Shown here one piece after another: positions 1 to 64,000 of a DNA stretch of 64,000 nucleotides. The notes beneath the pieces are model-generated. The model saw nothing but the letters and a program-made list of their open reading frames with translations. It was not told where the DNA came from and made no database searches. This DNA is from Symmachiella macrocystis. GTDB taxonomy: Bacteria > Planctomycetota > Planctomycetia > Planctomycetales > Planctomycetaceae. The stretch covers positions 3,755,490 through 3,819,489 of the forward strand of contig NZ_SJPP01000001.1 of assembly GCF_007860075.1 (NCBI RefSeq). The letters run 5' to 3'. How positions within the stretch are numbered: position 1 is the first letter of the stretch; every line of letters begins with the position of its first letter. The translations under genes and the position numbers were made by a program.

Positions 1-155
1 TATGCTGAAAAATAAGCTCCTGAGTGTTGCTATGGGCGGCTCTCTGCACCCCGGTGCGGCCCGTCAACAACAGTCGCTCGTCTCGCTGTCAAGCCCCATT
101 TATGCGATTCGATTGAATCATTCGCTTTGTCCAATTTTCCCACAAAAATCCTCTG

Positions 156-182
156 TTGGTTCCCGCCCATCCGATTTATAAT
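156..182 (+). promoter_or_regulatory. possible sigma70-type promoter upstream of the first gene
   Basis: A perfect TATAAT lies at 177-182. A weak -35 candidate, TTGGTT, lies at 156-161 with a 15-base spacer. It points toward the gene starting at 262. The -10 is exact but the -35 matches only three of six positions and the spacer is short, so this is tentative. Confidence 0.3.
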
Positions 183-261
183 CGAACCTTGATGACCGGT
201 TGTGCAGCCTCGCTAGCAACCACCCTGTGGCGATTGTGAATTTCAGTGAAAGCGTGGAGCG

Positions 262-807
262 ATGGACGTTGATTTTGCTCGGCCCGATGTGGCACGGTTG
301 GTGTTTCGGCTATTCAGCCGCGAACTCCATCCCGAGTTGATCAATGTCTATGCGTCGGCAGCGATCAAAAGCAACGACTACGAAGCGAAGTTGCAGATCT
401 GCGACGCTGGCCACGTGATCACATTTTGCCGGAACGGACAAATGCTCTGTGAGGTGATGACCGGTCGGGAGCATCCACTGCCCAAACGGCGTCGGATTCT
501 GTCGCATGGTGTGCAAGGACATCGCTGCGAAAGCCTGCAACTGGCCGATGGCGTGAACTATCACGTCAGTTTCCAATTGGAGAAATTGGAGCCGGACGTC
601 TTCCTGCATTTTCACGAAGAACTGCTGGCGGATTGCTCAAAGGCCGAATTGGCCCACCGTTTCGACGCGGCCGGCCGCTTAGCGCCGACGCCGCTGAGTT
701 TCATGGAAACCGAAGCAACCGCCGATCATTTGATCGTCCACGCTTTCCACACCTTCCCCGACAATTACGGCGTTGTCAAAACGCAATCCTTGTTTGAATT
801 GCGCTGA
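262..807 (+). CDS. DUF2617-like conserved protein
   Basis: A 181-residue soluble protein with no signal peptide or membrane segment. Its composition and layout (N-terminal DVDFARPDVARLVFRLFSREL, a central YEAKLQICDAGH strand pair, a C-terminal HAFHTFPDNYGVVKTQS segment) resemble the planctomycete DUF2617 family of about 170-180 residues, whose function is unknown. The start is the ATG at 262; a GGAG sits only two bases before it, closer than ideal. The next gene converges on it with a 65-base gap, so it is probably transcribed alone. The family assignment is from memory of the sequence pattern and is moderately sure; no function is proposed. Confidence 0.7.
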   Translation: MDVDFARPDVARLVFRLFSRELHPELINVYASAAIKSNDYEAKLQICDAGHVITFCRNGQMLCEVMTGREHPLPKRRRILSHGVQGHRCESLQLADGVNYHVSFQLEKLEPDVFLHFHEELLADCSKAELAHRFDAAGRLAPTPLSFMETEATADHLIVHAFHTFPDNYGVVKTQSLFELR

Positions 808-872
808 GCCAATGTTCGCCCATGGCTGAATCCCCCCTCATTGGTCGCAACCGGCATGTCTCCCCTGCACTG

Positions 873-1736
873 CTAATCTGCAGCGGACAATCCCGCTTCG
901 ACAAACGACATCGAGTGCCGAATAAAGGATTCTGCATCGGGGCAGACGTTGTGGAACATGCCCCGCTCTAAGGCGAAGTCGCCGTCGCGCCAGGTTGAGT
1001 TGTAGCTTTCAAACCCGATGTAGCCTTGCCAGTTGGCGGCGGTCATGGCGGTGAACAACGCATGCCAGGGAAGCAGGCCGGTTCCCGGAGCGCCGCGATT
1101 GTTTTCGCAGGCGTGCAAGCCCCACAGGTGCGGGCGCATTTCCTCGAATGCGGCGGCAAAGTCGGCCACTTCGGTGACGAGATGGTACGTGTCGAACAGG
1201 CTGAATAGGTTCTCATGGTCTGCCAGTGAGATCAATAGATTGACCTGTTGCGGCGTATTGGCCACGTGTGTGCGGAAATGGCTCATCGGTTCTAAGACAA
1301 GTTGCACGCCGGCATCAGCGGCATCTTCAGCCAGTTGGTTGAGAGACTCGGCTATCCGTTTCGGTTCGTCCGCATCAGGACGCTGCCGTCGGACGGCTCC
1401 GGGGTGACCATAGATGGCGCCGGTATAAGCAACCGCTCCGGCTCGCCCCGCTTGCTCGATAGCGTGACGATGCCATTGCACTGCGGGATGCGGATCATTG
1501 GCATTTGCCAGTGAGATGTCGCACTCCATGGGCCACGCTCCGCCTGGGCTGAACACCAATTCCAACCCCCGCATATCCGCCTCGTCGCCCAGCTTTGAAG
1601 CGTTAAAGTGAATGTCATCGCCAATGGCGACCTCGAGAAAGGAGAGTCCCCACGTTTGCGCATCGTCAAGCATGCGCAATAACGCGCTGTCATCGTAACG
1701 GTCTTGCCAAAGGAAGACGTGGGCGCCGTATTTCAT
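873..1736 (-). CDS. sugar phosphate isomerase/epimerase, ketose 3-epimerase-like
   Basis: A 287-residue TIM barrel of the xylose-isomerase-like (AP_endonuc_2) superfamily. Four metal ligands are visible in the expected order: E149 (VLEPM), D182 (SLFDTYH), H208 (GLHACEN) and E243 (GFESYN). H185 and R214 sit where D-tagatose/D-psicose 3-epimerases have their substrate-binding His and Arg, and all six spacings match that family. It therefore probably epimerises a free ketose at C3 with a divalent metal, in the cytoplasm; hydroxypyruvate isomerase is the main alternative. No sugar transporter or kinase lies beside it, so the physiological substrate is open. Confidence 0.8.
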   Translation of the reverse strand: MKYGAHVFLWQDRYDDSALLRMLDDAQTWGLSFLEVAIGDDIHFNASKLGDEADMRGLELVFSPGGAWPMECDISLANANDPHPAVQWHRHAIEQAGRAGAVAYTGAIYGHPGAVRRQRPDADEPKRIAESLNQLAEDAADAGVQLVLEPMSHFRTHVANTPQQVNLLISLADHENLFSLFDTYHLVTEVADFAAAFEEMRPHLWGLHACENNRGAPGTGLLPWHALFTAMTAANWQGYIGFESYNSTWRDGDFALERGMFHNVCPDAESFIRHSMSFVEAGLSAAD

Positions 1737-1830
1737 GGATTTTTAGTGCCCATAAAGGAGTGGCCGGTGGCCAGAATATAAGGGATCCACCAGTGGCGAT
1801 TTACCCGAGACTTATCGAGCTTAAGCTGGT

Positions 1831-2388
1831 TTATTTCAGATCGCTGCTCGACTCGTAACACTCCGCATTGGCTAGGAGAACGCCTGCTTCGTCTTTGGGG
1901 GAGAGGGTGGGCTCTTCGATTGGCCATTCGATGCCTAGTTGTGGGTCGTTCCACAAGAGGCTGCGTTCAAATTCTGGATGATACAGATCGGTGCATTTGT
2001 AGGTGACTTCGGCGATCTCGCTGACCACACAAAAGCCGTGGGCAAATCCGGGGGGGACATACAGTTGTCGTTTATTCTCTTCGCTGAGGATTTCGCCCAC
2101 CGATTGTCCAAACGTTGGCGAATCGCGGCGGAGGTCGACGCCGACGTCATAGATTTCGCCGCGAACGCAGCGGACCAATTTTCCCTGGGCATGTTGGATT
2201 TGATAATGCAACCCACGCAGTGTTCCGCGGCTGGAGCGAGAATGATTGTCTTGCACAAAAACCGCTGGAATTCCGGCAGCGGCAAATTTTGCCTGATGAT
2301 AGGTTTCCATGAAAAACCCGCGCGGATCTTCAAAGACCCGGGGGAGAATCAAATACATACCGGATAGTGCTGTTTCGCGAAATTCCAT
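1831..2388 (-). CDS. rfbC: dTDP-4-dehydrorhamnose 3,5-epimerase
   Basis: A 185-residue RmlC-type cupin, the usual length for the family. It epimerises dTDP-4-keto-6-deoxyglucose at C3 and C5 in dTDP-L-rhamnose synthesis for cell-surface polysaccharide. Visible signatures are PRVFEDPRGFFMETY near the N-terminus, the catalytic His in GTLRGLHYQ, YVPPGFAHGFCV, and the Tyr/Asp region in YKCTDLYHPE. The reading frame is open to 2463, but the family N-terminus fits the ATG at 2388 (MEFRETALSG), with GAGAG about ten bases upstream. The rest of the rhamnose pathway (rfbA, rfbB, rfbD) is not in the window. Confidence 0.93.
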   Translation of the reverse strand: MEFRETALSGMYLILPRVFEDPRGFFMETYHQAKFAAAGIPAVFVQDNHSRSSRGTLRGLHYQIQHAQGKLVRCVRGEIYDVGVDLRRDSPTFGQSVGEILSEENKRQLYVPPGFAHGFCVVSEIAEVTYKCTDLYHPEFERSLLWNDPQLGIEWPIEEPTLSPKDEAGVLLANAECYESSSDLK

Positions 2389-2602
2389 GAAAAAACGTCT
2401 CTCAAACCAAGAAGGTCCTGTCCTGCCTACCAACGAGCAGCCTGGTGAATGGTGCTCCAACACCCAAATTCACCAGATCGCTACATTGCACTATAGCAAA
2501 ATGGTCTCAGAAACAAATTGAGTCGCTCTCGCCGCAATGTCAAAAATCCGCTAGCATCCCGGTCGTTTGACGAGATCTTCCTCAATCAACCAGCCATCGC
2601 GT

Positions 2603-3535
2603 ATGAAATTGAAACGTCACCATAAATGGATCGCCTGTCTAGCCTGTTTGCTGTGCGCTCAGGTTACCTATTCGGCGGGCAAGATGTGGTGGATATCTCG
2701 ACAACACGCAGCCCTGTTTGCCGAAATCCGCGATAGTGATGGAGAGGTCGACGTCGTGGCGCGGGGGCGAATGTGGCCTTGGCATCTGGGCCCAGCCGTA
2801 CAGGTGCAGCTCAATCGGACTGCTGCTGATGATCGACTGGTGCAACGGATCGCCGACATTGCGGACTTGGAAGAATTAGAACTCAATGAAACGCAGGTCA
2901 CCGATGCCGCACTGCGGCACCTCACCACCTGTCGGCGGTTGTATATTTTGCGTCTCGACGACACCGCAATCACAGATGCCGGCGCCGCCGATCTGGGGCG
3001 GATGACTCAACTCAAAAGTTTGTATTTGATTGGCACGCGGATCACCGATACAGGCGTTTCGCAACTGGCGGGACTGATCCATTTGCGAGATCTGGATCTA
3101 TCGCGGACGGCAATAACCGATGCAAGTTTGGTGCACCTCAAGTTGATGCGGAAGCTGATTGATTTGGAATTGAACGACACGGTGATCACGGATCGCGGCT
3201 TGCAACACTTAACCCAACTGCGGCAACTCAAGGATTTGGATCTCAACGGCACACTGGTGGGGGATGCGGGGATCACCGAAATCCGCGACTTAAAAAATCT
3301 GGAAGAACTGGAATTGTCCGGGACCGCCGTCACCGATGCCGGATTGGTTGCGTTACACGGATTTCCCGTGTTGGACGAATTAGAATTGGCCGACACTCAA
3401 ATCAGCGATGCCGGTGTGCGTCACCTGCATGCTTGTCGACGATTGGAAACGTTGAATTTATCCCAGACGGCCATCTCCCCGACGGCAGAAAAAGCACTGC
3501 AGGCGGCACTGCCGCGATTGCGCATTCAGCGCTGA
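2603..3535 (+). CDS. leucine-rich repeat protein with N-terminal membrane anchor
   Basis: A 310-residue protein. After a basic N-terminus (MKLKRHHK) there is one hydrophobic segment (about residues 8-25), then roughly eight tandem repeats of about 24 residues with the pattern L-x-x-L-x-L-x-x-T-x-I/V-T-D-A-G-L/A-x-x-L. This is the ITDAGL-type LRR common in planctomycetes and makes a curved protein-binding solenoid. The hydrophobic segment suggests the repeats face the outside of the inner membrane. The frame opens at 2567, but the ATG at 2603 places the basic residues directly before the hydrophobic core. No enzymatic domain is present; partner unknown. Confidence 0.85.
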   Translation: MKLKRHHKWIACLACLLCAQVTYSAGKMWWISRQHAALFAEIRDSDGEVDVVARGRMWPWHLGPAVQVQLNRTAADDRLVQRIADIADLEELELNETQVTDAALRHLTTCRRLYILRLDDTAITDAGAADLGRMTQLKSLYLIGTRITDTGVSQLAGLIHLRDLDLSRTAITDASLVHLKLMRKLIDLELNDTVITDRGLQHLTQLRQLKDLDLNGTLVGDAGITEIRDLKNLEELELSGTAVTDAGLVALHGFPVLDELELADTQISDAGVRHLHACRRLETLNLSQTAISPTAEKALQAALPRLRIQR

Positions 3536-3556
3536 CGATCTTGCCGTTAGCGTACA

Positions 3557-5359
3557 TCAACCAAGCAAGACCCGCTCTTCAGGATAGGAGTACCGGCCGT
3601 CGTTTCCGCTACTGGCTAGTCCCACGATCAACGTCAACGGTCCCACCCGTCCCACGAACATCGTCAAGATGATCACGAATTGCGAGGGGATCCGCAGGGA
3701 AGAGGTGTCGATCGTCGAGACCCCGACCGTGGCAAATGCGCTGGTTGCTTCGAAGAGATGATCCAAAAAATACTCCGGCTGGTTTTCGATCACCACGATC
3801 AAAAGCGTGGTTGTCAGCACGCAAAAGATTCCCATCGCAACGATCATCAATGAGCGTTTGACGATCGACTGCGGAATGGTACGGCCCCGCAATTCGATTT
3901 GTTCACGCCCGCGGAGTAGCGCAACCACTGCTAATATACTGAGCGCGAACGAAACGGTTTTGATTCCGCCGCCGGTTGAACCGGGGGACGCTCCGACGAA
4001 CATCATCATAATCCCAAAGAATTTGGTTCCCGGCTGCAGATCGGCTAGGTCGACCGTATTGAACCCAGCCGTTCGAAAAGTGACAGACTGAAACCACGAA
4101 GCGGAAGCCTGTTCGCCCACAGTCAATTCCTGCATCATTGCGCCGGACTCCAACAGATAGAACCCACAGGTTCCCCAAGCCAACAAGCCCAAGGTTGTCA
4201 CGCCGACTAACCAAGAGGTATTCCCCAAACGCATCCGCCCGTGCGGCACATTCACACTGCCGGCGCGGGTACGGTTTGCTATTCGCCAGCGAAAAACGCG
4301 TCCCAAATCGGCCATTGCTGCAAAACCCAAGCCCCCCACAATGATCAATGCCGGAACCGCGGCCCAGATCTGCCAACGGGTTTGCATGCTGGAAAAACTA
4401 TCCGGCATCAAGGCGAAGCCGGCATTACAAAATGCGCTGACGGAATGAAACACCGAGTGGAAGGCCCGTTCGTGCCAAGGCAAATCGGGCCAAAGTCCCC
4501 ACAAGGAGGCCGCCCCGATCAATTCTGCCGTAGCGGTAAACAGGACAATGGAAATCATCAATTTGCGCAGCGCGCCGGTATTCTCAGTCTCCAGCATATC
4601 GGCCAAAAAAGCGGTTTCACGGACTTGCATGCGCCGCGCTGAGACCAGGGCGAACAGCGAACCGCAGGTCATGATCCCCAGTCCGCCGATTTGGAACAAA
4701 CAGAGAATGATGGTTTGACCAGTCGCACTCCAATAGGTGCCGGTGTCGACCAGAATCAATCCAGTCACACAACTGGCACTGGTCGCTGTGAACAACGCCA
4801 CATGAAACGGCGCGCCCCCCTGCCCTACCTCGGCGCGAGCGCGGGGCAGCATCAACAGAATGGTCCCCACCGCCACCAGCACGAGGAACGAAGCGACCAA
4901 AATAAAAGCGGGATTGCGACCACCGGAGGATATCCAACGGACCAGGATCACAAAACCGACGCCCGTCCGCAGAAAAATAGCCGCTTCACTGATATCGTTG
5001 ATTGTGCCGAAACGCCCCTCACTGCCACCACCAAAAACCAACGTGATCAGAACACCCAACAACCACAAAGCAACGACGCCGAGTGACACGCGATTTTCCG
5101 CCACGAAGGACTTATGACTCACGGCCCAGTAGTACCGCAAGCCCAAACCGACTGCAAAAACCAGCATGATCAACAGTGTTGCAATTCCCAACGGAAGATC
5201 GGTCATCGACTCCCACTGGCGCGAACTGCGGTGCAATACGATGGAGACAACCCCCACAACCTGCATCACGCGTTCGGCAGCCAGCACGCGCGAGGCGCGG
5301 CGGGTGCGTTGACGAGCGACGGCCAGGGGGATGTTTGAAGGAGGGATTTCCGTAGACAT
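3557..5359 (-). CDS. TrkH/KtrB-family potassium transporter
   Basis: A 600-residue integral membrane protein of the SKT (superfamily of K+ transporters) family. The four pore-loop signatures appear in order: TSASCVTGLILVDTGTYWS, HSVSAFCNAGFALMPDS, TFRTAGFNTVDLADL and TSAFATVGVSTIDTS. QIGGLGIMT and GASPGSTGGGIKT are also typical of TrkH/KtrB. It should move K+ (with H+ or Na+) inward across the inner membrane. It is longer than KtrB (about 450), with extra N-terminal membrane segments. The ATG at 5359 (MSTEIPPSN) is preferred over the upstream opening at 5425. No trkA/ktrA regulatory subunit gene lies nearby. Confidence 0.9.
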   Translation of the reverse strand: MSTEIPPSNIPLAVARQRTRRASRVLAAERVMQVVGVVSIVLHRSSRQWESMTDLPLGIATLLIMLVFAVGLGLRYYWAVSHKSFVAENRVSLGVVALWLLGVLITLVFGGGSEGRFGTINDISEAAIFLRTGVGFVILVRWISSGGRNPAFILVASFLVLVAVGTILLMLPRARAEVGQGGAPFHVALFTATSASCVTGLILVDTGTYWSATGQTIILCLFQIGGLGIMTCGSLFALVSARRMQVRETAFLADMLETENTGALRKLMISIVLFTATAELIGAASLWGLWPDLPWHERAFHSVFHSVSAFCNAGFALMPDSFSSMQTRWQIWAAVPALIIVGGLGFAAMADLGRVFRWRIANRTRAGSVNVPHGRMRLGNTSWLVGVTTLGLLAWGTCGFYLLESGAMMQELTVGEQASASWFQSVTFRTAGFNTVDLADLQPGTKFFGIMMMFVGASPGSTGGGIKTVSFALSILAVVALLRGREQIELRGRTIPQSIVKRSLMIVAMGIFCVLTTTLLIVVIENQPEYFLDHLFEATSAFATVGVSTIDTSSLRIPSQFVIILTMFVGRVGPLTLIVGLASSGNDGRYSYPEERVLLG

Positions 5360-5508
5360 TTCGTAGGGGGCATTCCTGGTTGGGAAATCACGTAGGCGGG
5401 GTTGGAAAGTAGAGACCAACACCAAGCACCTTTTTTGTCAAAGCCTAGTCCGCGCGGCAAGGCGCGACTATGATACGGCCCGCCCAGTTTAACGGAGTTT
5501 GTACACCA

Positions 5509-6915
5509 GTGATACGCGATTTTACCAGCGAAAGCCTCTCCCACGACCCTCTGCACGGGTACATCCCCTTCATCGCCAAATCCGGTTTGCCGACGGGCGA
5601 AGTCGCCGAGCAAGAGATCATCGACCACCCGTGGGTGCAGCGACTGCGACAGATTCATCAATTGCAGACCGCGCGTTGGGTGTTTCCCTCAGCCGAACAC
5701 ACCCGTTTCCCGCACTCCTTAGGAGCCATGCACCTCGCATCGCAGACAATGGAGCGCTGGTATGATTCTTTATGCGAATCGTGCCCGGAGACGCCTTCGG
5801 CCGGATATGTGCATAGCTTGGTCCGTATGGCGGCACTGTTGCACGATGTGGGCCATGGCCCGTTCGGGCATTTTTTCGACGACCATTTTCTGTCACAGTT
5901 TTCGCTGACCCACGAAGATTTGGGTGTGGCGGTGATTGAACAGGAATTCGCCGAATTGCTCAAAAAAATCCGTCGTAGCCCGTTCGGCGCATTGGGAGAT
6001 GACGAACAACTCGACCCGGCGCACGTTGCCTGGCTCATACGCCGCCCGCGCCCCGATCACCCGCAAGACAACGACCACCCCTTGTGGTTGCGACATTTAC
6101 GAAGCCTGTTTAGCGGCATCTACACGGTCGACAACATGGATTTTGTGCTCCGCGACAGTTACATGTCCGGCTACAACACGCGAGCCTTCGATATCTCGCG
6201 ATTGATTCACTACAGCTTTTTCACCCCCGCCGGCCTGACCATCCATCCGCGGGGACTGCCGACGTTGATCAATTTTATCGAAGTCCGCGCGAATCTGTTT
6301 CGCACGATCTATTTTCATCGTGCAGTCCGCGGACTCGATGTCGCCCTGGAGGAGATCTTCACGGAAAGTATGCAGCAACTCTTCCCGGCCAATCCGCTGG
6401 ACGATCTGGACCGCTACCGGCGGTTTACGGAGTTTTCGCTGATGGTCGACGTCGAACGTTGGGGGGACGCCGCGGATGCGGACCTGCGACGGTTGGGGGA
6501 AAGTTGGCGGCGGCTCTTCCGGCGAGATGTCGCTTGGAAGGTTGCAGCGGAACGCATTCGTTATTTTCACGCCGGCCTGTCGGAACGGATGACAATTTTT
6601 TCCGAACCGGAGGTGTTGTTGCGCCGCGTCCGTGAAAAAATGCCGCCCGAGTCGCGCGACGCCAACCTGAAGATCGACGTCGCTCGTCACTACCATCGCC
6701 CGAGCACACGCTTACCCGCCGGTGGACAAAATTATCTCTTCAATCCCGCAACGGGCGAATCCCGCGAACTGGCCGACTCACAATTGTTTGCCGAAGTTCC
6801 ACTCAGCTCAGCGGTGTGTCGCATTTATGCCGATGATCGTCGACACCATGCCGCTGTCGATGCCGCTCTGAATAGCGTACTTGGCGATGCCGGTGACGCG
6901 CTGACCAATATGTGA
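5509..6915 (+). CDS. HD-domain phosphohydrolase (dNTPase-like)
   Basis: A protein of about 468 residues with the HD-superfamily metal-binding set: TRFPHSLGAMHLA (first His), ALLHDVGHGPFGHFF (HD pair plus helix) and VDNMDFVLRDSYMSG (late Asp). This arrangement is that of SAMHD1/dGTPase-like and YdhJ-type HD proteins, which cleave nucleotides or related phosphoesters; the exact substrate cannot be read. An in-frame ATG exists at 5470, but the GTG at 5509 has GGAG at 5494-5497 with an 11-base gap and places HDPLHGYIPF near the N-terminus as in relatives. The start choice is therefore likely but not certain. Confidence 0.85.
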   Translation: MIRDFTSESLSHDPLHGYIPFIAKSGLPTGEVAEQEIIDHPWVQRLRQIHQLQTARWVFPSAEHTRFPHSLGAMHLASQTMERWYDSLCESCPETPSAGYVHSLVRMAALLHDVGHGPFGHFFDDHFLSQFSLTHEDLGVAVIEQEFAELLKKIRRSPFGALGDDEQLDPAHVAWLIRRPRPDHPQDNDHPLWLRHLRSLFSGIYTVDNMDFVLRDSYMSGYNTRAFDISRLIHYSFFTPAGLTIHPRGLPTLINFIEVRANLFRTIYFHRAVRGLDVALEEIFTESMQQLFPANPLDDLDRYRRFTEFSLMVDVERWGDAADADLRRLGESWRRLFRRDVAWKVAAERIRYFHAGLSERMTIFSEPEVLLRRVREKMPPESRDANLKIDVARHYHRPSTRLPAGGQNYLFNPATGESRELADSQLFAEVPLSSAVCRIYADDRRHHAAVDAALNSVLGDAGDALTNM

Positions 6916-7036
6916 CGCCGCTCGGGGTCACGCGTCCGCGCCATCTCAAAACTGGCGAACGCGTTCGATCGTGCCGGTTGTAAGGTGTGTGTCCATTCGT
7001 GTGATATCCGCTGTCCGGCTGTCCGATATTTTGCGC

Positions 7037-7453
7037 ATGATTAATTATGAGCTTAGCCAGTTGCAAGATAATCCCGAGTGGCTCGACGTGCTGCGTGCCT
7101 ACTCCGAATCGACACCGGACGAACAGGGCCGCTTGACCCGCGTCCAAGGTATCGAGGGGATTGCCGAAGAGCATCTGCCGCGAATTCACGGAAAACTGAT
7201 CGCATTCGGGTTCCTGGATTTCGAACTCGCAGATCGCCACGAAGGCGTGTTTTACCAATTGACCTCGCTCGGCCGCCAAGGCCTCATTCGCCTGCGCGAT
7301 ACAGCCAACGACGCGAGCGAAGAGACAGCCGTCGACGAAATTGTCTCTGAGAGAGACGCTGAGAGCGACGCGGTCGAGGTTGAAGAGACCACGACACAGT
7401 TCGAAGAACCGGTTGCAGCCGATGATTGCGCACGTGAAACCGAAGCCGCCTAA
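7037..7453 (+). CDS. hypothetical protein with winged-helix-like N-terminal half
   Basis: A 138-residue soluble protein. Residues 1-90 have helix-helix-wing character: a short helical start, LPRIHGKLIAFGFLDFEL, then FYQLTSLGRQGLIRL, resembling the recognition helix and wing of PadR/MarR-like folds. The last 45 residues are acidic, Glu/Val/Thr-rich and probably disordered. I do not recognise a family. The frame is open from a GTG at 6971; the ATG at 7037 (MINYELSQLQ) is chosen because the extra upstream residues look non-coding, though no good ribosome site supports either. A DNA-binding role is only a possibility. Confidence 0.55.
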   Translation: MINYELSQLQDNPEWLDVLRAYSESTPDEQGRLTRVQGIEGIAEEHLPRIHGKLIAFGFLDFELADRHEGVFYQLTSLGRQGLIRLRDTANDASEETAVDEIVSERDAESDAVEVEETTTQFEEPVAADDCARETEAA

Positions 7454-7609
7454 TCGCTGGTTGAACGTGAGGGGCACCCGCCCCGGTTGGACCTGCCTGG
7501 CCGCACTTATAGCGCTCCGCACCGCCCTTCGGATTGACAAAATCTCCGAATTTCCCTAAACGAGCAGCCGCTTTTTGATCGGTTGGGCTCGTTGCCAAGG
7601 GTGTTCAGG

Positions 7610-7999
7610 ATGAAAGTCAAAAACCTCATCGTGCTGGCGTCGTTGATTGTGTCGCTGACCGGGTGTGCGCATTTTGGCCAACAACACATCACGTGGACTG
7701 ACGTGCAGGAAACGGCCGTCGTGAAATTTCATGATGGAACCGCCTACAAGAATATCATTCGGATTCCGGTCACGGTCGAATGGATCGCCGGCGACTCGTT
7801 GCAGGTCTTGGATTTTGACGCCACGTATAAAAACAAGGTCATCGAAGTCACGGGCGAAATGAGACTCCCTGATGACCGCATTCCGGCGGAAAAAGAGCTC
7901 ATTGTCTACACCGACGGTTCACACCCCGATGTGATCACGATTGTCTACAAAAACCCCAACGGCGAGACCCAGGTCATTCAAGATATTGCCATCGAATGA
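7610..7999 (+). CDS. small lipoprotein, unknown function
   Basis: A 129-residue protein beginning MKVKNLIVLASLIVSLTGC, a lipoprotein signal with lipobox LTGC (acylated Cys about residue 19). The mature part is beta-rich with strands such as ETAVVKFHDGTAYKNIIRI and KELIVYTDGSHPDVITIVY and contains no catalytic motif I recognise. It should be anchored to a membrane on the periplasmic side. The frame is open from 7583, but the ATG at 7610 gives a clean signal peptide. It stands alone between two unrelated short genes. Confidence 0.7.
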   Translation: MKVKNLIVLASLIVSLTGCAHFGQQHITWTDVQETAVVKFHDGTAYKNIIRIPVTVEWIAGDSLQVLDFDATYKNKVIEVTGEMRLPDDRIPAEKELIVYTDGSHPDVITIVYKNPNGETQVIQDIAIE

Positions 8000-8199
8000 C
8001 ATGTCCGCCGTAATTCAGTCATCGCAGGGTGCACGGTTTTTGAGATAACGCGCGGTGCCGAATCCCGTCTTGCCGCAGTTGCCCGATTTTGAGAGAATCC
8101 GCCCCCTTTGCCGGACTGGGCTCGCTGCAGGGAACGCTTATGCCCGGCGGAGCATCACTGTTTTCAACGATCTGCTCATTGCATCAACGGACAAAACCT

Positions 8200-8532
8200 A
8201 TGCGCCGATTACTCGCCGTAGTATTTGGAGCCTTGATTGGCGGAGGACTAGTCTTTACCGCTTTTGAATATCATCTCGTCCGCACTGATGAGACGTATCA
8301 TTTGGTTCCCAAAAAGCAGGCGGGACTGACTGACGCTTATGTGGACATCCGCGATTGGCCGGCATCTCAGTGGAACGAACACACGACCTTGGCTGAGAAT
8401 ATGATTGCCGCCGGTCATGGTGATTTGGTTGGTGGATCGATCGCCAGCGGACTGCTAAACGACATCATCGCCCCATTCCAACAAGACGCCTCCGAAGCGA
8501 CTCAGCGTTGGTGGAATTCCGAACAAGAATAA
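8200..8532 (+). CDS. small single-pass membrane protein, unknown function
   Basis: A 110-residue protein with one N-terminal hydrophobic segment (RRLLAVVFGALIGGGLVFTA) followed by a soluble part that includes YVDIRDWPASQW and EHTTLAENMIAAG. No known family is recognised. The likely topology is a signal anchor with most of the chain outside the cytoplasm. The ORF is open upstream to 8089, but the ATG at 8200 puts two arginines directly before the hydrophobic core. Function unknown. Confidence 0.6.
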   Translation: MRRLLAVVFGALIGGGLVFTAFEYHLVRTDETYHLVPKKQAGLTDAYVDIRDWPASQWNEHTTLAENMIAAGHGDLVGGSIASGLLNDIIAPFQQDASEATQRWWNSEQE

Positions 8533-8661
8533 ACATCTAAAGCCGAATCATCCAGAATACGGATTCCCCGACCTCATCCGTTCTCTCCCCATCCGCGCAA
8601 GAAAAACCGTCCCTTCGTGACCTCTCTAAAAACCTCCCTCAGATCCTCGCCCCGGCTCCGC

Positions 8662-10353
8662 ATGACTGCAGCGCCGCGCGAAACGAATTTCGCGACTGTG
8701 CGATGCGGTGACACGCATTGGCAGATTCGTAGCGATCTGCAGCAGGAGTTGTTGGATGCCAACGGGTTGCGGCGGCGCGATTGGGAACAACAACAGCGGG
8801 TGGAAGTGATTAAGACCGGCGCCCATCGCGAAGTGATTTGCCTCGACACCGCGTCGGGACGGTTTTACATCAAACATTACAAAGTCGCCGGCGTAAAACC
8901 GTTTTTGCAAAACGTGATCCGCCCCGCCAAGGCGGTGTTGGAACAACGTATGGCGGCGCGGGTGCGAGCGCTTGGTATTCCGACGTTCGAGACGGTCGCT
9001 TGGGCGGAAACGCGCAGCGGCGGTTTTGTGTGGGACAACTATCTGATCACGCGAGAAATCCCCGGTACCCAGCCGCTCGATGGTTTCCTGCGCACGCAAT
9101 TTGCCGCAATGTCATCAGCCGCTGCATCCTCATTTCGCCGCAGACTGGCGGTGGAGCTGGGACGATTCACCGGAAAACTCCATGACGCCGGCATTGTCCA
9201 CCGAGATTTTCACGCGGGAAATATTCTGATCCGCGACCAACCGGCGGCGCCGGTTCAGTTGTGGCTCATCGACCTGCATTGCGCGCATATTCAAAAATCG
9301 TTGGGACTGGAAGCCGCGCAACAAAACTTGGCGATGCTGCACCAGTTCTTCGCCACCCGCACCACGCGAGCCGATCGATATCGGTTCTTTCGTGCCTATT
9401 GCGCACAGCGAGGACTTTCCGGTTCGGTCAAATCGCTGGCCCGTGATGTGCAAGCCTGTTGTTCGCGCCGCGCGCAGCGGCATTGGCGCCGAAAGGATCG
9501 CAAATGGCGGCAGGGGACACGGCATCTCGTCAAACTGCGCGTCGGCTCCCAACAGGGGCGCGGCTTGACGGTCTTGGGACGCGAAGTCCTGCGCGACATC
9601 TGCGCACAACCGGAGCACATCTTTGCCGCCGCCACAGCTTGGTACAAGCAATCACCGAAGCGCCGCGTGGCCGCTGTTGCCATTCCCACGATTCCTCAAT
9701 ACCCGCGTTTGTTTTGGAAAAGCCTGAAACTCCGCGGGATCCTGCCGCTGTTGTCACAATGGCTCGGACGATCGAGCGTGCGCCGCGCCTGGGAAAACGG
9801 ACACGCACTATTGCGGCGCGATATCGCCACCCCTAAACCACTGTTGTTTGTGGAATCGGCACAGGGGTTGGATGTGCGGCAATACCTGCTCACCGAATCG
9901 ATTCCCGACTCGACCACGCTGTTCGACTGGCATCACGATCACCTGGTGCGGCTTGAGCCGCGGCAACGACGCGCGATCGTTCGTCGCCTGACCGTCGCGT
10001 TGGCTGGCCAATTGAGATGGCTGCATACATGCGGCTTTGAACATCGTGATCTCAAATCCAAAAACATACTTGTGTCTCAAAACGAAAATGATGATCGCAC
10101 CTGGCTGCTCGATCTTGAGGCAATCCGCCGTTGGCCCCGCGTTCCACAGGACCGCATGCTGCAAAACCTGACACGGCTGAATGTTTCGTCGACCTTTCTG
10201 TCGGAAATCCAATTGAGCGACCGATTGAGATTCCTACGTAATTATCTTGGTTCGCGGTATTTCCATGAATGGAAATCGACTTGGCAAAAGATTGAGGCTC
10301 GAACTGGACGAAAAATTGATAAGAACCGTACAAACGGAAGACCGTTAAGTTGA
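8662..10353 (+). CDS. tandem Kdo/WaaP-type lipopolysaccharide kinase-like protein
   Basis: A protein of about 563 residues with two successive kinase-like domains of the Kdo/WaaP family. Domain 1 (about residues 50-265) has the lysine strand GRFYIKHYKV, the catalytic loop HDAGIVHRDFHAGNIL and the metal motif LIDLHCAH. Domain 2 (about residues 345-550) has LFWKSLKLRG, CGFEHRDLKSKNIL and WLLDLEAIRRW. Both keep HRD-like and D-L-H/E motifs, so both may be active. WaaP-type enzymes phosphorylate lipid-A core sugars at the cytoplasmic membrane face; the substrate here is not shown by context. The frame is open from a GTG at 8617; the ATG at 8662 is assumed. Confidence 0.82.
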   Translation: MTAAPRETNFATVRCGDTHWQIRSDLQQELLDANGLRRRDWEQQQRVEVIKTGAHREVICLDTASGRFYIKHYKVAGVKPFLQNVIRPAKAVLEQRMAARVRALGIPTFETVAWAETRSGGFVWDNYLITREIPGTQPLDGFLRTQFAAMSSAAASSFRRRLAVELGRFTGKLHDAGIVHRDFHAGNILIRDQPAAPVQLWLIDLHCAHIQKSLGLEAAQQNLAMLHQFFATRTTRADRYRFFRAYCAQRGLSGSVKSLARDVQACCSRRAQRHWRRKDRKWRQGTRHLVKLRVGSQQGRGLTVLGREVLRDICAQPEHIFAAATAWYKQSPKRRVAAVAIPTIPQYPRLFWKSLKLRGILPLLSQWLGRSSVRRAWENGHALLRRDIATPKPLLFVESAQGLDVRQYLLTESIPDSTTLFDWHHDHLVRLEPRQRRAIVRRLTVALAGQLRWLHTCGFEHRDLKSKNILVSQNENDDRTWLLDLEAIRRWPRVPQDRMLQNLTRLNVSSTFLSEIQLSDRLRFLRNYLGSRYFHEWKSTWQKIEARTGRKIDKNRTNGRPLS

Positions 10354-10442
10354 TTCGGCGCGGATGCCGACCATGCGTTGTTTCTTCACTTGGCAAGGAT
10401 GCTCACTTGAGTTCACTGCAAGATCACCGGCCCGTAACCCCA

Positions 10443-11405
10443 ATGCGGGCCACAGCGACGACCTGCCGATTCCAGCAGGACTTGCGGCGATTGCCAACGG
10501 TCTGGTTGTGTGGCATGGCGTTGATTTTGCTCGCCGGTTGCCACTCCGCTGGCAGCGGCAACGGCATCTCTAAATTGATGGGAAAGCGGGAGAACGATGG
10601 CGGACTGCCACAACGCCATTCCGTCGCCGCTGAACAGTTGATCGTAATGAGCGATCTCAAATTGGGTGCCAAGCATCCGCTTGTGGAAGAGCTGAAAGTG
10701 CTTCGCGAGCAGGTTCACGAAAAACTACAGCTCCCAGAGGACGAAACGGGCGAAAAGGTCACTGTCTACTTGTTTTCCAACGAGATGGAATATCGCAAGT
10801 ACATCGAAGAGACCTATCCCGGACTGCCGTTCCGTCGCGCCTATTTCATCGGGACCCCGGATAAACTGGCCGTCTATACGTTTTGGGGCGACAAAATCCG
10901 CGAGGACTTACGGCATGAATTCACACATGGACTGCTGCACGCCTCGCTGCAGACCGTGCCGCTGTGGTTAGACGAAGGGCTTGCCGAATACTTTGAAGTT
11001 CCTGGAGTCGAACCGGGCACCGTGAACAATGAGTACGCCGTCCGTTTGGCGCGAGCCGTACAGAGTGGTTGGCGCCCCGATATCCGCCGGCTGGAACGGC
11101 TGGAAAAAGTCGAACAAATGCATCGCGCCGACTATCGCGAATCCTGGGCTTGGGTGCATTTCATGCTGCATAGCACTCCCGACGGCAAACAAGTGTTGTT
11201 GGACTACCTCCAAAGTCTGCACGAGACCAGCAGCCCCGATTTACTAAGCACGTCGCTGGTTGCCGCATTGCCCCAAGCCGATGCGCGATTCCTCAACTAC
11301 GTGGCGACGCTCAATACCTATCGCGATTGGCTGTCGACACCGTCGCAGGAGCAATTTACCGGCACCAAGCGCCGCGAAACAGTCTCCCGCGCCAACGCCC
11401 CGTAG
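10443..11405 (+). CDS. putative zinc metallopeptidase lipoprotein (gluzincin-like)
   Basis: A 320-residue protein with an N-terminal lipoprotein signal ending in LILLAGC (Cys about 33). The core carries HEFTH (H158, E159, H162) followed by PLWLDEGLAEYFE, so a glutamate sixteen to twenty residues downstream can be the third zinc ligand, as in DUF1570/peptidase-MA-like gluzincins. It is likely a membrane-anchored periplasmic peptidase of unknown substrate. The frame is open from a TTG at 10350 overlapping the kinase gene, but the ATG at 10443 gives the proper signal peptide. The short distance to the upstream kinase gene suggests co-transcription. Confidence 0.8.
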   Translation: MRATATTCRFQQDLRRLPTVWLCGMALILLAGCHSAGSGNGISKLMGKRENDGGLPQRHSVAAEQLIVMSDLKLGAKHPLVEELKVLREQVHEKLQLPEDETGEKVTVYLFSNEMEYRKYIEETYPGLPFRRAYFIGTPDKLAVYTFWGDKIREDLRHEFTHGLLHASLQTVPLWLDEGLAEYFEVPGVEPGTVNNEYAVRLARAVQSGWRPDIRRLERLEKVEQMHRADYRESWAWVHFMLHSTPDGKQVLLDYLQSLHETSSPDLLSTSLVAALPQADARFLNYVATLNTYRDWLSTPSQEQFTGTKRRETVSRANAP

Positions 11406-11552
11406 CATGCTGCCTCGCTCGACGAGATGCGCGGTAGACGCGAACCCTGTAGGATTTCGTGCGGCATTCCTGTATGGTAACGTGACTGCTTACAGTCGCT
11501 GTACTGAGCGTTGGCATTCTTACAGTCATTGCCGCTGGGGAAGGATCATCTC

Positions 11553-12218
11553 ATGGCGCGAGAGTTCCTGATCATCGACGGCTATAACTTGATGCACGCG
11601 GCCGGCATGGCCCGCCCGAGCTATGGTCCGGGCGACTTAGAGCGGTGCCGGAACCGGCTTCTGCGATTTCTCAAGTCTGTGCTCTCGCCCGAACTTCGCC
11701 GTCGAACCACGATCGTCTTCGACGCTTGGGAACCGCCACCCGGTCGGTCTTCGATCTACACCGTCGCCGGCATGACTGTGCTATTCGCCGAGGCGCCGGG
11801 TGAGGCTGACGCCGCGATTGAACAACTGATTGCGGCACACTCCGCCCCGAAACAGGTCACCGTCATCTCGGGCGACCGCCGTTTGCAACAAGCCGCCTCA
11901 CGACGCAAATCACGTTTCATCGACAGCGAGGCGTGGTACACCCTCTGGGAACACCGTCAGCCGCAAGAGGAGACGCTGCCTTCTCCTTCCCCCAAACAGG
12001 ATCCCAATCTTAGCGATCAGGAAGTGGATTATTGGCTGGACATTTTCGGCGACATCGAAGACGCAGCGATCACGGAGAACGGCCCCACAGAAAGCAGCCT
12101 CAAAGACCAAGACCGCAGTGAAAGCGGCCTCAGGGACGATGACCGCAAAGGCGACGACCTCGGCGACGACCCTCAGCAAGGTCTGCCCGATATCATCGAC
12201 GACGATTTCTTGGAATGA
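11553..12218 (+). CDS. YacP-like NYN-domain nuclease
   Basis: A 221-residue protein. Residues 1-135 form a PIN-like NYN domain: FLIIDGYNLMHAAG with the first acidic ligand, IVFDAWEPP, GEADAAIEQLIAAH and VTVISGDRRLQQAA. These match YacP (Rae1)-type ribosome-associated or RNA-cleaving endonucleases. The C-terminal 80 residues are acidic, with repeated SLKDQDRSESGLRDDDR-like stretches, and probably disordered. The frame opens at 11511, but the ATG at 11553 has AAGGA about eight bases upstream and begins directly at the domain. RNA cleavage is inferred from the family only. Confidence 0.85.
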   Translation: MAREFLIIDGYNLMHAAGMARPSYGPGDLERCRNRLLRFLKSVLSPELRRRTTIVFDAWEPPPGRSSIYTVAGMTVLFAEAPGEADAAIEQLIAAHSAPKQVTVISGDRRLQQAASRRKSRFIDSEAWYTLWEHRQPQEETLPSPSPKQDPNLSDQEVDYWLDIFGDIEDAAITENGPTESSLKDQDRSESGLRDDDRKGDDLGDDPQQGLPDIIDDDFLE

Positions 12219-12294
12219 CGCTGTTTCGCAGATCCCCGCATGGCATGATCGCAATCCCTCGGCGACGAATCGCGTATGTGAAAGCGCATGCAAA

Positions 12295-12320
12295 AAGCCG
12301 CCCGAATTGTGGGGCGGCTT
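12295..12320 (-). terminator. rho-independent terminator of rpsT
   Basis: A nine-base-pair GC-rich stem (AAGCCGCCC at 12295-12303 with GGGCGGCTT at 12312-12320) and an eight-base loop. Read on the minus strand it is followed by a T run (the A run at 12292-12296). It lies about 40 bases past the rpsT stop codon. Confidence 0.85.
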
Positions 12321-12360
12321 GATGCCGATGTCTGTCTTGCTGCTGCTGAGCTTTGCCGGG

Positions 12361-12612
12361 TTAGAGCAGTTTGCTCAATCGCGATTTCATCCGAGCGGCG
12401 GCATTTTTGTGGATCAGGTTTTTGGCAGCGGCTTGATCCAACTTTTTGACAGCCAGGCGAAACTTCTCTTGCTTCTCCTCGGCATTGTCACCCACAGCGG
12501 CGGTGCGAAATCCCTTAATCACCGATCGGAGCGATGACCGGGCGATGCGGTTGCGTGAACGGCGCTTGTCGTCTTGTCGCAGTCGTTTCTTTTGGCTCTT
12601 CAGATTGGGCAT
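12361..12612 (-). CDS. rpsT: 30S ribosomal protein S20
   Basis: An 83-residue, highly basic, all-helical protein of normal S20 length. The start [14 protein letters not shown], the [15 protein letters not shown] helix and the C-terminal [18 protein letters not shown] are characteristic. S20 binds 16S rRNA early in 30S assembly. It is a single-gene transcript with its own terminator immediately downstream. Confidence 0.96.
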
Positions 12613-12868
12613 AAGCTTACGTGTTTCCCTCGAAACAATACATCAGCAGTCATTGATATAACAGTCGCTCCCAGAGGGCGACTTTGAATTCAAGTGGGAC
12701 AGTTTAGCGAAAATTCACACGCTTCACCAGCGTACGACCGGTCTCACAACATGGAAAAATCAGCAATTTCGGGGAGGTTGAGCCGTTGCAGGGCTATTCG
12801 GGGGCCAAATAGGCCCTCAGCGGCCGAGAAATGCCCTTCTCGACCACGACCGCGGTATTTGGACGAAC

Positions 12869-14296
12869 CTAGCGTTTGGGCCGCGATTGCAGGTTTTCTA
12901 GGCGTTTGACCGCATCTCGGTAACCATAATCGACGGCCAGCAACATGCTGTAAGATTTGATGGCAGAGTCAACTTCGTCGCTTTTCTCACAAATGGTCCC
13001 CAAGAGGTAGAGCATCTCCTTATACATTTTGGGGTTGGACTCGTGGTCGACCTCGGTGATCGCCTGTTCCAGTTGGTGTTGGGCCAGTTGCGGTTTGTTG
13101 TCTTTGTTAAAGCACATTCCCAACCGAACCAGTGCTTCTCCACGGACCCGCGTGTCGGTGGCCGCTTTTTGCAGCAAGGGAATCGCTTTTTGCCATTTTG
13201 CAAATCGCATCAAGCGGATCGCGAGTTCCAATTTGACTCGCATATCGGACGGGTAGCGTTGCTCGCGTTGGGTGAGAATTTGGACTTCGCGCTTCACATA
13301 ATTGGTTTCGAGTTCTCTGGCACGCTTCACGTTCGCTTCCGTATTCTCCTTGTTGGCAAGTTCCTTCGCATGGACCACGTTTTTATTAGCTTGCGAAAGC
13401 TCGATGTCCTCGAGTTTCTCGCGGATGTTGGGATCGTTGTTGGATAACTTCAATGCGGTATTGAGCATTTCTACTGCTTCGGCCAGTTTGCCGGCGCGTT
13501 CGTAGTAGTCCGCAATTTTGAGGTAATTGTCTTTGTTTTCGGGTTCTTTGCGGATCGCGCGTTGCAAATCGGCTTCGAGAGACATGCCCGGTCCATCGGC
13601 CTGTTGCTGGCCACTCTTGATCCGGCTGGCGACTTCGTGATCCGCCATGACGTCTTTGGTGCTTTGTGCGTCGTCGAAATTGGCTTCATTAATTGTCGAT
13701 TGGGCTGCAAGTTGACTGCACTTAGAACGCGATTCCGCATCGTGCGGGTCCATCCGACGGATTTTCTCCCAGCATTCGATCGCTTGCCGATAGTTCTGCC
13801 GCGCCTCGTATTGCAGGGCCAATGCACGCAGTAGCGCTCTGTTCCCCGGAGTCGCTTCAAGTGCCCGCTGGTACGAAAAAACGGCAATCGACTGAAAACC
13901 TGAAGCCAAACTATCATCGCCGGCATCGGTGGCCGCTTCACCGCGGGCCGCACAGGCATCACCCAGATCATGGTTCAACTGGCCGTCCCAAGGATTGATC
14001 GCAAAACCATCTTCGGCCAACTTGTCGACGGACTCCCAGTCTTTCATCATGCGGGCTTTTTTGAGCTTTGTGCGCAGACCCATTAACTTAGCGTTGGCCA
14101 TTCGCGCGCCGGAGCCGTTATTCTTGTACTTTTTTTCCGCGGCGCCCCGTAACGTTTCGCGATACAGTTTGTTGTCAGGCACCAGCCGAACCGCTTGGCG
14201 AAACATCTCGATGGCATAGTCCCAATTTTGCTTTCCAAGCGCCTCGGTGCCGCGTTTCCAGCAGTCACCCGCAATCTTGTTTTTGTCCATTGCCAT
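12869..14296 (-). CDS. tetratricopeptide repeat protein
   Basis: A 475-residue soluble helical protein with TPR-like units, for example WDYAIEMFRQAVRLVPDN (about 25-42), AVFSYQRALEATPGNRALL (about 138-156), YRQAIECWEKIRRMDPHD (about 168-185) and AVEMLNTALKLSNNDPNI (about 280-297), with more toward the C-terminus. A central stretch of about residues 300-340 is charged and probably coiled. TPR arrays hold protein complexes together; no catalytic domain is present. MAMDK offers two ATG starts six bases apart (14296 and 14290). No signal peptide is seen, so it should be cytoplasmic. Confidence 0.85.
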   Translation of the reverse strand: MAMDKNKIAGDCWKRGTEALGKQNWDYAIEMFRQAVRLVPDNKLYRETLRGAAEKKYKNNGSGARMANAKLMGLRTKLKKARMMKDWESVDKLAEDGFAINPWDGQLNHDLGDACAARGEAATDAGDDSLASGFQSIAVFSYQRALEATPGNRALLRALALQYEARQNYRQAIECWEKIRRMDPHDAESRSKCSQLAAQSTINEANFDDAQSTKDVMADHEVASRIKSGQQQADGPGMSLEADLQRAIRKEPENKDNYLKIADYYERAGKLAEAVEMLNTALKLSNNDPNIREKLEDIELSQANKNVVHAKELANKENTEANVKRARELETNYVKREVQILTQREQRYPSDMRVKLELAIRLMRFAKWQKAIPLLQKAATDTRVRGEALVRLGMCFNKDNKPQLAQHQLEQAITEVDHESNPKMYKEMLYLLGTICEKSDEVDSAIKSYSMLLAVDYGYRDAVKRLENLQSRPKR

Positions 14297-14899
14297 GTTT
14301 TAGCCTCATCGTTGGGATGCATGATTCGAACCACAAATCGAGCAGTGGGCACCGAAGAGGATTCTCGCCGGGCCGGTATGACCTGCATAAAAAAATATAA
14401 GACGTGTCGATTTGTCGTGGGAATCAGTTTCGAACGGACCGCTGCGTCGATACACGGATTATCGAAAATATGAAATCAGCAACGTGCCGCCGGGAATCAC
14501 CATTGCCAAATTCAACCTCGCATCGCGCCGCGAATTTGGCAAACAGTGTCGTGTCTGAATCTGCTCAAATAGGAATCATCAAGACTCTTTTCAAAGGCGT
14601 TGCCCAACCGGCGTTTGTTCACCAAGTACAGATTGATCCGCCAGTACAATCACCCGCGATGACAAATCTGTCGAATCCGAGAGCCCGATCGTTTTCGCCC
14701 GAAGAACAATGACTTCGCTATAGCGCGACGTGGCAAATGAGGTGGGTAGGCAAAACCCTTACTCTATTCTACTATAGCTGGTCAGCGTTTCAATAACACT
14801 CCCGATTCGGGGAGTGGTACACTATTCAGAGTATGGGACTATTCGCCGCCCAATGCGGGGCGAACAACATTGCGCGGACGCCCGAATTGAGCAATTTTC
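14297..14899. other. 603-base intergenic region without a convincing gene
   Basis: This stretch separates the divergent TPR and cobA-hemD genes. It should hold both promoters, but I see no -35/-10 pair good enough to call. AT-rich sequence around 14755-14780 (TACTATAG) is the best -10 candidate for the plus strand. A 102-codon plus-strand ORF at 14404-14712 has a low-complexity translation resembling no family. Confidence 0.5.
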
Positions 14900-16423
14900 A
14901 TGGCCAGCAGCGGCAAAGTATATTTAGTGGGCGCCGGCCCTGGTGATCCCGGCCTAATCACGCTCAAAGCGTTAAAATGCCTGTCTCAGGCTGATTTTGT
15001 GCTCTACGACGGGTTGGTCAATCCACTATTATTGCTCAACACTTCGGCCGACACCGAGCGCACGTGCCGTTCCCACACCGCGTACGGCCGCATGCTCAAC
15101 CAGACGGAAATTAATCAACGACTGATTGATGAAGCGCGGTCGGGAAAAACCGTCGTCCGTCTCAAGGGCGGGGATCCCTTCATATTTGGCCGTGGCGGAG
15201 AAGAGGCCGAAGCTCTCCGGACTGCGGGAATTGACTACGAAATTGTGCCGGGCGTGACCGCCGCCACCGGCGCCAGTGCCTATGCCGGGGTCTCGTTGAC
15301 ACACCGCAAATGGGCCTCTGCCGTCGCCTTTGTGACTGGACATGAAGATCCGGCCAAGACAGATTCCCTGCTCGATTACACAGCCTTGGCCGCGTTTCCT
15401 GGTACGTTGGTGTTCTATATGGGATTGCATCGACTGGAGGAGATCGCCCGCAGGCTGATCGAATTCGGCAAGTCCCCCGCAACGCCCGCGATCGTCATCA
15501 GCCAGGGAACTACGTCCCGCCAACAGAGCGTGACGGCGCCGCTCACCGATTTGCCAGTAGCGGTTCGCCAAGCGGAACTGCGGGCGCCTTCGTTGATCGT
15601 GGTGGGAGACTGCGTTCTTCAGCGGGAAACCATTCAATGGTTCGAGCAGCGCCCGCTGTTGGGCCGCCGCATTGGCATTCCGCGTCCATTGGCACAGGCA
15701 TTGCCCGTGGTTCAACAAGCCAATGATCTCGGCGCCGACTGCCTATTGATGCCGACAATCGATATTCTGCCGCCTGAGGATTGGACCGCTGTCGATGATG
15801 CCATTTCGCGATTGGCCGACTACGACTGGTTGATATTCACCAGCGCGAACGGCGTTGAGTATTTCTTGTCCCGCCTGCGTGAAACCGGCGGCGATATGCG
15901 CGATTTGGGCGGGCTGAAGCTGGCAACCATCGGACCGGCCACGGCAGCGGCGCTGGAAACGTTTCACCTCACAGCGGACCTGGTGCCGCCGGAGTTTCGC
16001 GCGGAGTCCCTGGCCGCGACGCTGGCACCGCATGTTCAAGGCCAACGACTGTTGTGGGCACGGGCGAGTCGTGGCCGTGATGTACTGCCACAGACGCTCC
16101 ATAGCGCGGGAGCAACGGTGGACGAGGTTGTGACCTATCAAAATGTGGATGTGGACAGCTTCGATCCGCAGGTCGTCGAGGTCCTTGATCGCGGCGAAGT
16201 GGATTGGATCGCTTTGAGCAGCCCTTCGATCGCTCGCCAGCTCAGTCAACTGGTTGGCCCCGAGGCGCTAGACCATATTGGAAAGACGATTCGTTTGGCG
16301 AGCATCAGTCCGGTGACAACCGCGGCTGCGCAGGAAGTCGGATTGACGATCCATACGGAAGCGCGTGATTACACCTGGCCGGGGCTATTCACGTCCATTC
16401 AAGAATATGAATCTGCAAGATAA
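14900..16423 (+). CDS. cobA-hemD: fused uroporphyrinogen-III C-methyltransferase / uroporphyrinogen-III synthase
   Basis: A 507-residue bifunctional enzyme. Residues 1-245 are the SUMT (CobA) tetrapyrrole methylase: YLVGAGPGDPGLITLKA, RLKGGDPFIFGRGGEEAEAL and VPGVTAATGASAYAGVSLTH. Residues 255-505 are HemD: RRIGIPRPLAQALPV, DWLIFTSANGVEYFLSRL and WIALSSPSIARQLS. HemD closes hydroxymethylbilane into uroporphyrinogen III; CobA then methylates C2 and C7 to give precorrin-2 for siroheme or cobalamin. Such fusions are well known in Firmicutes, Actinobacteria and planctomycetes. No cobalamin riboswitch signature is seen upstream, and hemC is not in the window. Confidence 0.93.
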   Translation: MASSGKVYLVGAGPGDPGLITLKALKCLSQADFVLYDGLVNPLLLLNTSADTERTCRSHTAYGRMLNQTEINQRLIDEARSGKTVVRLKGGDPFIFGRGGEEAEALRTAGIDYEIVPGVTAATGASAYAGVSLTHRKWASAVAFVTGHEDPAKTDSLLDYTALAAFPGTLVFYMGLHRLEEIARRLIEFGKSPATPAIVISQGTTSRQQSVTAPLTDLPVAVRQAELRAPSLIVVGDCVLQRETIQWFEQRPLLGRRIGIPRPLAQALPVVQQANDLGADCLLMPTIDILPPEDWTAVDDAISRLADYDWLIFTSANGVEYFLSRLRETGGDMRDLGGLKLATIGPATAAALETFHLTADLVPPEFRAESLAATLAPHVQGQRLLWARASRGRDVLPQTLHSAGATVDEVVTYQNVDVDSFDPQVVEVLDRGEVDWIALSSPSIARQLSQLVGPEALDHIGKTIRLASISPVTTAAAQEVGLTIHTEARDYTWPGLFTSIQEYESAR

Positions 16424-16488
16424 AAAAACGGTTGGAGACGCCGCCGGGCCAAGGCGAACTTCGTGATGAACAGACAACGAGGTGAGTT

Positions 16489-17436
16489 TTGTTGGAAACA
16501 GTGCGGACTGCAATGACGCCTGCTCTTCGCCGCATCGCCGTATTGCTGGTGGTGGTCGCCGTCGTATTGCTCTTGCCGTTACCCCGCGCGAGCCGTGCAA
16601 TGCATGCCTTGTATGACTTGGGGCACGCGCCGCTATTCGGCGTGTTATCGGTCATGCTGTTTTGGTGGGGGCGAAAAAAGCTGCCGCACAACGACCTCAT
16701 TGCGGCAATTCTGGTTTGGGGTACTGTGGCTATTTTGGGCATCGCCGCGGAATACGTGCAGGGCTTTCTCGGACGATATCCCAGTTGGCAAGATGTGGCT
16801 GCCAATCTATTGGGGTCGGCAGCGTTTTTGATTTGGGCCATCTCTTGGCATTGGAAATACCGCGTCCTGCGGATAGCGGCGTTCGCAGTCGGCGTTGCCT
16901 GTCTGGTCGCTGCTTGGCGCGCGCCGGCCATCGAATTGGCCGACGCGCTGATTCAACAGCGCGAATTGCCCATGCTGGGGTCATTTGAACGCCGGTTGGA
17001 ATTCTCGCGATGGCAATGGTCGGGCGAGAATTGTGTGTTGGGACAGGCGAAGCGTTGGGCCAGCGATGGAGAAATGAGCATGGCCATCAGATTCAAACCG
17101 GCCAAGTATCCTTCGTTCAGCCTGTATTGGCCGGTCGAGGATTGGTCGCCTTATCAGGGGCTGACGTTTGACATTCTGCTCACCGGTGCGGAACCGTTGC
17201 CGTTGATCATTAAAATCGAGGATGTCGATCACAACGGCGAAACCAACGATCGGTTCCACCGCGCGATACTACTTCAGCCGGGCCTGAATTCACCGCGGAT
17301 TCGGTTAGCGGACGTAGCCATTGCCCCGCACGGTCGGACGTTGGATTTGCGTCGCATTAAGCGGATGCAATTTTATACCGTGAATTTGCAATCACCGCGC
17401 GTGCTCTTTCTGGATAACGTCCGCCTGCTCCCGTGA
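16489..17436 (+). CDS. VanZ-like membrane domain fused to a beta-sandwich (CBM-like) domain
   Basis: A 315-residue protein. Residues 1-150 hold four hydrophobic helices with the VanZ-like signature DLGHAPLFGVLSVMLFW and GIAAEYVQGFLGRYPSWQDVAANLLGS. Residues 165-315 form a beta-rich soluble domain ending LQSPRVLFLDNVRLLP, typical of carbohydrate-binding-like jelly rolls. The VanZ part sits in the inner membrane and the sandwich probably faces outside; function unknown. The start is unclear: TTG codons at 16489 and 16492 follow GAGGTGAG (16479-16486), while GTG 16501 and ATG 16513 are also in frame. It follows cobA-hemD by 65 bases. Confidence 0.7.
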   Translation: MLETVRTAMTPALRRIAVLLVVVAVVLLLPLPRASRAMHALYDLGHAPLFGVLSVMLFWWGRKKLPHNDLIAAILVWGTVAILGIAAEYVQGFLGRYPSWQDVAANLLGSAAFLIWAISWHWKYRVLRIAAFAVGVACLVAAWRAPAIELADALIQQRELPMLGSFERRLEFSRWQWSGENCVLGQAKRWASDGEMSMAIRFKPAKYPSFSLYWPVEDWSPYQGLTFDILLTGAEPLPLIIKIEDVDHNGETNDRFHRAILLQPGLNSPRIRLADVAIAPHGRTLDLRRIKRMQFYTVNLQSPRVLFLDNVRLLP

Positions 17437-17443
17437 GCGGTTG

Positions 17444-17860
17444 CTATTCCGGTGATGTCTCCGTAGAGATACGTTGCAACCACAAGACGATAATCCCCGT
17501 TAAGACAGCCGGGGGACCTTCGCTGATGATCCAACTCATCGGCATCCCCGCAGCAATGGCGATACCGGTCAGCAGCACGCCGACGACGCAGGCCATTTTG
17601 GCCCACATCGAGACCATCCCGCGGTTTTGGCGGATGTGGCGAGAAACGTACAGCGTCACGATGCCCAATGTGAAATAGAGCGCTGAGAGGGATCGCGTGA
17701 GATAACTGACAATCGGGGCGTCGGGCAGCGTACCCAACCCCAACTCACCGTGAATGGCGTTCATCCAGTCGTACGGAAAAAACACAGCCGGCAAGGCGAA
17801 CAGCGCGCCGATGCCAATGATACGCAGAATGACAAGAATGGCGATTTCGGATTTGGCCAT
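17444..17860 (-). CDS. four-helix integral membrane protein, unknown function
   Basis: A 138-residue membrane protein with four hydrophobic segments: about residues 5-25, 53-72, 82-103 and 110-130. The second holds LTRSLSALYFTLGIVTLYVS. Short basic loops are seen, such as SRHIRQNRG. No family is recognised. The frame is open to 18034 but would overlap the next gene; the ATG at 17860 (MAKSEIAIL) gives a compact protein. It lies 52 bases downstream of the exported beta-propeller gene on the same strand, so the two are probably co-transcribed. Confidence 0.7.
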   Translation of the reverse strand: MAKSEIAILVILRIIGIGALFALPAVFFPYDWMNAIHGELGLGTLPDAPIVSYLTRSLSALYFTLGIVTLYVSRHIRQNRGMVSMWAKMACVVGVLLTGIAIAAGMPMSWIISEGPPAVLTGIIVLWLQRISTETSPE

Positions 17861-17912
17861 GGAGGAGCAATTTCGTTTCAGCTGTCGAGTCAAAAGTTGA
17901 ACAGCAGGCATC

Positions 17913-19166
17913 TTACTTCGTTTGAATACGAATGACATGCAGTTGCCGCGTTCCGTCAGCGGTAATGCCCGGGACCAGCAGTGCGTCGCCGGTGCGGTTC
18001 CAACGCGGGGCTGAGTCGATCCGCATGCCGCCACGCGTGTACGGTCCGCGCGAGAATGCCGACGACCGCAAGGTCAGCCCATCCGACCGGCGGAGTAACA
18101 CATAACGATTCTGCTTCCCGCCGTCGGTCGCATAACCGTTGGCGAACCAATCGGCATTGGGAGACAAAGCAACGTCACCTCCCGGTTTGGGAAAAGTCGT
18201 ATCGGTCCCAATTTGACCAATGACAGCCTGTTGGTTGATGTCATAGCGAACTTGCCGCGGGGCGAGCGCGCCGATCACCACCAGGCCGGTATCCCATTCG
18301 GGATGTCCACCAATAAACTGTTGTCGAGCGAGCTGTGTCCCATCCGTGCGGATCGAGCAAGGAACATTGACCGCCATCGACTCCCTTCCAAGACGGCCAC
18401 GGGCATAAAAATAGACGAATTCGCCCTCACGGTTCGACAACGAATGGTTGATATAAAAAGCCGCTTCGTCGCAGAGTGGGGTCTTGTCTCGCAGGTGATC
18501 GCGCAGTTGCTGAAACGAAACGAGTTGTTCGCGACGGCCGCTCTCAATATCAACGCGAAAAATCCCGTCGTTGGCCGGTGCCAATTCTGTGGCGGTGGGG
18601 TCAGCGGCATCGGGATAGCCGGTCACCGGGCGCAACCGCGCCATGCGTCCATAGTTGATCGCCAAAAAGAAATCCCCCTTCGGCGACACACCACCGTTGG
18701 CAACCGGAGTCCCCTCGAACCGATACTCGCGCACGCGGGACCGTTTTTCGATGTCATACAAAACCGTAAAGACCCGTCCGGTCTGTGGATCGCGATCGTT
18801 GAAAAAAAATTGCGTCTCCGCTTGCCGGGGATGCCAATAAAACATCGTCCCTTGCTGAAAGTTCCACGCCCGCGTCGTTTCGATTGGCAGCACGCGGTTA
18901 TTGTCCTGGGTGTTGATCAACACAATCTCCGCCGCATCGTCGGGCCGCGGCATACGGTCGTGGAAATCAGTCCGCAGCGCCAAGATGTACTGCCCGCTTT
19001 GATTCCAAGGAATTGTCAGGCTTTGGCCGATGTAGCCGAAAAAATGATGCTGGGGACCATGGGTGATTTGCCGCACATCGAGCTGATAATCCTCGGCGCT
19101 CAGCGAAGCCTCGAGCATGAAGACCGCACATGTGGCAATGACGGCCCTTAGATATCGCAGGTTCAT
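17913..19166 (-). CDS. exported beta-propeller protein (oligogalacturonate-lyase-like fold)
   Basis: A 417-residue protein with an N-terminal Sec signal (MNLRYLRAVIATCAVFMLEA, cleavage after about residue 24). The rest is made of repeated beta-blades with TolB/WD-like ends: YILALRTDFHDRM, GGVSPKGDFFLAIN, GGDVALSPNADWFANGYAT and APRWNRTGDALLVPG, plus GGHPEWDTG. This layout resembles periplasmic oligogalacturonate-lyase-like propellers common in planctomycete sulfatase/sugar loci. The lyase active-site set is not something I can confirm by eye, so enzymatic activity is open. The start at 19166 is preferred over 19181 for the signal peptide. Confidence 0.75.
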   Translation of the reverse strand: MNLRYLRAVIATCAVFMLEASLSAEDYQLDVRQITHGPQHHFFGYIGQSLTIPWNQSGQYILALRTDFHDRMPRPDDAAEIVLINTQDNNRVLPIETTRAWNFQQGTMFYWHPRQAETQFFFNDRDPQTGRVFTVLYDIEKRSRVREYRFEGTPVANGGVSPKGDFFLAINYGRMARLRPVTGYPDAADPTATELAPANDGIFRVDIESGRREQLVSFQQLRDHLRDKTPLCDEAAFYINHSLSNREGEFVYFYARGRLGRESMAVNVPCSIRTDGTQLARQQFIGGHPEWDTGLVVIGALAPRQVRYDINQQAVIGQIGTDTTFPKPGGDVALSPNADWFANGYATDGGKQNRYVLLRRSDGLTLRSSAFSRGPYTRGGMRIDSAPRWNRTGDALLVPGITADGTRQLHVIRIQTK

Positions 19167-19342
19167 GACGTTCCTTACCAAAGGGCAAAATGAATCGTTT
19201 TAGCATGACAATGGTGCGAGCCGGTTTCATTTTCCGGGCGATCCGCCAATAATGTCAACCATTCCGGGTCTTTGTGCTGCGTTGCCCATCCGGGATTGTT
19301 GGATCTGTCAAACCGTTTCCATTTTTATAAAGCAATCACACC

Positions 19343-20344
19343 ATGGACTATCGTAATCTCGGCGCGTGTGGCGTCAAAGTCTCTCCGCTCTGTTTGGGCA
19401 CCATGATGTTCGGCGGACCGACCGATGAGTCGGAGTCGATCCAGATTATGCATCGCGCGCTCGACGACGGCATCAACTTTTTAGATACCGCCGACATGTA
19501 TAGTGCCGGCAAGTCCGAAGAGGTCGTCGGCAAGGCAATCGCCGGACGTCGCGATGAGGTCGTGTTGGCGACCAAGGGAGGCCAGCCGATGGGAGAGGGC
19601 CCCAATGATCGCGGGGCGAGTCGCTACCACCTGATGAACGCGTTGGACGCCAGTTTGAAACGTTTGGCGGTCGATCACGTCGACATCTACTATGTGCACG
19701 TGCCCGATTATGACACACCGATCGAAGAAACCTTGCGCGCATTAGACGATATGGTCCGTTCCGGCCGCGTCCGTCATATCGCCTGCTCCAATTTCCGCGC
19801 CTGGAAACTGAGCGAAGCTCTTTGGGCCAGCGATATTTTGAACCTCAGCAGTTTTGTTTGTGTGCAACCGCTGTACAACATCGTGAATCGCGATATCGAA
19901 GTCGAGCTATTTCCGCTCTGCGAAGCACACGGCATCGGCGTTGTGAGTTACAGTCCGTTGGCACGCGGGATTCTGACCGGCAAGTACCGTCCGGGTGAAC
20001 CGTTTCCCGAGGGAAGCCGCGCTTCGCGTAACGACAAACGGATGCAACAAGCGGAACTGCGCGAAGAAAGTTTCATCGCTGCTCAGGAAATCACCGGCCA
20101 TTGCGAACGTAAAGGAGTCGCCCCCAGTCAATTCGCACTCAGCTGGTGTTTGGCCAATCCGATTCTCACCTCAATCATCATAGGCCCGCGGACGATGGAG
20201 CAGTACACCGACAACGTGGCCGCCTTAAAGGTGGAAATCACCGACGAGGACGAAGCATTCATCGACAGCATCGTCCCCCCCGGCTGTCATACCGGACAGG
20301 GATTTCAGGACACTGCCTATCCGATCACCGGTCGCGGCCGGTAA
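19343..20344 (+). CDS. aldo/keto reductase
   Basis: A 333-residue (alpha/beta)8 NADPH-dependent oxidoreductase. The catalytic tetrad is visible: D48 and Y53 in FLDTADMYSAGKSE, K78 in VVLATKGG and H119 in DIYYVHVPDYD. The cofactor region SYSPLARGILTGKY and the C-terminal NPILTSIIIGPRTMEQ are typical of the YajO/Tas-like AKR branch. It should reduce an aldehyde or ketone in the cytoplasm; the substrate cannot be told. It is flanked by a divergent propeller gene and the convergent hpnH. Confidence 0.92.
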   Translation: MDYRNLGACGVKVSPLCLGTMMFGGPTDESESIQIMHRALDDGINFLDTADMYSAGKSEEVVGKAIAGRRDEVVLATKGGQPMGEGPNDRGASRYHLMNALDASLKRLAVDHVDIYYVHVPDYDTPIEETLRALDDMVRSGRVRHIACSNFRAWKLSEALWASDILNLSSFVCVQPLYNIVNRDIEVELFPLCEAHGIGVVSYSPLARGILTGKYRPGEPFPEGSRASRNDKRMQQAELREESFIAAQEITGHCERKGVAPSQFALSWCLANPILTSIIIGPRTMEQYTDNVAALKVEITDEDEAFIDSIVPPGCHTGQGFQDTAYPITGRGR

Positions 20345-20375
20345 GGCTTGTCGGAAAATACCGATCCCAGGGCCA

Positions 20376-21488
20376 TCAGCGAGACGACGTTTCCAGTTGC
20401 ACCAATTTTTGTGGTAGTCGATGCGGCGCCGGAATCGTGTTTTCAGGCGGGGGGGGTGTGCGGTCATTACGGCGCGGGGCTCCAAAGAGGGTCAGCTGCG
20501 CGGTCCGCACAAATCCCCGCAGGCTGCCGAATGTTTGATCGACGGCCGTCGGCTCGTGCCCGCAATGCACCATGCAGTCCTGGCAATTTGAGTTACCGCT
20601 TTGAATGCCGTAGTTGTCCCACTCGGTGGTCTCCAGCAATTCCTGAAACGTCTCGGTATAACCTTCTTGCAACAGGTAACACGGTTTTTGCCAGCCGAAA
20701 ACGTTGTACGTCGGATTGCCCCACGGTGTGCAAGTGAGGTCCCAATCCCCTTTGAGAAATTCCAAGAACAACGGCGATTGGTTGAACTGCCAGCGGCGAT
20801 CGGGATTGTCCAACAAACGGCGAAAGATGTTCTTAGTCGTTTCCCGTTTGAGAAAGTGATCCTGGTCGGGGGCTTTTTCATAACTGTAGCCGGGAGAAAT
20901 CATCATCCCCTCGACGCCTAGGTCGGTCATCGCATCGAAGAACGCGCGGTAGCGGACCGGGTCGGCATTATCGAACAGCGTCGTGTTGGTCGTGACGCGA
21001 AAGCCTTGTTCGATCGCCGCTTTGACTCCGGCGATCGCGACGTCATACACTCCATCGCGACAGACCGCTTCGTCATGCTCCTCGCGCAAGCCATCGACAT
21101 GCACGGAGAAGCTGAGATATTTCGAGGGCTTGAATCGGTGCAGATGTTTTTCCAGCAAAATGGCGTTCGTGCAAAGGTAGACATATTTCTTGCGAGCGAC
21201 GATGCCTTCGACGATTTCATGAATCTGCGGATGCAACAGCGGCTCCCCGCCGGGAATCGAGACGATCGGCGCATCGCATTCATCGACAGCAGCCAGGGCT
21301 TTGTCGACCGGCATATTCTGTTTAAGGATATCCGTGGGGTATTGGATTTTCCCGCAGCCGGCGCAAGCGAGATTGCAGCGGAAGAGCGGTTCCAGCATCA
21401 ATACAATGGGATACCGTCGCACACCGCGTATTTTTTTACCCAATACGTAAGACGCAACGGTCCACATCTGCGAAATGGGAACACCCAT
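20376..21488 (-). CDS. hpnH: adenosyl-hopene transferase HpnH, radical SAM
   Basis: A 370-residue radical SAM enzyme. The CxxxCxxC cluster motif is C38, C42 and C45 (FRCNLACAGCGKIQYP); GGEPLLH binds SAM, and TPWGNPTYNVFGWQKPCYL and CQDCMVHCGHEP are family signatures. HpnH joins a 5'-deoxyadenosyl radical to diploptene, giving adenosylhopane, the first step of extended hopanoid (bacteriohopanepolyol) synthesis. The start is well supported: AAGGAGG lies at 21494-21500, five bases before the ATG. Other hopanoid genes (shc, hpnG) are not in the window. The C-terminal 25 residues are a Pro-rich extension. Confidence 0.95.
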   Translation of the reverse strand: MGVPISQMWTVASYVLGKKIRGVRRYPIVLMLEPLFRCNLACAGCGKIQYPTDILKQNMPVDKALAAVDECDAPIVSIPGGEPLLHPQIHEIVEGIVARKKYVYLCTNAILLEKHLHRFKPSKYLSFSVHVDGLREEHDEAVCRDGVYDVAIAGVKAAIEQGFRVTTNTTLFDNADPVRYRAFFDAMTDLGVEGMMISPGYSYEKAPDQDHFLKRETTKNIFRRLLDNPDRRWQFNQSPLFLEFLKGDWDLTCTPWGNPTYNVFGWQKPCYLLQEGYTETFQELLETTEWDNYGIQSGNSNCQDCMVHCGHEPTAVDQTFGSLRGFVRTAQLTLFGAPRRNDRTPPPPENTIPAPHRLPQKLVQLETSSR

Positions 21489-21758
21489 TCACGCCTCCTT
21501 GCATGATCAAATGTTTTCGGCGGATACGGTGCAGAGCATGAAATCCGGTCCGGCGGTTTTGGGATGTCTTGTTGTCTTAGAGGGTATTATCACGTTTGGG
21601 GCTGCCTGTCAGCCTTAAAACGCTCGAAATACACCTTGTCGCGGAATGACGCCCGTTCCTCGAGGAACACCACTGAGCGACTTTACGTATCGGAATTGTT
21701 GCGGTACTCTCTGCGACGGTACGATTAGGCATCCCGAACCGGGCAGAGGAGTGGCTGC

Positions 21759-22421
21759 ATGAAACGGGCGGCATGGGAACTGACACGCGAGAATTTTCTC
21801 TCGCTGCCGGAGATTGAACAGTTGAATCGCTATCTCGACGATCAAATCGTCGATGCGACCGGCAAAGCGCTGAACACGGCGGTCCTGGACCGGGTGATTA
21901 TCACGGGCCTGCTTTATTCCGGATTGCGCAACAGCGAGTTCTGTCGTTTGACCGTCCGGGACGCGCGACTGGGACCGGGCGAAGCTGTGTTGGACGTCGT
22001 TGGCACGCCCCGGCAAGACCGCAAGGTGTATATCCCGCAATTTATCAGTCGCCGCATTCAAGAATACATCGCTGAGATCCGGCCGGCGTTGTTGAAAGGA
22101 GAAGTCGCTGCCAACGATGCCTCACAACCGTTGATCATCAACGAACGCGGACGGCCTTATGAACGGACTGGTCTGTACCGCCGTGTGGTACGCATTCTGA
22201 CGGCGGCCGGACTAGGGGCCAAAGCGAGCGTGCAGGTGCTGCGACATACGTACGGCTATTTGGGCTATTTAAAAACCGACGGAAACCTATTGTTTCTACA
22301 ACGGCAAATGGGCCATGCGCATCCGATGGTGACGAGCATCTATGCGCAGTTCGTCGAGGAGAGCAACGCCGCACTGGCCGAACGCTTGGCCGAGGGAATC
22401 GCGGGCAACGACACGACTTGA
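21759..22421 (+). CDS. minimal tyrosine recombinase (catalytic domain only)
   Basis: A 220-residue protein matching the phage-integrase catalytic domain. Visible active-site residues are R57 (YSGLRNSEF), K89 (QDRKVYIP), R162 (VQVLRHTYGY), H186 (QMGHAHP) and the nucleophile Y195 (TSIYAQF). In the HxLRH box the first His is Gln (Q159). The N-terminal SAM-like core-binding domain is reduced to about 35 residues. It may be a domesticated or helper recombinase. GAGGAG lies eight bases before the ATG. No attachment sites, cassettes or phage genes surround it. Confidence 0.82.
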   Translation: MKRAAWELTRENFLSLPEIEQLNRYLDDQIVDATGKALNTAVLDRVIITGLLYSGLRNSEFCRLTVRDARLGPGEAVLDVVGTPRQDRKVYIPQFISRRIQEYIAEIRPALLKGEVAANDASQPLIINERGRPYERTGLYRRVVRILTAAGLGAKASVQVLRHTYGYLGYLKTDGNLLFLQRQMGHAHPMVTSIYAQFVEESNAALAERLAEGIAGNDTT

Positions 22422-22460
22422 CCGACAGACGCCATGCCTTTGCCAATTCCCGTCACCGTT

Positions 22461-23261
22461 CTACATGCCGCCGGAGCGGGCCGGTTTGGTCCCGTCTCCG
22501 CTCAAATTCCCCGAGTCAGATTTCCGGGATTTGATCCCCAACGTCTGCAGGCTGAGTTCGATCTTGTTCAGATAATCGTTGAGCCCGGAGACGTTTTTGG
22601 GAAGGACAATCATCACACAGACGATGTCCTCTCCGGATTCGTGGAAGTAGACGGAAAATTCCATCGACAAATCATCGACCAACCGTTCGGGCACAACGGA
22701 CCGTTCGAGGTAGGCCACTTTGGGAACAAAACCGTCCTGGCTATCTTGTGGATAAGTCGATTCGTGAAGTGACCCACCACTGAGGTCTGTATCCAGTTCA
22801 CGATTCAGTATATCCAGTACGAGTGTGCGGAAACCCGAATCGTCGGCGTCGGGGTTCATTGGTCCTAGACTACTGAGTACGTACATATAGGCCGTGGAAC
22901 TTTGCGTATCGCCTCCCACGACAGCAGTCACTGGCAACTTCCAAGCGGCAATCATGCCGGGGAGTTCTTCAAGAAAAAACGGCGGCTGGCGATCGTCCAA
23001 CTCGGGGACAATCATTTCTCCATCCGGCCCTTCGATTGCTTCGGGTGCAGCGATGCGGTCAAATCCGGCGAGCGGGCGTATCTGAATCCCTGTGGCCTCG
23101 TCGTGAAAAATTCCCTGTAGATTTTGGTTCAGCTTTTCTTTGTGCCGAAACATCGTCGATGTCGCTGCGAGACGTTCTTCATACTTGGCGGAGCCGCATC
23201 CCGCGTAGCCCAGGGCCGCCAACATCAAAAACAGCAGACAGCTTCGGCGAGAATGAGTCAT
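22461..23261 (-). CDS. lipoprotein, unknown function
   Basis: A 266-residue protein with a lipoprotein signal (MTHSRRSCLLFLMLAALGYAGC, acylated Cys about residue 22). The mature part has mixed alpha/beta character, including EELPGMIAAWKLPVTAVVGG, AYMYVLSSLGPMNPD and SMEFSVYFHESGEDIVCVMI, and ends in a Gly/Ser/Lys-rich tail. I do not recognise a family and see no catalytic motif. It converges with the recombinase gene at a 39-base gap. Confidence 0.7.
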   Translation of the reverse strand: MTHSRRSCLLFLMLAALGYAGCGSAKYEERLAATSTMFRHKEKLNQNLQGIFHDEATGIQIRPLAGFDRIAAPEAIEGPDGEMIVPELDDRQPPFFLEELPGMIAAWKLPVTAVVGGDTQSSTAYMYVLSSLGPMNPDADDSGFRTLVLDILNRELDTDLSGGSLHESTYPQDSQDGFVPKVAYLERSVVPERLVDDLSMEFSVYFHESGEDIVCVMIVLPKNVSGLNDYLNKIELSLQTLGIKSRKSDSGNLSGDGTKPARSGGM

Positions 23262-23766
23262 GAGCGTTTGGCAATCAATAGAAAGTCATTGTCTACGAAA
23301 TATCGAATCAGCAGTGGCTGGCCATTCCGACCATCGTTGCCGGGTGGCTAGTGCAACCGTTAAGCCCCTGATCGTACCACAACGCAAAGCAGAAAGGCAA
23401 AGCCTTTCCGGCGGCAAACCGATATGTGCCTCCCAAGCCTGACCCATTGGCGCCGGTCGACTGACTGACCAACCAATCTAAACGCTCGGTCGATTTTTGT
23501 GTCCCGCCCGCCCAACAAGAAATTCGGACTGCAGCAATAATTATACCGCAGTTCGATTTGCTTCGCCCAATACCGTGAGCTACGGTTGAATTGACGGATG
23601 AAGTCAACAGTCAGGCCCCTCGCTATGGAGCTCGTGGAGGATTGTCATGGATGGTCATTTAATCCAACGCGTTGCACCCTCGGTTCGGTTTCAAACAGCG
23701 GTTGGAAAACCTGTTCGAGGGACCATGTAGCGCGGCAACCGTGCTTTACGCACGTCGGGGCCTATC
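23262..23766. other. 505-base intergenic region with a short perfect inverted repeat
   Basis: No convincing gene is seen between the lipoprotein gene and the LEPR-XLL gene. A perfect seven-base inverted repeat with a three-base loop (GAAAGGC-AAA-GCCTTTC) lies at 23392-23408; it lacks a T run on either side, so it is not a clear terminator. Short ORFs here have no recognisable similarity. Confidence 0.5.
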
Positions 23767-25506
23767 ATGTCGCCTTGGTCGAATCTGCTTGATGGTTTTC
23801 ACTTTCCCATTCGTCCCCCCTCCCCTTCCAGGCAGCTCAAACGGCCGAAGAACTCGCTGGGGCTGGAACCACTCGAAGAACGAGTCGTAATGTCCGCGAC
23901 CTTGTTCAGTGACACCTTCGATTCGACCGAGTTTGATGCTGCGAACTGGTCGGCGGTTCAAAATGCGACGATTGACGATGTCGGTCGCGACGAACCCTCA
24001 GCCCCCTACGCTGCACGCATCAACGGCGCCGCTGGCACGGGCGATGTGCTGGAATCGGTCGCCCTCGATCTCTCTAACGAATCAAACGTGACGCTCACCT
24101 ATCGCTTCCAGCGCGGTGGCGGAGGAAACGTTGTCGAAACGGGTAACGATCTCGTGCTGCAATATCGCAATGCGGCGGGAGATTGGGTCGACATGGATCG
24201 CAAGCTCGGCAGCGGCAGCCATATGCAGGAATTCGGGCATATGACGGTCGCGTTGCCGACCGATGCGTTGCATGCCAATTTTCAATTCCGCTTCATGATG
24301 ACCGGTGGAAGCACGGCGATCGATACCGATGACTGGTTCGTCGACGACGTTGAGGTGCGGTCGCTGGATGCTACAGAAGGGGAACTGTTCACAGCCAGTC
24401 AGACTCAGACAAACAACCTCTTTTTTCCCAACGTTTTGACGTTTGATTTCAGTGATCTGCCGGCTCCCAACGGCGATGCGACCCTGACTATTCGAGCCAA
24501 TGGTGACCTGAACTTCTTTTTAGAAAACCTTGTCTTGCGCGCCGAGGGTCAATATGTCGACCAATTGTTCCTGGCCGATGGGGTAGACCACGACGAATCG
24601 ACCGCGACGATCATTCTGCCGCAATCATTGTTGGAATCCTTGGCGGCCGATGGGACGATCAGTTTCACCGTCACCCCGTCCGCATTGGTGAACAATAGCG
24701 GTCCGACCAGCTTGACGTTGGAATTGAGCTACGAGCAAGTGCCTGTGGTCACCGATACCGATCCCCCGGTGGTTGAATCGGTAGAACTCAGCGACGATGG
24801 TCAATCGTTTGTCGTGCAAATGAATGATGACGATCTCGACGCAATCGCCGCCGAGAATGCCGCCAATTACACAATCCTGCAGGCCAATGGCGATGCCAAC
24901 GGCGACGGAGATCCATTCAACGATGGGGATGAGACGGAAGTCGCCATCGCATCCGTGCAATACAATGCCGAGACGGACCAAATCGTCGTGAATGCGTTGG
25001 ATCAACTATACAACGACAATTTCCGCTTGATCATCGACGGTGATGGTACGGCGAGCGATGGTGCCGGTGGTGTGACCGATCTTGCCGGCAACCATCTTGC
25101 CAATGGCGATCATTTTGCCGACTTCGATCGCACGGTGGATGTGGAAACCGACACGCCAACGATCCAGGATCTGAAGGATGCTACGGATCAACTCAACTTG
25201 CCTCGCAGGTTGCAATTCCGGCTCTCTTGCACGCTGAAAATCGCTTTGAGGTTATCCGAACACGGCAGCGGCCATACCAAAGCGGTAACGTTCTTGCTGA
25301 CCAAATACATCCGCCAATTGGATTGGGCCGAGGCGCGGGGACACATCAGCGAAGCGGACCACGCGGCGCTGGTGGGTCAAACCCACAAAGTGATCGATGG
25401 GCTAGAGGAGAATCCGCCGCCGAAACCCCACAATCATGGCCACCACCACTGCCACCGCCGCTGGACTTGGTCGCATCATCGTTGGGGACGGCATCGCCGC
25501 TGTTAA
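23767..25506 (+). CDS. exported LEPR-XLL protein with lectin-like, SbsA-Ig-like and FIMAH domains
   Basis: A 579-residue protein. The N-terminus carries GLEPLEERVVMSATL (about residues 33-47), the LEPR-XLL-type motif marking exported planctomycete proteins. Residues 47-200 look like a lectin/MAM-type jelly roll ending DTDDWFVDDVEVRSL. Residues 330-460 resemble an SbsA Ig-like domain, with an Asp-rich loop (NGDANGDGDPFNDGDE) suited to calcium. Residues 465-545 match FIMAH (LPRRLQFRLSCTLKIAL, then HISEADHAALVGQTHKVID). The last 30 residues are His/Arg/Trp-rich (HNHGHHHCHRR), possibly metal-binding. It is likely a cell-surface protein of unknown role. Confidence 0.8.
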   Translation: MSPWSNLLDGFHFPIRPPSPSRQLKRPKNSLGLEPLEERVVMSATLFSDTFDSTEFDAANWSAVQNATIDDVGRDEPSAPYAARINGAAGTGDVLESVALDLSNESNVTLTYRFQRGGGGNVVETGNDLVLQYRNAAGDWVDMDRKLGSGSHMQEFGHMTVALPTDALHANFQFRFMMTGGSTAIDTDDWFVDDVEVRSLDATEGELFTASQTQTNNLFFPNVLTFDFSDLPAPNGDATLTIRANGDLNFFLENLVLRAEGQYVDQLFLADGVDHDESTATIILPQSLLESLAADGTISFTVTPSALVNNSGPTSLTLELSYEQVPVVTDTDPPVVESVELSDDGQSFVVQMNDDDLDAIAAENAANYTILQANGDANGDGDPFNDGDETEVAIASVQYNAETDQIVVNALDQLYNDNFRLIIDGDGTASDGAGGVTDLAGNHLANGDHFADFDRTVDVETDTPTIQDLKDATDQLNLPRRLQFRLSCTLKIALRLSEHGSGHTKAVTFLLTKYIRQLDWAEARGHISEADHAALVGQTHKVIDGLEENPPPKPHNHGHHHCHRRWTWSHHRWGRHRRC

Positions 25507-25587
25507 TCGCTTCGTCGGCATTGCGCTAAGCGGAGGACTTACCGTCCAGCAGCGACCAGTGCAACGAACATCAAACTCAACAAAAAA

Positions 25588-25621
25588 ATCCCATGGTTTC
25601 CGGCAAAGGAAACCATGGGAT
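25588..25621 (-). terminator. strong rho-independent terminator of the DUF1559 gene
   Basis: A perfect 14-base-pair stem: 25588-25601 pairs with 25608-25621 around a six-base loop. Read on the minus strand it is followed by seven Ts (A run at 25582-25588). It sits about 45 bases past the DUF1559 stop codon and separates that gene from the convergent LEPR-XLL gene. Confidence 0.9.
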
Positions 25622-25664
25622 CCTATTTTCACAGCACCCGCATTCAAACGGGAACAGCTATTAG

Positions 25665-26804
25665 TTATTCCGTGGCACTGTCGTCTTGGACCAACTGACC
25701 GCCACGGGTTCCGTCCGGCGTAACCAGACGAACGTAAACACGCTGGTCGATGGTATCGTTGAGAGCTTTCACACGACCATCAGCCCAACACACCACGACA
25801 ATACCGGGGTGTCCTGAACTGGGGGCGAAGCTGGCTCCCGGCAAGATTCCTTCATTCGCATCGTTCAACTGCGAACCCGTCCAGTCCTCGGCACTACCAG
25901 GCATGTCGAGCAATCCGCGACCGGCGGCACCAAAGTTTTGCGGAATGCTGCTACCATCCACGTTGGCGTTGACGGCAAAAGCCATATTGGCAAAGCGGGG
26001 GCTGGACCAATCGCCATCAGAACCGGCGTTCATATTTTCCGTAATGAGGATTGTGTTTTGCAGACCGTCACCGCGCGATACCCGGTCGATCGTCATCTTG
26101 ATCAAATTGTTCGGACGGAAGAAGACTCCCGTTCTGAAAGCAGTCGTCTGGTCGATCGAGTCGAAGGCTGCGTCGCCGTTCCAGTCAACGTTATTCGAGA
26201 AAGCCGGATCATGACCGTAGGTCGGGTCAGTCACACCGTCACGAAGTCCCACACTGGATCCGGTGCCGGGATACGCTGAACCGTCTTCCCCAGAACCAGG
26301 ACCAACTCCACCAGCCAGCGAGAACGCGCCGATACCGCCATTGACGACATACGACAAACCACCCGGGGCGCTGGAATTGTTCAAGTCATCCGGACAGGTG
26401 AAAATGGTCAACTGTGCCGTACCTGGATCGGTCGTCAACACACCACCTGGGGAGTCATAGAAACTTTGAAAGTTGTCCGCGATCGGGCGTTGATCAACGT
26501 ATCCCAACAGGGCGTACGTCCAGGCGACATCCCGCTCCACATCGGCGGATCCGTCGTTGTACGACAAGGTGCTGTGCAGATCCGGGAAGGCTCCGTTACG
26601 GCCATTGGCAAAGTTGTGCATCGCCAAGCCCAAGTTTTTCAGGCGGTTGATGCATTGTGTCCGGCGGGCTGCTTCACGAGCGTTTTGAACGGCCGGGCTG
26701 ATCAAGGCGACCAGCATGGCAATGATCGCAATTACCACAAGTAATTCGATCAATGTAAAACCTTTGCGGCATTTTGCTACATTTCGTTGGCTACTTCGTT
26801 TCAT
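25665..26804 (-). CDS. DUF1559 pilin-like protein with prepilin signal
   Basis: A 379-residue planctomycete DUF1559 (SBP_bac_10-type) protein. The prepilin signal is [20 protein letters not shown] (about residues 14-33), to be cut after the Gly by prepilin peptidase. [20 protein letters not shown] follows, as is usual. The C-terminal H-X9-DG motif is present (HPG...WADG, then RVKALNDT). These proteins are hugely expanded in planctomycetes and are thought to be pseudopilins of unknown role. A GGAG lies about eight bases before the ATG. It follows the secretion block on the same strand after a 421-base gap, so it is probably expressed separately. Confidence 0.93.
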
Positions 26805-27225
26805 GTGAACTTCTCCGTTTGAATGAACTGGTGGTGTGTGAAGTTGAGTCCCGTTTGGCCCGCCCGAATTAGCTAGCGAAGCCGTTTCTGTTTCGAATCA
26901 CTCGATGTTTTACGTCTCTTGAACCGATTGCGATTTTCTGGTCGCGTTTGTCGTAACGTCCTTAATTTTCAAGGACTTGGACATTCATGCGGGTTTAGAA
27001 ATCGACAATGGATCGTCCCGCACATTGGTACACAATAGCTGCTGGCAGTCGAGAGAAATCCCCTCGATGAGCTGCTATTCTCAGTTGAAACTCGACAATA
27101 GGCACGCCCCTTCCATTATTGCCATGATGCTGTAGCCTGTCATAGTCTAAAAACGCGTAATTTTCGAGTTATTCACAATGCAATTGTCATACCAGACGCA
27201 GAATTCCTAAAAACTTGGGATTCCA
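26805..27225. other. 421-base intergenic region between the DUF1559 and GspK-like genes
   Basis: No gene is seen. It should contain the DUF1559 promoter and perhaps the end of the secretion operon transcript. I find no stem followed by a T run on the minus strand that would be a good terminator for the GspK-like gene. Confidence 0.5.
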
Positions 27226-30200
27226 CTACTCAATCGTCCGTCGGTATTTCACAAATTTCCGGAAATCGAACCGACCACGCGATCCTGAAGTCCCTGGTGA
27301 ATACGCGTCATTTCCCAGCGGATCGGAAACGTCAACTACAAAAAATCCGCGATGTCCGGTTGAAGTCGTCGTTCCGCTAATTTGAGGCTGCCCAGGAGTC
27401 GGTTCAACCACCTCGAAAAAACCGACTTCTACAAACACGATATAGACGTGACTGCGTGTCGTGGCATGATTGGCAACCTTGGAGAGCAAGCGGTGTCGCA
27501 TGTAATAATCCGTAGAGGGGCTGGCGCTGCCGTCGTGCTGAGCTCTGGAGCCCACTTCGAACAAACGTCGCCCGGTTTGGTCAACACCGAAGTCATCACC
27601 GGGCAGTGACCGCAACAATGTGTCATTGATTGCCAGGCCGTCCCCAGCACCTAATTGTGCAAAATCACGGAACGGCCGCGATCCGGCCAGCCCCGGCAGA
27701 TATTCACCTGTAACCGGGTCACGCCCATTAGGGGCAACAGGCGTACCATCGGGCAACAGCACGGCGTCACGAGCGGCCAGGAACTCTCTCCACCAATCGC
27801 GTTGTCCGGGAATAACCGTGCTCGTACTATCTGTCGGATCCAGAGAGAGCAAATCGAGGCCATGCACACGCGGGCCGTCGATCATGGCGCCCAGTGGTCC
27901 CATGTGCCGAATCGTGTTCAGGTTGATTTTTCCCGGCACACGCCCCGGATCGCCGAGCAACTCGTGCATCCGCGTGGGAACTTCAACAAACTCAAACAAC
28001 CGGTACCAACGATTGTCGCCGACAACCGGCGCGTTGCTGGGGTTGTTGTCCAATTCGGGGAAGAGGAATTTTTCTTGTGCGATACGCCGCCGCGTACCGG
28101 CTGGGTCGCCCAATCCTGTGGGGTTGAAGCCCAAACGCAGTGGCAAGGTCATCGGCTGCGCAAGTTTTTGAATCACTTGGTCCGGACCGTACAACGGCAC
28201 CGACAGCAATTCCATGGCCGATGAATAATAGCGATCAAAATGCGGCTGCCACATTTGGAAGTTCGCGGGGGAGACCGAATTCATGGCGAGTCCGACCGAG
28301 TTGTAGCGGTTGTTCGGCGACGGCGCTGCGGTTGTGTTGGTGGGGAGCGGATTATCCTGAGCGAATGGCTCGACCCGTTCGCTGCTCTTCAACGTTTCCA
28401 ATCGACCGGGGATCTGCGGAGCGGTGTCGCCTTGTTCCAGTCCGAATAGCTTGAACTCAACGACGATGCGGTCCACTTCGATCCATTTGTTTCGGGAATC
28501 GTCCGGATTGGGATTCGGACCGGTGTCCTGCAAACCGGTGGAGGGATCCAAATTTTGGCGACGTTCTAAAACCAGCTCAAACTGGCTGATGTTTAGCGTG
28601 CCCAGAGAGGTCATCTGTGGGTTGAGAAAATCGCCGCGGAAATTCGGATCGGGTGTCGCCGGGTTCGGCGCCTCCCAAGCCAAGCTAAACCGGCCGTCGT
28701 CGTGGGAGCTGTGTGAAGTATCGAGATTGGAGAGCGGTCCGGGAAACATCGCTGGGTCGGCGACTGCAGTGGCATTGCCAATCCCAGTATCCGCGACGTT
28801 CGGACAGATCAAATCGTAATCACCATCTTGATCGAAATCGACGCGAAAATCGGCCGGGTGCTGATCGAGTTGGTTGGGGATGGGGAACGGGTTATCGCCG
28901 TCATTGATGGCGATCGTATACTGCCCACCCGCCGAAACGGTTCCCGCGCCGGACCCAAAAATCATGGCGTTTTCATTCGTCGCCCCTACATCGATCACAC
29001 CGTTGTCGAGACTGCCTTCATCATTTCGGCGAATCCGCCAAGTCCCGTCATTCAAGTCGACCTGATGCGGGCTGGCATTTCGCAGTTCGATGTGCAGGGA
29101 ATAGTGATCCTTGTTCAACTCGTCATGCAGCGTGGCGGTATGGTTGGACAGAATCTGTGGCTGCCGGATGCCCAAAACCTCGCTGAACGTCAATTGCTGG
29201 GCTTCGACGCCATAGACCTGCAGGCCGGCCCCTGGGCTCCAGCCATCGGAAAGATCGCCGTCGTATTCAAATCTTGTGATGACGTTATCCGCATCCATGC
29301 TGTCCACGTAGTTCACAGCAAACTGCGCCATCTCTTCTAACTGCTCGGCAGAATACTGAGGTGGACCGGCAGTGACATCGAAATCGGTTCCGCCGCCCAA
29401 CGTGTACAGCAAAACATAAATATCCCGAGCAAGACGCTGCCGGTCGTAACGTGCCCACCATTCTTGGGCCACTCCGTCTGCTGGGTAGGTACCAAAGGGA
29501 TACGGCAGCGCTGCATTGTAGTCGCCGCTGGAGATATTACTTTGTGTCATCGGTGCCAGGTTCTGATGCACCATTGGTTGAATCTGCGCGCCACCCGCGG
29601 TGGGGTTGGTCGGATGCGGCGTCAAATCTCGATAGATCGGTGTGCCATCGGTATCGAACCCAACCAAGATCTGGTTCAAGCTCAACCGGCCTTGCCGCCA
29701 ATCGTCGCGGGAGCTGGGATCGGTGTTTGCTGGGTCCGGGATCTCAATCGTCAGCAGCCGCCGCACCTCGGGACGAAAAGGATCCAACGGGCTAGCGGTG
29801 CCCTCTTCATGGCGCGATGGGGGGACTGGCGTCCCGAAAGGATCTCCGAATTGCGGTGGAAACCTGTTGAAGTCGACGGTCACATCGTCGTTGAATTCCC
29901 AAGGCCGAGCCACTGCCGGTGCTGCCGTCGGGTCGCCGATTGCCCGGCCGAAACGTCGCATATCCCAGCTTGACGTGGTAAATTGCTTACGCAAGTCGGC
30001 ATTGACTGTTGCCCCTAATGTGATTGGCAGCAGTTCTTTCAATCGTGAATTCACCAAATTGGCATCTGGGTCGTTGTCGCTCTTATGCAACCCCGCCATC
30101 TCCTCCACCGAAAATGCGGCGTCGCGACTGGCCAGTCCTAGGATGTCTTCATTTCCCGGCAACACAAACATCTCGTCCGCTTCGTCCCGTTGGAAGGTGG

Positions 30201-31995
30201 CGGGTGCCATGTTGGGCGCCGTCCAGATTGCTAAGTTTGCAAAAATGTCTTCGTAGCTAATTGCAGCGGGGTTAATCGCGTAGTCGTTGTACTGCAGCCA
30301 GCGGAACGGGTCGGCAATACCTGTGGGGCGAACCGGCTGTGTGCCGAAACCGCTGGAGATGTCGATCGTCAGCCCCCCGCCGGAGATGTCCAGCGGCTGC
30401 GCCAGCGTGAACGGATTGTACGGATCGTTGGATGCGACTTGATTCTCGTCGCCGTCATCATCGGCCCCGGGGGTCCCCGGCTGCGGGTACAAATTAGGGT
30501 TGGGATTCGGTGGAACATTCAGCAGCACGCCGTTGCTCGGGTCGTTTAACAAATCGATGTCGCCGTAACGTCCCGCCAACGCCGAATCAAAAACATACGT
30601 GCCAGGGGTCGGCTCGGTATATGTCGCGCTACCGTGCAGTAACTTAAAGGTCTCCATGTTGGCCAACGCTTCGCGGTCAATGGCCGCCGGGTTGATGCCG
30701 AACATCGCCCGGTCCGAATTCCACGCCGGGTTGGTGTCCGCAACGGTCAGGGGGTCCGCTGAGAACGCATAGTGCAGGCTCAATTCCGAAGGGGACAATC
30801 CTTGGTTGGACTGATTGAAGCGAACACCTGTCGTCGGATCGAAATCCCCCGACATAATAAATCGCGTCCCCGTCGTGTTACCCGCCACATTCACGTTCAA
30901 CAAACCATCCGCATCCAGTACCGTCACGGCGAACATCGTTTTGAAGAGCTTGCCGTCGCACTCTTGTAATGGAAATCCTAAATCCATCCAGACCGCTTCT
31001 TTGACCCCATCGCCATCCGGATCCGCGTCATATTCAATTGTTCCGGCGCCGGTCCAGACTCCTTCGTTCAGATTAAAAATATTTGTAGCATTGTTTGTAA
31101 ACTGAAACGGTTCGACAATGACCCCATCCGGTTTGGTGAATTGAGATGTCAGATACCGCGAGTACGGGGTCCCTGCACTATCCATCGATTGATGATTCAC
31201 ATGCGGGCGAAATACGCGACGGCTGAAGTCGATGGTGTTCGCTGTGTCCCAGTCCGTGATCGGTGCTCCGCCGTCGCGCAGATACTGCGGGTTATGAAAC
31301 GAAGGTTTCAACACTTGTGTGCCATCAGGTGTGGTACCCAGGTAGGCCAAAAACGGTGCGTTGATGTCCGGTGACGTATAACCGGCATCCAATGTCGGCG
31401 GCGGGTTCGACAAACTCGATACGTCGAAGGGGGTTCCCCCATTGGTTACGGCCGAATAATTTGTCTCCAGCAACGACTGATCCGCATCGGCTACGCCGTC
31501 GCGGTCCTGATCGACGGCGGGGTTGCCATTGATGTCGGTGATCAGATGGATCCCTTCGCCGTTGTACGCGTGCAAGTCGTTGCCCAGCACATGCCCCAAT
31601 ATCGAGTGCCGTGTCACTTTGAACCGGTTGCGATTGTCGAACACATACAGAGCGCTCTCGCTTTCCGTATCGAGATTGCCGACTGAGATGTCGAAATCGC
31701 CGTCGTCGTCGAAATTCGCGCCGACAATCAATTGCCGCAAGGCCCAGTCCCACAACACGTCAGGATCGACGCCGCAACGGTTGTCAACCTTGGCCGCATC
31801 GGAGTAGTGCTGCGCGGCGTTTTGTTCGGTGTTGGCGAATAGGAAAAAGAAGATTCCCAAGACCCACAACAGGGCCATCAGCCACAGCACGGCAATCAAC
31901 ACCGATCCGCCACGGTCGGCAGCGATTTGCGGCATACGTCGGCCGCTCAAAATGCCCCGGCGGCCGGTTGGGTTGTTCGCGAGTTTGGATCGCAT
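27226..31995 (-). CDS. giant GspK-like minor pseudopilin
   Basis: A 1589-residue protein, about five times the usual GspK length (near 330). Its N-terminus has the GspK form: RGGSVLIAVLWLMALLWVLG (residues 29-48), a hydrophobic segment with no Phe-Thr-Leu box. KLFKTMFAVTVLDADGLLNV also resembles GspK cores. The rest is exported and Asn/Asp/Pro-rich, with repeated calcium-loop-like stretches (DQDRDGVADADQS, DADPDGDGVKEAVW, DFDQDGDYDL). GspK normally caps the pseudopilus with GspI and GspJ, and it is the last gene of the secretion block. M21 (MPQIAADRGG) is an alternative start. Confidence 0.75.
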   Translation of the reverse strand: MRSKLANNPTGRRGILSGRRMPQIAADRGGSVLIAVLWLMALLWVLGIFFFLFANTEQNAAQHYSDAAKVDNRCGVDPDVLWDWALRQLIVGANFDDDGDFDISVGNLDTESESALYVFDNRNRFKVTRHSILGHVLGNDLHAYNGEGIHLITDINGNPAVDQDRDGVADADQSLLETNYSAVTNGGTPFDVSSLSNPPPTLDAGYTSPDINAPFLAYLGTTPDGTQVLKPSFHNPQYLRDGGAPITDWDTANTIDFSRRVFRPHVNHQSMDSAGTPYSRYLTSQFTKPDGVIVEPFQFTNNATNIFNLNEGVWTGAGTIEYDADPDGDGVKEAVWMDLGFPLQECDGKLFKTMFAVTVLDADGLLNVNVAGNTTGTRFIMSGDFDPTTGVRFNQSNQGLSPSELSLHYAFSADPLTVADTNPAWNSDRAMFGINPAAIDREALANMETFKLLHGSATYTEPTPGTYVFDSALAGRYGDIDLLNDPSNGVLLNVPPNPNPNLYPQPGTPGADDDGDENQVASNDPYNPFTLAQPLDISGGGLTIDISSGFGTQPVRPTGIADPFRWLQYNDYAINPAAISYEDIFANLAIWTAPNMAPATFQRDEADEMFVLPGNEDILGLASRDAAFSVEEMAGLHKSDNDPDANLVNSRLKELLPITLGATVNADLRKQFTTSSWDMRRFGRAIGDPTAAPAVARPWEFNDDVTVDFNRFPPQFGDPFGTPVPPSRHEEGTASPLDPFRPEVRRLLTIEIPDPANTDPSSRDDWRQGRLSLNQILVGFDTDGTPIYRDLTPHPTNPTAGGAQIQPMVHQNLAPMTQSNISSGDYNAALPYPFGTYPADGVAQEWWARYDRQRLARDIYVLLYTLGGGTDFDVTAGPPQYSAEQLEEMAQFAVNYVDSMDADNVITRFEYDGDLSDGWSPGAGLQVYGVEAQQLTFSEVLGIRQPQILSNHTATLHDELNKDHYSLHIELRNASPHQVDLNDGTWRIRRNDEGSLDNGVIDVGATNENAMIFGSGAGTVSAGGQYTIAINDGDNPFPIPNQLDQHPADFRVDFDQDGDYDLICPNVADTGIGNATAVADPAMFPGPLSNLDTSHSSHDDGRFSLAWEAPNPATPDPNFRGDFLNPQMTSLGTLNISQFELVLERRQNLDPSTGLQDTGPNPNPDDSRNKWIEVDRIVVEFKLFGLEQGDTAPQIPGRLETLKSSERVEPFAQDNPLPTNTTAAPSPNNRYNSVGLAMNSVSPANFQMWQPHFDRYYSSAMELLSVPLYGPDQVIQKLAQPMTLPLRLGFNPTGLGDPAGTRRRIAQEKFLFPELDNNPSNAPVVGDNRWYRLFEFVEVPTRMHELLGDPGRVPGKINLNTIRHMGPLGAMIDGPRVHGLDLLSLDPTDSTSTVIPGQRDWWREFLAARDAVLLPDGTPVAPNGRDPVTGEYLPGLAGSRPFRDFAQLGAGDGLAINDTLLRSLPGDDFGVDQTGRRLFEVGSRAQHDGSASPSTDYYMRHRLLSKVANHATTRSHVYIVFVEVGFFEVVEPTPGQPQISGTTTSTGHRGFFVVDVSDPLGNDAYSPGTSGSRGRFDFRKFVKYRRTIE

Positions 31996-32126
31996 CGAAT
32001 CACTCCTGCGTTTGCTGTAACGTCCGCAGACCTGAATTGGCCCGGCTTGATTGACTGCTGTACTTCTTATTACGCGTTTTGCCGCGTCGGTTTGCCCTGG
32101 ACTGCAATTATTTTGTTCGTGCGGTG

Positions 32127-33758
32127 TTAATTACTGTCGCGATCGGCGAACGAATGCACGATCGTCAAGTCCCGCATCTGATTGCTGGTCGTGTCGAGAT
32201 AACGAATCGTGATTTTGATCGCGCGGAGAGCGACGTCATCTGTACCGATCCACCCCAGTTCCCCGGCATCGTCATCGACGCCATCTGAGTTGTCATCGAA
32301 ATTAACTACACCGGGTGCTAAATCTGGCCCCGCTGTCATAACGGCATAAGGGGATCCTAGATCTCCGATGAGTGTCGCATCCCGGTGCCAAGTGTCGTAG
32401 CGGTTGCCGTAATCATCGGTGCCCGGCCAACCCCGCTCGCCATCGTCGTCCACTCCATTGATGCCGTCGTCGTCCGTCCCGGCTTCACCGGGGGCGCCGT
32501 CGGCTCCCACGTTTCGATTATTCGCCCGGTTGAAATCTCCACCCGGTATCGAATGGCCGAGATTGACGAAGTCTCCCACGGCGGGGTCATAGACCTGCAC
32601 ATCAAACGAGTGCACATTGCTCAGCACAATGTCCTCCGACCGCCGTGTGCCGTTAGCAAGGTCCCACGGCGCCGTTCCCGCCACTGTTGCGGTCCCGTCG
32701 GTCACGATCCCGCGAGCGGCATCGTAGTTCAGTGCGGTCAGACGATCCATGTGCGGATTTCCCGCAGCGACATCCTGCCCGGGATAGAGAAAGTTCGGAT
32801 TCGAAGTCTCTTCGTGGGTGAAGCGACCAATGAAATTCGTTTCGGCGACATCCGTGAATTCCCGGGGCATCCCCGATTCGGCAACTTGGAAGTCGCCCCA
32901 AAAACCAAACCGGTACTTGGGCATGCCCAATGAAATAGCGGCGCCCGTTTGGTTATTCAATGCGTTTTGATCCAGCATCACCATGGCGGGTGTGACTGCG
33001 TCATTGTCGAAAAATGCCGAATAATCGAAGTCGTTCCAGAAGGTGTTCGTCCCGCCATAGTTCACGCTGTTCAAATCCGGGTGGTCCGGCGATGAGGAAG
33101 GAGCGAACTGTTGACGAACCAATAACATTCGCCGGTACAGGTTTCCATGCCGCAGGAAGTACACCACCTCCGCAAATTGGGAGGCGCCGCGACTGTTTTC
33201 GTTTTCGAGGGCAATCTCTAACGTACCGGCCCCCCCGTTCCAGGTCAGGTTCCCGTCGTCCGCTTCCGGCTGATTGAGTTCTGTGGCAGCATCGCCATTG
33301 GGAATGAACAGCGCCCTGCCGACAAATGGGGGAATATCAGTATCGGCCCAAATCTGGGAACCGTGCGCCTGCATCGTGAATTGCAGTACGTCGTCGGTAT
33401 CGTTATTGGGATCATTTTCTGCCAGGTAAAAGTATCCCTCTTGCAAACCATCTACCGGTTCCCAGGCAATGCCAGACATGTTGTCATCGAGAATGGGGAC
33501 GATTCCGTCAGTACCCACCAACGCGCGATAAGTCATTCGTGACAAGTCGCTGGCGAGTGTTGTTTGTAACCGTCGAGCGCGTTGGTCGTTTTCAGCAATC
33601 CCACGTTGGGTGCTGAGAGCACCGGTCGCCGTGGCAAAGATTTGCGCGAACAGCGTCATCAACAACAAGACCAACGCCACCGCCACAAGCAATTCGACGA
33701 GCGTAAAACCACGTCGCGGTTGCGTGACGGCTCGGGGTGTGCGGGAGATCGGATTCAT
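32127..33758 (-). CDS. GspJ-like minor pseudopilin, enlarged
   Basis: A 543-residue protein (GspJ is usually about 200). The prepilin signal RRGFTLVELLVAVALVLLLM is followed by FAQIFATATGALSTQRGIAENDQRAR, as in GspJ. Two Asp-rich inserts occur at residues 429-449 and 488-508 with the form DD-x3-GVDDDGERGWPGTDD or DDNSD...GELGW-x-GTDD, just before a terminal beta strand (RAIKITIRYL). The frame is open to 33824, but the ATG at 33758 gives a compact leader. With GspI and GspK it would form the pseudopilus tip in the periplasm. Confidence 0.78.
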   Translation of the reverse strand: MNPISRTPRAVTQPRRGFTLVELLVAVALVLLLMTLFAQIFATATGALSTQRGIAENDQRARRLQTTLASDLSRMTYRALVGTDGIVPILDDNMSGIAWEPVDGLQEGYFYLAENDPNNDTDDVLQFTMQAHGSQIWADTDIPPFVGRALFIPNGDAATELNQPEADDGNLTWNGGAGTLEIALENENSRGASQFAEVVYFLRHGNLYRRMLLVRQQFAPSSSPDHPDLNSVNYGGTNTFWNDFDYSAFFDNDAVTPAMVMLDQNALNNQTGAAISLGMPKYRFGFWGDFQVAESGMPREFTDVAETNFIGRFTHEETSNPNFLYPGQDVAAGNPHMDRLTALNYDAARGIVTDGTATVAGTAPWDLANGTRRSEDIVLSNVHSFDVQVYDPAVGDFVNLGHSIPGGDFNRANNRNVGADGAPGEAGTDDDGINGVDDDGERGWPGTDDYGNRYDTWHRDATLIGDLGSPYAVMTAGPDLAPGVVNFDDNSDGVDDDAGELGWIGTDDVALRAIKITIRYLDTTSNQMRDLTIVHSFADRDSN

Positions 33759-33845
33759 GATTTGTTTGACTTTATAAGTGTTCAAAATGCAACTCGCGAG
33801 AGAGGCACGTTTCGGCCATTCCATCTAGGGAGAGGCCACGCGGTA

Positions 33846-35207
33846 TCAAAACTCGGCCGATTTACGAGCAATCGGATAGACATCCACGATACCGGGCAAA
33901 AAGACGCCCAATCCCTGTTCCGCCGCGTCCTCGCTGAACACGCTGTTCGTTTCAGCTCCGCGGTCCAGGTCGAGTCGTGCGCTGGTGTCGCCGGTGCTGG
34001 TGATCTTCAAAATGCGATACCACCGTGCCCCTTCGGGATCAAATATAAACTTCCCTTCCTTGAGGAATGGTTCAGGATTCGTGCCCCAATCCAGCGAAAC
34101 AGTAGCGACTCCCCGTTGGAAACCCGGTGCCAGCAATGGATAAGCGCTTTCCGCCAATGCATCGGCCCCAGTCGGGGGATCGGACATCGGGTCGCCGTTT
34201 TCTGGTGTGCGGTTGAAAAAGACGACCACTTCAATTAGCGCGTTTTCGCTTAATAGGTCATCCGACCCGGGCCAGCCTAATTCCCCGACGTCATCAATCA
34301 CGGTGTCACTATTATCATCTACACCCGCGACGCCCGGTTGTTTATCCGGGCCAGGATGGTCTGAAGGGGTGCCGCGCCGCACTGTCAGTAACCATGAGTA
34401 ATGCCGTTCCTGCGCCTGCAACCAAGCGGTTGCGGGGGTGAAACCGTTTGGCAACGGGTCGTTCCAGGTCAGGACACTGTTGGCGATATTCGTAATGCCG
34501 GTTAACACCCGCGTGTGGCTTCGATCGCCCGTCGCATCGAAAAAGATGGCGCGGTACACCGGGACACCCAGAACCGTCCCATCGTAGTCCGCCGTCAGAC
34601 CGATCGCCGCAGCAGCGCCGGGAAATTCGATCGACGGAGTCGCCGGGAGATAATTGGCGGGAATGGAACTGGTTTCATCCAGCAGCGTGTCCCAACTATC
34701 AGGCTGCGTTACAAAATTGACTGCTCTCGAAGGGTTGGGTGGAGGGCCCAAGTCGGGAATGATTGTGCCCGTGGCGATTGAGCCGGGAAAACGCTCTAAA
34801 ACTCCCGGATCTCCTGACGCACCGGGAACCCCACCAAAGGGGACAGGTGATGCGCCCGTGGCGGGCACTGCCGCTCCGGAGAGCGTGGTCAGCACATCGA
34901 ACCCGAACGGATCGACAATATAATTTGTGTTTGCGTGTTCAGCGACATCTGCGTCCCCATCGGGATTAAAAGCAAGAGCCGGAAACGCATCGATCATTTC
35001 TTCCGCGTTGTACCGTACCATCGTTGCCGAGGTCAGTTGTGTCGCTTCGATGGTTCGCAGGATTGAGAGCGGAAACAAGACCGCTACACTCACCAGGCCA
35101 ACGCCCACGACCAATAGGGACATCAAGACCTCGACCAACGTCACACCGCCACGAAGGGTGGAGGGCGAAGTTGCCGAGCGGATGGGTCGGTTCGTACGTC
35201 TATTCAT
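33846..35207 (-). CDS. GspI-like minor pseudopilin, enlarged
   Basis: A 453-residue protein (GspI is usually about 125). The leader is LRGGVTLVEVLMSLLVVGVG, cut at Gly-Val, followed by SVAVLFPLSILRTIEATQLT, the GspI-type pattern. Residues 297-317 hold the insert DDNSD-x-V-x-DD-x-GELGWPGSDD, also found in the downstream GspJ-like protein. The start overlaps the stop of the upstream GspH-like gene as ATGA (35204-35207), indicating translational coupling. Assignment to I rather than V/H is by leader and gene order. Confidence 0.78.
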   Translation of the reverse strand: MNRRTNRPIRSATSPSTLRGGVTLVEVLMSLLVVGVGLVSVAVLFPLSILRTIEATQLTSATMVRYNAEEMIDAFPALAFNPDGDADVAEHANTNYIVDPFGFDVLTTLSGAAVPATGASPVPFGGVPGASGDPGVLERFPGSIATGTIIPDLGPPPNPSRAVNFVTQPDSWDTLLDETSSIPANYLPATPSIEFPGAAAAIGLTADYDGTVLGVPVYRAIFFDATGDRSHTRVLTGITNIANSVLTWNDPLPNGFTPATAWLQAQERHYSWLLTVRRGTPSDHPGPDKQPGVAGVDDNSDTVIDDVGELGWPGSDDLLSENALIEVVVFFNRTPENGDPMSDPPTGADALAESAYPLLAPGFQRGVATVSLDWGTNPEPFLKEGKFIFDPEGARWYRILKITSTGDTSARLDLDRGAETNSVFSEDAAEQGLGVFLPGIVDVYPIARKSAEF

Positions 35208-36280
35208 CGTCCGGCCACCTCTCCAGATTCCGCAAAGTTGTAGTACGCCGGCGGATTCGTTTTATCCACCGGTGCTGCCGCGATATTGCCTGTATTGGTA
35301 TAAATCGAAGTGATGATATTCTCCCCTTCGGCCAATTCCGGCGCGCGATTGACCAAGGTATCTTCGATCTCGGCCAACATCAGATGAATCTTCCCCGCCG
35401 CTGCCAGCGGCCCAGTCACAACGCCCTGCGGGGAAAACATGATGTCGATCTGTCGTTGAATGATGAATTCGCTGGAAGCCGGCAAATCGGCGACCTTCAC
35501 CCAGCCCCCGGGAATGGGGTCGGTCGTGTCCGGAACGGTTTGTTGTTCTAACCAGGCAGCCGGAACTTGGCTGTAAGAAAGGTCGATCACATTCCCGTTG
35601 GGCATCTCTAACGGCTCTTGATTTGCCAGCGGACCGTTCCCCATTTCAAGTTTGTATTCGGACAAAACAGTGGATAAGCCCGGGCTTGATGCATGGGGAG
35701 TGATCCTGCCTGACGGAGCAGCCGTGGTGAACGTTTCAGATGAAATGAGTATGAGTTGGTCGGGGTTGGCATCGCCCGTACCAGTTTCCGTGGTATTGAC
35801 GATGTAGATTTGTTCGGTCCCCGCAACGGTGACTTTGATTCGTGTTATGTCAGGGAGCAGGCCACGGTTACGTAGCTCTTCCCAAGTGGGCTCGGCATTG
35901 ATGTGATTAATGTATCGTAAGACCCCTGTGCCGGTCGGAGCCTCTTCAAATTGAATCTGCCCTTCTTCGAAGTCATCCAACTGCTCGATGAAAACCATGC
36001 TGCTGATCGTCTGGCTGGCGGTTCCGGTTGAGTCGAGCGGATCGCGTACGAGCCGCACGCCGATTGGTTTTTTGGCGCGGGCGGCTTTGGCCATGGCGCC
36101 TTGCATGGCGGATTGCATTTGCCGGGCGGCGCCGCGGATGCGGTCGCTGTTGGCGGTGGCGTAGATCGCCGTCACCGTAACCGCCGCCAAGATGGCGATG
36201 ATCGCAATCACGATCAGCATTTCAACCAGCGTAAACCCGCCGCGGCGGTCGCCGTTGTTGGTCTGATATTTGTTACGCAT
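35204..36280 (-). CDS. GspH-like pseudopilin, enlarged
   Basis: A 358-residue protein (GspH is usually about 170). The leader RRGGFTLVEMLIVIAIIAIL is a standard prepilin signal; after it come AAVTVTAIYATANSDRIRGAARQM and a GspH/FimT-like extended strand region (KKPIGVRLVRDP). The remaining 250 residues are mostly beta with no known motif. It overlaps the GspI-like gene by four bases and follows the second GspG-like gene by 47 bases, all on one strand. Confidence 0.78.
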   Translation of the reverse strand: MRNKYQTNNGDRRGGFTLVEMLIVIAIIAILAAVTVTAIYATANSDRIRGAARQMQSAMQGAMAKAARAKKPIGVRLVRDPLDSTGTASQTISSMVFIEQLDDFEEGQIQFEEAPTGTGVLRYINHINAEPTWEELRNRGLLPDITRIKVTVAGTEQIYIVNTTETGTGDANPDQLILISSETFTTAAPSGRITPHASSPGLSTVLSEYKLEMGNGPLANQEPLEMPNGNVIDLSYSQVPAAWLEQQTVPDTTDPIPGGWVKVADLPASSEFIIQRQIDIMFSPQGVVTGPLAAAGKIHLMLAEIEDTLVNRAPELAEGENIITSIYTNTGNIAAAPVDKTNPPAYYNFAESGEVAGR

Positions 36281-36327
36281 AGTTTGATCTACCTTAGTCT
36301 CAAACAGCTTGTCGCCAACGCGACGGA

Positions 36328-37296
36328 TTAGTTGCCGGCGGCGGAGTTATTCAAATTGCTAATGTTGTCGTACAGGTTTTCAAAATTCGCGGGATCGATA
36401 GCGTTGCCGGGCGTCTGTTCATAATTTGCCAGGTTCCCAAAATTCGACGTATCGGTCGGTTCATACAAACCGAGAACTCCATCTTCGCCAACAGAGATCA
36501 CCAACGGCACGTTGTAGGTGCTCGGTGTCAAGTAGGCGCTTTCAAACTGGTCCGGATCATTCGAAGCGGCCATCGCATCGTACGGGTCGTTGGCGTCTTT
36601 GACCGCATTCGCCGCCGTCAGTGAAGGGATGATCACCTGGGCATTGGCCAGCTGAGCGGCGGTTATGGTCGCACCTGCACCATCTGGCCGAACCAGCCGT
36701 GTCGGCCAGCGATAAAACCGGAAGGGATTTCCCCAACCGTCGACGAATTCCAACAGTCCGTCGCCATCGATGTCAGAGGTGTCGGAGCTATTGAATTCAT
36801 CCGCTTGGACCTGCCCCACGCCGGAGATAACTTTGCGTCGACCCCTGCCGGGAATCGGCCCCTCGGTGAGAATGTAGTACAGCACCTCCGCACTTTCGGT
36901 GGCGGGGGTGAATGTGTTCGATCCGTATTTGCTCGTGATTTCGGTAACTAATTCCGGGAACAGAGTGTCAAACTCGGCCCAAGTCTGCGGAAAGGCTTCC
37001 AGCATGGCGATTTTGCGGGCGACGACTTTCTTCTCGTTGCTACGTTGGAAGCCATCGTTTTCCGCCAGGAGTTCATATTGCTCATAGTCCAATTCGGCGA
37101 GCGTCTGGATGCGGTCCTTGATGCGTCCGTTGATCTTGGTCAAGGTCGCCGACGTGGCAGCGGTCCGTGCATTGCCCATCACGGCGCCGATCACTCCGAT
37201 CGCCAGCGCAGCTAAGAGTGAAATAATCACCAGCACGACCAACAGCTCAATGAGCGTGAATCCGCGCCGTCGCTTATGAGGAATATCGCTTGTCAT
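36328..37296 (-). CDS. GspG-like pseudopilin, second copy
   Basis: A 322-residue protein (GspG is usually about 145). The prepilin leader is [20 protein letters not shown], followed by AALAIGVIGAVMGNARTAATS. A calcium-loop-like DIDGDGLLEFVDGWGNPFR lies about residues 170-190, which recalls the W-G-N-P region of GspG. With the gene upstream it makes a tandem pair of major-pseudopilin-like proteins; which one polymerises cannot be told by eye. The spacing to both neighbours is 41-47 bases, consistent with one operon. Confidence 0.8.
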   Translation of the reverse strand: MTSDIPHKRRRGFTLIELLVVLVIISLLAALAIGVIGAVMGNARTAATSATLTKINGRIKDRIQTLAELDYEQYELLAENDGFQRSNEKKVVARKIAMLEAFPQTWAEFDTLFPELVTEITSKYGSNTFTPATESAEVLYYILTEGPIPGRGRRKVISGVGQVQADEFNSSDTSDIDGDGLLEFVDGWGNPFRFYRWPTRLVRPDGAGATITAAQLANAQVIIPSLTAANAVKDANDPYDAMAASNDPDQFESAYLTPSTYNVPLVISVGEDGVLGLYEPTDTSNFGNLANYEQTPGNAIDPANFENLYDNISNLNNSAAGN

Positions 37297-37337
37297 GAGT
37301 CCCGATTGCTCCCAGGGTCTCGTTACGAAAAGTACAC

Positions 37338-38291
37338 TTACGGTCGTAGCTCGGCCGGTGCAAAATTGGTGATGTTGTCGCGGTCATTTACGTCAATATG
37401 TCCGGCAGTGCCGTCGTGAGCGGTGTCGTCGATTTCGTAAGACCCACCGGCTCCGTAACTGGTGTCAAATCCCGGCGAGATGATTTGAAAGGTCTTCTCC
37501 TTGTAGTAACTGCGTGCCGAATCCCCCTGCTTATACGCGCGGGGCAACAACACGGCGGGCAGAGGCGGCGACAAGGCGGCGAACTCATTATCATCGTGAG
37601 CGCGGTAGTTGTCATTGTGGATGTAGTAGTAGGGTGTTGTTTGTCCAGCCAACGTATCCACGTATTCGGGAATCCCCAGCACGCCCAATCCATCCAAGCC
37701 CTCGTCAGCACTGGCGTTTTGGTTGTCCTGAACTCGCGAAGCGGAAAACTCTAGGAATGGTCCCTCGCGGGATTCACCTGTTCCCAAAAACGGTGCGGCG
37801 GGATTTTTAGAAAAACCAAGTAGTCGCGGCGGACTCGAGCCTGGTTCAATCACCCCACCCAGGAAGAACATCAAACATTCAGCGCCGTTCAACACATACG
37901 GTCCCGTTCTGGCTCCGTTGTCCCAATCGACCGTGCCGGTGAAAGCAAACTGTGGCCACATCGTTTTGATCTGCGTCACGCTTTTAATGCGAATGCTGTC
38001 CCGAACCGGGTCGGCATCGGCGACAAGATAGTCGGCCAAATCTTCATAGAGCACAAACCGACTGGGGGGTTCGACGCCGTACGAAGTTTTAAAAGCAGTG
38101 ATCGAATTTTCCAGCTGCGAGATTTCCTGTCGCACTTGAGCAATACGCGCGTTTTGCATAACGCCCATCACCACCGGCACCAAGAGTCCGACGAGGATGG
38201 CGATGATCACAATCACAATCAACAATTCAATAAGCGTAAAGCCGCGGCGAGCCTGTTGCGGCGAATTCCGTCGGCGAAGGGGATAGTGCAT
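37338..38291 (-). CDS. gspG: GspG-like pseudopilin, first copy
   Basis: A 317-residue protein with the prepilin leader [20 protein letters not shown], then VPVVMGVMQNARIAQVRQEI. The downstream helix and SITAFKTSYGVEPPSRFVLY follow the GspG plan (alpha1, then a W/P-rich turn), but the chain is about twice the normal length. DTSYGAGGSYEIDDTAHDG near the C-terminus could be the calcium loop of GspG. It is the first pseudopilin after gspF. Confidence 0.82.
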   Translation of the reverse strand: MHYPLRRRNSPQQARRGFTLIELLIVIVIIAILVGLLVPVVMGVMQNARIAQVRQEISQLENSITAFKTSYGVEPPSRFVLYEDLADYLVADADPVRDSIRIKSVTQIKTMWPQFAFTGTVDWDNGARTGPYVLNGAECLMFFLGGVIEPGSSPPRLLGFSKNPAAPFLGTGESREGPFLEFSASRVQDNQNASADEGLDGLGVLGIPEYVDTLAGQTTPYYYIHNDNYRAHDDNEFAALSPPLPAVLLPRAYKQGDSARSYYKEKTFQIISPGFDTSYGAGGSYEIDDTAHDGTAGHIDVNDRDNITNFAPAELRP

Positions 38292-38507
38292 GACGTTCTG
38301 GCTCCAAGCTAGTGCTGGATAAGGCTGATGTGTTCAGAAAATCGCGGTTCAAAAAATTGCCGCCACTCCCGGTCGGGCTACGAAAACCTCGCCGTGATTT
38401 GGGTGAGGAGTCTCCGCCGTAGCCGCGAGGGGATGAGCAGGCCCGCTGGATAAACATTCAATTGTTGAGGTGATAAAGTTTCGCGTCCGTGCCGCCGACA
38501 TGAAGAA

Positions 38508-39752
38508 TCATGCCAGGTCGTTCAGCAGTTTGATTAACGGCATGAACAAGGCGATGACAATAAATCCGACGATGAAACCAAGCACGACGACCATTAACGG
38601 TTCGAGCAAACTGATCATGCCGTCGACCAAAATCTTGACTTCCTCATCGTAGGTGTCGGCGATCTTGTAGAGCATGACGTCCAACGCACCGGTTTCCTCA
38701 CCGACGTCGACCATATTCACCACCATGTCGTCGACAATGCGGGCCTCCTTGAGCGGCACCGCCATCGATTCCCCTTCGCGAATCGCCACATAGATGTTTT
38801 GAAACGCTTTGACGAACACTGCATTGCCCGAAGTATCGCGGGCAATGATCAAGGCTTCGAGAATCGGCACCCCGGAAGCAATCAACGTTCCCAAAGTCCG
38901 GCAGGTCCGTCCGGTGGTGGACTTGGAAACGATTTTGCCTAAGACGGGAATCTTCAACAGCATGTAGTCCAAGATATACTCGCCCGTCTTGTTTTTTCTG
39001 ATGATTTTATTCATCAGCCAAAGCGCGAATGGAACCGCAGGGAACAGATAAAAATAGTTCACCACGAATTCGCTCATGGTGATCAACATAATGGTGATGC
39101 CGGGGAGTTCTGTATCGAAGTCTTCAAAGATTTTTGCGAACTTCGGAATGATCCAATACATGATGAAGCCGACGATCAACGTGGCGACTAAAATCACCAT
39201 CACCGGATAAATCATGGCCCCTTGGACAGTCCGCTTCAGGCTTTGAGCGCGTTCCTTAAAGTCGGCCAAGCGTTGCAAAATGATTTCCAAGGCACCCGAG
39301 GCTTCACCCGCCTTGACCATGTTGACGTACAGGTTGTCGAAGGCTTTGGGGTTTTTGGACATCGCTTCGGATAGCGTGTTTCCCGACTCGACATCCTCAA
39401 TCACGTTCATCAACGTGTTTTTCAAGACACCCGGTTTGGACTGCCCTTCCAAAATTCTCAAGCTCCGCAAAATCGGCAAGCCGGCATCTTGCAGTGTCGA
39501 GAGTTGACGGGTGAAGGTGCAAAGTTTTTTGGGTTTGATTTTACCAAGTGTGAAGGCACGCTTCTTGCCGTCACCACGCCGTTTGGTCGCCGTTTTGGTC
39601 GCTTTTTTACGGCCCGTTTCTGTGATTTTGGTGACGAGTAGACCTTTTTCCCGGATCAGGCTCTGCGCTTCAGCCTCCGAGGGAGCATCAATGGTGTCCG
39701 TGACTTCGGCACCCGTCTTATGGTCCATCGCCTCAAACTGAAATTTTGGCAT
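38508..39752 (-). CDS. gspF: type II secretion / pilus inner-membrane platform protein GspF
   Basis: A 414-residue membrane protein with two T2SSF domains (about residues 75-200 and 280-405). Signatures include FTRQLSTLQDAGLPILRSLR, LKRTVQGAMIYPVMVILVAT and RTLGTLIASGVPILEALI. It has three hydrophobic helices and interacts with the GspE ATPase to drive pseudopilus assembly. The N-terminal MPKFQFEAMDHKTG is the usual PilC/GspF start, fixed at 39752; the frame opens at 39782. A Lys-rich linker (about 55-75) is longer than usual. Confidence 0.94.
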   Translation of the reverse strand: MPKFQFEAMDHKTGAEVTDTIDAPSEAEAQSLIREKGLLVTKITETGRKKATKTATKRRGDGKKRAFTLGKIKPKKLCTFTRQLSTLQDAGLPILRSLRILEGQSKPGVLKNTLMNVIEDVESGNTLSEAMSKNPKAFDNLYVNMVKAGEASGALEIILQRLADFKERAQSLKRTVQGAMIYPVMVILVATLIVGFIMYWIIPKFAKIFEDFDTELPGITIMLITMSEFVVNYFYLFPAVPFALWLMNKIIRKNKTGEYILDYMLLKIPVLGKIVSKSTTGRTCRTLGTLIASGVPILEALIIARDTSGNAVFVKAFQNIYVAIREGESMAVPLKEARIVDDMVVNMVDVGEETGALDVMLYKIADTYDEEVKILVDGMISLLEPLMVVVLGFIVGFIVIALFMPLIKLLNDLA

Positions 39753-39915
39753 CAGAAGTTTCCCCACTCTGTCTTGAGACAAGCGGCTTGAACACGAAAA
39801 TAGTCATTCGGTCCGCCGCGCCGTACGCCGGACTACTCGCCAAAAACGCCCCATCTCGGATGCCCTTCAAACAGGCAGTCAAGCCGCCCAGGTCACCCTG
39901 ATTCAGCGGGCCGCA

Positions 39916-41628
39916 TTAATCCAGATTCTCCATCACGGTTTCACGCACGACTTCATCAATCGTGGTGAGCCCGTCAAAAATCAATTTCAAACCCGCTTCA
40001 CGCAAGGTTGTCATGCCTTGGCTACGGGCCAGTATTCGCAAATCATCGATCGAGGCATCCGCCACGATCAAATCCCGCATATCGTCGTTGATGTCCATCA
40101 ATTCATACAGACCCACGCGGCCCTTGTAGCCGGTGTTGTTACAACGAGCGCAGCCTTTGCCGTAATAAAAGTTGTACTTCCGCGCCGTCTCGATCGGGAT
40201 CTGCAATTCCATCAGCAATTCATCGCTCGGCTCGAATTGCGTGCGACATTCGGTACAAATCCGCCGCACGAGTCGCTGAGCGAGCACAGCTTCGACGGTA
40301 GCCGTGATCAAGAACGGAGGAACCCCCATGTCGCGAAGACGCGTGATGGCGGTCGGCGCATCGTTGGTGTGTAAAGTGCTAAAGACCAAGTGTCCGGTCA
40401 GCGCGCTTTGTACGGCGATTTCACCCGTCTCGTAGTCGCGAATTTCGCCAACGAGAATCAAGTCGGGGTCATGCCGTAAAATCGCCCGCAGCACGGTGGC
40501 GAACGTCACATCGATGTCCGGATTAATTGGAATCTGAACCAGACCGTCGATGTCGTATTCAATCGGATCTTCGGTCGTGATGATCTTGGTGCCGATGTCG
40601 TTGAGTTCATTAAGTGCCGAGTACAGCGTCGTTGTTTTGCCGCTTCCCGTGGGACCGGTTACCAAACAAATCCCGTTTGGCCGCCGAATCACTTCACGGA
40701 ATTTTGTGAGAATCCCCGCGTCCATACCGATCTTGTTGAGGTCCAACTGCACAACGGTCCGGTCCAAGACCCGCATGACGACCGACTCGCCGAACATCGT
40801 CGGCAAGACACTCACCCGCAGGTCGACCGAGTTTCCGCCCACGTTCAATTCAATCCGGCCATCCTGCGGCATCCGCCGTTCGGTGATGTCCAACTCAGCC
40901 ATGACCTTAATCCGCGAAACAATCGCGCTGGCCAAGTGCCGCGGTGGCGGGACCATTTCGTACAACACGCCGTCGGCCCGCACACGCACTTTGAATTCGT
41001 CTTCAAAAGGTTCAAAATGGATGTCGCTGGCTTGGTCTTTGATCGCCAGCAGCAATACCATGTTGATCAGCTTGCGGATCGGAGCCGCATCCTGCAATTC
41101 TTCGACCGATGCCAAGTCAAAGACTTGGTCGGACATCTTGGCATCGCTGAGCTCTCCCCCCTCTAACTCACCGATGACATCTTCAATGCTGTCTTGTTTG
41201 TCGGCATAATACCGATTGATTGCTTCTTCAACATGCTCGACAGAGGAGACGGCCCCGCGCACGTCGTACCCTAGAAAATTCCGCAAGTCGTCCAGCGCGC
41301 CCACATTTTGTGGATCCGCCATCGCCACCGTCAGGGTGTTGTCAACGAGCGAGATCGGCAGGATTTTGTAGATACTGGCCATCGTCTCGGGGACCAATTC
41401 CAGCACCTTAGCGGGAATGTTCGTCTCCGGCAGGTTGATGACCTGCATGCCCCACTGTTCGGCCAAGGCTTCGCTGATTTGATCTTCAGTGACCAAGCCC
41501 ATACGGACCGCGACACGGCCGATGATTTCACCCGGGCTTTGTTTTTGCTCCTCAAGGACATCCCACAATTGGTCCTCGGTGAGATACCCCAGGTCAACCA
41601 GAATCTGTCCCAGTCGTCGGGCAGCCAT
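39916..41628 (-). CDS. gspE: type II secretion ATPase GspE with MshEN-type N-domain
   Basis: A 570-residue secretion ATPase. Residues 1-150 form an MshEN-like domain starting RRLGQILVDLGYLTEDQLW and a second copy IIGRVAVRMGLVTEDQISEA; both fit the RLGxxLVxxGxL c-di-GMP-binding motif. The ATPase core has Walker A GPTGSGKTTTLYSAL, the Asp/His boxes, Walker B ILVGEIRDYETGEIA, and two CxxC pairs (CTEC, CARC) for zinc. It powers pseudopilus growth from the cytoplasm. The ATG at 41628 is preferred over 41685. It is followed by gspF after 163 bases. Confidence 0.94.
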   Translation of the reverse strand: MAARRLGQILVDLGYLTEDQLWDVLEEQKQSPGEIIGRVAVRMGLVTEDQISEALAEQWGMQVINLPETNIPAKVLELVPETMASIYKILPISLVDNTLTVAMADPQNVGALDDLRNFLGYDVRGAVSSVEHVEEAINRYYADKQDSIEDVIGELEGGELSDAKMSDQVFDLASVEELQDAAPIRKLINMVLLLAIKDQASDIHFEPFEDEFKVRVRADGVLYEMVPPPRHLASAIVSRIKVMAELDITERRMPQDGRIELNVGGNSVDLRVSVLPTMFGESVVMRVLDRTVVQLDLNKIGMDAGILTKFREVIRRPNGICLVTGPTGSGKTTTLYSALNELNDIGTKIITTEDPIEYDIDGLVQIPINPDIDVTFATVLRAILRHDPDLILVGEIRDYETGEIAVQSALTGHLVFSTLHTNDAPTAITRLRDMGVPPFLITATVEAVLAQRLVRRICTECRTQFEPSDELLMELQIPIETARKYNFYYGKGCARCNNTGYKGRVGLYELMDINDDMRDLIVADASIDDLRILARSQGMTTLREAGLKLIFDGLTTIDEVVRETVMENLD

Positions 41629-41724
41629 TGTCAATCTTTCGTTAGAGTCATACGTGCGGTTAATCCCACACGATCCAAGGCACAACCGGGAACACCAAAA
41701 GTGTTCAAGTCCGGCGAGAATACG

Positions 41725-42840
41725 CTACTCAAAATCGAATTCGTCCTCTTCCTCGTCTTCAGAGAGCAATCCCTTCTTGGCCATGGCAATTTTGGCTTTG
41801 ATTTCGCCCGGTTGATTCGAGCGATTCACCACATCGTGCTCTTCGACCATCCCCTTTTTCCACAGGTCGAACAAATTGTCGTCGAGCAGTTGCATGCCGT
41901 ACTTTTTACCGGTCTGAATACTCGATGGCACGCGATAGGTTTTGTTTTCGCGAATCAAGTTGGCGATCGCCGGTGTGACCACCAACATCTCGTAGGCCGC
42001 CACCAATCCCTTGGGCTTGCGCGGCAATAGGGCCTGGCTCAAAATCCCGATAATGGCCACTGACAACTGTGTGCGAATCTGTTCTTGTTGGCTTGTGGGG
42101 AATACGTCGATGATCCGGTTGATCGTCCCCTCCGCCCCGGTCGTGTGCAGCGTGCCAAACACCACGTGCCCGGTTTCAGCAGCCGTAATGGCTGCTTGAA
42201 TTGTATCTAAGTCCCGCATTTCGCCGACGAGCATCACGTCGGGATCCATCCGCAATGCGCGCCGCAAAGCTTCAGGAAAGTCCGGTACGTCGACGCCGAT
42301 TTCCCGCTGATTGATCGTGCTTTTCTTGTGCTCGTGGTAATACTCGATCGGGTCTTCCATCGTAATGATGTGATGGTCGACGGTGTCATTCAGGTAGTTG
42401 ATCATGCTGGCCAAACTGGTCGTCTTGCCGCTTCCCGTCGGGCCGGTCACTAAGAACAACCCCCGCGGACGCATGATCAGATCCCGCACAATCGGCGGCA
42501 GACCCAATTGTTCAAACGTTAAAAACTCGTTCGGAATCCGCCGCAACACCATGCCGATGTTGCCACGTTGCTTGAAGACCGCAACACGGAATCGAGCCAG
42601 CTTGCCGAAGGCAAAACCGAAGTCCGTCCCCCCGACCTCTTGCAGTTCCTGCTGATTCCGCTCCGGCGTCACGCTTTTCATCAGCGACATGCAATCGTCC
42701 GCCTCCAACACTTTCGTGTCCAGACGCACCATCCGTCCACCCATCCGCAACACCGGCGGCTGGCCGACCGTGATATGCAAATCACTCGCCTTTTGATTAA
42801 CGACCGTTTGCAGCAACTTATCAATTTGAATCGTCGCCAT
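41725..42840 (-). CDS. pilT: pilus retraction ATPase PilT
   Basis: A 371-residue hexameric ATPase. It starts MATIQIDKLLQTVVNQKASDLHI, with GAGGAG about eleven bases before the ATG at 42840. Walker A is GPTGSGKTTSLASMI, the Asp box MEDPIEYYHEHKKS, Walker B VMLVGEMRDLDTIQAA, the His box TLHTTGAEGTINRIID and the AIxNLIRE retraction motif AIANLIRENK. PilT retracts type IV pili; its presence beside GspE genes suggests the machine can retract or that pili and secretion share parts. The C-terminus is strongly acidic (EDEEEDEFDFE). Confidence 0.95.
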   Translation of the reverse strand: MATIQIDKLLQTVVNQKASDLHITVGQPPVLRMGGRMVRLDTKVLEADDCMSLMKSVTPERNQQELQEVGGTDFGFAFGKLARFRVAVFKQRGNIGMVLRRIPNEFLTFEQLGLPPIVRDLIMRPRGLFLVTGPTGSGKTTSLASMINYLNDTVDHHIITMEDPIEYYHEHKKSTINQREIGVDVPDFPEALRRALRMDPDVMLVGEMRDLDTIQAAITAAETGHVVFGTLHTTGAEGTINRIIDVFPTSQQEQIRTQLSVAIIGILSQALLPRKPKGLVAAYEMLVVTPAIANLIRENKTYRVPSSIQTGKKYGMQLLDDNLFDLWKKGMVEEHDVVNRSNQPGEIKAKIAMAKKGLLSEDEEEDEFDFE

Positions 42841-43499
42841 GTGGCGATTGCTCCTCAACTCGCTAAAACGCTTGAATGCGAAAATTAATCCAGTCGATGC
42901 AGCCACCAACCGGCGCGGGCAATGCCCCACAACTTCAGAGGGTCATCTTTTCTGCCCGTCCCCGCAATTCATTCTATCAATCCTCTCTTGTCGTTTCCGT
43001 CAAAATTGCTGCCTAGAAAATCGCTCCCTCGAAACTCGAGGAACGATAGTCAACAAACTGCCTAAGCCGATCCATGGTGTCATTTTTATATCTGAATAAA
43101 TTGGTCGTTACGTCCGCCTCTGCTTTCGGACAGGTTTTGAACTTTAAGCAGAAATTTCGCCTCACTCAAGGAATCCCTCGAATTGCTGGCTTTTCTATCC
43201 TAAAACGCCAAATCGCTAAATCAGTGGATTTGCGACGGACTAACTCAATTGCAAGCGAACCTCCGCACATTGACGCTCTCTGGCTCGTCCGACACGCGAT
43301 GCAGCATTTTTCACCACTTCTCCCCGGTATCGCCTGCGTTCGCGAGCCACGCCTGGCTTGCAGGGTCCCTCTATCCGACTCCAAAGTTCTCTTCGAGTCC
43401 CAGACTGTTTGTGATTCAGCCAGAAATTCGATTCCGCGTTGTTTCCCCAGCCGCAGCGACCTGCTTAACACAGGTTTTGCAGCTCGGCGCCGCTGGAGA
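42841..43499. other. 659-base intergenic region within the secretion block
   Basis: No convincing gene is seen between the second ATPase and pilT. A six-base inverted repeat around 43027-43041 (CCTCGA-AAC-TCGAGG) is the clearest structure. The length suggests pilT has its own promoter, but I cannot pick a -35/-10 pair with confidence. A 169-codon plus-strand ORF at 43074-43583 runs into the 3' end of the ATPase gene and is probably spurious. Confidence 0.5.
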
Positions 43500-45179
43500 T
43501 TAATGGCCACCCGAATGGAGGCGGAAAACTTCATTCAGCGTCGTAAGTCCTTCCACAGCCTTCTTTGTCGCGTCTTGCACTAACGTCTCCATGCCGAACA
43601 GGCGTGCCTGGCGGCGGATGTTTTGCGTCGGTTCGCGGCGGAAGGTCATGTCTCGCAAAACAGAATTCATGAACATCAATTCAAACACGCCCAACCGGCC
43701 TCGGTAGCCAGTGTGTTGACAGTGTGAACACCCTTTCCCCTTCATCCAGTTGGCGTTTGCCGCCTCTTCGGGGGTAATTCCTAGGTGTTGCAATTCGCCC
43801 GGATCCGGCTCGTAGGGGACTTTGCATTTCACGCAATTGACCCGCACCAAACGTTGAGCCATAACCGCCATTAAGCTCGATGCGACCAAGAATGGTTGCA
43901 CTCCCATGTCGATTAGCCGTGTCACGGATCCAGGCGCATCGTTCGTATGTAGCGTACTGAATACCAAGTGTCCAGTCAGTGAAGCCTGGATTGCCATGTC
44001 AGCAGTCTCTGTATCGCGGATTTCTCCCACGAGGATCACATTCGGGGCTTGCCGCAACATGGCGCGAATAATGCGACCGAAATCGAGGCCGATTTTGCTC
44101 TTCACCTCGACCTGATTGATCCCCGGCAGATAATATTCGACCGGGTCCTCAGCGGTGATGATCTTGCGGTCTGGTCGGTTTAGTTCACCTAATGCACTGT
44201 ACAAGGTGGTGGTTTTCCCACTTCCCGTGGGACCGGTGACCAGGAAAATTCCGTTGGGGCGACGGATGATATTTTGAAAACGACGGTAGTTGTCTTCGCC
44301 AAACCCCAGATTCCGGATGCCGACCTTAATGTTGTCTCGGTCTAGGATCCGCATCACGATGGCTTGGCCATGGTTGGAGGGCAAAATGCTGACCCGCAGG
44401 TCGAAATCTCGCCCGGCGACACGCGTCTTGATCCGCCCGTCCTGGCAACGCCGCTTTTCGGAGATGTCCATCGTCGCCATGATTTTAATACGGGAAATCA
44501 ACGGACCGAGCAGGCGGCGGGGTGGGCTGTCCCGTTCCACCAGTACTCCGTCGATCCGGTAGCGAATGCGGATGCGGTCATCGAACGGCTCGATATGGAT
44601 GTCGCTGGCCCGCATGCTGACCGCTTCGTGGATGATCAGGTTGGCCAGTTTGATGATCGGGGCTTCTGAGTCCTCGTCGGAGTCGATGCCGTCGCCGTAG
44701 TCCGTTTCGGTGAAATCGATCGCCGTTTCGGTGAATTCCGCGAGCATGGAGTCGACCGACTCTGTTTCGCTTTGGCCGTAGTGACGGTTGATGGCCGCCT
44801 GGATCGCCTCTTTCGAGGCCAGGACCACGTCGACATCCCGGTCGAGGATGAAGCGCAGTTTGTCCAACACCTCATAGGCCATCGGGTCGTGGATGGCGAC
44901 AATTAGCGCTTCTGATTCCAGTGCGAGGGGAATCACGGTGTTTTCCCGGGCGACCGATTCAGGGACCAGTTCGATCACCTGCATGGGAATTTGCCGGCCC
45001 TCGATGTCCACCCACTCATAACCATGTTCTGATGCTTGGGCCTGACCGATGTCTTCAGCGGTCACATACCCCAACGAGACCAATGCCTCGTCGGCGCTAA
45101 TTCCCATACTGGCCGCCATGCCCTGCGCCTCGGCAAGCTGGTCCGCTGAGATTTTGCCCGAATCGACTAACTGTTGCAT
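43500..45179 (-). CDS. second GspE/PilB-family ATPase
   Basis: A 559-residue ATPase paralogous to the gspE product. Its N-domain (MQQLVDSGKISADQLAEAQG...) has lost the RLGxxLV motif seen in the other copy. The core is complete: ASDIHIEPFDDRIRIRYRID, Walker A GPTGSGKTTTLYSAL, Walker B VILVGEIRDTETADMA, and CVKC/CSHC zinc pairs. It would drive pilus or pseudopilus extension, perhaps for a different filament. GGGAG six bases before the ATG at 45179 fixes the start; the frame opens at 45254. It is the first gene of the minus-strand secretion block. Confidence 0.92.
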   Translation of the reverse strand: MQQLVDSGKISADQLAEAQGMAASMGISADEALVSLGYVTAEDIGQAQASEHGYEWVDIEGRQIPMQVIELVPESVARENTVIPLALESEALIVAIHDPMAYEVLDKLRFILDRDVDVVLASKEAIQAAINRHYGQSETESVDSMLAEFTETAIDFTETDYGDGIDSDEDSEAPIIKLANLIIHEAVSMRASDIHIEPFDDRIRIRYRIDGVLVERDSPPRRLLGPLISRIKIMATMDISEKRRCQDGRIKTRVAGRDFDLRVSILPSNHGQAIVMRILDRDNIKVGIRNLGFGEDNYRRFQNIIRRPNGIFLVTGPTGSGKTTTLYSALGELNRPDRKIITAEDPVEYYLPGINQVEVKSKIGLDFGRIIRAMLRQAPNVILVGEIRDTETADMAIQASLTGHLVFSTLHTNDAPGSVTRLIDMGVQPFLVASSLMAVMAQRLVRVNCVKCKVPYEPDPGELQHLGITPEEAANANWMKGKGCSHCQHTGYRGRLGVFELMFMNSVLRDMTFRREPTQNIRRQARLFGMETLVQDATKKAVEGLTTLNEVFRLHSGGH

Positions 45180-45844
45180 TGATTCTCCCGCCACGGCCAA
45201 AAACCGGTCCCCCCTTCGCTGGCCAGCAGGTGCGAAACATGCATCGCTTGGCACGGTCTTAAGGAGACCAACAAACTCTTAAACGAAAACCTGCAACGGG
45301 ATGTCACCCACTCAAGAGACCTGCCGGTGGCGGGCCTTTGGGGGAAAGAGGCAACTCGTCACGGTGATTTCACGATAGTCTTGAGGAGAGGAAACGGAGC
45401 TGAGAACCAGCCGCTCTACCTTATCCTCGGATTTCATTAGGGTTGCGTCTGCGTTGGTCTTCGCCTTAGCAGTCACAACCTGCGAAATAAATTTGTCTAC
45501 ACCTACTGATTCTGATTGTACCAGAAATAGGTGTCAAGCACTCCTTTGGCGATAATTGACATTCTGCAAATCTTGTTATAAACGCGATTTGTGGATTTTG
45601 GGCGAAGGTTGCCGCCGCCACAGGCTTGCCAGCCCCTGATCGGTCTCTATAATGAACGCCGCTTTCGCCCTCCGTCCAGCGAGACAACGCCTCGGCAATG
45701 TCAACGCTTGGTGAGGACGACAAACGGCTCCATCAGCTTGTGATCAGCTCACGGCAGTCACAGTTTCGCTGCGACCTAGGCTCGACGAAAGCGGATGGAG
45801 AGACGCGACTGAAAGACGCGGTTGAAAGACGAAGAAGAGAACAA
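45180..45844. other. 665-base intergenic region between the secretion block and tRNA-Ala
   Basis: Holds the promoter described at 45627-45654 and a weaker plus-strand pair, TTGACA at 45556-45561 with TATAAA at 45577-45582 (15-base spacer). No gene is convincing; the ORF at 45698-45937 overlaps the tRNA and is spurious. The minus-strand promoter of the secretion block must lie here but is not obvious. Confidence 0.5.
45627..45654 (+). promoter_or_regulatory. sigma70-type promoter, probably for tRNA-Ala
   Basis: TTGCCA at 45627-45632 and a perfect TATAAT at 45649-45654, with a 16-base spacer. Transcription would start near 45661 and give a leader of about 180 bases before the tRNA. Confidence 0.55.
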
Positions 45845-45917
45845 GGGGCGGTAGCTCAGCTGGGAGAGCGCTGCGTTCGCAATGCAGAGGTCGGGGGTTC
45901 GAGTCCCCTCCGCTCCA
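45845..45917 (+). tRNA. tRNA-Ala (anticodon CGC)
   Basis: A 73-base cloverleaf. The acceptor stem GGGGCGG pairs with CCGCTCC (one G-U), then GCTC/GAGC D-stem, CTGCG/TGCAG anticodon stem with loop TTCGCAA (anticodon CGC, reading GCG), and a T arm with loop TTCGAGT. The discriminator base is A and CCA is not encoded. The only RNA gene found. Confidence 0.95.
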
Positions 45918-45979
45918 CTTCTCTGTTTTCTCTTTAGTTTTACCATTGCGACGTATCCGCTTAGGAAAGGTATTCCTTC

Positions 45980-46999
45980 ATGCGAGGTGCCGAGATGTGG
46001 TCGAGGTTTCTTGCACCAATGACGCTCGCGGCTGCTTCGTATGTGTTGGCTCAATTGCCAACAGCGCAGACTTCCGCCGCTGAAGCCAGCTTCTCTCCGG
46101 CCGCAACAATAAAATGTGCGGTGGAAACCCTCGAAGAAGCCCATATTTCCAGGCAGCCCCTGAACGACGAACTCTCCTCCAAATGGTTTCAGGCATACTT
46201 TGATTGGCTCGATCCGCGGCGGATGTATTTCCTGCAGGCAGACCTTGCGGAGTTTCGCCATTTCGAAAAAAGTCTCGACGATGCAGCAAAGCAAGGCCGA
46301 TTTGAATTTCCAAAATTGGTTCGCCAGCGTTACCGGAGACGTGTCAAACAGGCAGCAACGTGGGCGGAAGAATTTCTTGCGAGGGAGCAAGAGTTTACCA
46401 ACCATGAGGAATTGCCATTAGGTGATCCCGGTTTCGCAACGGACGATAACCAACTGAGGGAACGTTGGCGATTGCGAATCAAGGGGGAGTTGCTGATCGA
46501 AAAGTTGCACGGCGTTCCACTACAAGAGGTGACGGACCGTCTTCGCTCGCGCTATCGCCGCATCGCTCAACAAGCCAAAGACATGACTGATGAGCGGTTG
46601 TGCAACATCTATTTAAATGCCCTCACTGCCAGTTATGACCCACGCTCGTCGTACCTCAGCCCTGATACGGTAAGAATGTTTAGTGAATCGGTATCGCGGT
46701 ATCATTATTCTCTTGGCATGACTCTTGAGCGACGCCGAGGTCGGTACCTGATTGGATCGATTTTGGTGCCGGTGTCAAATCCATTGCTTATGAAACAAAT
46801 CGTCGGTTGGGAATTGACGGCGATACGGACCGCCGATGGTGAAACCATCGATCTTGTTGAACTACCCAGCGACGATTTGATCGGAATGACACTTTGGGCC
46901 GATGGTCCTTTGGGGGGCAATGCGGTCGTCATTCTTGAACTGCTGCACCCAGTCACTTTGGAGCGTCAGAGTTTGGTATGGCCGCGGTTTGAGAGTTAG
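45980..46999 (+). CDS. exported tail-specific-protease-like protein without peptidase domain
   Basis: A 339-residue protein with a signal peptide (about residues 1-33, ending SAAEA). Residues 38-225 match the N-terminal domain of tail-specific proteases (Prc/Tsp): WFQAYFDWLDPRRMYFLQAD and YLNALTASYDPRSSYLSPDT are diagnostic. Residues 230-330 look like the PDZ domain (YSLGMTLERRRGRYLIGSI). The S41 peptidase domain that should follow is absent, and only 384 bases separate the stop from the next gene. It may be a regulator, adaptor or decayed protease. Starts at 45980 and 45995 are both possible. Confidence 0.75.
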   Translation: MRGAEMWSRFLAPMTLAAASYVLAQLPTAQTSAAEASFSPAATIKCAVETLEEAHISRQPLNDELSSKWFQAYFDWLDPRRMYFLQADLAEFRHFEKSLDDAAKQGRFEFPKLVRQRYRRRVKQAATWAEEFLAREQEFTNHEELPLGDPGFATDDNQLRERWRLRIKGELLIEKLHGVPLQEVTDRLRSRYRRIAQQAKDMTDERLCNIYLNALTASYDPRSSYLSPDTVRMFSESVSRYHYSLGMTLERRRGRYLIGSILVPVSNPLLMKQIVGWELTAIRTADGETIDLVELPSDDLIGMTLWADGPLGGNAVVILELLHPVTLERQSLVWPRFES

Positions 47000-47145
47000 T
47001 TTGCCAGCCCTCGATTGCATAGGAGTTGGGGTTGGGTTAGTCGCCTCTGAAAAGCGGTGGAATTCGCTGCCGAGGACAATCCGTCGACCTGCCTGACCGC
47101 TGCTCGGCATAGGAAACTGCCCTAGCAAAAACGCCGAAACCATTA

Positions 47146-47173
47146 TTGCTGTAATAAGATGATCGTGTATAAT
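47146..47173 (+). promoter_or_regulatory. sigma70-type promoter of the acyl-CoA dehydrogenase gene
   Basis: TTGCTG at 47146-47151 and a perfect TATAAT at 47168-47173, with a 16-base spacer. The -10 is embedded in a 13-base palindrome, GTGTAT-A-ATACAC (47165-47177). The gene start is about 205 bases downstream. Confidence 0.6.
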
Positions 47174-47193
47174 ACACAGTCTTAACATCGACC

Positions 47194-47209
47194 CCGACCG
47201 AACGGTCGG
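47194..47209 (+). promoter_or_regulatory. operator-like inverted repeat downstream of the promoter
   Basis: A perfect seven-base inverted repeat with a two-base centre, CCGACCG-AA-CGGTCGG, beginning about 14 bases past the predicted transcription start. GACCG/CGGTC half-sites are typical of TetR-family operators, and TetR-type regulators often control fatty-acid degradation genes. No regulator gene lies nearby, so the binder is unknown. Confidence 0.5.
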
Positions 47210-47383
47210 TCGGTTTTCTAGGTGACTGGATCGGCCGGGATTCCCTGCGGCCTCCTCAACGTTCTTGGGTACAACTTGGCGCGGACGTAATTCGCCCTGT
47301 GCGATGTTTGATCGCTGGGAATCTGACACCATCATTATCGGCCCAGCAGACTTGGGCATGGAACCAGGAGACTGGAGTACAGC

Positions 47384-49327
47384 ATGAGCACCGAAACCCC
47401 CAAAGCGGAGACTAAACCGGTTTCGCAATCCGACGAGACGGAACGCGAGGAAGTGTCCTTCGCCGAAACCGCCTTTAAGCTGGCTGGCAAGAGCGACGAT
47501 GAAGCGCGTCGCACCGGGGCTGTGGATAGCGCCGACGATCAAGTCGAAAAGATGTTTGCGCCGAAGTATCAAACGGCCAACAGTCCAGCGCACCGGGCGG
47601 TCTGGGATCGTAAGGTCCCCGTCGATTTGTTCGACTTCACGACCAGCTCTCCCGAAGCGGGCGTCGCGAAGGTGATGGACGATTCACTGGCCATCGTGCG
47701 TAAGCATCGTGAAGCGGGCAACATTCTCAACGAGAAGAAAAAGATCCGCCCCGAAATTTTGCAGGAGTTGGGCGGCGCCGGCTATTGGGGCTTGCTGGTT
47801 GATAAACAGCATGGCGGCTCAGGCGCGAAGTTCGCGAACTTCGCGCAGTTCTTGACCCAAATGGCGATGCTGGATCCCACGATCAGCGGGTTGGCGTCGG
47901 TGCATGGTTGTATCGGCGCGGTCGATCCGGTGCGGACCTTCGGCAACGCCGAACAAAAAGAACGCTTTCTGCCACGACTCGCCTCGGGCGAACGGCTTTC
48001 CGCATTTGCCCTGACTGAGCCGGGTGCCGGTTCGGACCTGACGGCGCTGAGCACCGTTGCGGAATTGCAGGGCAATGAATATGTCGTCAACGGCGAAAAA
48101 TTGTTCATCACCAACGTGCAGCCGGGACGAACGATCGGGTTGGTTTGCCTGATTGAAGACAAGCCCGCTGTGTTGATCGTCGACTTGCCGGATGAGGAAA
48201 ACGAGAACTTCCAACTCGTCCCCTACGGCATTTATGCGATGAAGCACACGTATAACATGGGGATCAAGTTCAATAACCTGCGCGTGCCGGCTGAGAACTT
48301 GCTCAAGCCGGGCCGTGGCGATGGTTTGACGATTGCCTATCATGGCTTGAACCTGGGCCGCGTCGCCTTGTGTGCGGCAGCCTCGGGTAACATGCGGAAC
48401 ATGATGGCCAGCATGATTCCTTGGGCCAAGTACCGCAAAACTTATGGAGCGGCCATTTCCACGCGGGAATTGGTGCAGCGCCGCCTGGGGCATTTGGCCG
48501 GATATATCGGTGCCGCCGACGGACTGTCGGAATGGTGCGCGAATCTGATCGACCAAGGATATCGCGGCGAGATGGAATGTATTATCGCCAAGATCTTCGG
48601 CAGCGAAGCCCAGAAGGATGCGGCGATTGAGTTGTTCATGAAGACGCACGGCGGACGTTCGTTCCTGGAAGGGCATATTCTGGGCGACAACATCCACGAG
48701 TTTTTGGCGCCGTGTATCTACGAAGGCGAAGGGGAAATGCTCGGCATGGCCTACTTCAAATCGTTGGTCAAGCAACACGGCAAGCAGTTCTTCGAGCCGA
48801 TCGGTTTTGCTCTGCAAAAAGCGGGCATCAAACAGCCGAACATGATGAACCCGTCGCATCTGATGGCACTCTCGGGACCGATGGTGCAGTACGGCAAATG
48901 GCTGACCGCTCGCAAATTGCAGCGGAGCCAAACACCCGACTGGCCGCGGATGCCGAAGAATCTCAAGGTGCATGCGGAGTTTGCCGCCGATTGGCTGCAA
49001 CGTTCCAGCTTGGAAATCACTGGCACGATGCGGAAGTTCCAATTGAAATTGGCGGACCGTCAATGCCGCATGTCCGAATTGTCGCAGCGGGTTCAAGATG
49101 CCACCACGATGTTGTGCACAGCCTTGTACGCCGCACGGCAAACCGACACGTTGGTGCAGGATGCGGCCGATTGCTTCTGTCAGCATTTGACGGCCAAGCT
49201 TTTGGGTCAGCGCCCCAGCGATCGATATTTCCGCAGCGTGACTGCTGTGGGCGAGGCGATTGTCGAAGGCGGATTCAAGTCGATTGCCGGCTTGGAGCCT
49301 GATGAAATCATGATGCCTTACAAATAA
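47384..49327 (+). CDS. acyl-CoA dehydrogenase
   Basis: A 647-residue FAD enzyme for the first step of fatty-acid beta-oxidation. The domains are in normal order: N-terminal helical part (about 85-190), middle beta domain with [18 protein letters not shown] and KLFITN, and C-terminal helical domain with [20 protein letters not shown]. The catalytic base is E447 in [11 protein letters not shown]. An extra C-terminal helical region (about 480-647) makes it longer than the 380-residue short forms, like VLCAD/ACAD9 types. The first 60 residues are acidic and unlike the family. It has its own promoter, operator-like repeat and terminator, so it is a single-gene unit. Confidence 0.93.
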
Positions 49328-49337
49328 AACGAACTTG

Positions 49338-49374
49338 GGCCGCGTGGTGGAAACTCAACTTCTGCCGCGCGGCC
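49338..49374 (+). terminator. rho-independent terminator of the acyl-CoA dehydrogenase gene
   Basis: GGCCGCG at 49338-49344 pairs with CGCGGCC at 49368-49374, and the stem extends inward with G-U pairs to about 14 base pairs around a nine-base loop. TTTCTT follows. It begins eleven bases after the stop codon. Confidence 0.75.
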
Positions 49375-49538
49375 TTTCTTATTCTTTGGCGGCCTCGGGC
49401 GACATGCGCCGGAGGAGTATAAGATTCGTCGGTTGCTCGCAGGTCTATCGGTGGACGCGCACGCCCGGCATCGGTCATTATAAACAACATCGTGAACCTA
49501 CTGGATTGATTTGGGTGTGAGGTGTTGGGACAGGGAAC

Positions 49539-50435
49539 ATGGATTCGTGCAGCACAGCTTTGGCACTAGGCGGCGGTGGTGCCCGCGGTTTGGCGCATCT
49601 CGGCGTGATCGAGTCGTTGTTGGAGGCGGAGATCTCGCTGAATCGCATCGTGGGAGTCAGCATCGGCAGTTTGGCCGGCGCCATGTATGCGTTTAACCCG
49701 GACATCCACTATGCCCAAAAGTCGGGGCTGGAGTATTTGCTGTCCGAGGAATTTCAGCGGCATCAAAAGATCATGTTCGGCACACAAGGTTCCGACGGTG
49801 CGGCCGAGACGACCGGCGGAGTTTTTGCATGGTATAGTCGAGCCAAGGATTACCTGCGTGCGAATCGTATTTTCCATCGCGTGATTAGCCACCCTTCCCT
49901 TTTGCCGGGACTGGTGTTGCGGGATGTGGTTGACAATCTACTCCCCGATGCCGACATCGCCGACGCGGTGATCCCCTTGAGCATTGTCGCTGCCGATTTG
50001 CGGAGCGGACACAAAGTGATTTTAGAGCGGGGATCGGTGCGTGAAGCAGTGCGTGCGTCATCATCGTTGCCGGGGATTTTTCCGCCGGTGGAATTTGAAG
50101 GAATGTTGCTCAGCGACGTGGGAGTGTTTTATTCCTTGCCCACGACAGTGGCTCGCTCTTACGGTATGCATCAGGTGATTGCGGTCGACGTCAGTTCCGA
50201 TATGCAGCGGATTCAGGATTGCGGGACGGCGCTGGACGTGTTGATGCGGATGGACGAAATCGGCGAGAGTCTGTTTCGCAAACAGGTGCGCGACGCGGCG
50301 GACTTGGTGATCCGTCCGGACGTCTCCGGCATTCAGTGGTTCGATTTTTCCACACCAAAGGAATTGATCGACACGGGGCGGACGGCGGGGCAAAACGCGC
50401 TGCGCGGTTGGAGTCCCGCGCCGGTCGAGGCATGA
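49539..50435 (+). CDS. patatin-like phospholipase
   Basis: A 298-residue cytoplasmic lipid acyl hydrolase. The oxyanion loop is LGGGGARGLAHLG (about 10-22), the nucleophile S41 lies in GVSIGS, and the dyad Asp is D193 in LLSDVGVF. Patatins normally read D-G-A/G there, so the Val after Asp is unusual, but both catalytic residues are present. It resembles the RssA/YchK branch. There is no signal peptide. The ATG at 49539 starts the protein just before the fold. Confidence 0.87.
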   Translation: MDSCSTALALGGGGARGLAHLGVIESLLEAEISLNRIVGVSIGSLAGAMYAFNPDIHYAQKSGLEYLLSEEFQRHQKIMFGTQGSDGAAETTGGVFAWYSRAKDYLRANRIFHRVISHPSLLPGLVLRDVVDNLLPDADIADAVIPLSIVAADLRSGHKVILERGSVREAVRASSSLPGIFPPVEFEGMLLSDVGVFYSLPTTVARSYGMHQVIAVDVSSDMQRIQDCGTALDVLMRMDEIGESLFRKQVRDAADLVIRPDVSGIQWFDFSTPKELIDTGRTAGQNALRGWSPAPVEA

Positions 50436-50545
50436 TAGGATCCGCTTGAGAAATAACGCTTTGGCATTAGTACTTAAATCTGCTTAATAACTAACCGTGA
50501 CGGTCCTTAAAAACGAGTGACCTCGACAGATAGGGGATGGGATTG

Positions 50546-51448
50546 ATGATTCGAAATTGCATGTTGACGTTGGCGATGATGTTCGGGTTGGCTGTGGCCG
50601 CCAGTGCGGTGAATGCAGCGGAAAAAGGGCCGTATGAACAGCACGAAGACGTGGTGTATGGTCAAGAGTACGGTGTGGCGCTGGTGATGGATATTTTTGT
50701 GCCAACCGGCGAGAAAAACGGCGTGGGGATTGTCGATGTCGTGAGCGGCGCCTGGCATTCCGACCGGGGTAAGATCAGACAGCACAAAATGGCGCAGATG
50801 TACGACATCTTCACCAAGAAGGGATTCACCGTCTTCGCCGTGCGGCCCGGTTCGATTACCAAATTCTCCGCAGGGGAAATGCTACAAAACATCAAGCGGG
50901 GCGTCCGCTGGGTGAAAGAGCACGCGGAAGAGTATGGAGTCGACCCCAACAATTTGGGAATGACCGGTGCATCCGCTGGAGGGCACTTGGCCTGTTTGGC
51001 ATCCGTGACCGCTCATGAAGGTGAGAAGTCCGACGGCACAGATGTCAAAGCCACGGCGATCTTCTTTCCGCCGACCGATTTTACGATGTACGGAACCACA
51101 GCCGTCGATCCCAAGGGGTCTGACCGGTTTGGTCAAATTGTGCGAGCTTTGGCTTTTCGCGATGGCATCGACGGCCTGAGCGACGAGGAAATCACAAAGA
51201 AAATCGAGGCGATTTCACCGGCGAAGCTGGTCCACAAACAGGCGCCGGCATTTTTATTCATTCATGGCGACGCTGACCCGGCGGTCCCGTTGCAACAATC
51301 TGAGGTGATGGTCGAGGCCCTGAAAAACGCCGGGGTCGAAGTCAAATTGATCGTCAAACCGGGCGGCGGACATCCCTGGCCAACGATTCCCGAAGAGGTC
51401 GCCGTGTTAGCCGATTGGCTGGAATCACAGTTGGTCAAGAAGCAATAA
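50546..51448 (+). CDS. exported alpha/beta hydrolase (esterase-like)
   Basis: A protein of about 300 residues with a Sec signal peptide ending AVNAA. The alpha/beta-hydrolase triad is visible: Ser in GMTGASAGGHLA, Asp in IHGDADPAVPL and His in GGGHPWPT. The fold continues with VRPGSITKFSAGEM and YGVDPNNLG, as in BD-FAE/acetyl-esterase-like secreted enzymes. It should cleave an ester outside the cytoplasm; the substrate is unknown. ATG codons at 50537 and 50546 are both possible; AGGGG has better spacing to 50546. It converges on the kinase gene with a 27-base gap. Confidence 0.85.
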   Translation: MIRNCMLTLAMMFGLAVAASAVNAAEKGPYEQHEDVVYGQEYGVALVMDIFVPTGEKNGVGIVDVVSGAWHSDRGKIRQHKMAQMYDIFTKKGFTVFAVRPGSITKFSAGEMLQNIKRGVRWVKEHAEEYGVDPNNLGMTGASAGGHLACLASVTAHEGEKSDGTDVKATAIFFPPTDFTMYGTTAVDPKGSDRFGQIVRALAFRDGIDGLSDEEITKKIEAISPAKLVHKQAPAFLFIHGDADPAVPLQQSEVMVEALKNAGVEVKLIVKPGGGHPWPTIPEEVAVLADWLESQLVKKQ

Positions 51449-51475
51449 GTTGGCGAGCGGTTGAGCTTCGAACCG

Positions 51476-54400
51476 TCACGAGCCGGCGAGTTCCGGTTCG
51501 ATGGCGGGGGTCGACTTCTTGGCATCGGCGGTTTTGCTTTTGACGTTGGTATTTTTCACAGGGCGGCTGATGTCGTGGTTAGCGAGCAGGAACATCCGTT
51601 TTTTTGCCGTGATGGCGCGGTCGGCCAGAAGTTTGTGAAAGTCGAAGTAAACCGGTCCGCGTTGCGCAAACGGTTTGAGCGCCTGCGCGACCTCAGCGGC
51701 CGTTTGATAGCGCTCGTTACAGTCTTTGGCCAACATCATGTGGACAATGTTGGAGACTTCCTGCGGGACGTCGGAGACTAATTCACTGACTTGCCGCGGG
51801 GCATCTTCTCGATGTGCCTTGAGCTTGTCGTTGACGGCATTGTGCGGGAAGGGAACTTCGCCCGTGAGTGCGAAATACAGCGTGCAGCCTAGGCTGTAGA
51901 TGTCGGCGGTGGCGTCGACGGAGAAGCTGTCGCGGGCTTGTTCGGGCGGAATGTAGTCGGGCGTGCCCATGCAGTCGTGCCCGTGATCGACTTTCAACGT
52001 TAGCTCATCGGCGTCGCCGCGGATGAGCGCTAGCCCGAAATCGATGATTTTCAATTCGCCGTCGTGCAGCAGTAATAAATTGGCCGGCTTGATGTCGCGA
52101 TGGATGATACCCGCTTCGTGAATGTGCTGTAGTCCCCGCGCAGCTTGGGCGATGATGTCGCAAGCTTGCGGACAGGGAATTGGCCCATTGAGTTCAATCA
52201 GTTCCTGCAGCGTCGCCCCGTAGGCAACCTCCATGACGAGGTACTGGGCGTCGTCGGCGCTACCCGACTCGATGGCGCGAATAATGTTGGGGTGATCGAA
52301 CTCCAGGGCGGCGCGGGATTCCAAATCAAACCGTGCCCGCATGCCGGCATTGGCGAGATGCTGGGCGGAGAGCACTTTGAGGACGACCGTGCTGCCGTCG
52401 CGGGTATCCTCAGCTTCGTAAAGCCAACCGGTGCTGCCGGTGCCGAGCAGTTCGAGGACCCGGAAATGTCCGATGAAAAATCCGCGGTAGCGGCGACCGT
52501 CCAACAACCAGTCGATGTGCGTGCGTCCAATACCGCCACCGGCGAGTGATGTCGCGGAGACGGCGACCACCGAGGAAGCATCGCCTGTTTCCTGAGGCCG
52601 TCGATCGTCGTGGCCATTGCCGTTGGCGGGCGGGTTGGAAATTTCTAGCTGAAATTCGTCCATCTCGGCCGAGACGTTGCGAAACTCGTCGATCAGATTC
52701 GAGGTGGCTTCTAGTTGTTGCTGGGCGAAATCTGTTTTTTGTGTCTCGAGTTCCGCGACGTCATTTTGGAACGCCGCCACGTCGGCTTCGAAAGCAGCGC
52801 GGGCTTCGGCCAATTCACGTTCGTTATTGTCGAGGGTGGTTTTCTGCAATTCGATTTCGCCGGCCATCACTTCCAATTGTTGTTGTTTGTCCGCTTGGCT
52901 GTCGCGTTGTTGGGCGAGTTGCGCTTCTTCCTCGCGTAGTTGCTGTTGCGCTTCTTCGGCAGCCGCTGCTTCGTCAGTCAGCTGGGCCGCCTGTTGGGCA
53001 TGTTCGGCCTGTTGCTGACTCAGCGCCTCTAACTCTATATCGAGCGCCGCACGGACTTGCTGCAGTGTTTCCCGTTCACGCGTTATAACCTCTTCGGCCC
53101 GCACGGCCGCTTCGCGTTGCTGCTGGAGTTCATTTTGGTCCGATTTCAAAATACCCAGAGCCTGAAGGAATTCCATTTGTGCGGTTTCCAGCTGCGACTG
53201 CTCCTCGTGAATCGCTTGCTGTGCGGAATCGTGATCGGCAGATTGAGCGGCGAAGGTTTGCACAGCCGATTCGTGTGCGGCGGCGGATTGTTCCAGCAAT
53301 TCCGTGTTCTGCTTGAGCGTCGCCTGTTGTTCTTCCAGTTCGATATTAAGTTCGCTCAATTCCCGACGCTCGATTTCGACCTGCCGGGCCTGTTGTTCCA
53401 ACTCCGCCCGTTGGTCGGTTAACTGCTGTTGGTCCGCCGCCAGACGCTCCTGCTTCTGCTCAAGTTGTTGGGCTGTTTCGCGGTTTTGTTCCTCGATTTC
53501 GAGGGCAGCGGTTTTGGCCGTCGACTGAGCGGTCTCAAACGCCAATCGCGCCGCGCTGGTTTCTGCGGCTTCGCGTGCGTGAGCGTCCTGTTCTTCCCGC
53601 AGACTTTGCTCGCTGGCGATCATTTCTTGCCGCTGGTTTTCCAACTCTTCCCGCTGGCGGTCCTGTTCAGTGGCTTGCTGCGCGAGGGAGGTTTGTTGTT
53701 CTTTGAGCGCTCTTTGTTGCTCTCGCAAGGATTCCGATTCCTGCCGTAGTTCGCCCTCACGCGCGTCGTGTGTTTGTTGTTGCTCAGCGAGTTGCTGGGT
53801 GTCGTCGTCGAGTTGGCGGCGGAGTTTTTCGAGATTCGCTTGCTGCTGCGCCAACTCCTGATTCGATGTCTCTAGATTTTCTTGATCCTGGTGGAATGCG
53901 GCGACTGCCGATTCATGCGCGGCTTGTGCTTCTTCGGCAGCTTGTTCGCTACGGGCGACTTGGGCCTCGCGCGACTCAATGAGCGTTTGTTGTTCTTGCA
54001 GTTTGAGTTTCTCTTCATCCTGCGTTTTGCGAGCGGCGGCCTGAGCGGCTTCGAATTCACTGTTGGCTGCGCTGAAGGTTTGTTGCTCCGTCAAGAATTT
54101 GGCACGCTTCGCCTCGAGTTCGTCAAAACGCATCCGCAGCATTTCGCCGTTCGCTTGGTCCCGGTCCTTTTGCTCTTCGACGCGCATCCATTCGGTCTCG
54201 AACTTGGCGACCTCCTCTTGATGTCGCTGTTTTTCCGCGGCCAAGTCCTGTTGTTTGGCGGTGAATTTAACGCGTTCCGTTTCCAACGACTCTTGTTGCT
54301 GTACCAGACGAACTAGCTGCGACTGCGATTTGGTATCGCGCTGGTCTAGCTCCTCACGCAATTGATCCAAGGCGTGACGCTGCTCTTCGGCCGCCTTCTG

Positions 54401-55864
54401 TTGAGCAGCCCATTGGACACGTTCCGTCTCCAATGTCTCTTGCTGTTGGGCAAGGCGGTCGAGCGTTGATTGCGACTCGGTGTCGCGCTGATTGAATTCC
54501 TGACGCAACTCATCCAACGCGCGCTGCCGGCTTTCCAACTCTGTTTGTTGGGAGTTCAACTTCGACTGCCGCGCGTCTGCCGCGGACTCACGGTCGGTCA
54601 GTTTTTGTTCGCGGTCACCCAGTTCCGTGCGGGCAGCGGTGAGTTGCGCGTCCTGTTGTTCGAGTTGCTTGCGGTTGGAATCGAGCGCAATCAGCGCGGC
54701 TTCTGAATGTTGGACGTGAGCCTGATGCTCCTGGATTTTGACGTCCCATTCCCGTTGCCGTTCGGCAAACTGCGACTGTTCGGCCTGCAGGTCGTTCTGT
54801 TGCTGCTGAAACTGCGCTGCAGCCTCATCGGCCGCCTGCTTTTGCGTTTCCAGTTGCTCGCGGTCGCGCTCGAGTTGCTGTTGAGCGTTTTGAAATTCCG
54901 TCTGCCTGGTCTCGAACTCGGTGAGCTGTTGCTGGAAATTTTGCTGTTGCAGCTCAAGTTTCTCCGTCGCTTCCTTCAAACTTGCTTGAGCCTCAGACTG
55001 CTGGGCCTGTGTCTTAGCCAGTTCCCTTTGTGCCTCGGCCAGTTCTGCCTGCGCATTTGCCAGTTCGGACTGGACGGCCGCCAATTCTTCACCCGCCGTT
55101 GCTGCGTTTGCGTCGACGGCAGGCGACTGTTGTGGCAGGCCGGCCGGCAGGGGGCGCGGGAGAAGGTTGGTTTTCACTAAAAACGCGAAGGAGCCGAATT
55201 CCAGCTTGTCGCCATCTGCCAGTGCGGCGATTTCGACCGATACACCATTCACCTTGGTTCCCGTTTCGCTCCGCAAGTCCCGCACACGAAGGCTGCCGTA
55301 CTCCATCGTCAACACGCAATGCGCATGGCTGATCGCGCTGGCGACCAGTTGCATATTGCAGCCGGGGGCCGACCCGATCAATGTTGATGGCCGGAGGATA
55401 TTCTTTTTCAGCGGCGCGCCATCGGGGCCGACGAATGTGAGTTCAGCAAAGGGTGGCTCGTCACCTTCGATGGCTTCGGGCACATCGGGGATGGGGGGAG
55501 CGCCTTGGAGATCTGTCGCCACCAAAAACGAAAAGCGGCCGACCTCGATCGTGTCCCCTTCGGCGAGGGTGGCGACTTGGATGGACTGGTCGTTCACGCG
55601 TGTTCCCGCGGCACTGCGGAGGTCGCGGACGCGGAGCACGCCCGATTCGACAGTCACGATGCAATGTGCCTCGGCGATTTCCGGATCCAGCAGTTGCACG
55701 TTGCAGCGCGGGCCCGAACCGATCAACGTCGTATAGCGCAGGACGCTCTTCTCGATGGTTTGTCCGTCCGGTCCGCGAAACATCAACCGGGCGCATGCCC
55801 CCTCGGGAACCCGCGGTGCCGGTTCAACTGAGCTTGATGCTTCCAAGGGATCGACGCTACTCAT
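51476..55864 (-). CDS. giant FHA-FHA-coiled-coil-Ser/Thr kinase protein
   Basis: A 1462-residue protein. Two FHA phosphothreonine-binding domains (about residues 25-118 and 137-230; TLIGSGPRCNVQLLDPEI, TLIGSAPGCNMQLVASAI) are followed by about 800 residues of Gln/Glu-rich coiled coil (250-1060). A complete Hanks-type kinase follows at 1130-1400: GTGSTGWLYEA, the ATP lysine in TVVLKVL (about 1163), HRDIKPANLL (1255-1257 for HRD), and DFG (1275-1277). The tail is basic and there is no transmembrane segment, so it is a cytoplasmic, possibly filament-forming kinase. Its phosphorylation targets are unknown. Confidence 0.9.
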   Translation of the reverse strand: MSSVDPLEASSSVEPAPRVPEGACARLMFRGPDGQTIEKSVLRYTTLIGSGPRCNVQLLDPEIAEAHCIVTVESGVLRVRDLRSAAGTRVNDQSIQVATLAEGDTIEVGRFSFLVATDLQGAPPIPDVPEAIEGDEPPFAELTFVGPDGAPLKKNILRPSTLIGSAPGCNMQLVASAISHAHCVLTMEYGSLRVRDLRSETGTKVNGVSVEIAALADGDKLEFGSFAFLVKTNLLPRPLPAGLPQQSPAVDANAATAGEELAAVQSELANAQAELAEAQRELAKTQAQQSEAQASLKEATEKLELQQQNFQQQLTEFETRQTEFQNAQQQLERDREQLETQKQAADEAAAQFQQQQNDLQAEQSQFAERQREWDVKIQEHQAHVQHSEAALIALDSNRKQLEQQDAQLTAARTELGDREQKLTDRESAADARQSKLNSQQTELESRQRALDELRQEFNQRDTESQSTLDRLAQQQETLETERVQWAAQQKAAEEQRHALDQLREELDQRDTKSQSQLVRLVQQQESLETERVKFTAKQQDLAAEKQRHQEEVAKFETEWMRVEEQKDRDQANGEMLRMRFDELEAKRAKFLTEQQTFSAANSEFEAAQAAARKTQDEEKLKLQEQQTLIESREAQVARSEQAAEEAQAAHESAVAAFHQDQENLETSNQELAQQQANLEKLRRQLDDDTQQLAEQQQTHDAREGELRQESESLREQQRALKEQQTSLAQQATEQDRQREELENQRQEMIASEQSLREEQDAHAREAAETSAARLAFETAQSTAKTAALEIEEQNRETAQQLEQKQERLAADQQQLTDQRAELEQQARQVEIERRELSELNIELEEQQATLKQNTELLEQSAAAHESAVQTFAAQSADHDSAQQAIHEEQSQLETAQMEFLQALGILKSDQNELQQQREAAVRAEEVITRERETLQQVRAALDIELEALSQQQAEHAQQAAQLTDEAAAAEEAQQQLREEEAQLAQQRDSQADKQQQLEVMAGEIELQKTTLDNNERELAEARAAFEADVAAFQNDVAELETQKTDFAQQQLEATSNLIDEFRNVSAEMDEFQLEISNPPANGNGHDDRRPQETGDASSVVAVSATSLAGGGIGRTHIDWLLDGRRYRGFFIGHFRVLELLGTGSTGWLYEAEDTRDGSTVVLKVLSAQHLANAGMRARFDLESRAALEFDHPNIIRAIESGSADDAQYLVMEVAYGATLQELIELNGPIPCPQACDIIAQAARGLQHIHEAGIIHRDIKPANLLLLHDGELKIIDFGLALIRGDADELTLKVDHGHDCMGTPDYIPPEQARDSFSVDATADIYSLGCTLYFALTGEVPFPHNAVNDKLKAHREDAPRQVSELVSDVPQEVSNIVHMMLAKDCNERYQTAAEVAQALKPFAQRGPVYFDFHKLLADRAITAKKRMFLLANHDISRPVKNTNVKSKTADAKKSTPAIEPELAGS

Positions 55865-56182
55865 GAAATGCCTGCTTGAAGCAAATGTGTGGAGCGATCA
55901 CATGATCGGATCGTGCCATGCACATTCAACTTCGTCCACTGACGATTCGACCGACGGGTGATCCGCCGGTACGTATAGAAATCCGTGTGTAGAAACCGAA
56001 GAGCGCCTCATCCAGTTTATCATAGCGGCCATAGCGAAGGACAACGACTTTTAATTTTTTCGGCGAACTGCTTCATTGTTTCATGGCTGTTGTTGATGCA
56101 GTCTGCCCCAATTGGCAATCGATCGGCGGTCCGGTCATACTGGTTGTAGTGATCTTCCGAACAATTTGAAGCACTGGTATAC
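55865..56182. other. 318-base divergent intergenic region
   Basis: Lies between the kinase gene and the DUF457-like gene. A 14-base inverted repeat, CGATCA-CA-TGATCG (55895-55908), lies about 31 bases upstream of the kinase start and could be an operator. No -35/-10 pair is convincing on either strand. Confidence 0.5.
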
Positions 56183-56833
56183 ATGACAACAATTGAACAT
56201 GCGTTGCTGGGCATCAACGGAGCACTGGCCATGGGATTACACCGCCGCTATGGCTGGCAGGTGGTGGCCCTGGCGGGGCTGGTGGCAATCAGCCCGGATT
56301 GGGACGGCCTGACGTTGGTGCTAGGGCCAGTGCTGTTTGATCAGGCGCACCGCGTCTGGGGGCATAGTTTCCTGACGTGCGGCGTGCTGGGGATTTTGAT
56401 TGGCGTCATCGATTATCGTTTCGACGTCGTCACGCGACTGGCCAATGTCAGTGCACGGGGACTGCAGCGCTGCGGGCTGGAGCTTCCCGCTGATCAAGGC
56501 CTGGGAGCGCTGCCACTGCGACGAGAGCGAACGGTTGCTGGATATGCCGTTTGGATGCTTGTGGCGTTAGCGGCCGCCCTGAGCCATCTTGCCGCCGATT
56601 TGGTGGTGTCCGGGACGGCGACTTTGGGCGACTGGAAATTGCAGTTGCTGTGGCCGTTTTCCACAGAGGGTTGGATTTATCCACGCGTCCACTGGGGCGA
56701 TCCCGGCATGACCATTATCTTTGTCATGGGGATGCTGGCGATGTACCGTTGGCGCAATCGGTTGCAAATGATCGCGGCGGCCACGCTGCTGGGCGTGGCC
56801 GCATATATCGTTGTCCGCGGTGCGCTGGAATAA
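56183..56833 (+). CDS. DUF457/YdjM-like membrane-bound metal-dependent hydrolase
   Basis: A 216-residue membrane protein with about four to five hydrophobic segments. Conserved polar residues in the membrane match the YdjM/DUF457 family: IEHALLGINGA at the N-terminus, LVAISPDWDGLTLVLG, HRVWGHSFL, LSHLAADLVVSGT and LLWPFS. These His/Asp residues are proposed to bind a metal; the family is named a metal-dependent hydrolase, but its substrate is not established. The ATG at 56183 starts directly at MTTIEHALLG. Confidence 0.8.
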   Translation: MTTIEHALLGINGALAMGLHRRYGWQVVALAGLVAISPDWDGLTLVLGPVLFDQAHRVWGHSFLTCGVLGILIGVIDYRFDVVTRLANVSARGLQRCGLELPADQGLGALPLRRERTVAGYAVWMLVALAAALSHLAADLVVSGTATLGDWKLQLLWPFSTEGWIYPRVHWGDPGMTIIFVMGMLAMYRWRNRLQMIAAATLLGVAAYIVVRGALE

Positions 56834-56881
56834 ACGGCGCACTGGAACAACAGTGCGCTGGGATAATCCACGGCCCGTTGC

Positions 56882-57151
56882 TCAGCGGTCAGCGTCGATG
56901 ACCCGCAACTGTAGCGCCGGTTCCGGGGCGGGGAACATGCGATCGAGTTGCATGTCGATCAGTTCCAACCGCATAGCGATTTGATCGCTGCGTTTGGACC
57001 ATTGCTTCAACCAGGACAGGAATTCGCCTTCGTCCCGCGATTGGCTTTGTCGGACCTGAGTCATGTTGTTCTGCAAACGGTGTAACGACTGTCCCAAACA
57101 AGAATTGACAACTTTAAGATGTCCACTATCCACATCGGCGTGATGGGTCAT
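56882..57151 (-). CDS. small hypothetical protein
   Basis: An 89-residue protein, mostly helical, rich in Gln, Arg and Ser (SLHRLQNNMTQVRQSQSRDE, then WLKQWSKRSDQIAMRLELID). It is supported by GGAG six bases before the ATG, the only clear ribosome site in this stretch. No family is recognised; the amphipathic helices suggest a small coiled-coil or binding protein. Confidence 0.5.
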   Translation of the reverse strand: MTHHADVDSGHLKVVNSCLGQSLHRLQNNMTQVRQSQSRDEGEFLSWLKQWSKRSDQIAMRLELIDMQLDRMFPAPEPALQLRVIDADR

Positions 57152-57519
57152 TCAATACTCCAACATGATGATTTCGCGTCAATCAAATCAGCATCGCCTC
57201 CGTGGCTACGACCGGACCCTCTCCGGCTCCCTCAACCTCACTCTCTCTGCCGCCGCCTTGCTCCCGACTGCAAGGCCCAATCGTCGGGGCCACTGTGCGG
57301 ACCGGAATCGATTGGATCGGTCTACAGAGCGGACCCTGCGAATGCGTGGGGACATTGCTGCATCCCAACACCACCATCGACATTGCGTTTTGAGAGGCTT
57401 GAGTAGTTTGGAGATAAATTCTCGGTGTTGACTATGAAGTACTCTTCACAATCCACACAGCCTGCACAAAAATTGCGCTCGGCGCAACGAGTGCGGGCGC
57501 CTTCCATTGATTACAACCG
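57152..57519. other. 368-base region without a supported gene
   Basis: Lies between the small hypothetical gene and the methyltransferase gene, both on the minus strand. Short ORFs on both strands have biased, unfamiliar translations; a minus-strand ORF at 57183-57383 begins with a lipobox-like LGCS, but it lacks a basic n-region and a ribosome site. Confidence 0.45.
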
Positions 57520-58203
57520 CTACACACCGCATCGCCCGGCGAGGGTCCAGTGGCGATCGGTCGTTTGCACGCACCATTGTGCCGGTAGACCCGCAGTGCT
57601 CAGCAGCGATTTGACCTCTGCAACCGTCAGCGCCGCACGCAACGATTGTCGAAAGAGTTGCCGTTGCTCGTCGTTGGTGTCTGCCGCATAGGTGCTAACT
57701 AACTGCTCCAGTTCCGCTTCGTCATCCGGACGCAGCAGGTCGCGGACGAAGAGCACTCCTCCCGAGCGAACCACGCGGGCCATTTCGACGATCACCTGCA
57801 AGGGATCGGGAATGTGGTGCACTATGCTGTTGGATATCACAGCGTCGAACGTTTCCGTGGCATAGGGGAGTTGTTTCGCGTCGACGCGTTCGAGCATGAT
57901 GTTCTGCGTGAAACCGGCTGCAGCGACGTTTTGCCGGCCGACTTTGAGCATTTCATCAGCGAGGTCGACACCAGTGACGTGAATCGGAAGCTGCCGCCGG
58001 CTCAATTCCACGGGAATCTGCGCGGTCCCGGTGCCAACGTCCAAAACTCGCAGCTCTGTGACGGACGGATTCTCAAACTGTGCGAATGCCAACAGATCAT
58101 CAACGAAAACGCGATTGACGTCCGTATGGTCCATTGTGTCGTAGTCGATGGCTTCCTGGGCGGAGTCCATGACTTCCGGTTCGAGAATGCGCTGCAGCGG
58201 CAT
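57520..58203 (-). CDS. class I SAM-dependent methyltransferase
   Basis: A 227-residue Rossmann methyltransferase. Motif I is VLDVGTGTAQIPVELSRR (SAM binding), the acidic end of beta2 is HVTGVDLADEML, and motif IV/post-I is DAVISNSIVHHIPDP. The N-terminal start PLQRILEPEVMDSAQEAIDY with NRVFVDDLLAF is a pattern common in planctomycetes. A UbiE/COQ5-like or other small-molecule role is likely; the substrate is unknown. The ATG at 58203 follows the clpC terminator, so it may be transcribed from its own promoter. Confidence 0.85.
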   Translation of the reverse strand: MPLQRILEPEVMDSAQEAIDYDTMDHTDVNRVFVDDLLAFAQFENPSVTELRVLDVGTGTAQIPVELSRRQLPIHVTGVDLADEMLKVGRQNVAAAGFTQNIMLERVDAKQLPYATETFDAVISNSIVHHIPDPLQVIVEMARVVRSGGVLFVRDLLRPDDEAELEQLVSTYAADTNDEQRQLFRQSLRAALTVAEVKSLLSTAGLPAQWCVQTTDRHWTLAGRCGV

Positions 58204-58253
58204 TGCCGGATCCTTATGGAAACAAGGGAGTGGGAACCAAAGGGAATAAAAAA

Positions 58254-58280
58254 ACGCCCCGGTTGCAAGGACCGGAGCGT
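58254..58280 (-). terminator. rho-independent terminator of clpC
   Basis: ACGCCCCGGT (58254-58263) pairs with ACCGGAGCGT (58271-58280), ten pairs with one mismatch and a seven-base loop. On the minus strand a T run follows (A run at 58247-58254). It lies 30 bases past the clpC stop. Confidence 0.85.
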
Positions 58281-58309
58281 TTCTTGTTTATTCGCGAGAG
58301 ACTCGCGTC

Positions 58310-60847
58310 TTACGATTCTTCGGACTCGCCGCTGTTTTCGTCCTCGGAACCAACCGCAGCCATTTCGGGTTCAGCCGATTCTTCGAACGAGGCGTCGAAG
58401 TCGAGTTGCTTGGTATCGCCGACTTCTTTAACGCGAACGGTGATCGTGTTTTTGCCTTCGAAGGCGTCGCGGAGCAACTCTTCGGAAAGCGGATCTTCAA
58501 TAAAGGTTTCGATGCAGCGACGTAGTGGGCGGGCACCGTAATCGATGTCCGACGCACCCTTGTCGATGATCAGTTCTTTGCTTTCGTCGGTCAGAATCAG
58601 ATTCAGGCCTCGTTCTCCAAGACGTTCGTAGACCTTCTCCAATTCGATGTCGATGATCAGCTTCAAGTTCTCGCGGTCGAGATGCTTGAACACGATGACG
58701 TCATCCACACGGCCTAAGAACTCCGGCTTGAATTCATCTTCGATTTCGTGCATCAGACGGCGTTTCATACCATCGTAGCTGTGATCGAGGTCCTTCTTGA
58801 CGAAACCAAATTCGCTGCCGGATTGAATCACCTTGGCACCGGCGTTGGTGGTCATGATCAAGATCACGTTTTTGAAATCGACTTTGCGACCGAAACTATC
58901 GGTGAGGTGTCCCTCTTCCATAATTTGCAGTAGCATATTGAACACGTCGGGGTGCGCTTTTTCGATTTCGTCCAACAGCACCACGGCGTAGGGGCGGCGG
59001 CGGATTTTTTCCGTCAGTTGGCCCCCTTCTTCGTAGCCGACGTAACCAGGAGGGGCACCGATCAAACGGCTGACGTTGTGTTTCTCCATGTACTCACTCA
59101 TGTCGATTTGAATGAGCGATTCGGCATCGCCGAACATGAATTCCGCCAACGTTTTGGCCAGTAATGTTTTTCCAACACCCGTCGGACCGGCGAACAGGAA
59201 GACACCCGTAGGACGCCGCGGATCCTTCAACCCGCTACGACTACGACGGACCGCCTTGGCGACCTGTTTAATGGCTTCTTCCTGGCTGATGACCTTCTTG
59301 TGCAGTTCATCTTCCATTTGCAGCAACCGCACCGCATCTTCGCTCGACAACCGTGTGAGCGGGATGCCGGTCATTTTGGCGACGACTTCGGCGATCACAT
59401 CGTTGTCGACGACACCGTCGGTTTCGCGGGATTTCTCACGCCAATCGCGGGTCAAGGACTCTTTCTTCTTCTTCAGCTTGTCGGCTTGATCACGCAAGCT
59501 GGCCGCTTTTTCGAAGTCTTGATTGGCGACCGCTTCTTCTTTGGCTTGATTCAGGCCTTCGATTTCTTCATCGAGTTCCTTCAAATCGGGCGGGCGGACC
59601 ATCGATTTGAGGCGGATACGAGCACCCGCTTCGTCGATGACGTCGATCGCCTTATCCGGCAGGCAACGGCCGGTGATGTAACGGTTGGACAGTTCCACAG
59701 CCGCTTCCAACGAGTCGTCGGTGATTTGCACGCGATGGTGCGATTCGTACCGATCCCGCAAGCCGCGGAGGATTTCCACAGTCTCTGTCGCACTGGGCGG
59801 TTCGACCATCACGGTCTGGAACCGGCGTTCCAGGGCGCCATCTTTTTCGATGTATTTGCGGTACTCGTCGAGCGTAGTGGCTCCGATGCACTGCAATTCG
59901 CCCCGGCTCAGTGCGGGTTTGAGCACGTTGGAGGCATCAATCGCCCCTTCCGCGCCACCGGCGCCCACCAGAGTGTGCAATTCGTCGATGAACAAGATCG
60001 TGTTTTTGGCACGACGCACTTCGTTCATGACTGCTTTGATGCGTTCTTCGAATTGACCGCGATATTTGGTTCCAGCGACCATCATCGCCAAGTCCAGCAC
60101 GACAATCCGGCGGTCCCGCAGCAAGTCGGGAACGTTGTTATCGATGACCATTTGGGCAAAGCCCTCGACAATGGCCGTCTTACCCACGCCCGCTTCACCC
60201 AGCAAGACCGGGTTGTTCTTTTGGCGACGACAGAGGATCTGGATCACCCGTTCGATTTCATCGGTACGACCGATCACCGGATCGAGTTTGCCCTGTTTGG
60301 CCAATTCGGTCAGATCGCGGCCGAAGCTATCCAATGCGGGCGTTTTGCTTTTGCCCGCTTTGGGACTTCCAGCGGCGGGACTGCGTTCGCCCGATTCGGC
60401 GCCTTCCAGTCCGTGGCCGAGCAAGTTCAACACTTCCTCGCGAACATCTTCTAGCTTCAGGCCAAGGTTCATCAACACCTGAGCGGCCACGCCTTCTTGT
60501 TCGCGGAGCAAGCCCAACAGAATGTGTTCAGTGCCGACGTAATTGTGATTCAGGTTACGGGCTTCTTCCATCGAGTATTCGATGACTTTTTTGGCCCGTG
60601 GGGTTTGCGGCAATTTGCCCATCGTCACCATATCGGGACCAGATTGGACGATCTTTTCGACCTCCAAACGGATTTTTCTCAGGTCGACGTCCAGGTTTTT
60701 CAGGACATTGGCGGCGACGCCGGAGCCTTCCTTGACTAGTCCCAACAGAATGTGTTCCGTGCCGATATATTCGTGATTGAACCGCTGCGCCTCCTGGTTG
60801 GCGAGTTGCATCACTTTTCGGGCTCGGTCGGTAAATCGCTCGTACAT
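58310..60847 (-). CDS. clpC: ClpC-type AAA+ protease ATPase
   Basis: An 845-residue Hsp100 unfoldase. The N-domain has two Clp-N repeats ([19 protein letters not shown], then [12 protein letters not shown]); NBD1 has [15 protein letters not shown]; the linker carries a UVR-like region ([20 protein letters not shown]); NBD2 has [17 protein letters not shown]. ClpC unfolds substrates and feeds them to ClpP. The C-terminal tail is acidic ([12 protein letters not shown]). AGGGAG sits nine bases before the ATG. No mcsA/mcsB/ctsR genes are adjacent; the gene is divergent from a ClpN-ThiE fusion. Confidence 0.96.
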
Positions 60848-61584
60848 GCGAGGTTCTCCCTAAATCTTGCGAGGGTGCAAGACAATTTCTCAAACGCTGA
60901 CTACCGCGCTTGCTCTATAATTTAAAACCGATGTTTCAGTCTTCTTCAATCCGCCATCACACTTCTTAAATGCCGATCGCAACGCTCGTAACAATTTTTC
61001 TACGATCCGTGCCTTCCGCAGGATGACGGTCACTTAACAATACTTCACGTTTCGATGTGTGAACGGGTTTCCGTTCCGCAACATCAAAGTTCCCGAGACT
61101 GCGGGAATCGCAGACGTTACTACCGGGAAAGTTGATTGGGTTTCCACAGTCTCCCGTGATATCCTGATTCGTGGAGGCGGTATTTTCGTTCCCACAGAAC
61201 CGAAAAGATCAACAGAAACGGCAGGTCCAACTTTCACGGTCCTTGGAAAAGCCGCAACCTCACAATTCGATTACCCTTTCGGTACAATGTATGGTCAGAG
61301 GCCGCTGTTTGAACAAACCCAAACTCACCCGGCTGCAAAGTCTTCCTCATCCATTGAAATTATCAGGATATACCGCGAATTCTAGTGACCGTTCGCGCCG
61401 ATGGCAAGACGTGCCGAGAGGCGGAGCCTGTTAAGCAGCGGCGAGTGCATGACTTGCAAAGAATGTCCTGCGTTGGAAGACACCTTTGCCAGGCTTGAAA
61501 GTGGTCATCCTGCTCTGAACTGTCTCGACAATAAACTAATCCCTTTGGACTTCGCCTATTCGGCCCCAAAGCCGCACACCCAAA
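60848..61584. other. 737-base divergent intergenic region between clpC and the thiamine fusion gene
   Basis: No convincing gene. It contains a candidate clpC promoter (60921-60949). No THI-box (TPP riboswitch) signature is visible upstream of the thiamine gene. Short ORFs at 61059-61385 and 61034-61237 have no recognisable similarity and no ribosome sites. Confidence 0.55.
60921..60949 (-). promoter_or_regulatory. possible sigma70-type promoter of clpC
   Basis: Minus-strand TTGAAG at 60944-60949 and TTTAAA at 60921-60926 with a 17-base spacer, about 75 bases upstream of the clpC ATG. Each hexamer matches four of six positions. No CIRCE or CtsR-type repeat is seen. Confidence 0.35.
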
Positions 61585-63129
61585 ATGCAACAACCGTTGA
61601 CTCCCGCTGCCCAAAGAGTTCTAGACCGGGCGACCGAAATTGCCACAACCGGCCAATCGTCAGCCGTGGCTCCGCGGCATCTATTACGTAGCCTTTTACT
61701 GGAAGAATCACGTGCCAGCGAGATTTTGGGCGGGTTCGATGTGGAGATTTCCACAGTGGAGACGGTTTTCCCTGACGAGAAGAGCGTCCCTCCCGTGGAG
61801 ACAACCGTCGAGTCCGCACTGACCGAGACCGTTCCTTTTGATGAACCGTCCGCATGGGCCATTCAGGAAGCGCGGCATCTTGCGGGCATTCAAGGACGTC
61901 ACAGTGAAGTCGGGACCGAACATCTGCTGTGGGGGTTGTTGGTTGTTGACTCCGATGTCTCGGCTTGGCTCCGCGAACAAGGGGTGCAGCGCGAAGAGCT
62001 CACGCAACTCGTGGATGAGAAAACAGGATTTTCCGCTGCGCCGCTTGAAACCGACGTCAGGATCGAATTCTCACAGCCAAACGTTTCACAACGTCACAAC
62101 GCGATGCGAATCATCGATGCCGCCGCCAACCGCGCTCGCGAAGGGGTACGTGTGGTCGAGGATTACGTCCGTTTCATCAGCGACGATGCGCATTTGTCTG
62201 CGCTGCTCAAAAGTTGGCGACACGATTTCGCGGCGGCAATTTCCGCAATCGCGCCGCACGACTTGGCTGCGGCGCGGGATACCCTGTCGGACGTGGGAAC
62301 GACGATTTCCACAACCGCCGAAGCGCAGCGAGATTCCGCCGCGGAAGTCCTGCAGGCGAATTTGAAACGCGTGCAGGAAGCGGTGCGGACGTTGGAGGAG
62401 TATGGCAAGATCCTCGCTGCGGACTTGGGCGGCCAATTCGAACAACTCCGCTATCGGTTTTATACGCTAGAAAAATCGATCTTATCGACGCTTCACAATC
62501 AAGCACGGTTGGCTGGCCGCAATTTGTATTTGCTGGTCAGCGAAGCGCTATGTCATCACGGCAGTGGACCGGCGATTCGCGAGGCGCTTGCTGGGGGGGT
62601 GAGCATTGTGCAGCTACGCGAAAAGGAAATGCCCGATCGTCAATTGGTCGAATTCGGCCGTCGCGTCCGCCAATGGACGCGCGAAGCGGGAGCCCTCTAT
62701 ATCATGAACGACCGTCCCGATTTGGCCGTACTCACCGATGCCGATGGCGTGCATGTCGGCCAGGAGGAACTATCGCTCAAAGACGCCCGGCGGATTGTGG
62801 GGACGGAGAAACTCGTCGGCGTTTCGACGCACACCATCGAACAAGCGCGGCAAGCCGTGGTGGAGGGTGCCGATTACATCGGCGTCGGTCCCGTGTTTTC
62901 CAGCACGACGAAACAGTTCACGGATCTGGCGGGACTGGAATTCGTCCGCCAAGTTGCCGCGGAGATCACCCTGCCCTGGTACGCCATCGGCGGCATCACA
63001 GCGGATAACATCGCCCAAGTAGCAGAAGCCGGCGCCACGCGAGTCGCCGTCAGCAGCGCCGTCTGCTCCAAGGAAAACAGCCAAACGGCCGCCTCGCAGT
63101 TAATGACAGCATTATCGAACAATCGCTAG
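61585..63129 (+). CDS. thiE: Clp-N-like domain fused to ThiD2 and thiamine-phosphate synthase ThiE
   Basis: A 514-residue fusion. Residues 3-147 hold two Clp-N-like repeats: LTPAAQRVLDRATEIATTG, and WAIQEARHLAGIQGRHSEVG followed by TEHLLWGLL. Residues 170-300 match ThiD2 (NAMRIIDAAANRAREGVRVV, then DYVRFISDD), a monofunctional HMP-phosphate kinase domain known in ThiE fusions. Residues 310-510 are ThiE: IVQLREKEMPDRQ, IMNDRPDLA, GVHVGQEELS, ADYIGVGPVFSSTTK and WYAIGGIT. It joins HMP-PP and thiazole phosphate into thiamine phosphate. It faces clpC head-to-head; the role of the Clp-N part is unknown. Confidence 0.88.
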   Translation: MQQPLTPAAQRVLDRATEIATTGQSSAVAPRHLLRSLLLEESRASEILGGFDVEISTVETVFPDEKSVPPVETTVESALTETVPFDEPSAWAIQEARHLAGIQGRHSEVGTEHLLWGLLVVDSDVSAWLREQGVQREELTQLVDEKTGFSAAPLETDVRIEFSQPNVSQRHNAMRIIDAAANRAREGVRVVEDYVRFISDDAHLSALLKSWRHDFAAAISAIAPHDLAAARDTLSDVGTTISTTAEAQRDSAAEVLQANLKRVQEAVRTLEEYGKILAADLGGQFEQLRYRFYTLEKSILSTLHNQARLAGRNLYLLVSEALCHHGSGPAIREALAGGVSIVQLREKEMPDRQLVEFGRRVRQWTREAGALYIMNDRPDLAVLTDADGVHVGQEELSLKDARRIVGTEKLVGVSTHTIEQARQAVVEGADYIGVGPVFSSTTKQFTDLAGLEFVRQVAAEITLPWYAIGGITADNIAQVAEAGATRVAVSSAVCSKENSQTAASQLMTALSNNR

Positions 63130-63284
63130 CATTCAATTGAAGTTAATCCTTGTCGGGCTGACTCAAAACGGATCTTTATGCGAGTTGGATTTGTGGTGAA
63201 TGTTTGCGTGTTTCACAGATTCTTGCGAGACTCCTACCTGAAAAGAATCGGGAATGCCCCATCTGCTTATCTCCATCTGCTCCT

Positions 63285-63752
63285 TCACTCCAACCCGTTT
63301 TGAAAACGCCGAGCCGCATCTTGAAGAAGCATTTTTTCAATTCTTCCATCTGGATATAGAACAAACGTCATTCCGTTGTCGTCAACCAATTCAAAATACG
63401 CCAGAATTGTAGGACGTTTAGCATTACCCTGCTCGGTTTTTAGTACAGATAGGTCTGTTTTTACCGTTTGCGACAACCGACGAGCCTCGGATTCATGAAA
63501 TAGGACGTCGCCGTATCGGCTGCTGACAACGTGAAGATTTGCAAGATCGTTAAATGCGACTGGAAATTCTTCTCGTTCTTTTTTGTAGGCAAGAATTGAT
63601 TCGTATAAGAATTGCAAATCATATTCTCGGTAGTCGCCAATTACCTGCCCTTTTTTATGGCGAAGAGCTGGCTGGAGCAAAAGCACGAAAACCACCGTTG
63701 TCACTACGTAAATAGATCCTGACAAAAGCCTTTTTGTAGTTGTCGGCTTCAT
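63285..63752 (-). CDS. single-pass membrane protein, unknown function
   Basis: A 155-residue protein with a basic N-terminus (MKPTTTKRLLSG), one hydrophobic segment (SIYVVTTVVFVLLLQPALR) and a soluble part likely outside the cytoplasm (YDLQFLYESILAYKKEREEF, then FELVDDNGMTFVLYPDG). No family is recognised. Its ATG lies 45 bases downstream of the stop codon of the GYF_2 gene on the same strand, so the two may form an operon. The ribosome site is weak. Confidence 0.6.
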   Translation of the reverse strand: MKPTTTKRLLSGSIYVVTTVVFVLLLQPALRHKKGQVIGDYREYDLQFLYESILAYKKEREEFPVAFNDLANLHVVSSRYGDVLFHESEARRLSQTVKTDLSVLKTEQGNAKRPTILAYFELVDDNGMTFVLYPDGRIEKMLLQDAARRFQNGLE

Positions 63753-63797
63753 TTATTTATCTGGACCTGACTTGAGCATAGGCCAGTCGCCTCACGC

Positions 63798-64000
63798 CTA
63801 CTTCGCCGGCGGTGGTGGTGGCGGAGGAGTCGCGGCGAATTGCGAGGCGAGTGCTGGGACTTGTCCGGCGGTGGTCCAGGCGGGCATGCCGGCAGACCAG
63901 ACCATCGAATCGGCTGTGACTTGTCCAGCAGCAATGCCTTGGGACAGTTGCTGTGCCGTGAAGGGGCCTTGTGTTTCGCCACCCACCGCAATGTGCCAAG
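63798..64000 (-). CDS. GYF_2 (DUF4339) domain protein, partial at the window edge
   Basis: The last 67 residues of a longer protein; the 5' part lies outside the window. The visible part is a GYF_2/DUF4339 domain: W-H-I-A-V-G-G-E, then QGPFTAQQLSQGIAAGQVTA and WSAGMPAWTTAGQVPAL, with a Pro-rich tail (TPPPPPPPAK). This domain is often the C-terminal tail of planctomycete membrane proteins such as SPFH-like or zinc-ribbon proteins, but the main domain cannot be known here. Confidence 0.8.
   Translation of the reverse strand, partial: WHIAVGGETQGPFTAQQLSQGIAAGQVTADSMVWSAGMPAWTTAGQVPALASQFAATPPPPPPPAK

Follow-up and report, generated by a model that had tools for sequence, protein, structure and literature searches.

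What a Clp N-terminal-type domain does on an enzyme that makes a vitamin, and whether it owes anything to the clpC gene beside it, are the questions raised by a gene near the end of the window, the 64,000-nucleotide stretch of Symmachiella macrocystis DNA analysed here. The gene and its neighbour carry the following features.

61585–63129, + strand: Clp_N-ThiD2-ThiE fusion protein (P0001), 514 aa, ATG start (open reading frame; Pfam/NCBIfam)
61585–61767, + strand: Clp_N repeat 1, residues 1–61, with T6, R11 and E41 (model, alignments)
61768–61842, + strand: variable inter-repeat linker, residues 62–86 (pLDDT, dN)
61843–62025, + strand: Clp_N repeat 2, residues 87–147 (Pfam match at 105–145, model helices)
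62026–62082, + strand: predicted flexible linker before ThiD2, residues 148–166 (pLDDT, pTM)
62107–62475, + strand: ThiD2 domain, HMP-phosphate kinase family, residues 175–297 (PF17792)
62524–63063, + strand: ThiE domain, thiamine phosphate synthase, residues 314–493 (PF02581)
58310–60847, − strand: clpC, 845 aa (P0002), double Clp_N at about 60407–60847 (Pfam)
60848–61584, no strand: spacer of the divergent clpC/fusion gene pair, 737 bp

The original prediction placed two Clp-N-like repeats before ThiD2 and then ThiE, and this order was borne out by Pfam matches, by a profile built from 46 N-domains and by a structure model with two four-helix repeats. The Clp_N profile (PF02861) matched P0001 with a whole-protein score of 41.2 bits against the Pfam gathering cut-off of 20.7; two stretches were found at E≤1 and one at E≤0.01, the best spanning residues 105–145, and repeat 1 was weak alone. 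ThiD2 (PF17792) scored 139.5 bits (cut-off 23.5) and ThiE 201.8 bits with PF02581 (TMP-TENI; cut-off 27) and 192.8 bits with TIGR00693 (cut-off 145.1), and the NCBIfam thiamine phosphate synthase model NF002727 scored 387.9 bits (cut-off 335) over residues 167–513 only. Downstream of the N-domain Pfam detected just ThiD2 and ThiE, with AAA+ modules absent. Genome-wide, Clp_N matched three genes only, clpC and clpB with two repeats each and the fusion gene with repeat 2 alone above the cut-off (31.7 bits), repeat 1 not being picked up on its own. The 46-N-domain profile aligned to the entire ClpC N-domain, both repeats included (chain 3pxi, E = 1.9e-25).

In the structure model, the N-domain adopts the Clp NTD fold, with helices at residues 7–22, 30–39, 43–50 and 55–61 in repeat 1 and at residues 87–103, 111–120, 124–131 and 136–147 in repeat 2. 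Residues 61–80 had pLDDT block means of 57–80, and the inter-repeat linker showed the highest dN among the segments tested; at residues 151–160 the block mean dropped to 60. Since the pTM is 0.70 despite a mean pLDDT of 93.3, the model suggests that the N-domain is probably placed loosely relative to the enzyme, with a flexible linker to ThiD2. Collectively, these results demonstrated a three-part protein, in which a double Clp_N domain, its fold by prediction, stands without an AAA+ ring before ThiD2 and ThiE.

The ThiD2-ThiE bifunctional enzyme (PF17792 plus PF02581; NF002727) is already known, as had been stated at the outset: residues 167–513 lie above the NF002727 cut-off, and loci free of the N-domain, such as L019 and L006, have the same domain order. 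P0001 differs from it by the extra N-terminal double Clp_N, which lies outside the NCBIfam match. Compared with the N-domains of ClpC (PDB 3pxi, 5hbn, 6pbs) and ClpB, that of P0001 has about 22% identity to either and no AAA+ ring, and, unlike ClpB, it is fused to a metabolic enzyme. Clp_N proteins lacking the AAA+ ring include ClpC2 of mycobacteria and ClpT1/ClpT2 of plants, which share the Clp_N fold with the P0001 N-domain; they are regulators of the Clp system, whereas the P0001 domain sits on a vitamin enzyme. Among the titles and abstract openings of the open-licence literature no description of a Clp_N-ThiD2-ThiE fusion was found, and it may be recorded in subscription papers or domain-architecture databases, which lay outside this scope.

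Matches to P0001 were found in 56 of the 59 genomes searched, its own genome counted, the nearest named locus being L006 from a Planctomycetales MAG with 47% identity. The N-region was present in 47 of the 57 collected proteins, and 42 of these 47 (42/57) reached Pfam Clp_N at E≤0.01. The fusion thus occurs in most of the relatives examined and is a real architecture, and neither finding named at the outset as refuting it, a missing Clp_N match or absence from every relative, was made. The chance of an artefact (misassembly, a mistaken frame or fortuitous similarity) is practically negligible, as the same architecture recurs in dozens of distinct genomes, with several single-contig ones among them, and comes with purifying selection (dN/dS) and a confident structure model. 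In the class sample, at least 124 of 198 genomes carried, among the matches listed, an N-domain match in a frame of ≤838 aa, which is not full ClpC/ClpB length, a count made on the N-domain match. In 294 genomes sampled across the phylum, 21 of them from the class, the ThiE gene carried the N-domain in 18 of these 21 among the matches listed, as judged by eye; the three others all belong to family f5, from which the domain was also absent in 4/4 genomes of the 59-genome sample. In the 273 phylum genomes outside the class, no coincidence of N-domain and ThiE was seen among the matches listed when compared by eye. Nine doubtful genomes outside the class, with an N-domain match in a short frame, contained no fusion (seven have ThiE elsewhere and two no ThiE match), and neither did 20 outside-class ThiE loci with frames >450 aa, drawn from at least 22 such loci with G076 and G215 left out. 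In one outside-class genome of the phylum (G149, C141:6175-7424), two neighbouring short frames of 271 and 403 aa each matched the Clp N-domain profile; situated away from ThiE genes, they may represent a Clp_N gene that is broken or stands alone.

Of the 56 genomes in which ThiE was found, nine lack the N-domain, in one of which a contig end cuts through the gene; the domain is thus dispensable for the enzyme. At 10 loci encoding domain-free proteins, no N-domain remnant >7 bits was found in frames ≥50 codons, the neighbouring ClpC excepted. In the N-domain tree, the fusion (47), ClpC (34) and ClpB (21) sequences formed one group each, and the fusion domains were a single group in 98% of 200 bootstrap trees, with long branches and a bootstrap that had not settled. 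On the ThiD2E tree (56 rows), presence and absence of the domain require six changes, or four if well-supported branches only are considered. Alignment A1 omits L008 (own copy), L007 (not a ThiD2E) and L066 (fragment); L064 (fragment) was omitted from the ThiD2E tree and L045 (long frame extension) from alignment A2. The trees support one gain of the N-domain followed by several losses, as we infer. In the one pair compared, the source genome and G001, dN/dS was 0.17 for the N-domain, 0.07 for ThiD2 and 0.085 for ThiE, and the N-domain is under purifying selection. The Clp_N fusion on the thiamine enzyme is genuine, ancient and maintained by selection.

As for the neighbour, clpC is indeed adjacent and divergent (P0002: Clp_N 121.2 bits plus AAA domains), and the 737-bp spacer is 89% identical to that of the near relative G001 along its whole length and patchily so in G002. 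No Rfam match at E≤0.1 was found in 58000–64000 and, with up to three mismatches allowed, no CIRCE-like site in the window, and a common riboswitch or heat-shock operator for the two genes was rejected on these grounds. Head-to-head linkage within 3 kb was found in at least 21 of the 55 genomes with both genes, a lower bound owing to contig breaks. Genomes carrying the N-domain show it in 15 of 46 cases and those lacking the domain in 6 of 9, so clpC linkage and fusion are not associated, and the fusion has no need of a linked clpC. Outside the class, no head-to-head ThiD2E/clpC pair was seen by eye among the matches listed, the nearest case of proximity there being G238, from the same phylum, in which ThiD2E (27387-28418) and clpC (36667-39090) lie on the same strand of contig C2 about 8 kb apart.

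A special tie to this neighbour had been read from the motif VGTEHLLWGLL (residues 109–119 of repeat 2, with E112 at the ClpC E106 position). For its VGTEHLL part a near twin, VSTEHLL, occurs in the ClpB of the same genome, and the tie itself was not supported, as the N-domain is equally similar to ClpB (35/148 identical residues to its own ClpB and 35/145 to its own ClpC) and linkage does not follow the domain. The repeat-2 loop is one residue shorter in 46/47 fusions and in 21/21 ClpB, that residue being present in 34/34 ClpC. The ClpB profile outscored the ClpC profile for 44 of the 47 fusion domains, a test biased by the very narrow ClpC profile (Neff 1.26), and the reverse search gave near-equal medians (69 bits for ClpB, 71 for ClpC). 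With the profile so narrow and the reverse search tied, no donor is named. It is quite improbable that the N-domain arose by partial copying of the adjoining clpC. The head-to-head position would fit such a copy, as would the PDB sequence search, in which ClpC chains came first but the scores of isolated ClpC1 N-domains (about 81 bits) and of a mycobacterial ClpB (77 bits) were nearly tied, and so would the basic residue at position 11, which is R in 47/47 fusions, K in 33 and R in one of 34 ClpC, and acidic (E/D) in 18 and Q in three of 21 ClpB. Against it stand the equal identities, the ClpB-like loop length and the profile scores, and also families with an unlinked domain and the reverse; the three-group tree, having no root, does not locate the origin. 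The neighbouring clpC, whether as donor or as required partner gene, is supported by neither identity, profiles nor linkage.

The fusion N-domains change fast, with a median pairwise identity of 25%. The ClpC N-domain is almost frozen, its 34 distinct sequences being 83–100% identical to P0002 in a set defined by >55% identity to P0002 and nearly full length. Within the fusion domains several polar positions are near-invariant, namely T/S6, R11, E/D41 and T/S111 (47/47 each) and E/D112 (39/47), and the invariant R11 and the acid at 41 set the fusion apart from both ClpC and ClpB.

According to PMC12583610, ClpC has two sites important for phosphoarginine, pArg2 with E32 and pArg1 with E106 and T7; in the resting assembly its N-domain is held through R9 and K85 on the M-domain of the neighbouring subunit, which R9 touches, and on the AAA1 domain. 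Conservation of the phosphoarginine sites in actinobacteria is treated in section 5 of PMC9604228, and in PMC10149685 one of the two sites was earlier called partly conserved in ClpB. Among the 47 fusions, the T7 position is T in 37 and S in 10 (T6 in P0001) and the E106 position E in 33 and D in six (E112 in P0001). In contrast to ClpC, most have lost the glutamate of pArg2, with E in six of the 47 and R31 in P0001; R9 is retained in none, and the K85 position is K in four and R in 11 (K or R in 15/47). As the T and E of pArg1 are present in 21/21 ClpB of the same class, this pair is no specific mark of phosphoarginine reading, and a deduction of such reading from the conserved T6 and E112 was dropped, the ClpB control showing the same pattern; the two residues may be structural. 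An arginine-kinase-family gene (PF00217, McsB-type), here at G000:C1:1322304-1322903, is present in 58 of the 59 genomes and, from family and length, presumably encodes McsB; arginine phosphorylation is thus likely in the sample, and so widespread a gene speaks neither for nor against phosphoarginine reading. ClpS was found in 31 of 59 genomes, with two copies in ten, and is absent from the source genome; it accompanies the N-domain in 23/47 genomes versus 6/9 without it (Fisher p = 0.47), and such patchy presence and lack of association led us to reject it as a general docking partner.

On the enzyme side, the alignment contains nearly invariant columns, e.g. R345, K347, N375, D376, S414, T415 and K443. 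Full-length canonical ThiD (PF08543, E < 1e-70) was present in seven of the 59 genomes and not found in the source genome (96.6% complete), which gave a partial 43.6-bit PF08543 match only. As ThiD2 is reported, in PMC12345177, to phosphorylate HMP phosphate and not HMP, P0001 is probably the sole HMP-P kinase of the cell as well as its ThiE. In G041 (family f6; L065:5366-6490), the ThiD2 domain is missing and Clp_N is fused straight to ThiE; elsewhere in that genome ThiD2 gave no match at E≤1e-5, and a canonical ThiD is present, so that one HMP-P kinase has naturally been exchanged for another. Since the N-domain was retained there with ThiD2 gone, it goes with ThiE in this one case. A Chthonomonadales MAG (L007) carries a canonical ThiD-ThiE fusion (7922-9373) adjoining a second ThiE-like frame (5977-6642).

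By analogy, we tentatively favour, a little short of calling it probable, a docking module that regulates the thiamine enzyme. A Clp N-terminal-type domain would ride, flexibly linked, on ThiD2 and ThiE, the makers of thiamine phosphate, as a non-catalytic binding module serving ThiE; it would dock a protein partner or peptide, and this docking would set the stability, location or assembly of the enzyme. Docking is taken as the most likely mechanism because adaptors, peptides and phosphoarginine are known to dock on Clp N-domains (PMC12583610). Polar positions held across deep divergence and the loss of R9 in 47/47 support it, and the fast change of the domain and its absence from 9/56 ThiE genomes count against it.

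The same fast change would suit a structural add-on for folding, solubility, oligomerisation or ThiD2-ThiE channelling with no Clp-related binding, as would the class members that keep the enzyme without the domain and the domain-free ThiD2-ThiE genes outside the class. We consider this somewhat unlikely, given the near-invariant polar positions, a low-confidence linker suggesting that the domain is not packed on the enzyme, and G041, where ThiD2 is absent and the domain, still on ThiE, is not needed for ThiD2-ThiE channelling. A possible role in proteolysis, in which the N-domain would read phosphoarginine or McsB-type adaptors, or act as a decoy, and so tie thiamine synthesis to ClpCP, appears unlikely: the sequence tests were neutral or negative, with the pArg2 glutamate rare, the pArg1 pair equally kept in ClpB and its retention hence nonspecific, clpC linkage not tracking the domain, and the N-domain diverging fast against the nearly frozen one of ClpC. 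It is quite improbable, too, that the N-domain is a single-pocket phospho-ligand reader (T/S6, T/S111, E112 and perhaps R11) that would sense McsB-type arginine-phosphorylated proteins or a phosphorylated thiamine intermediate and set ThiE activity or turnover; if true, a Clp N-domain would have turned sensor, coupling vitamin B1 synthesis to protein quality control class-wide.

For the docking module, natural variants lacking the domain, or keeping it with ThiD2 gone, make its role directly testable, and its partner, once found, would show either that proteostasis feeds into cofactor supply by a new route or that a well-studied drug-target fold has acquired a new use. Clp N-domains are known from unfoldases and a few Clp regulators; here one is retained class-wide, under selection, on a vitamin-making enzyme.
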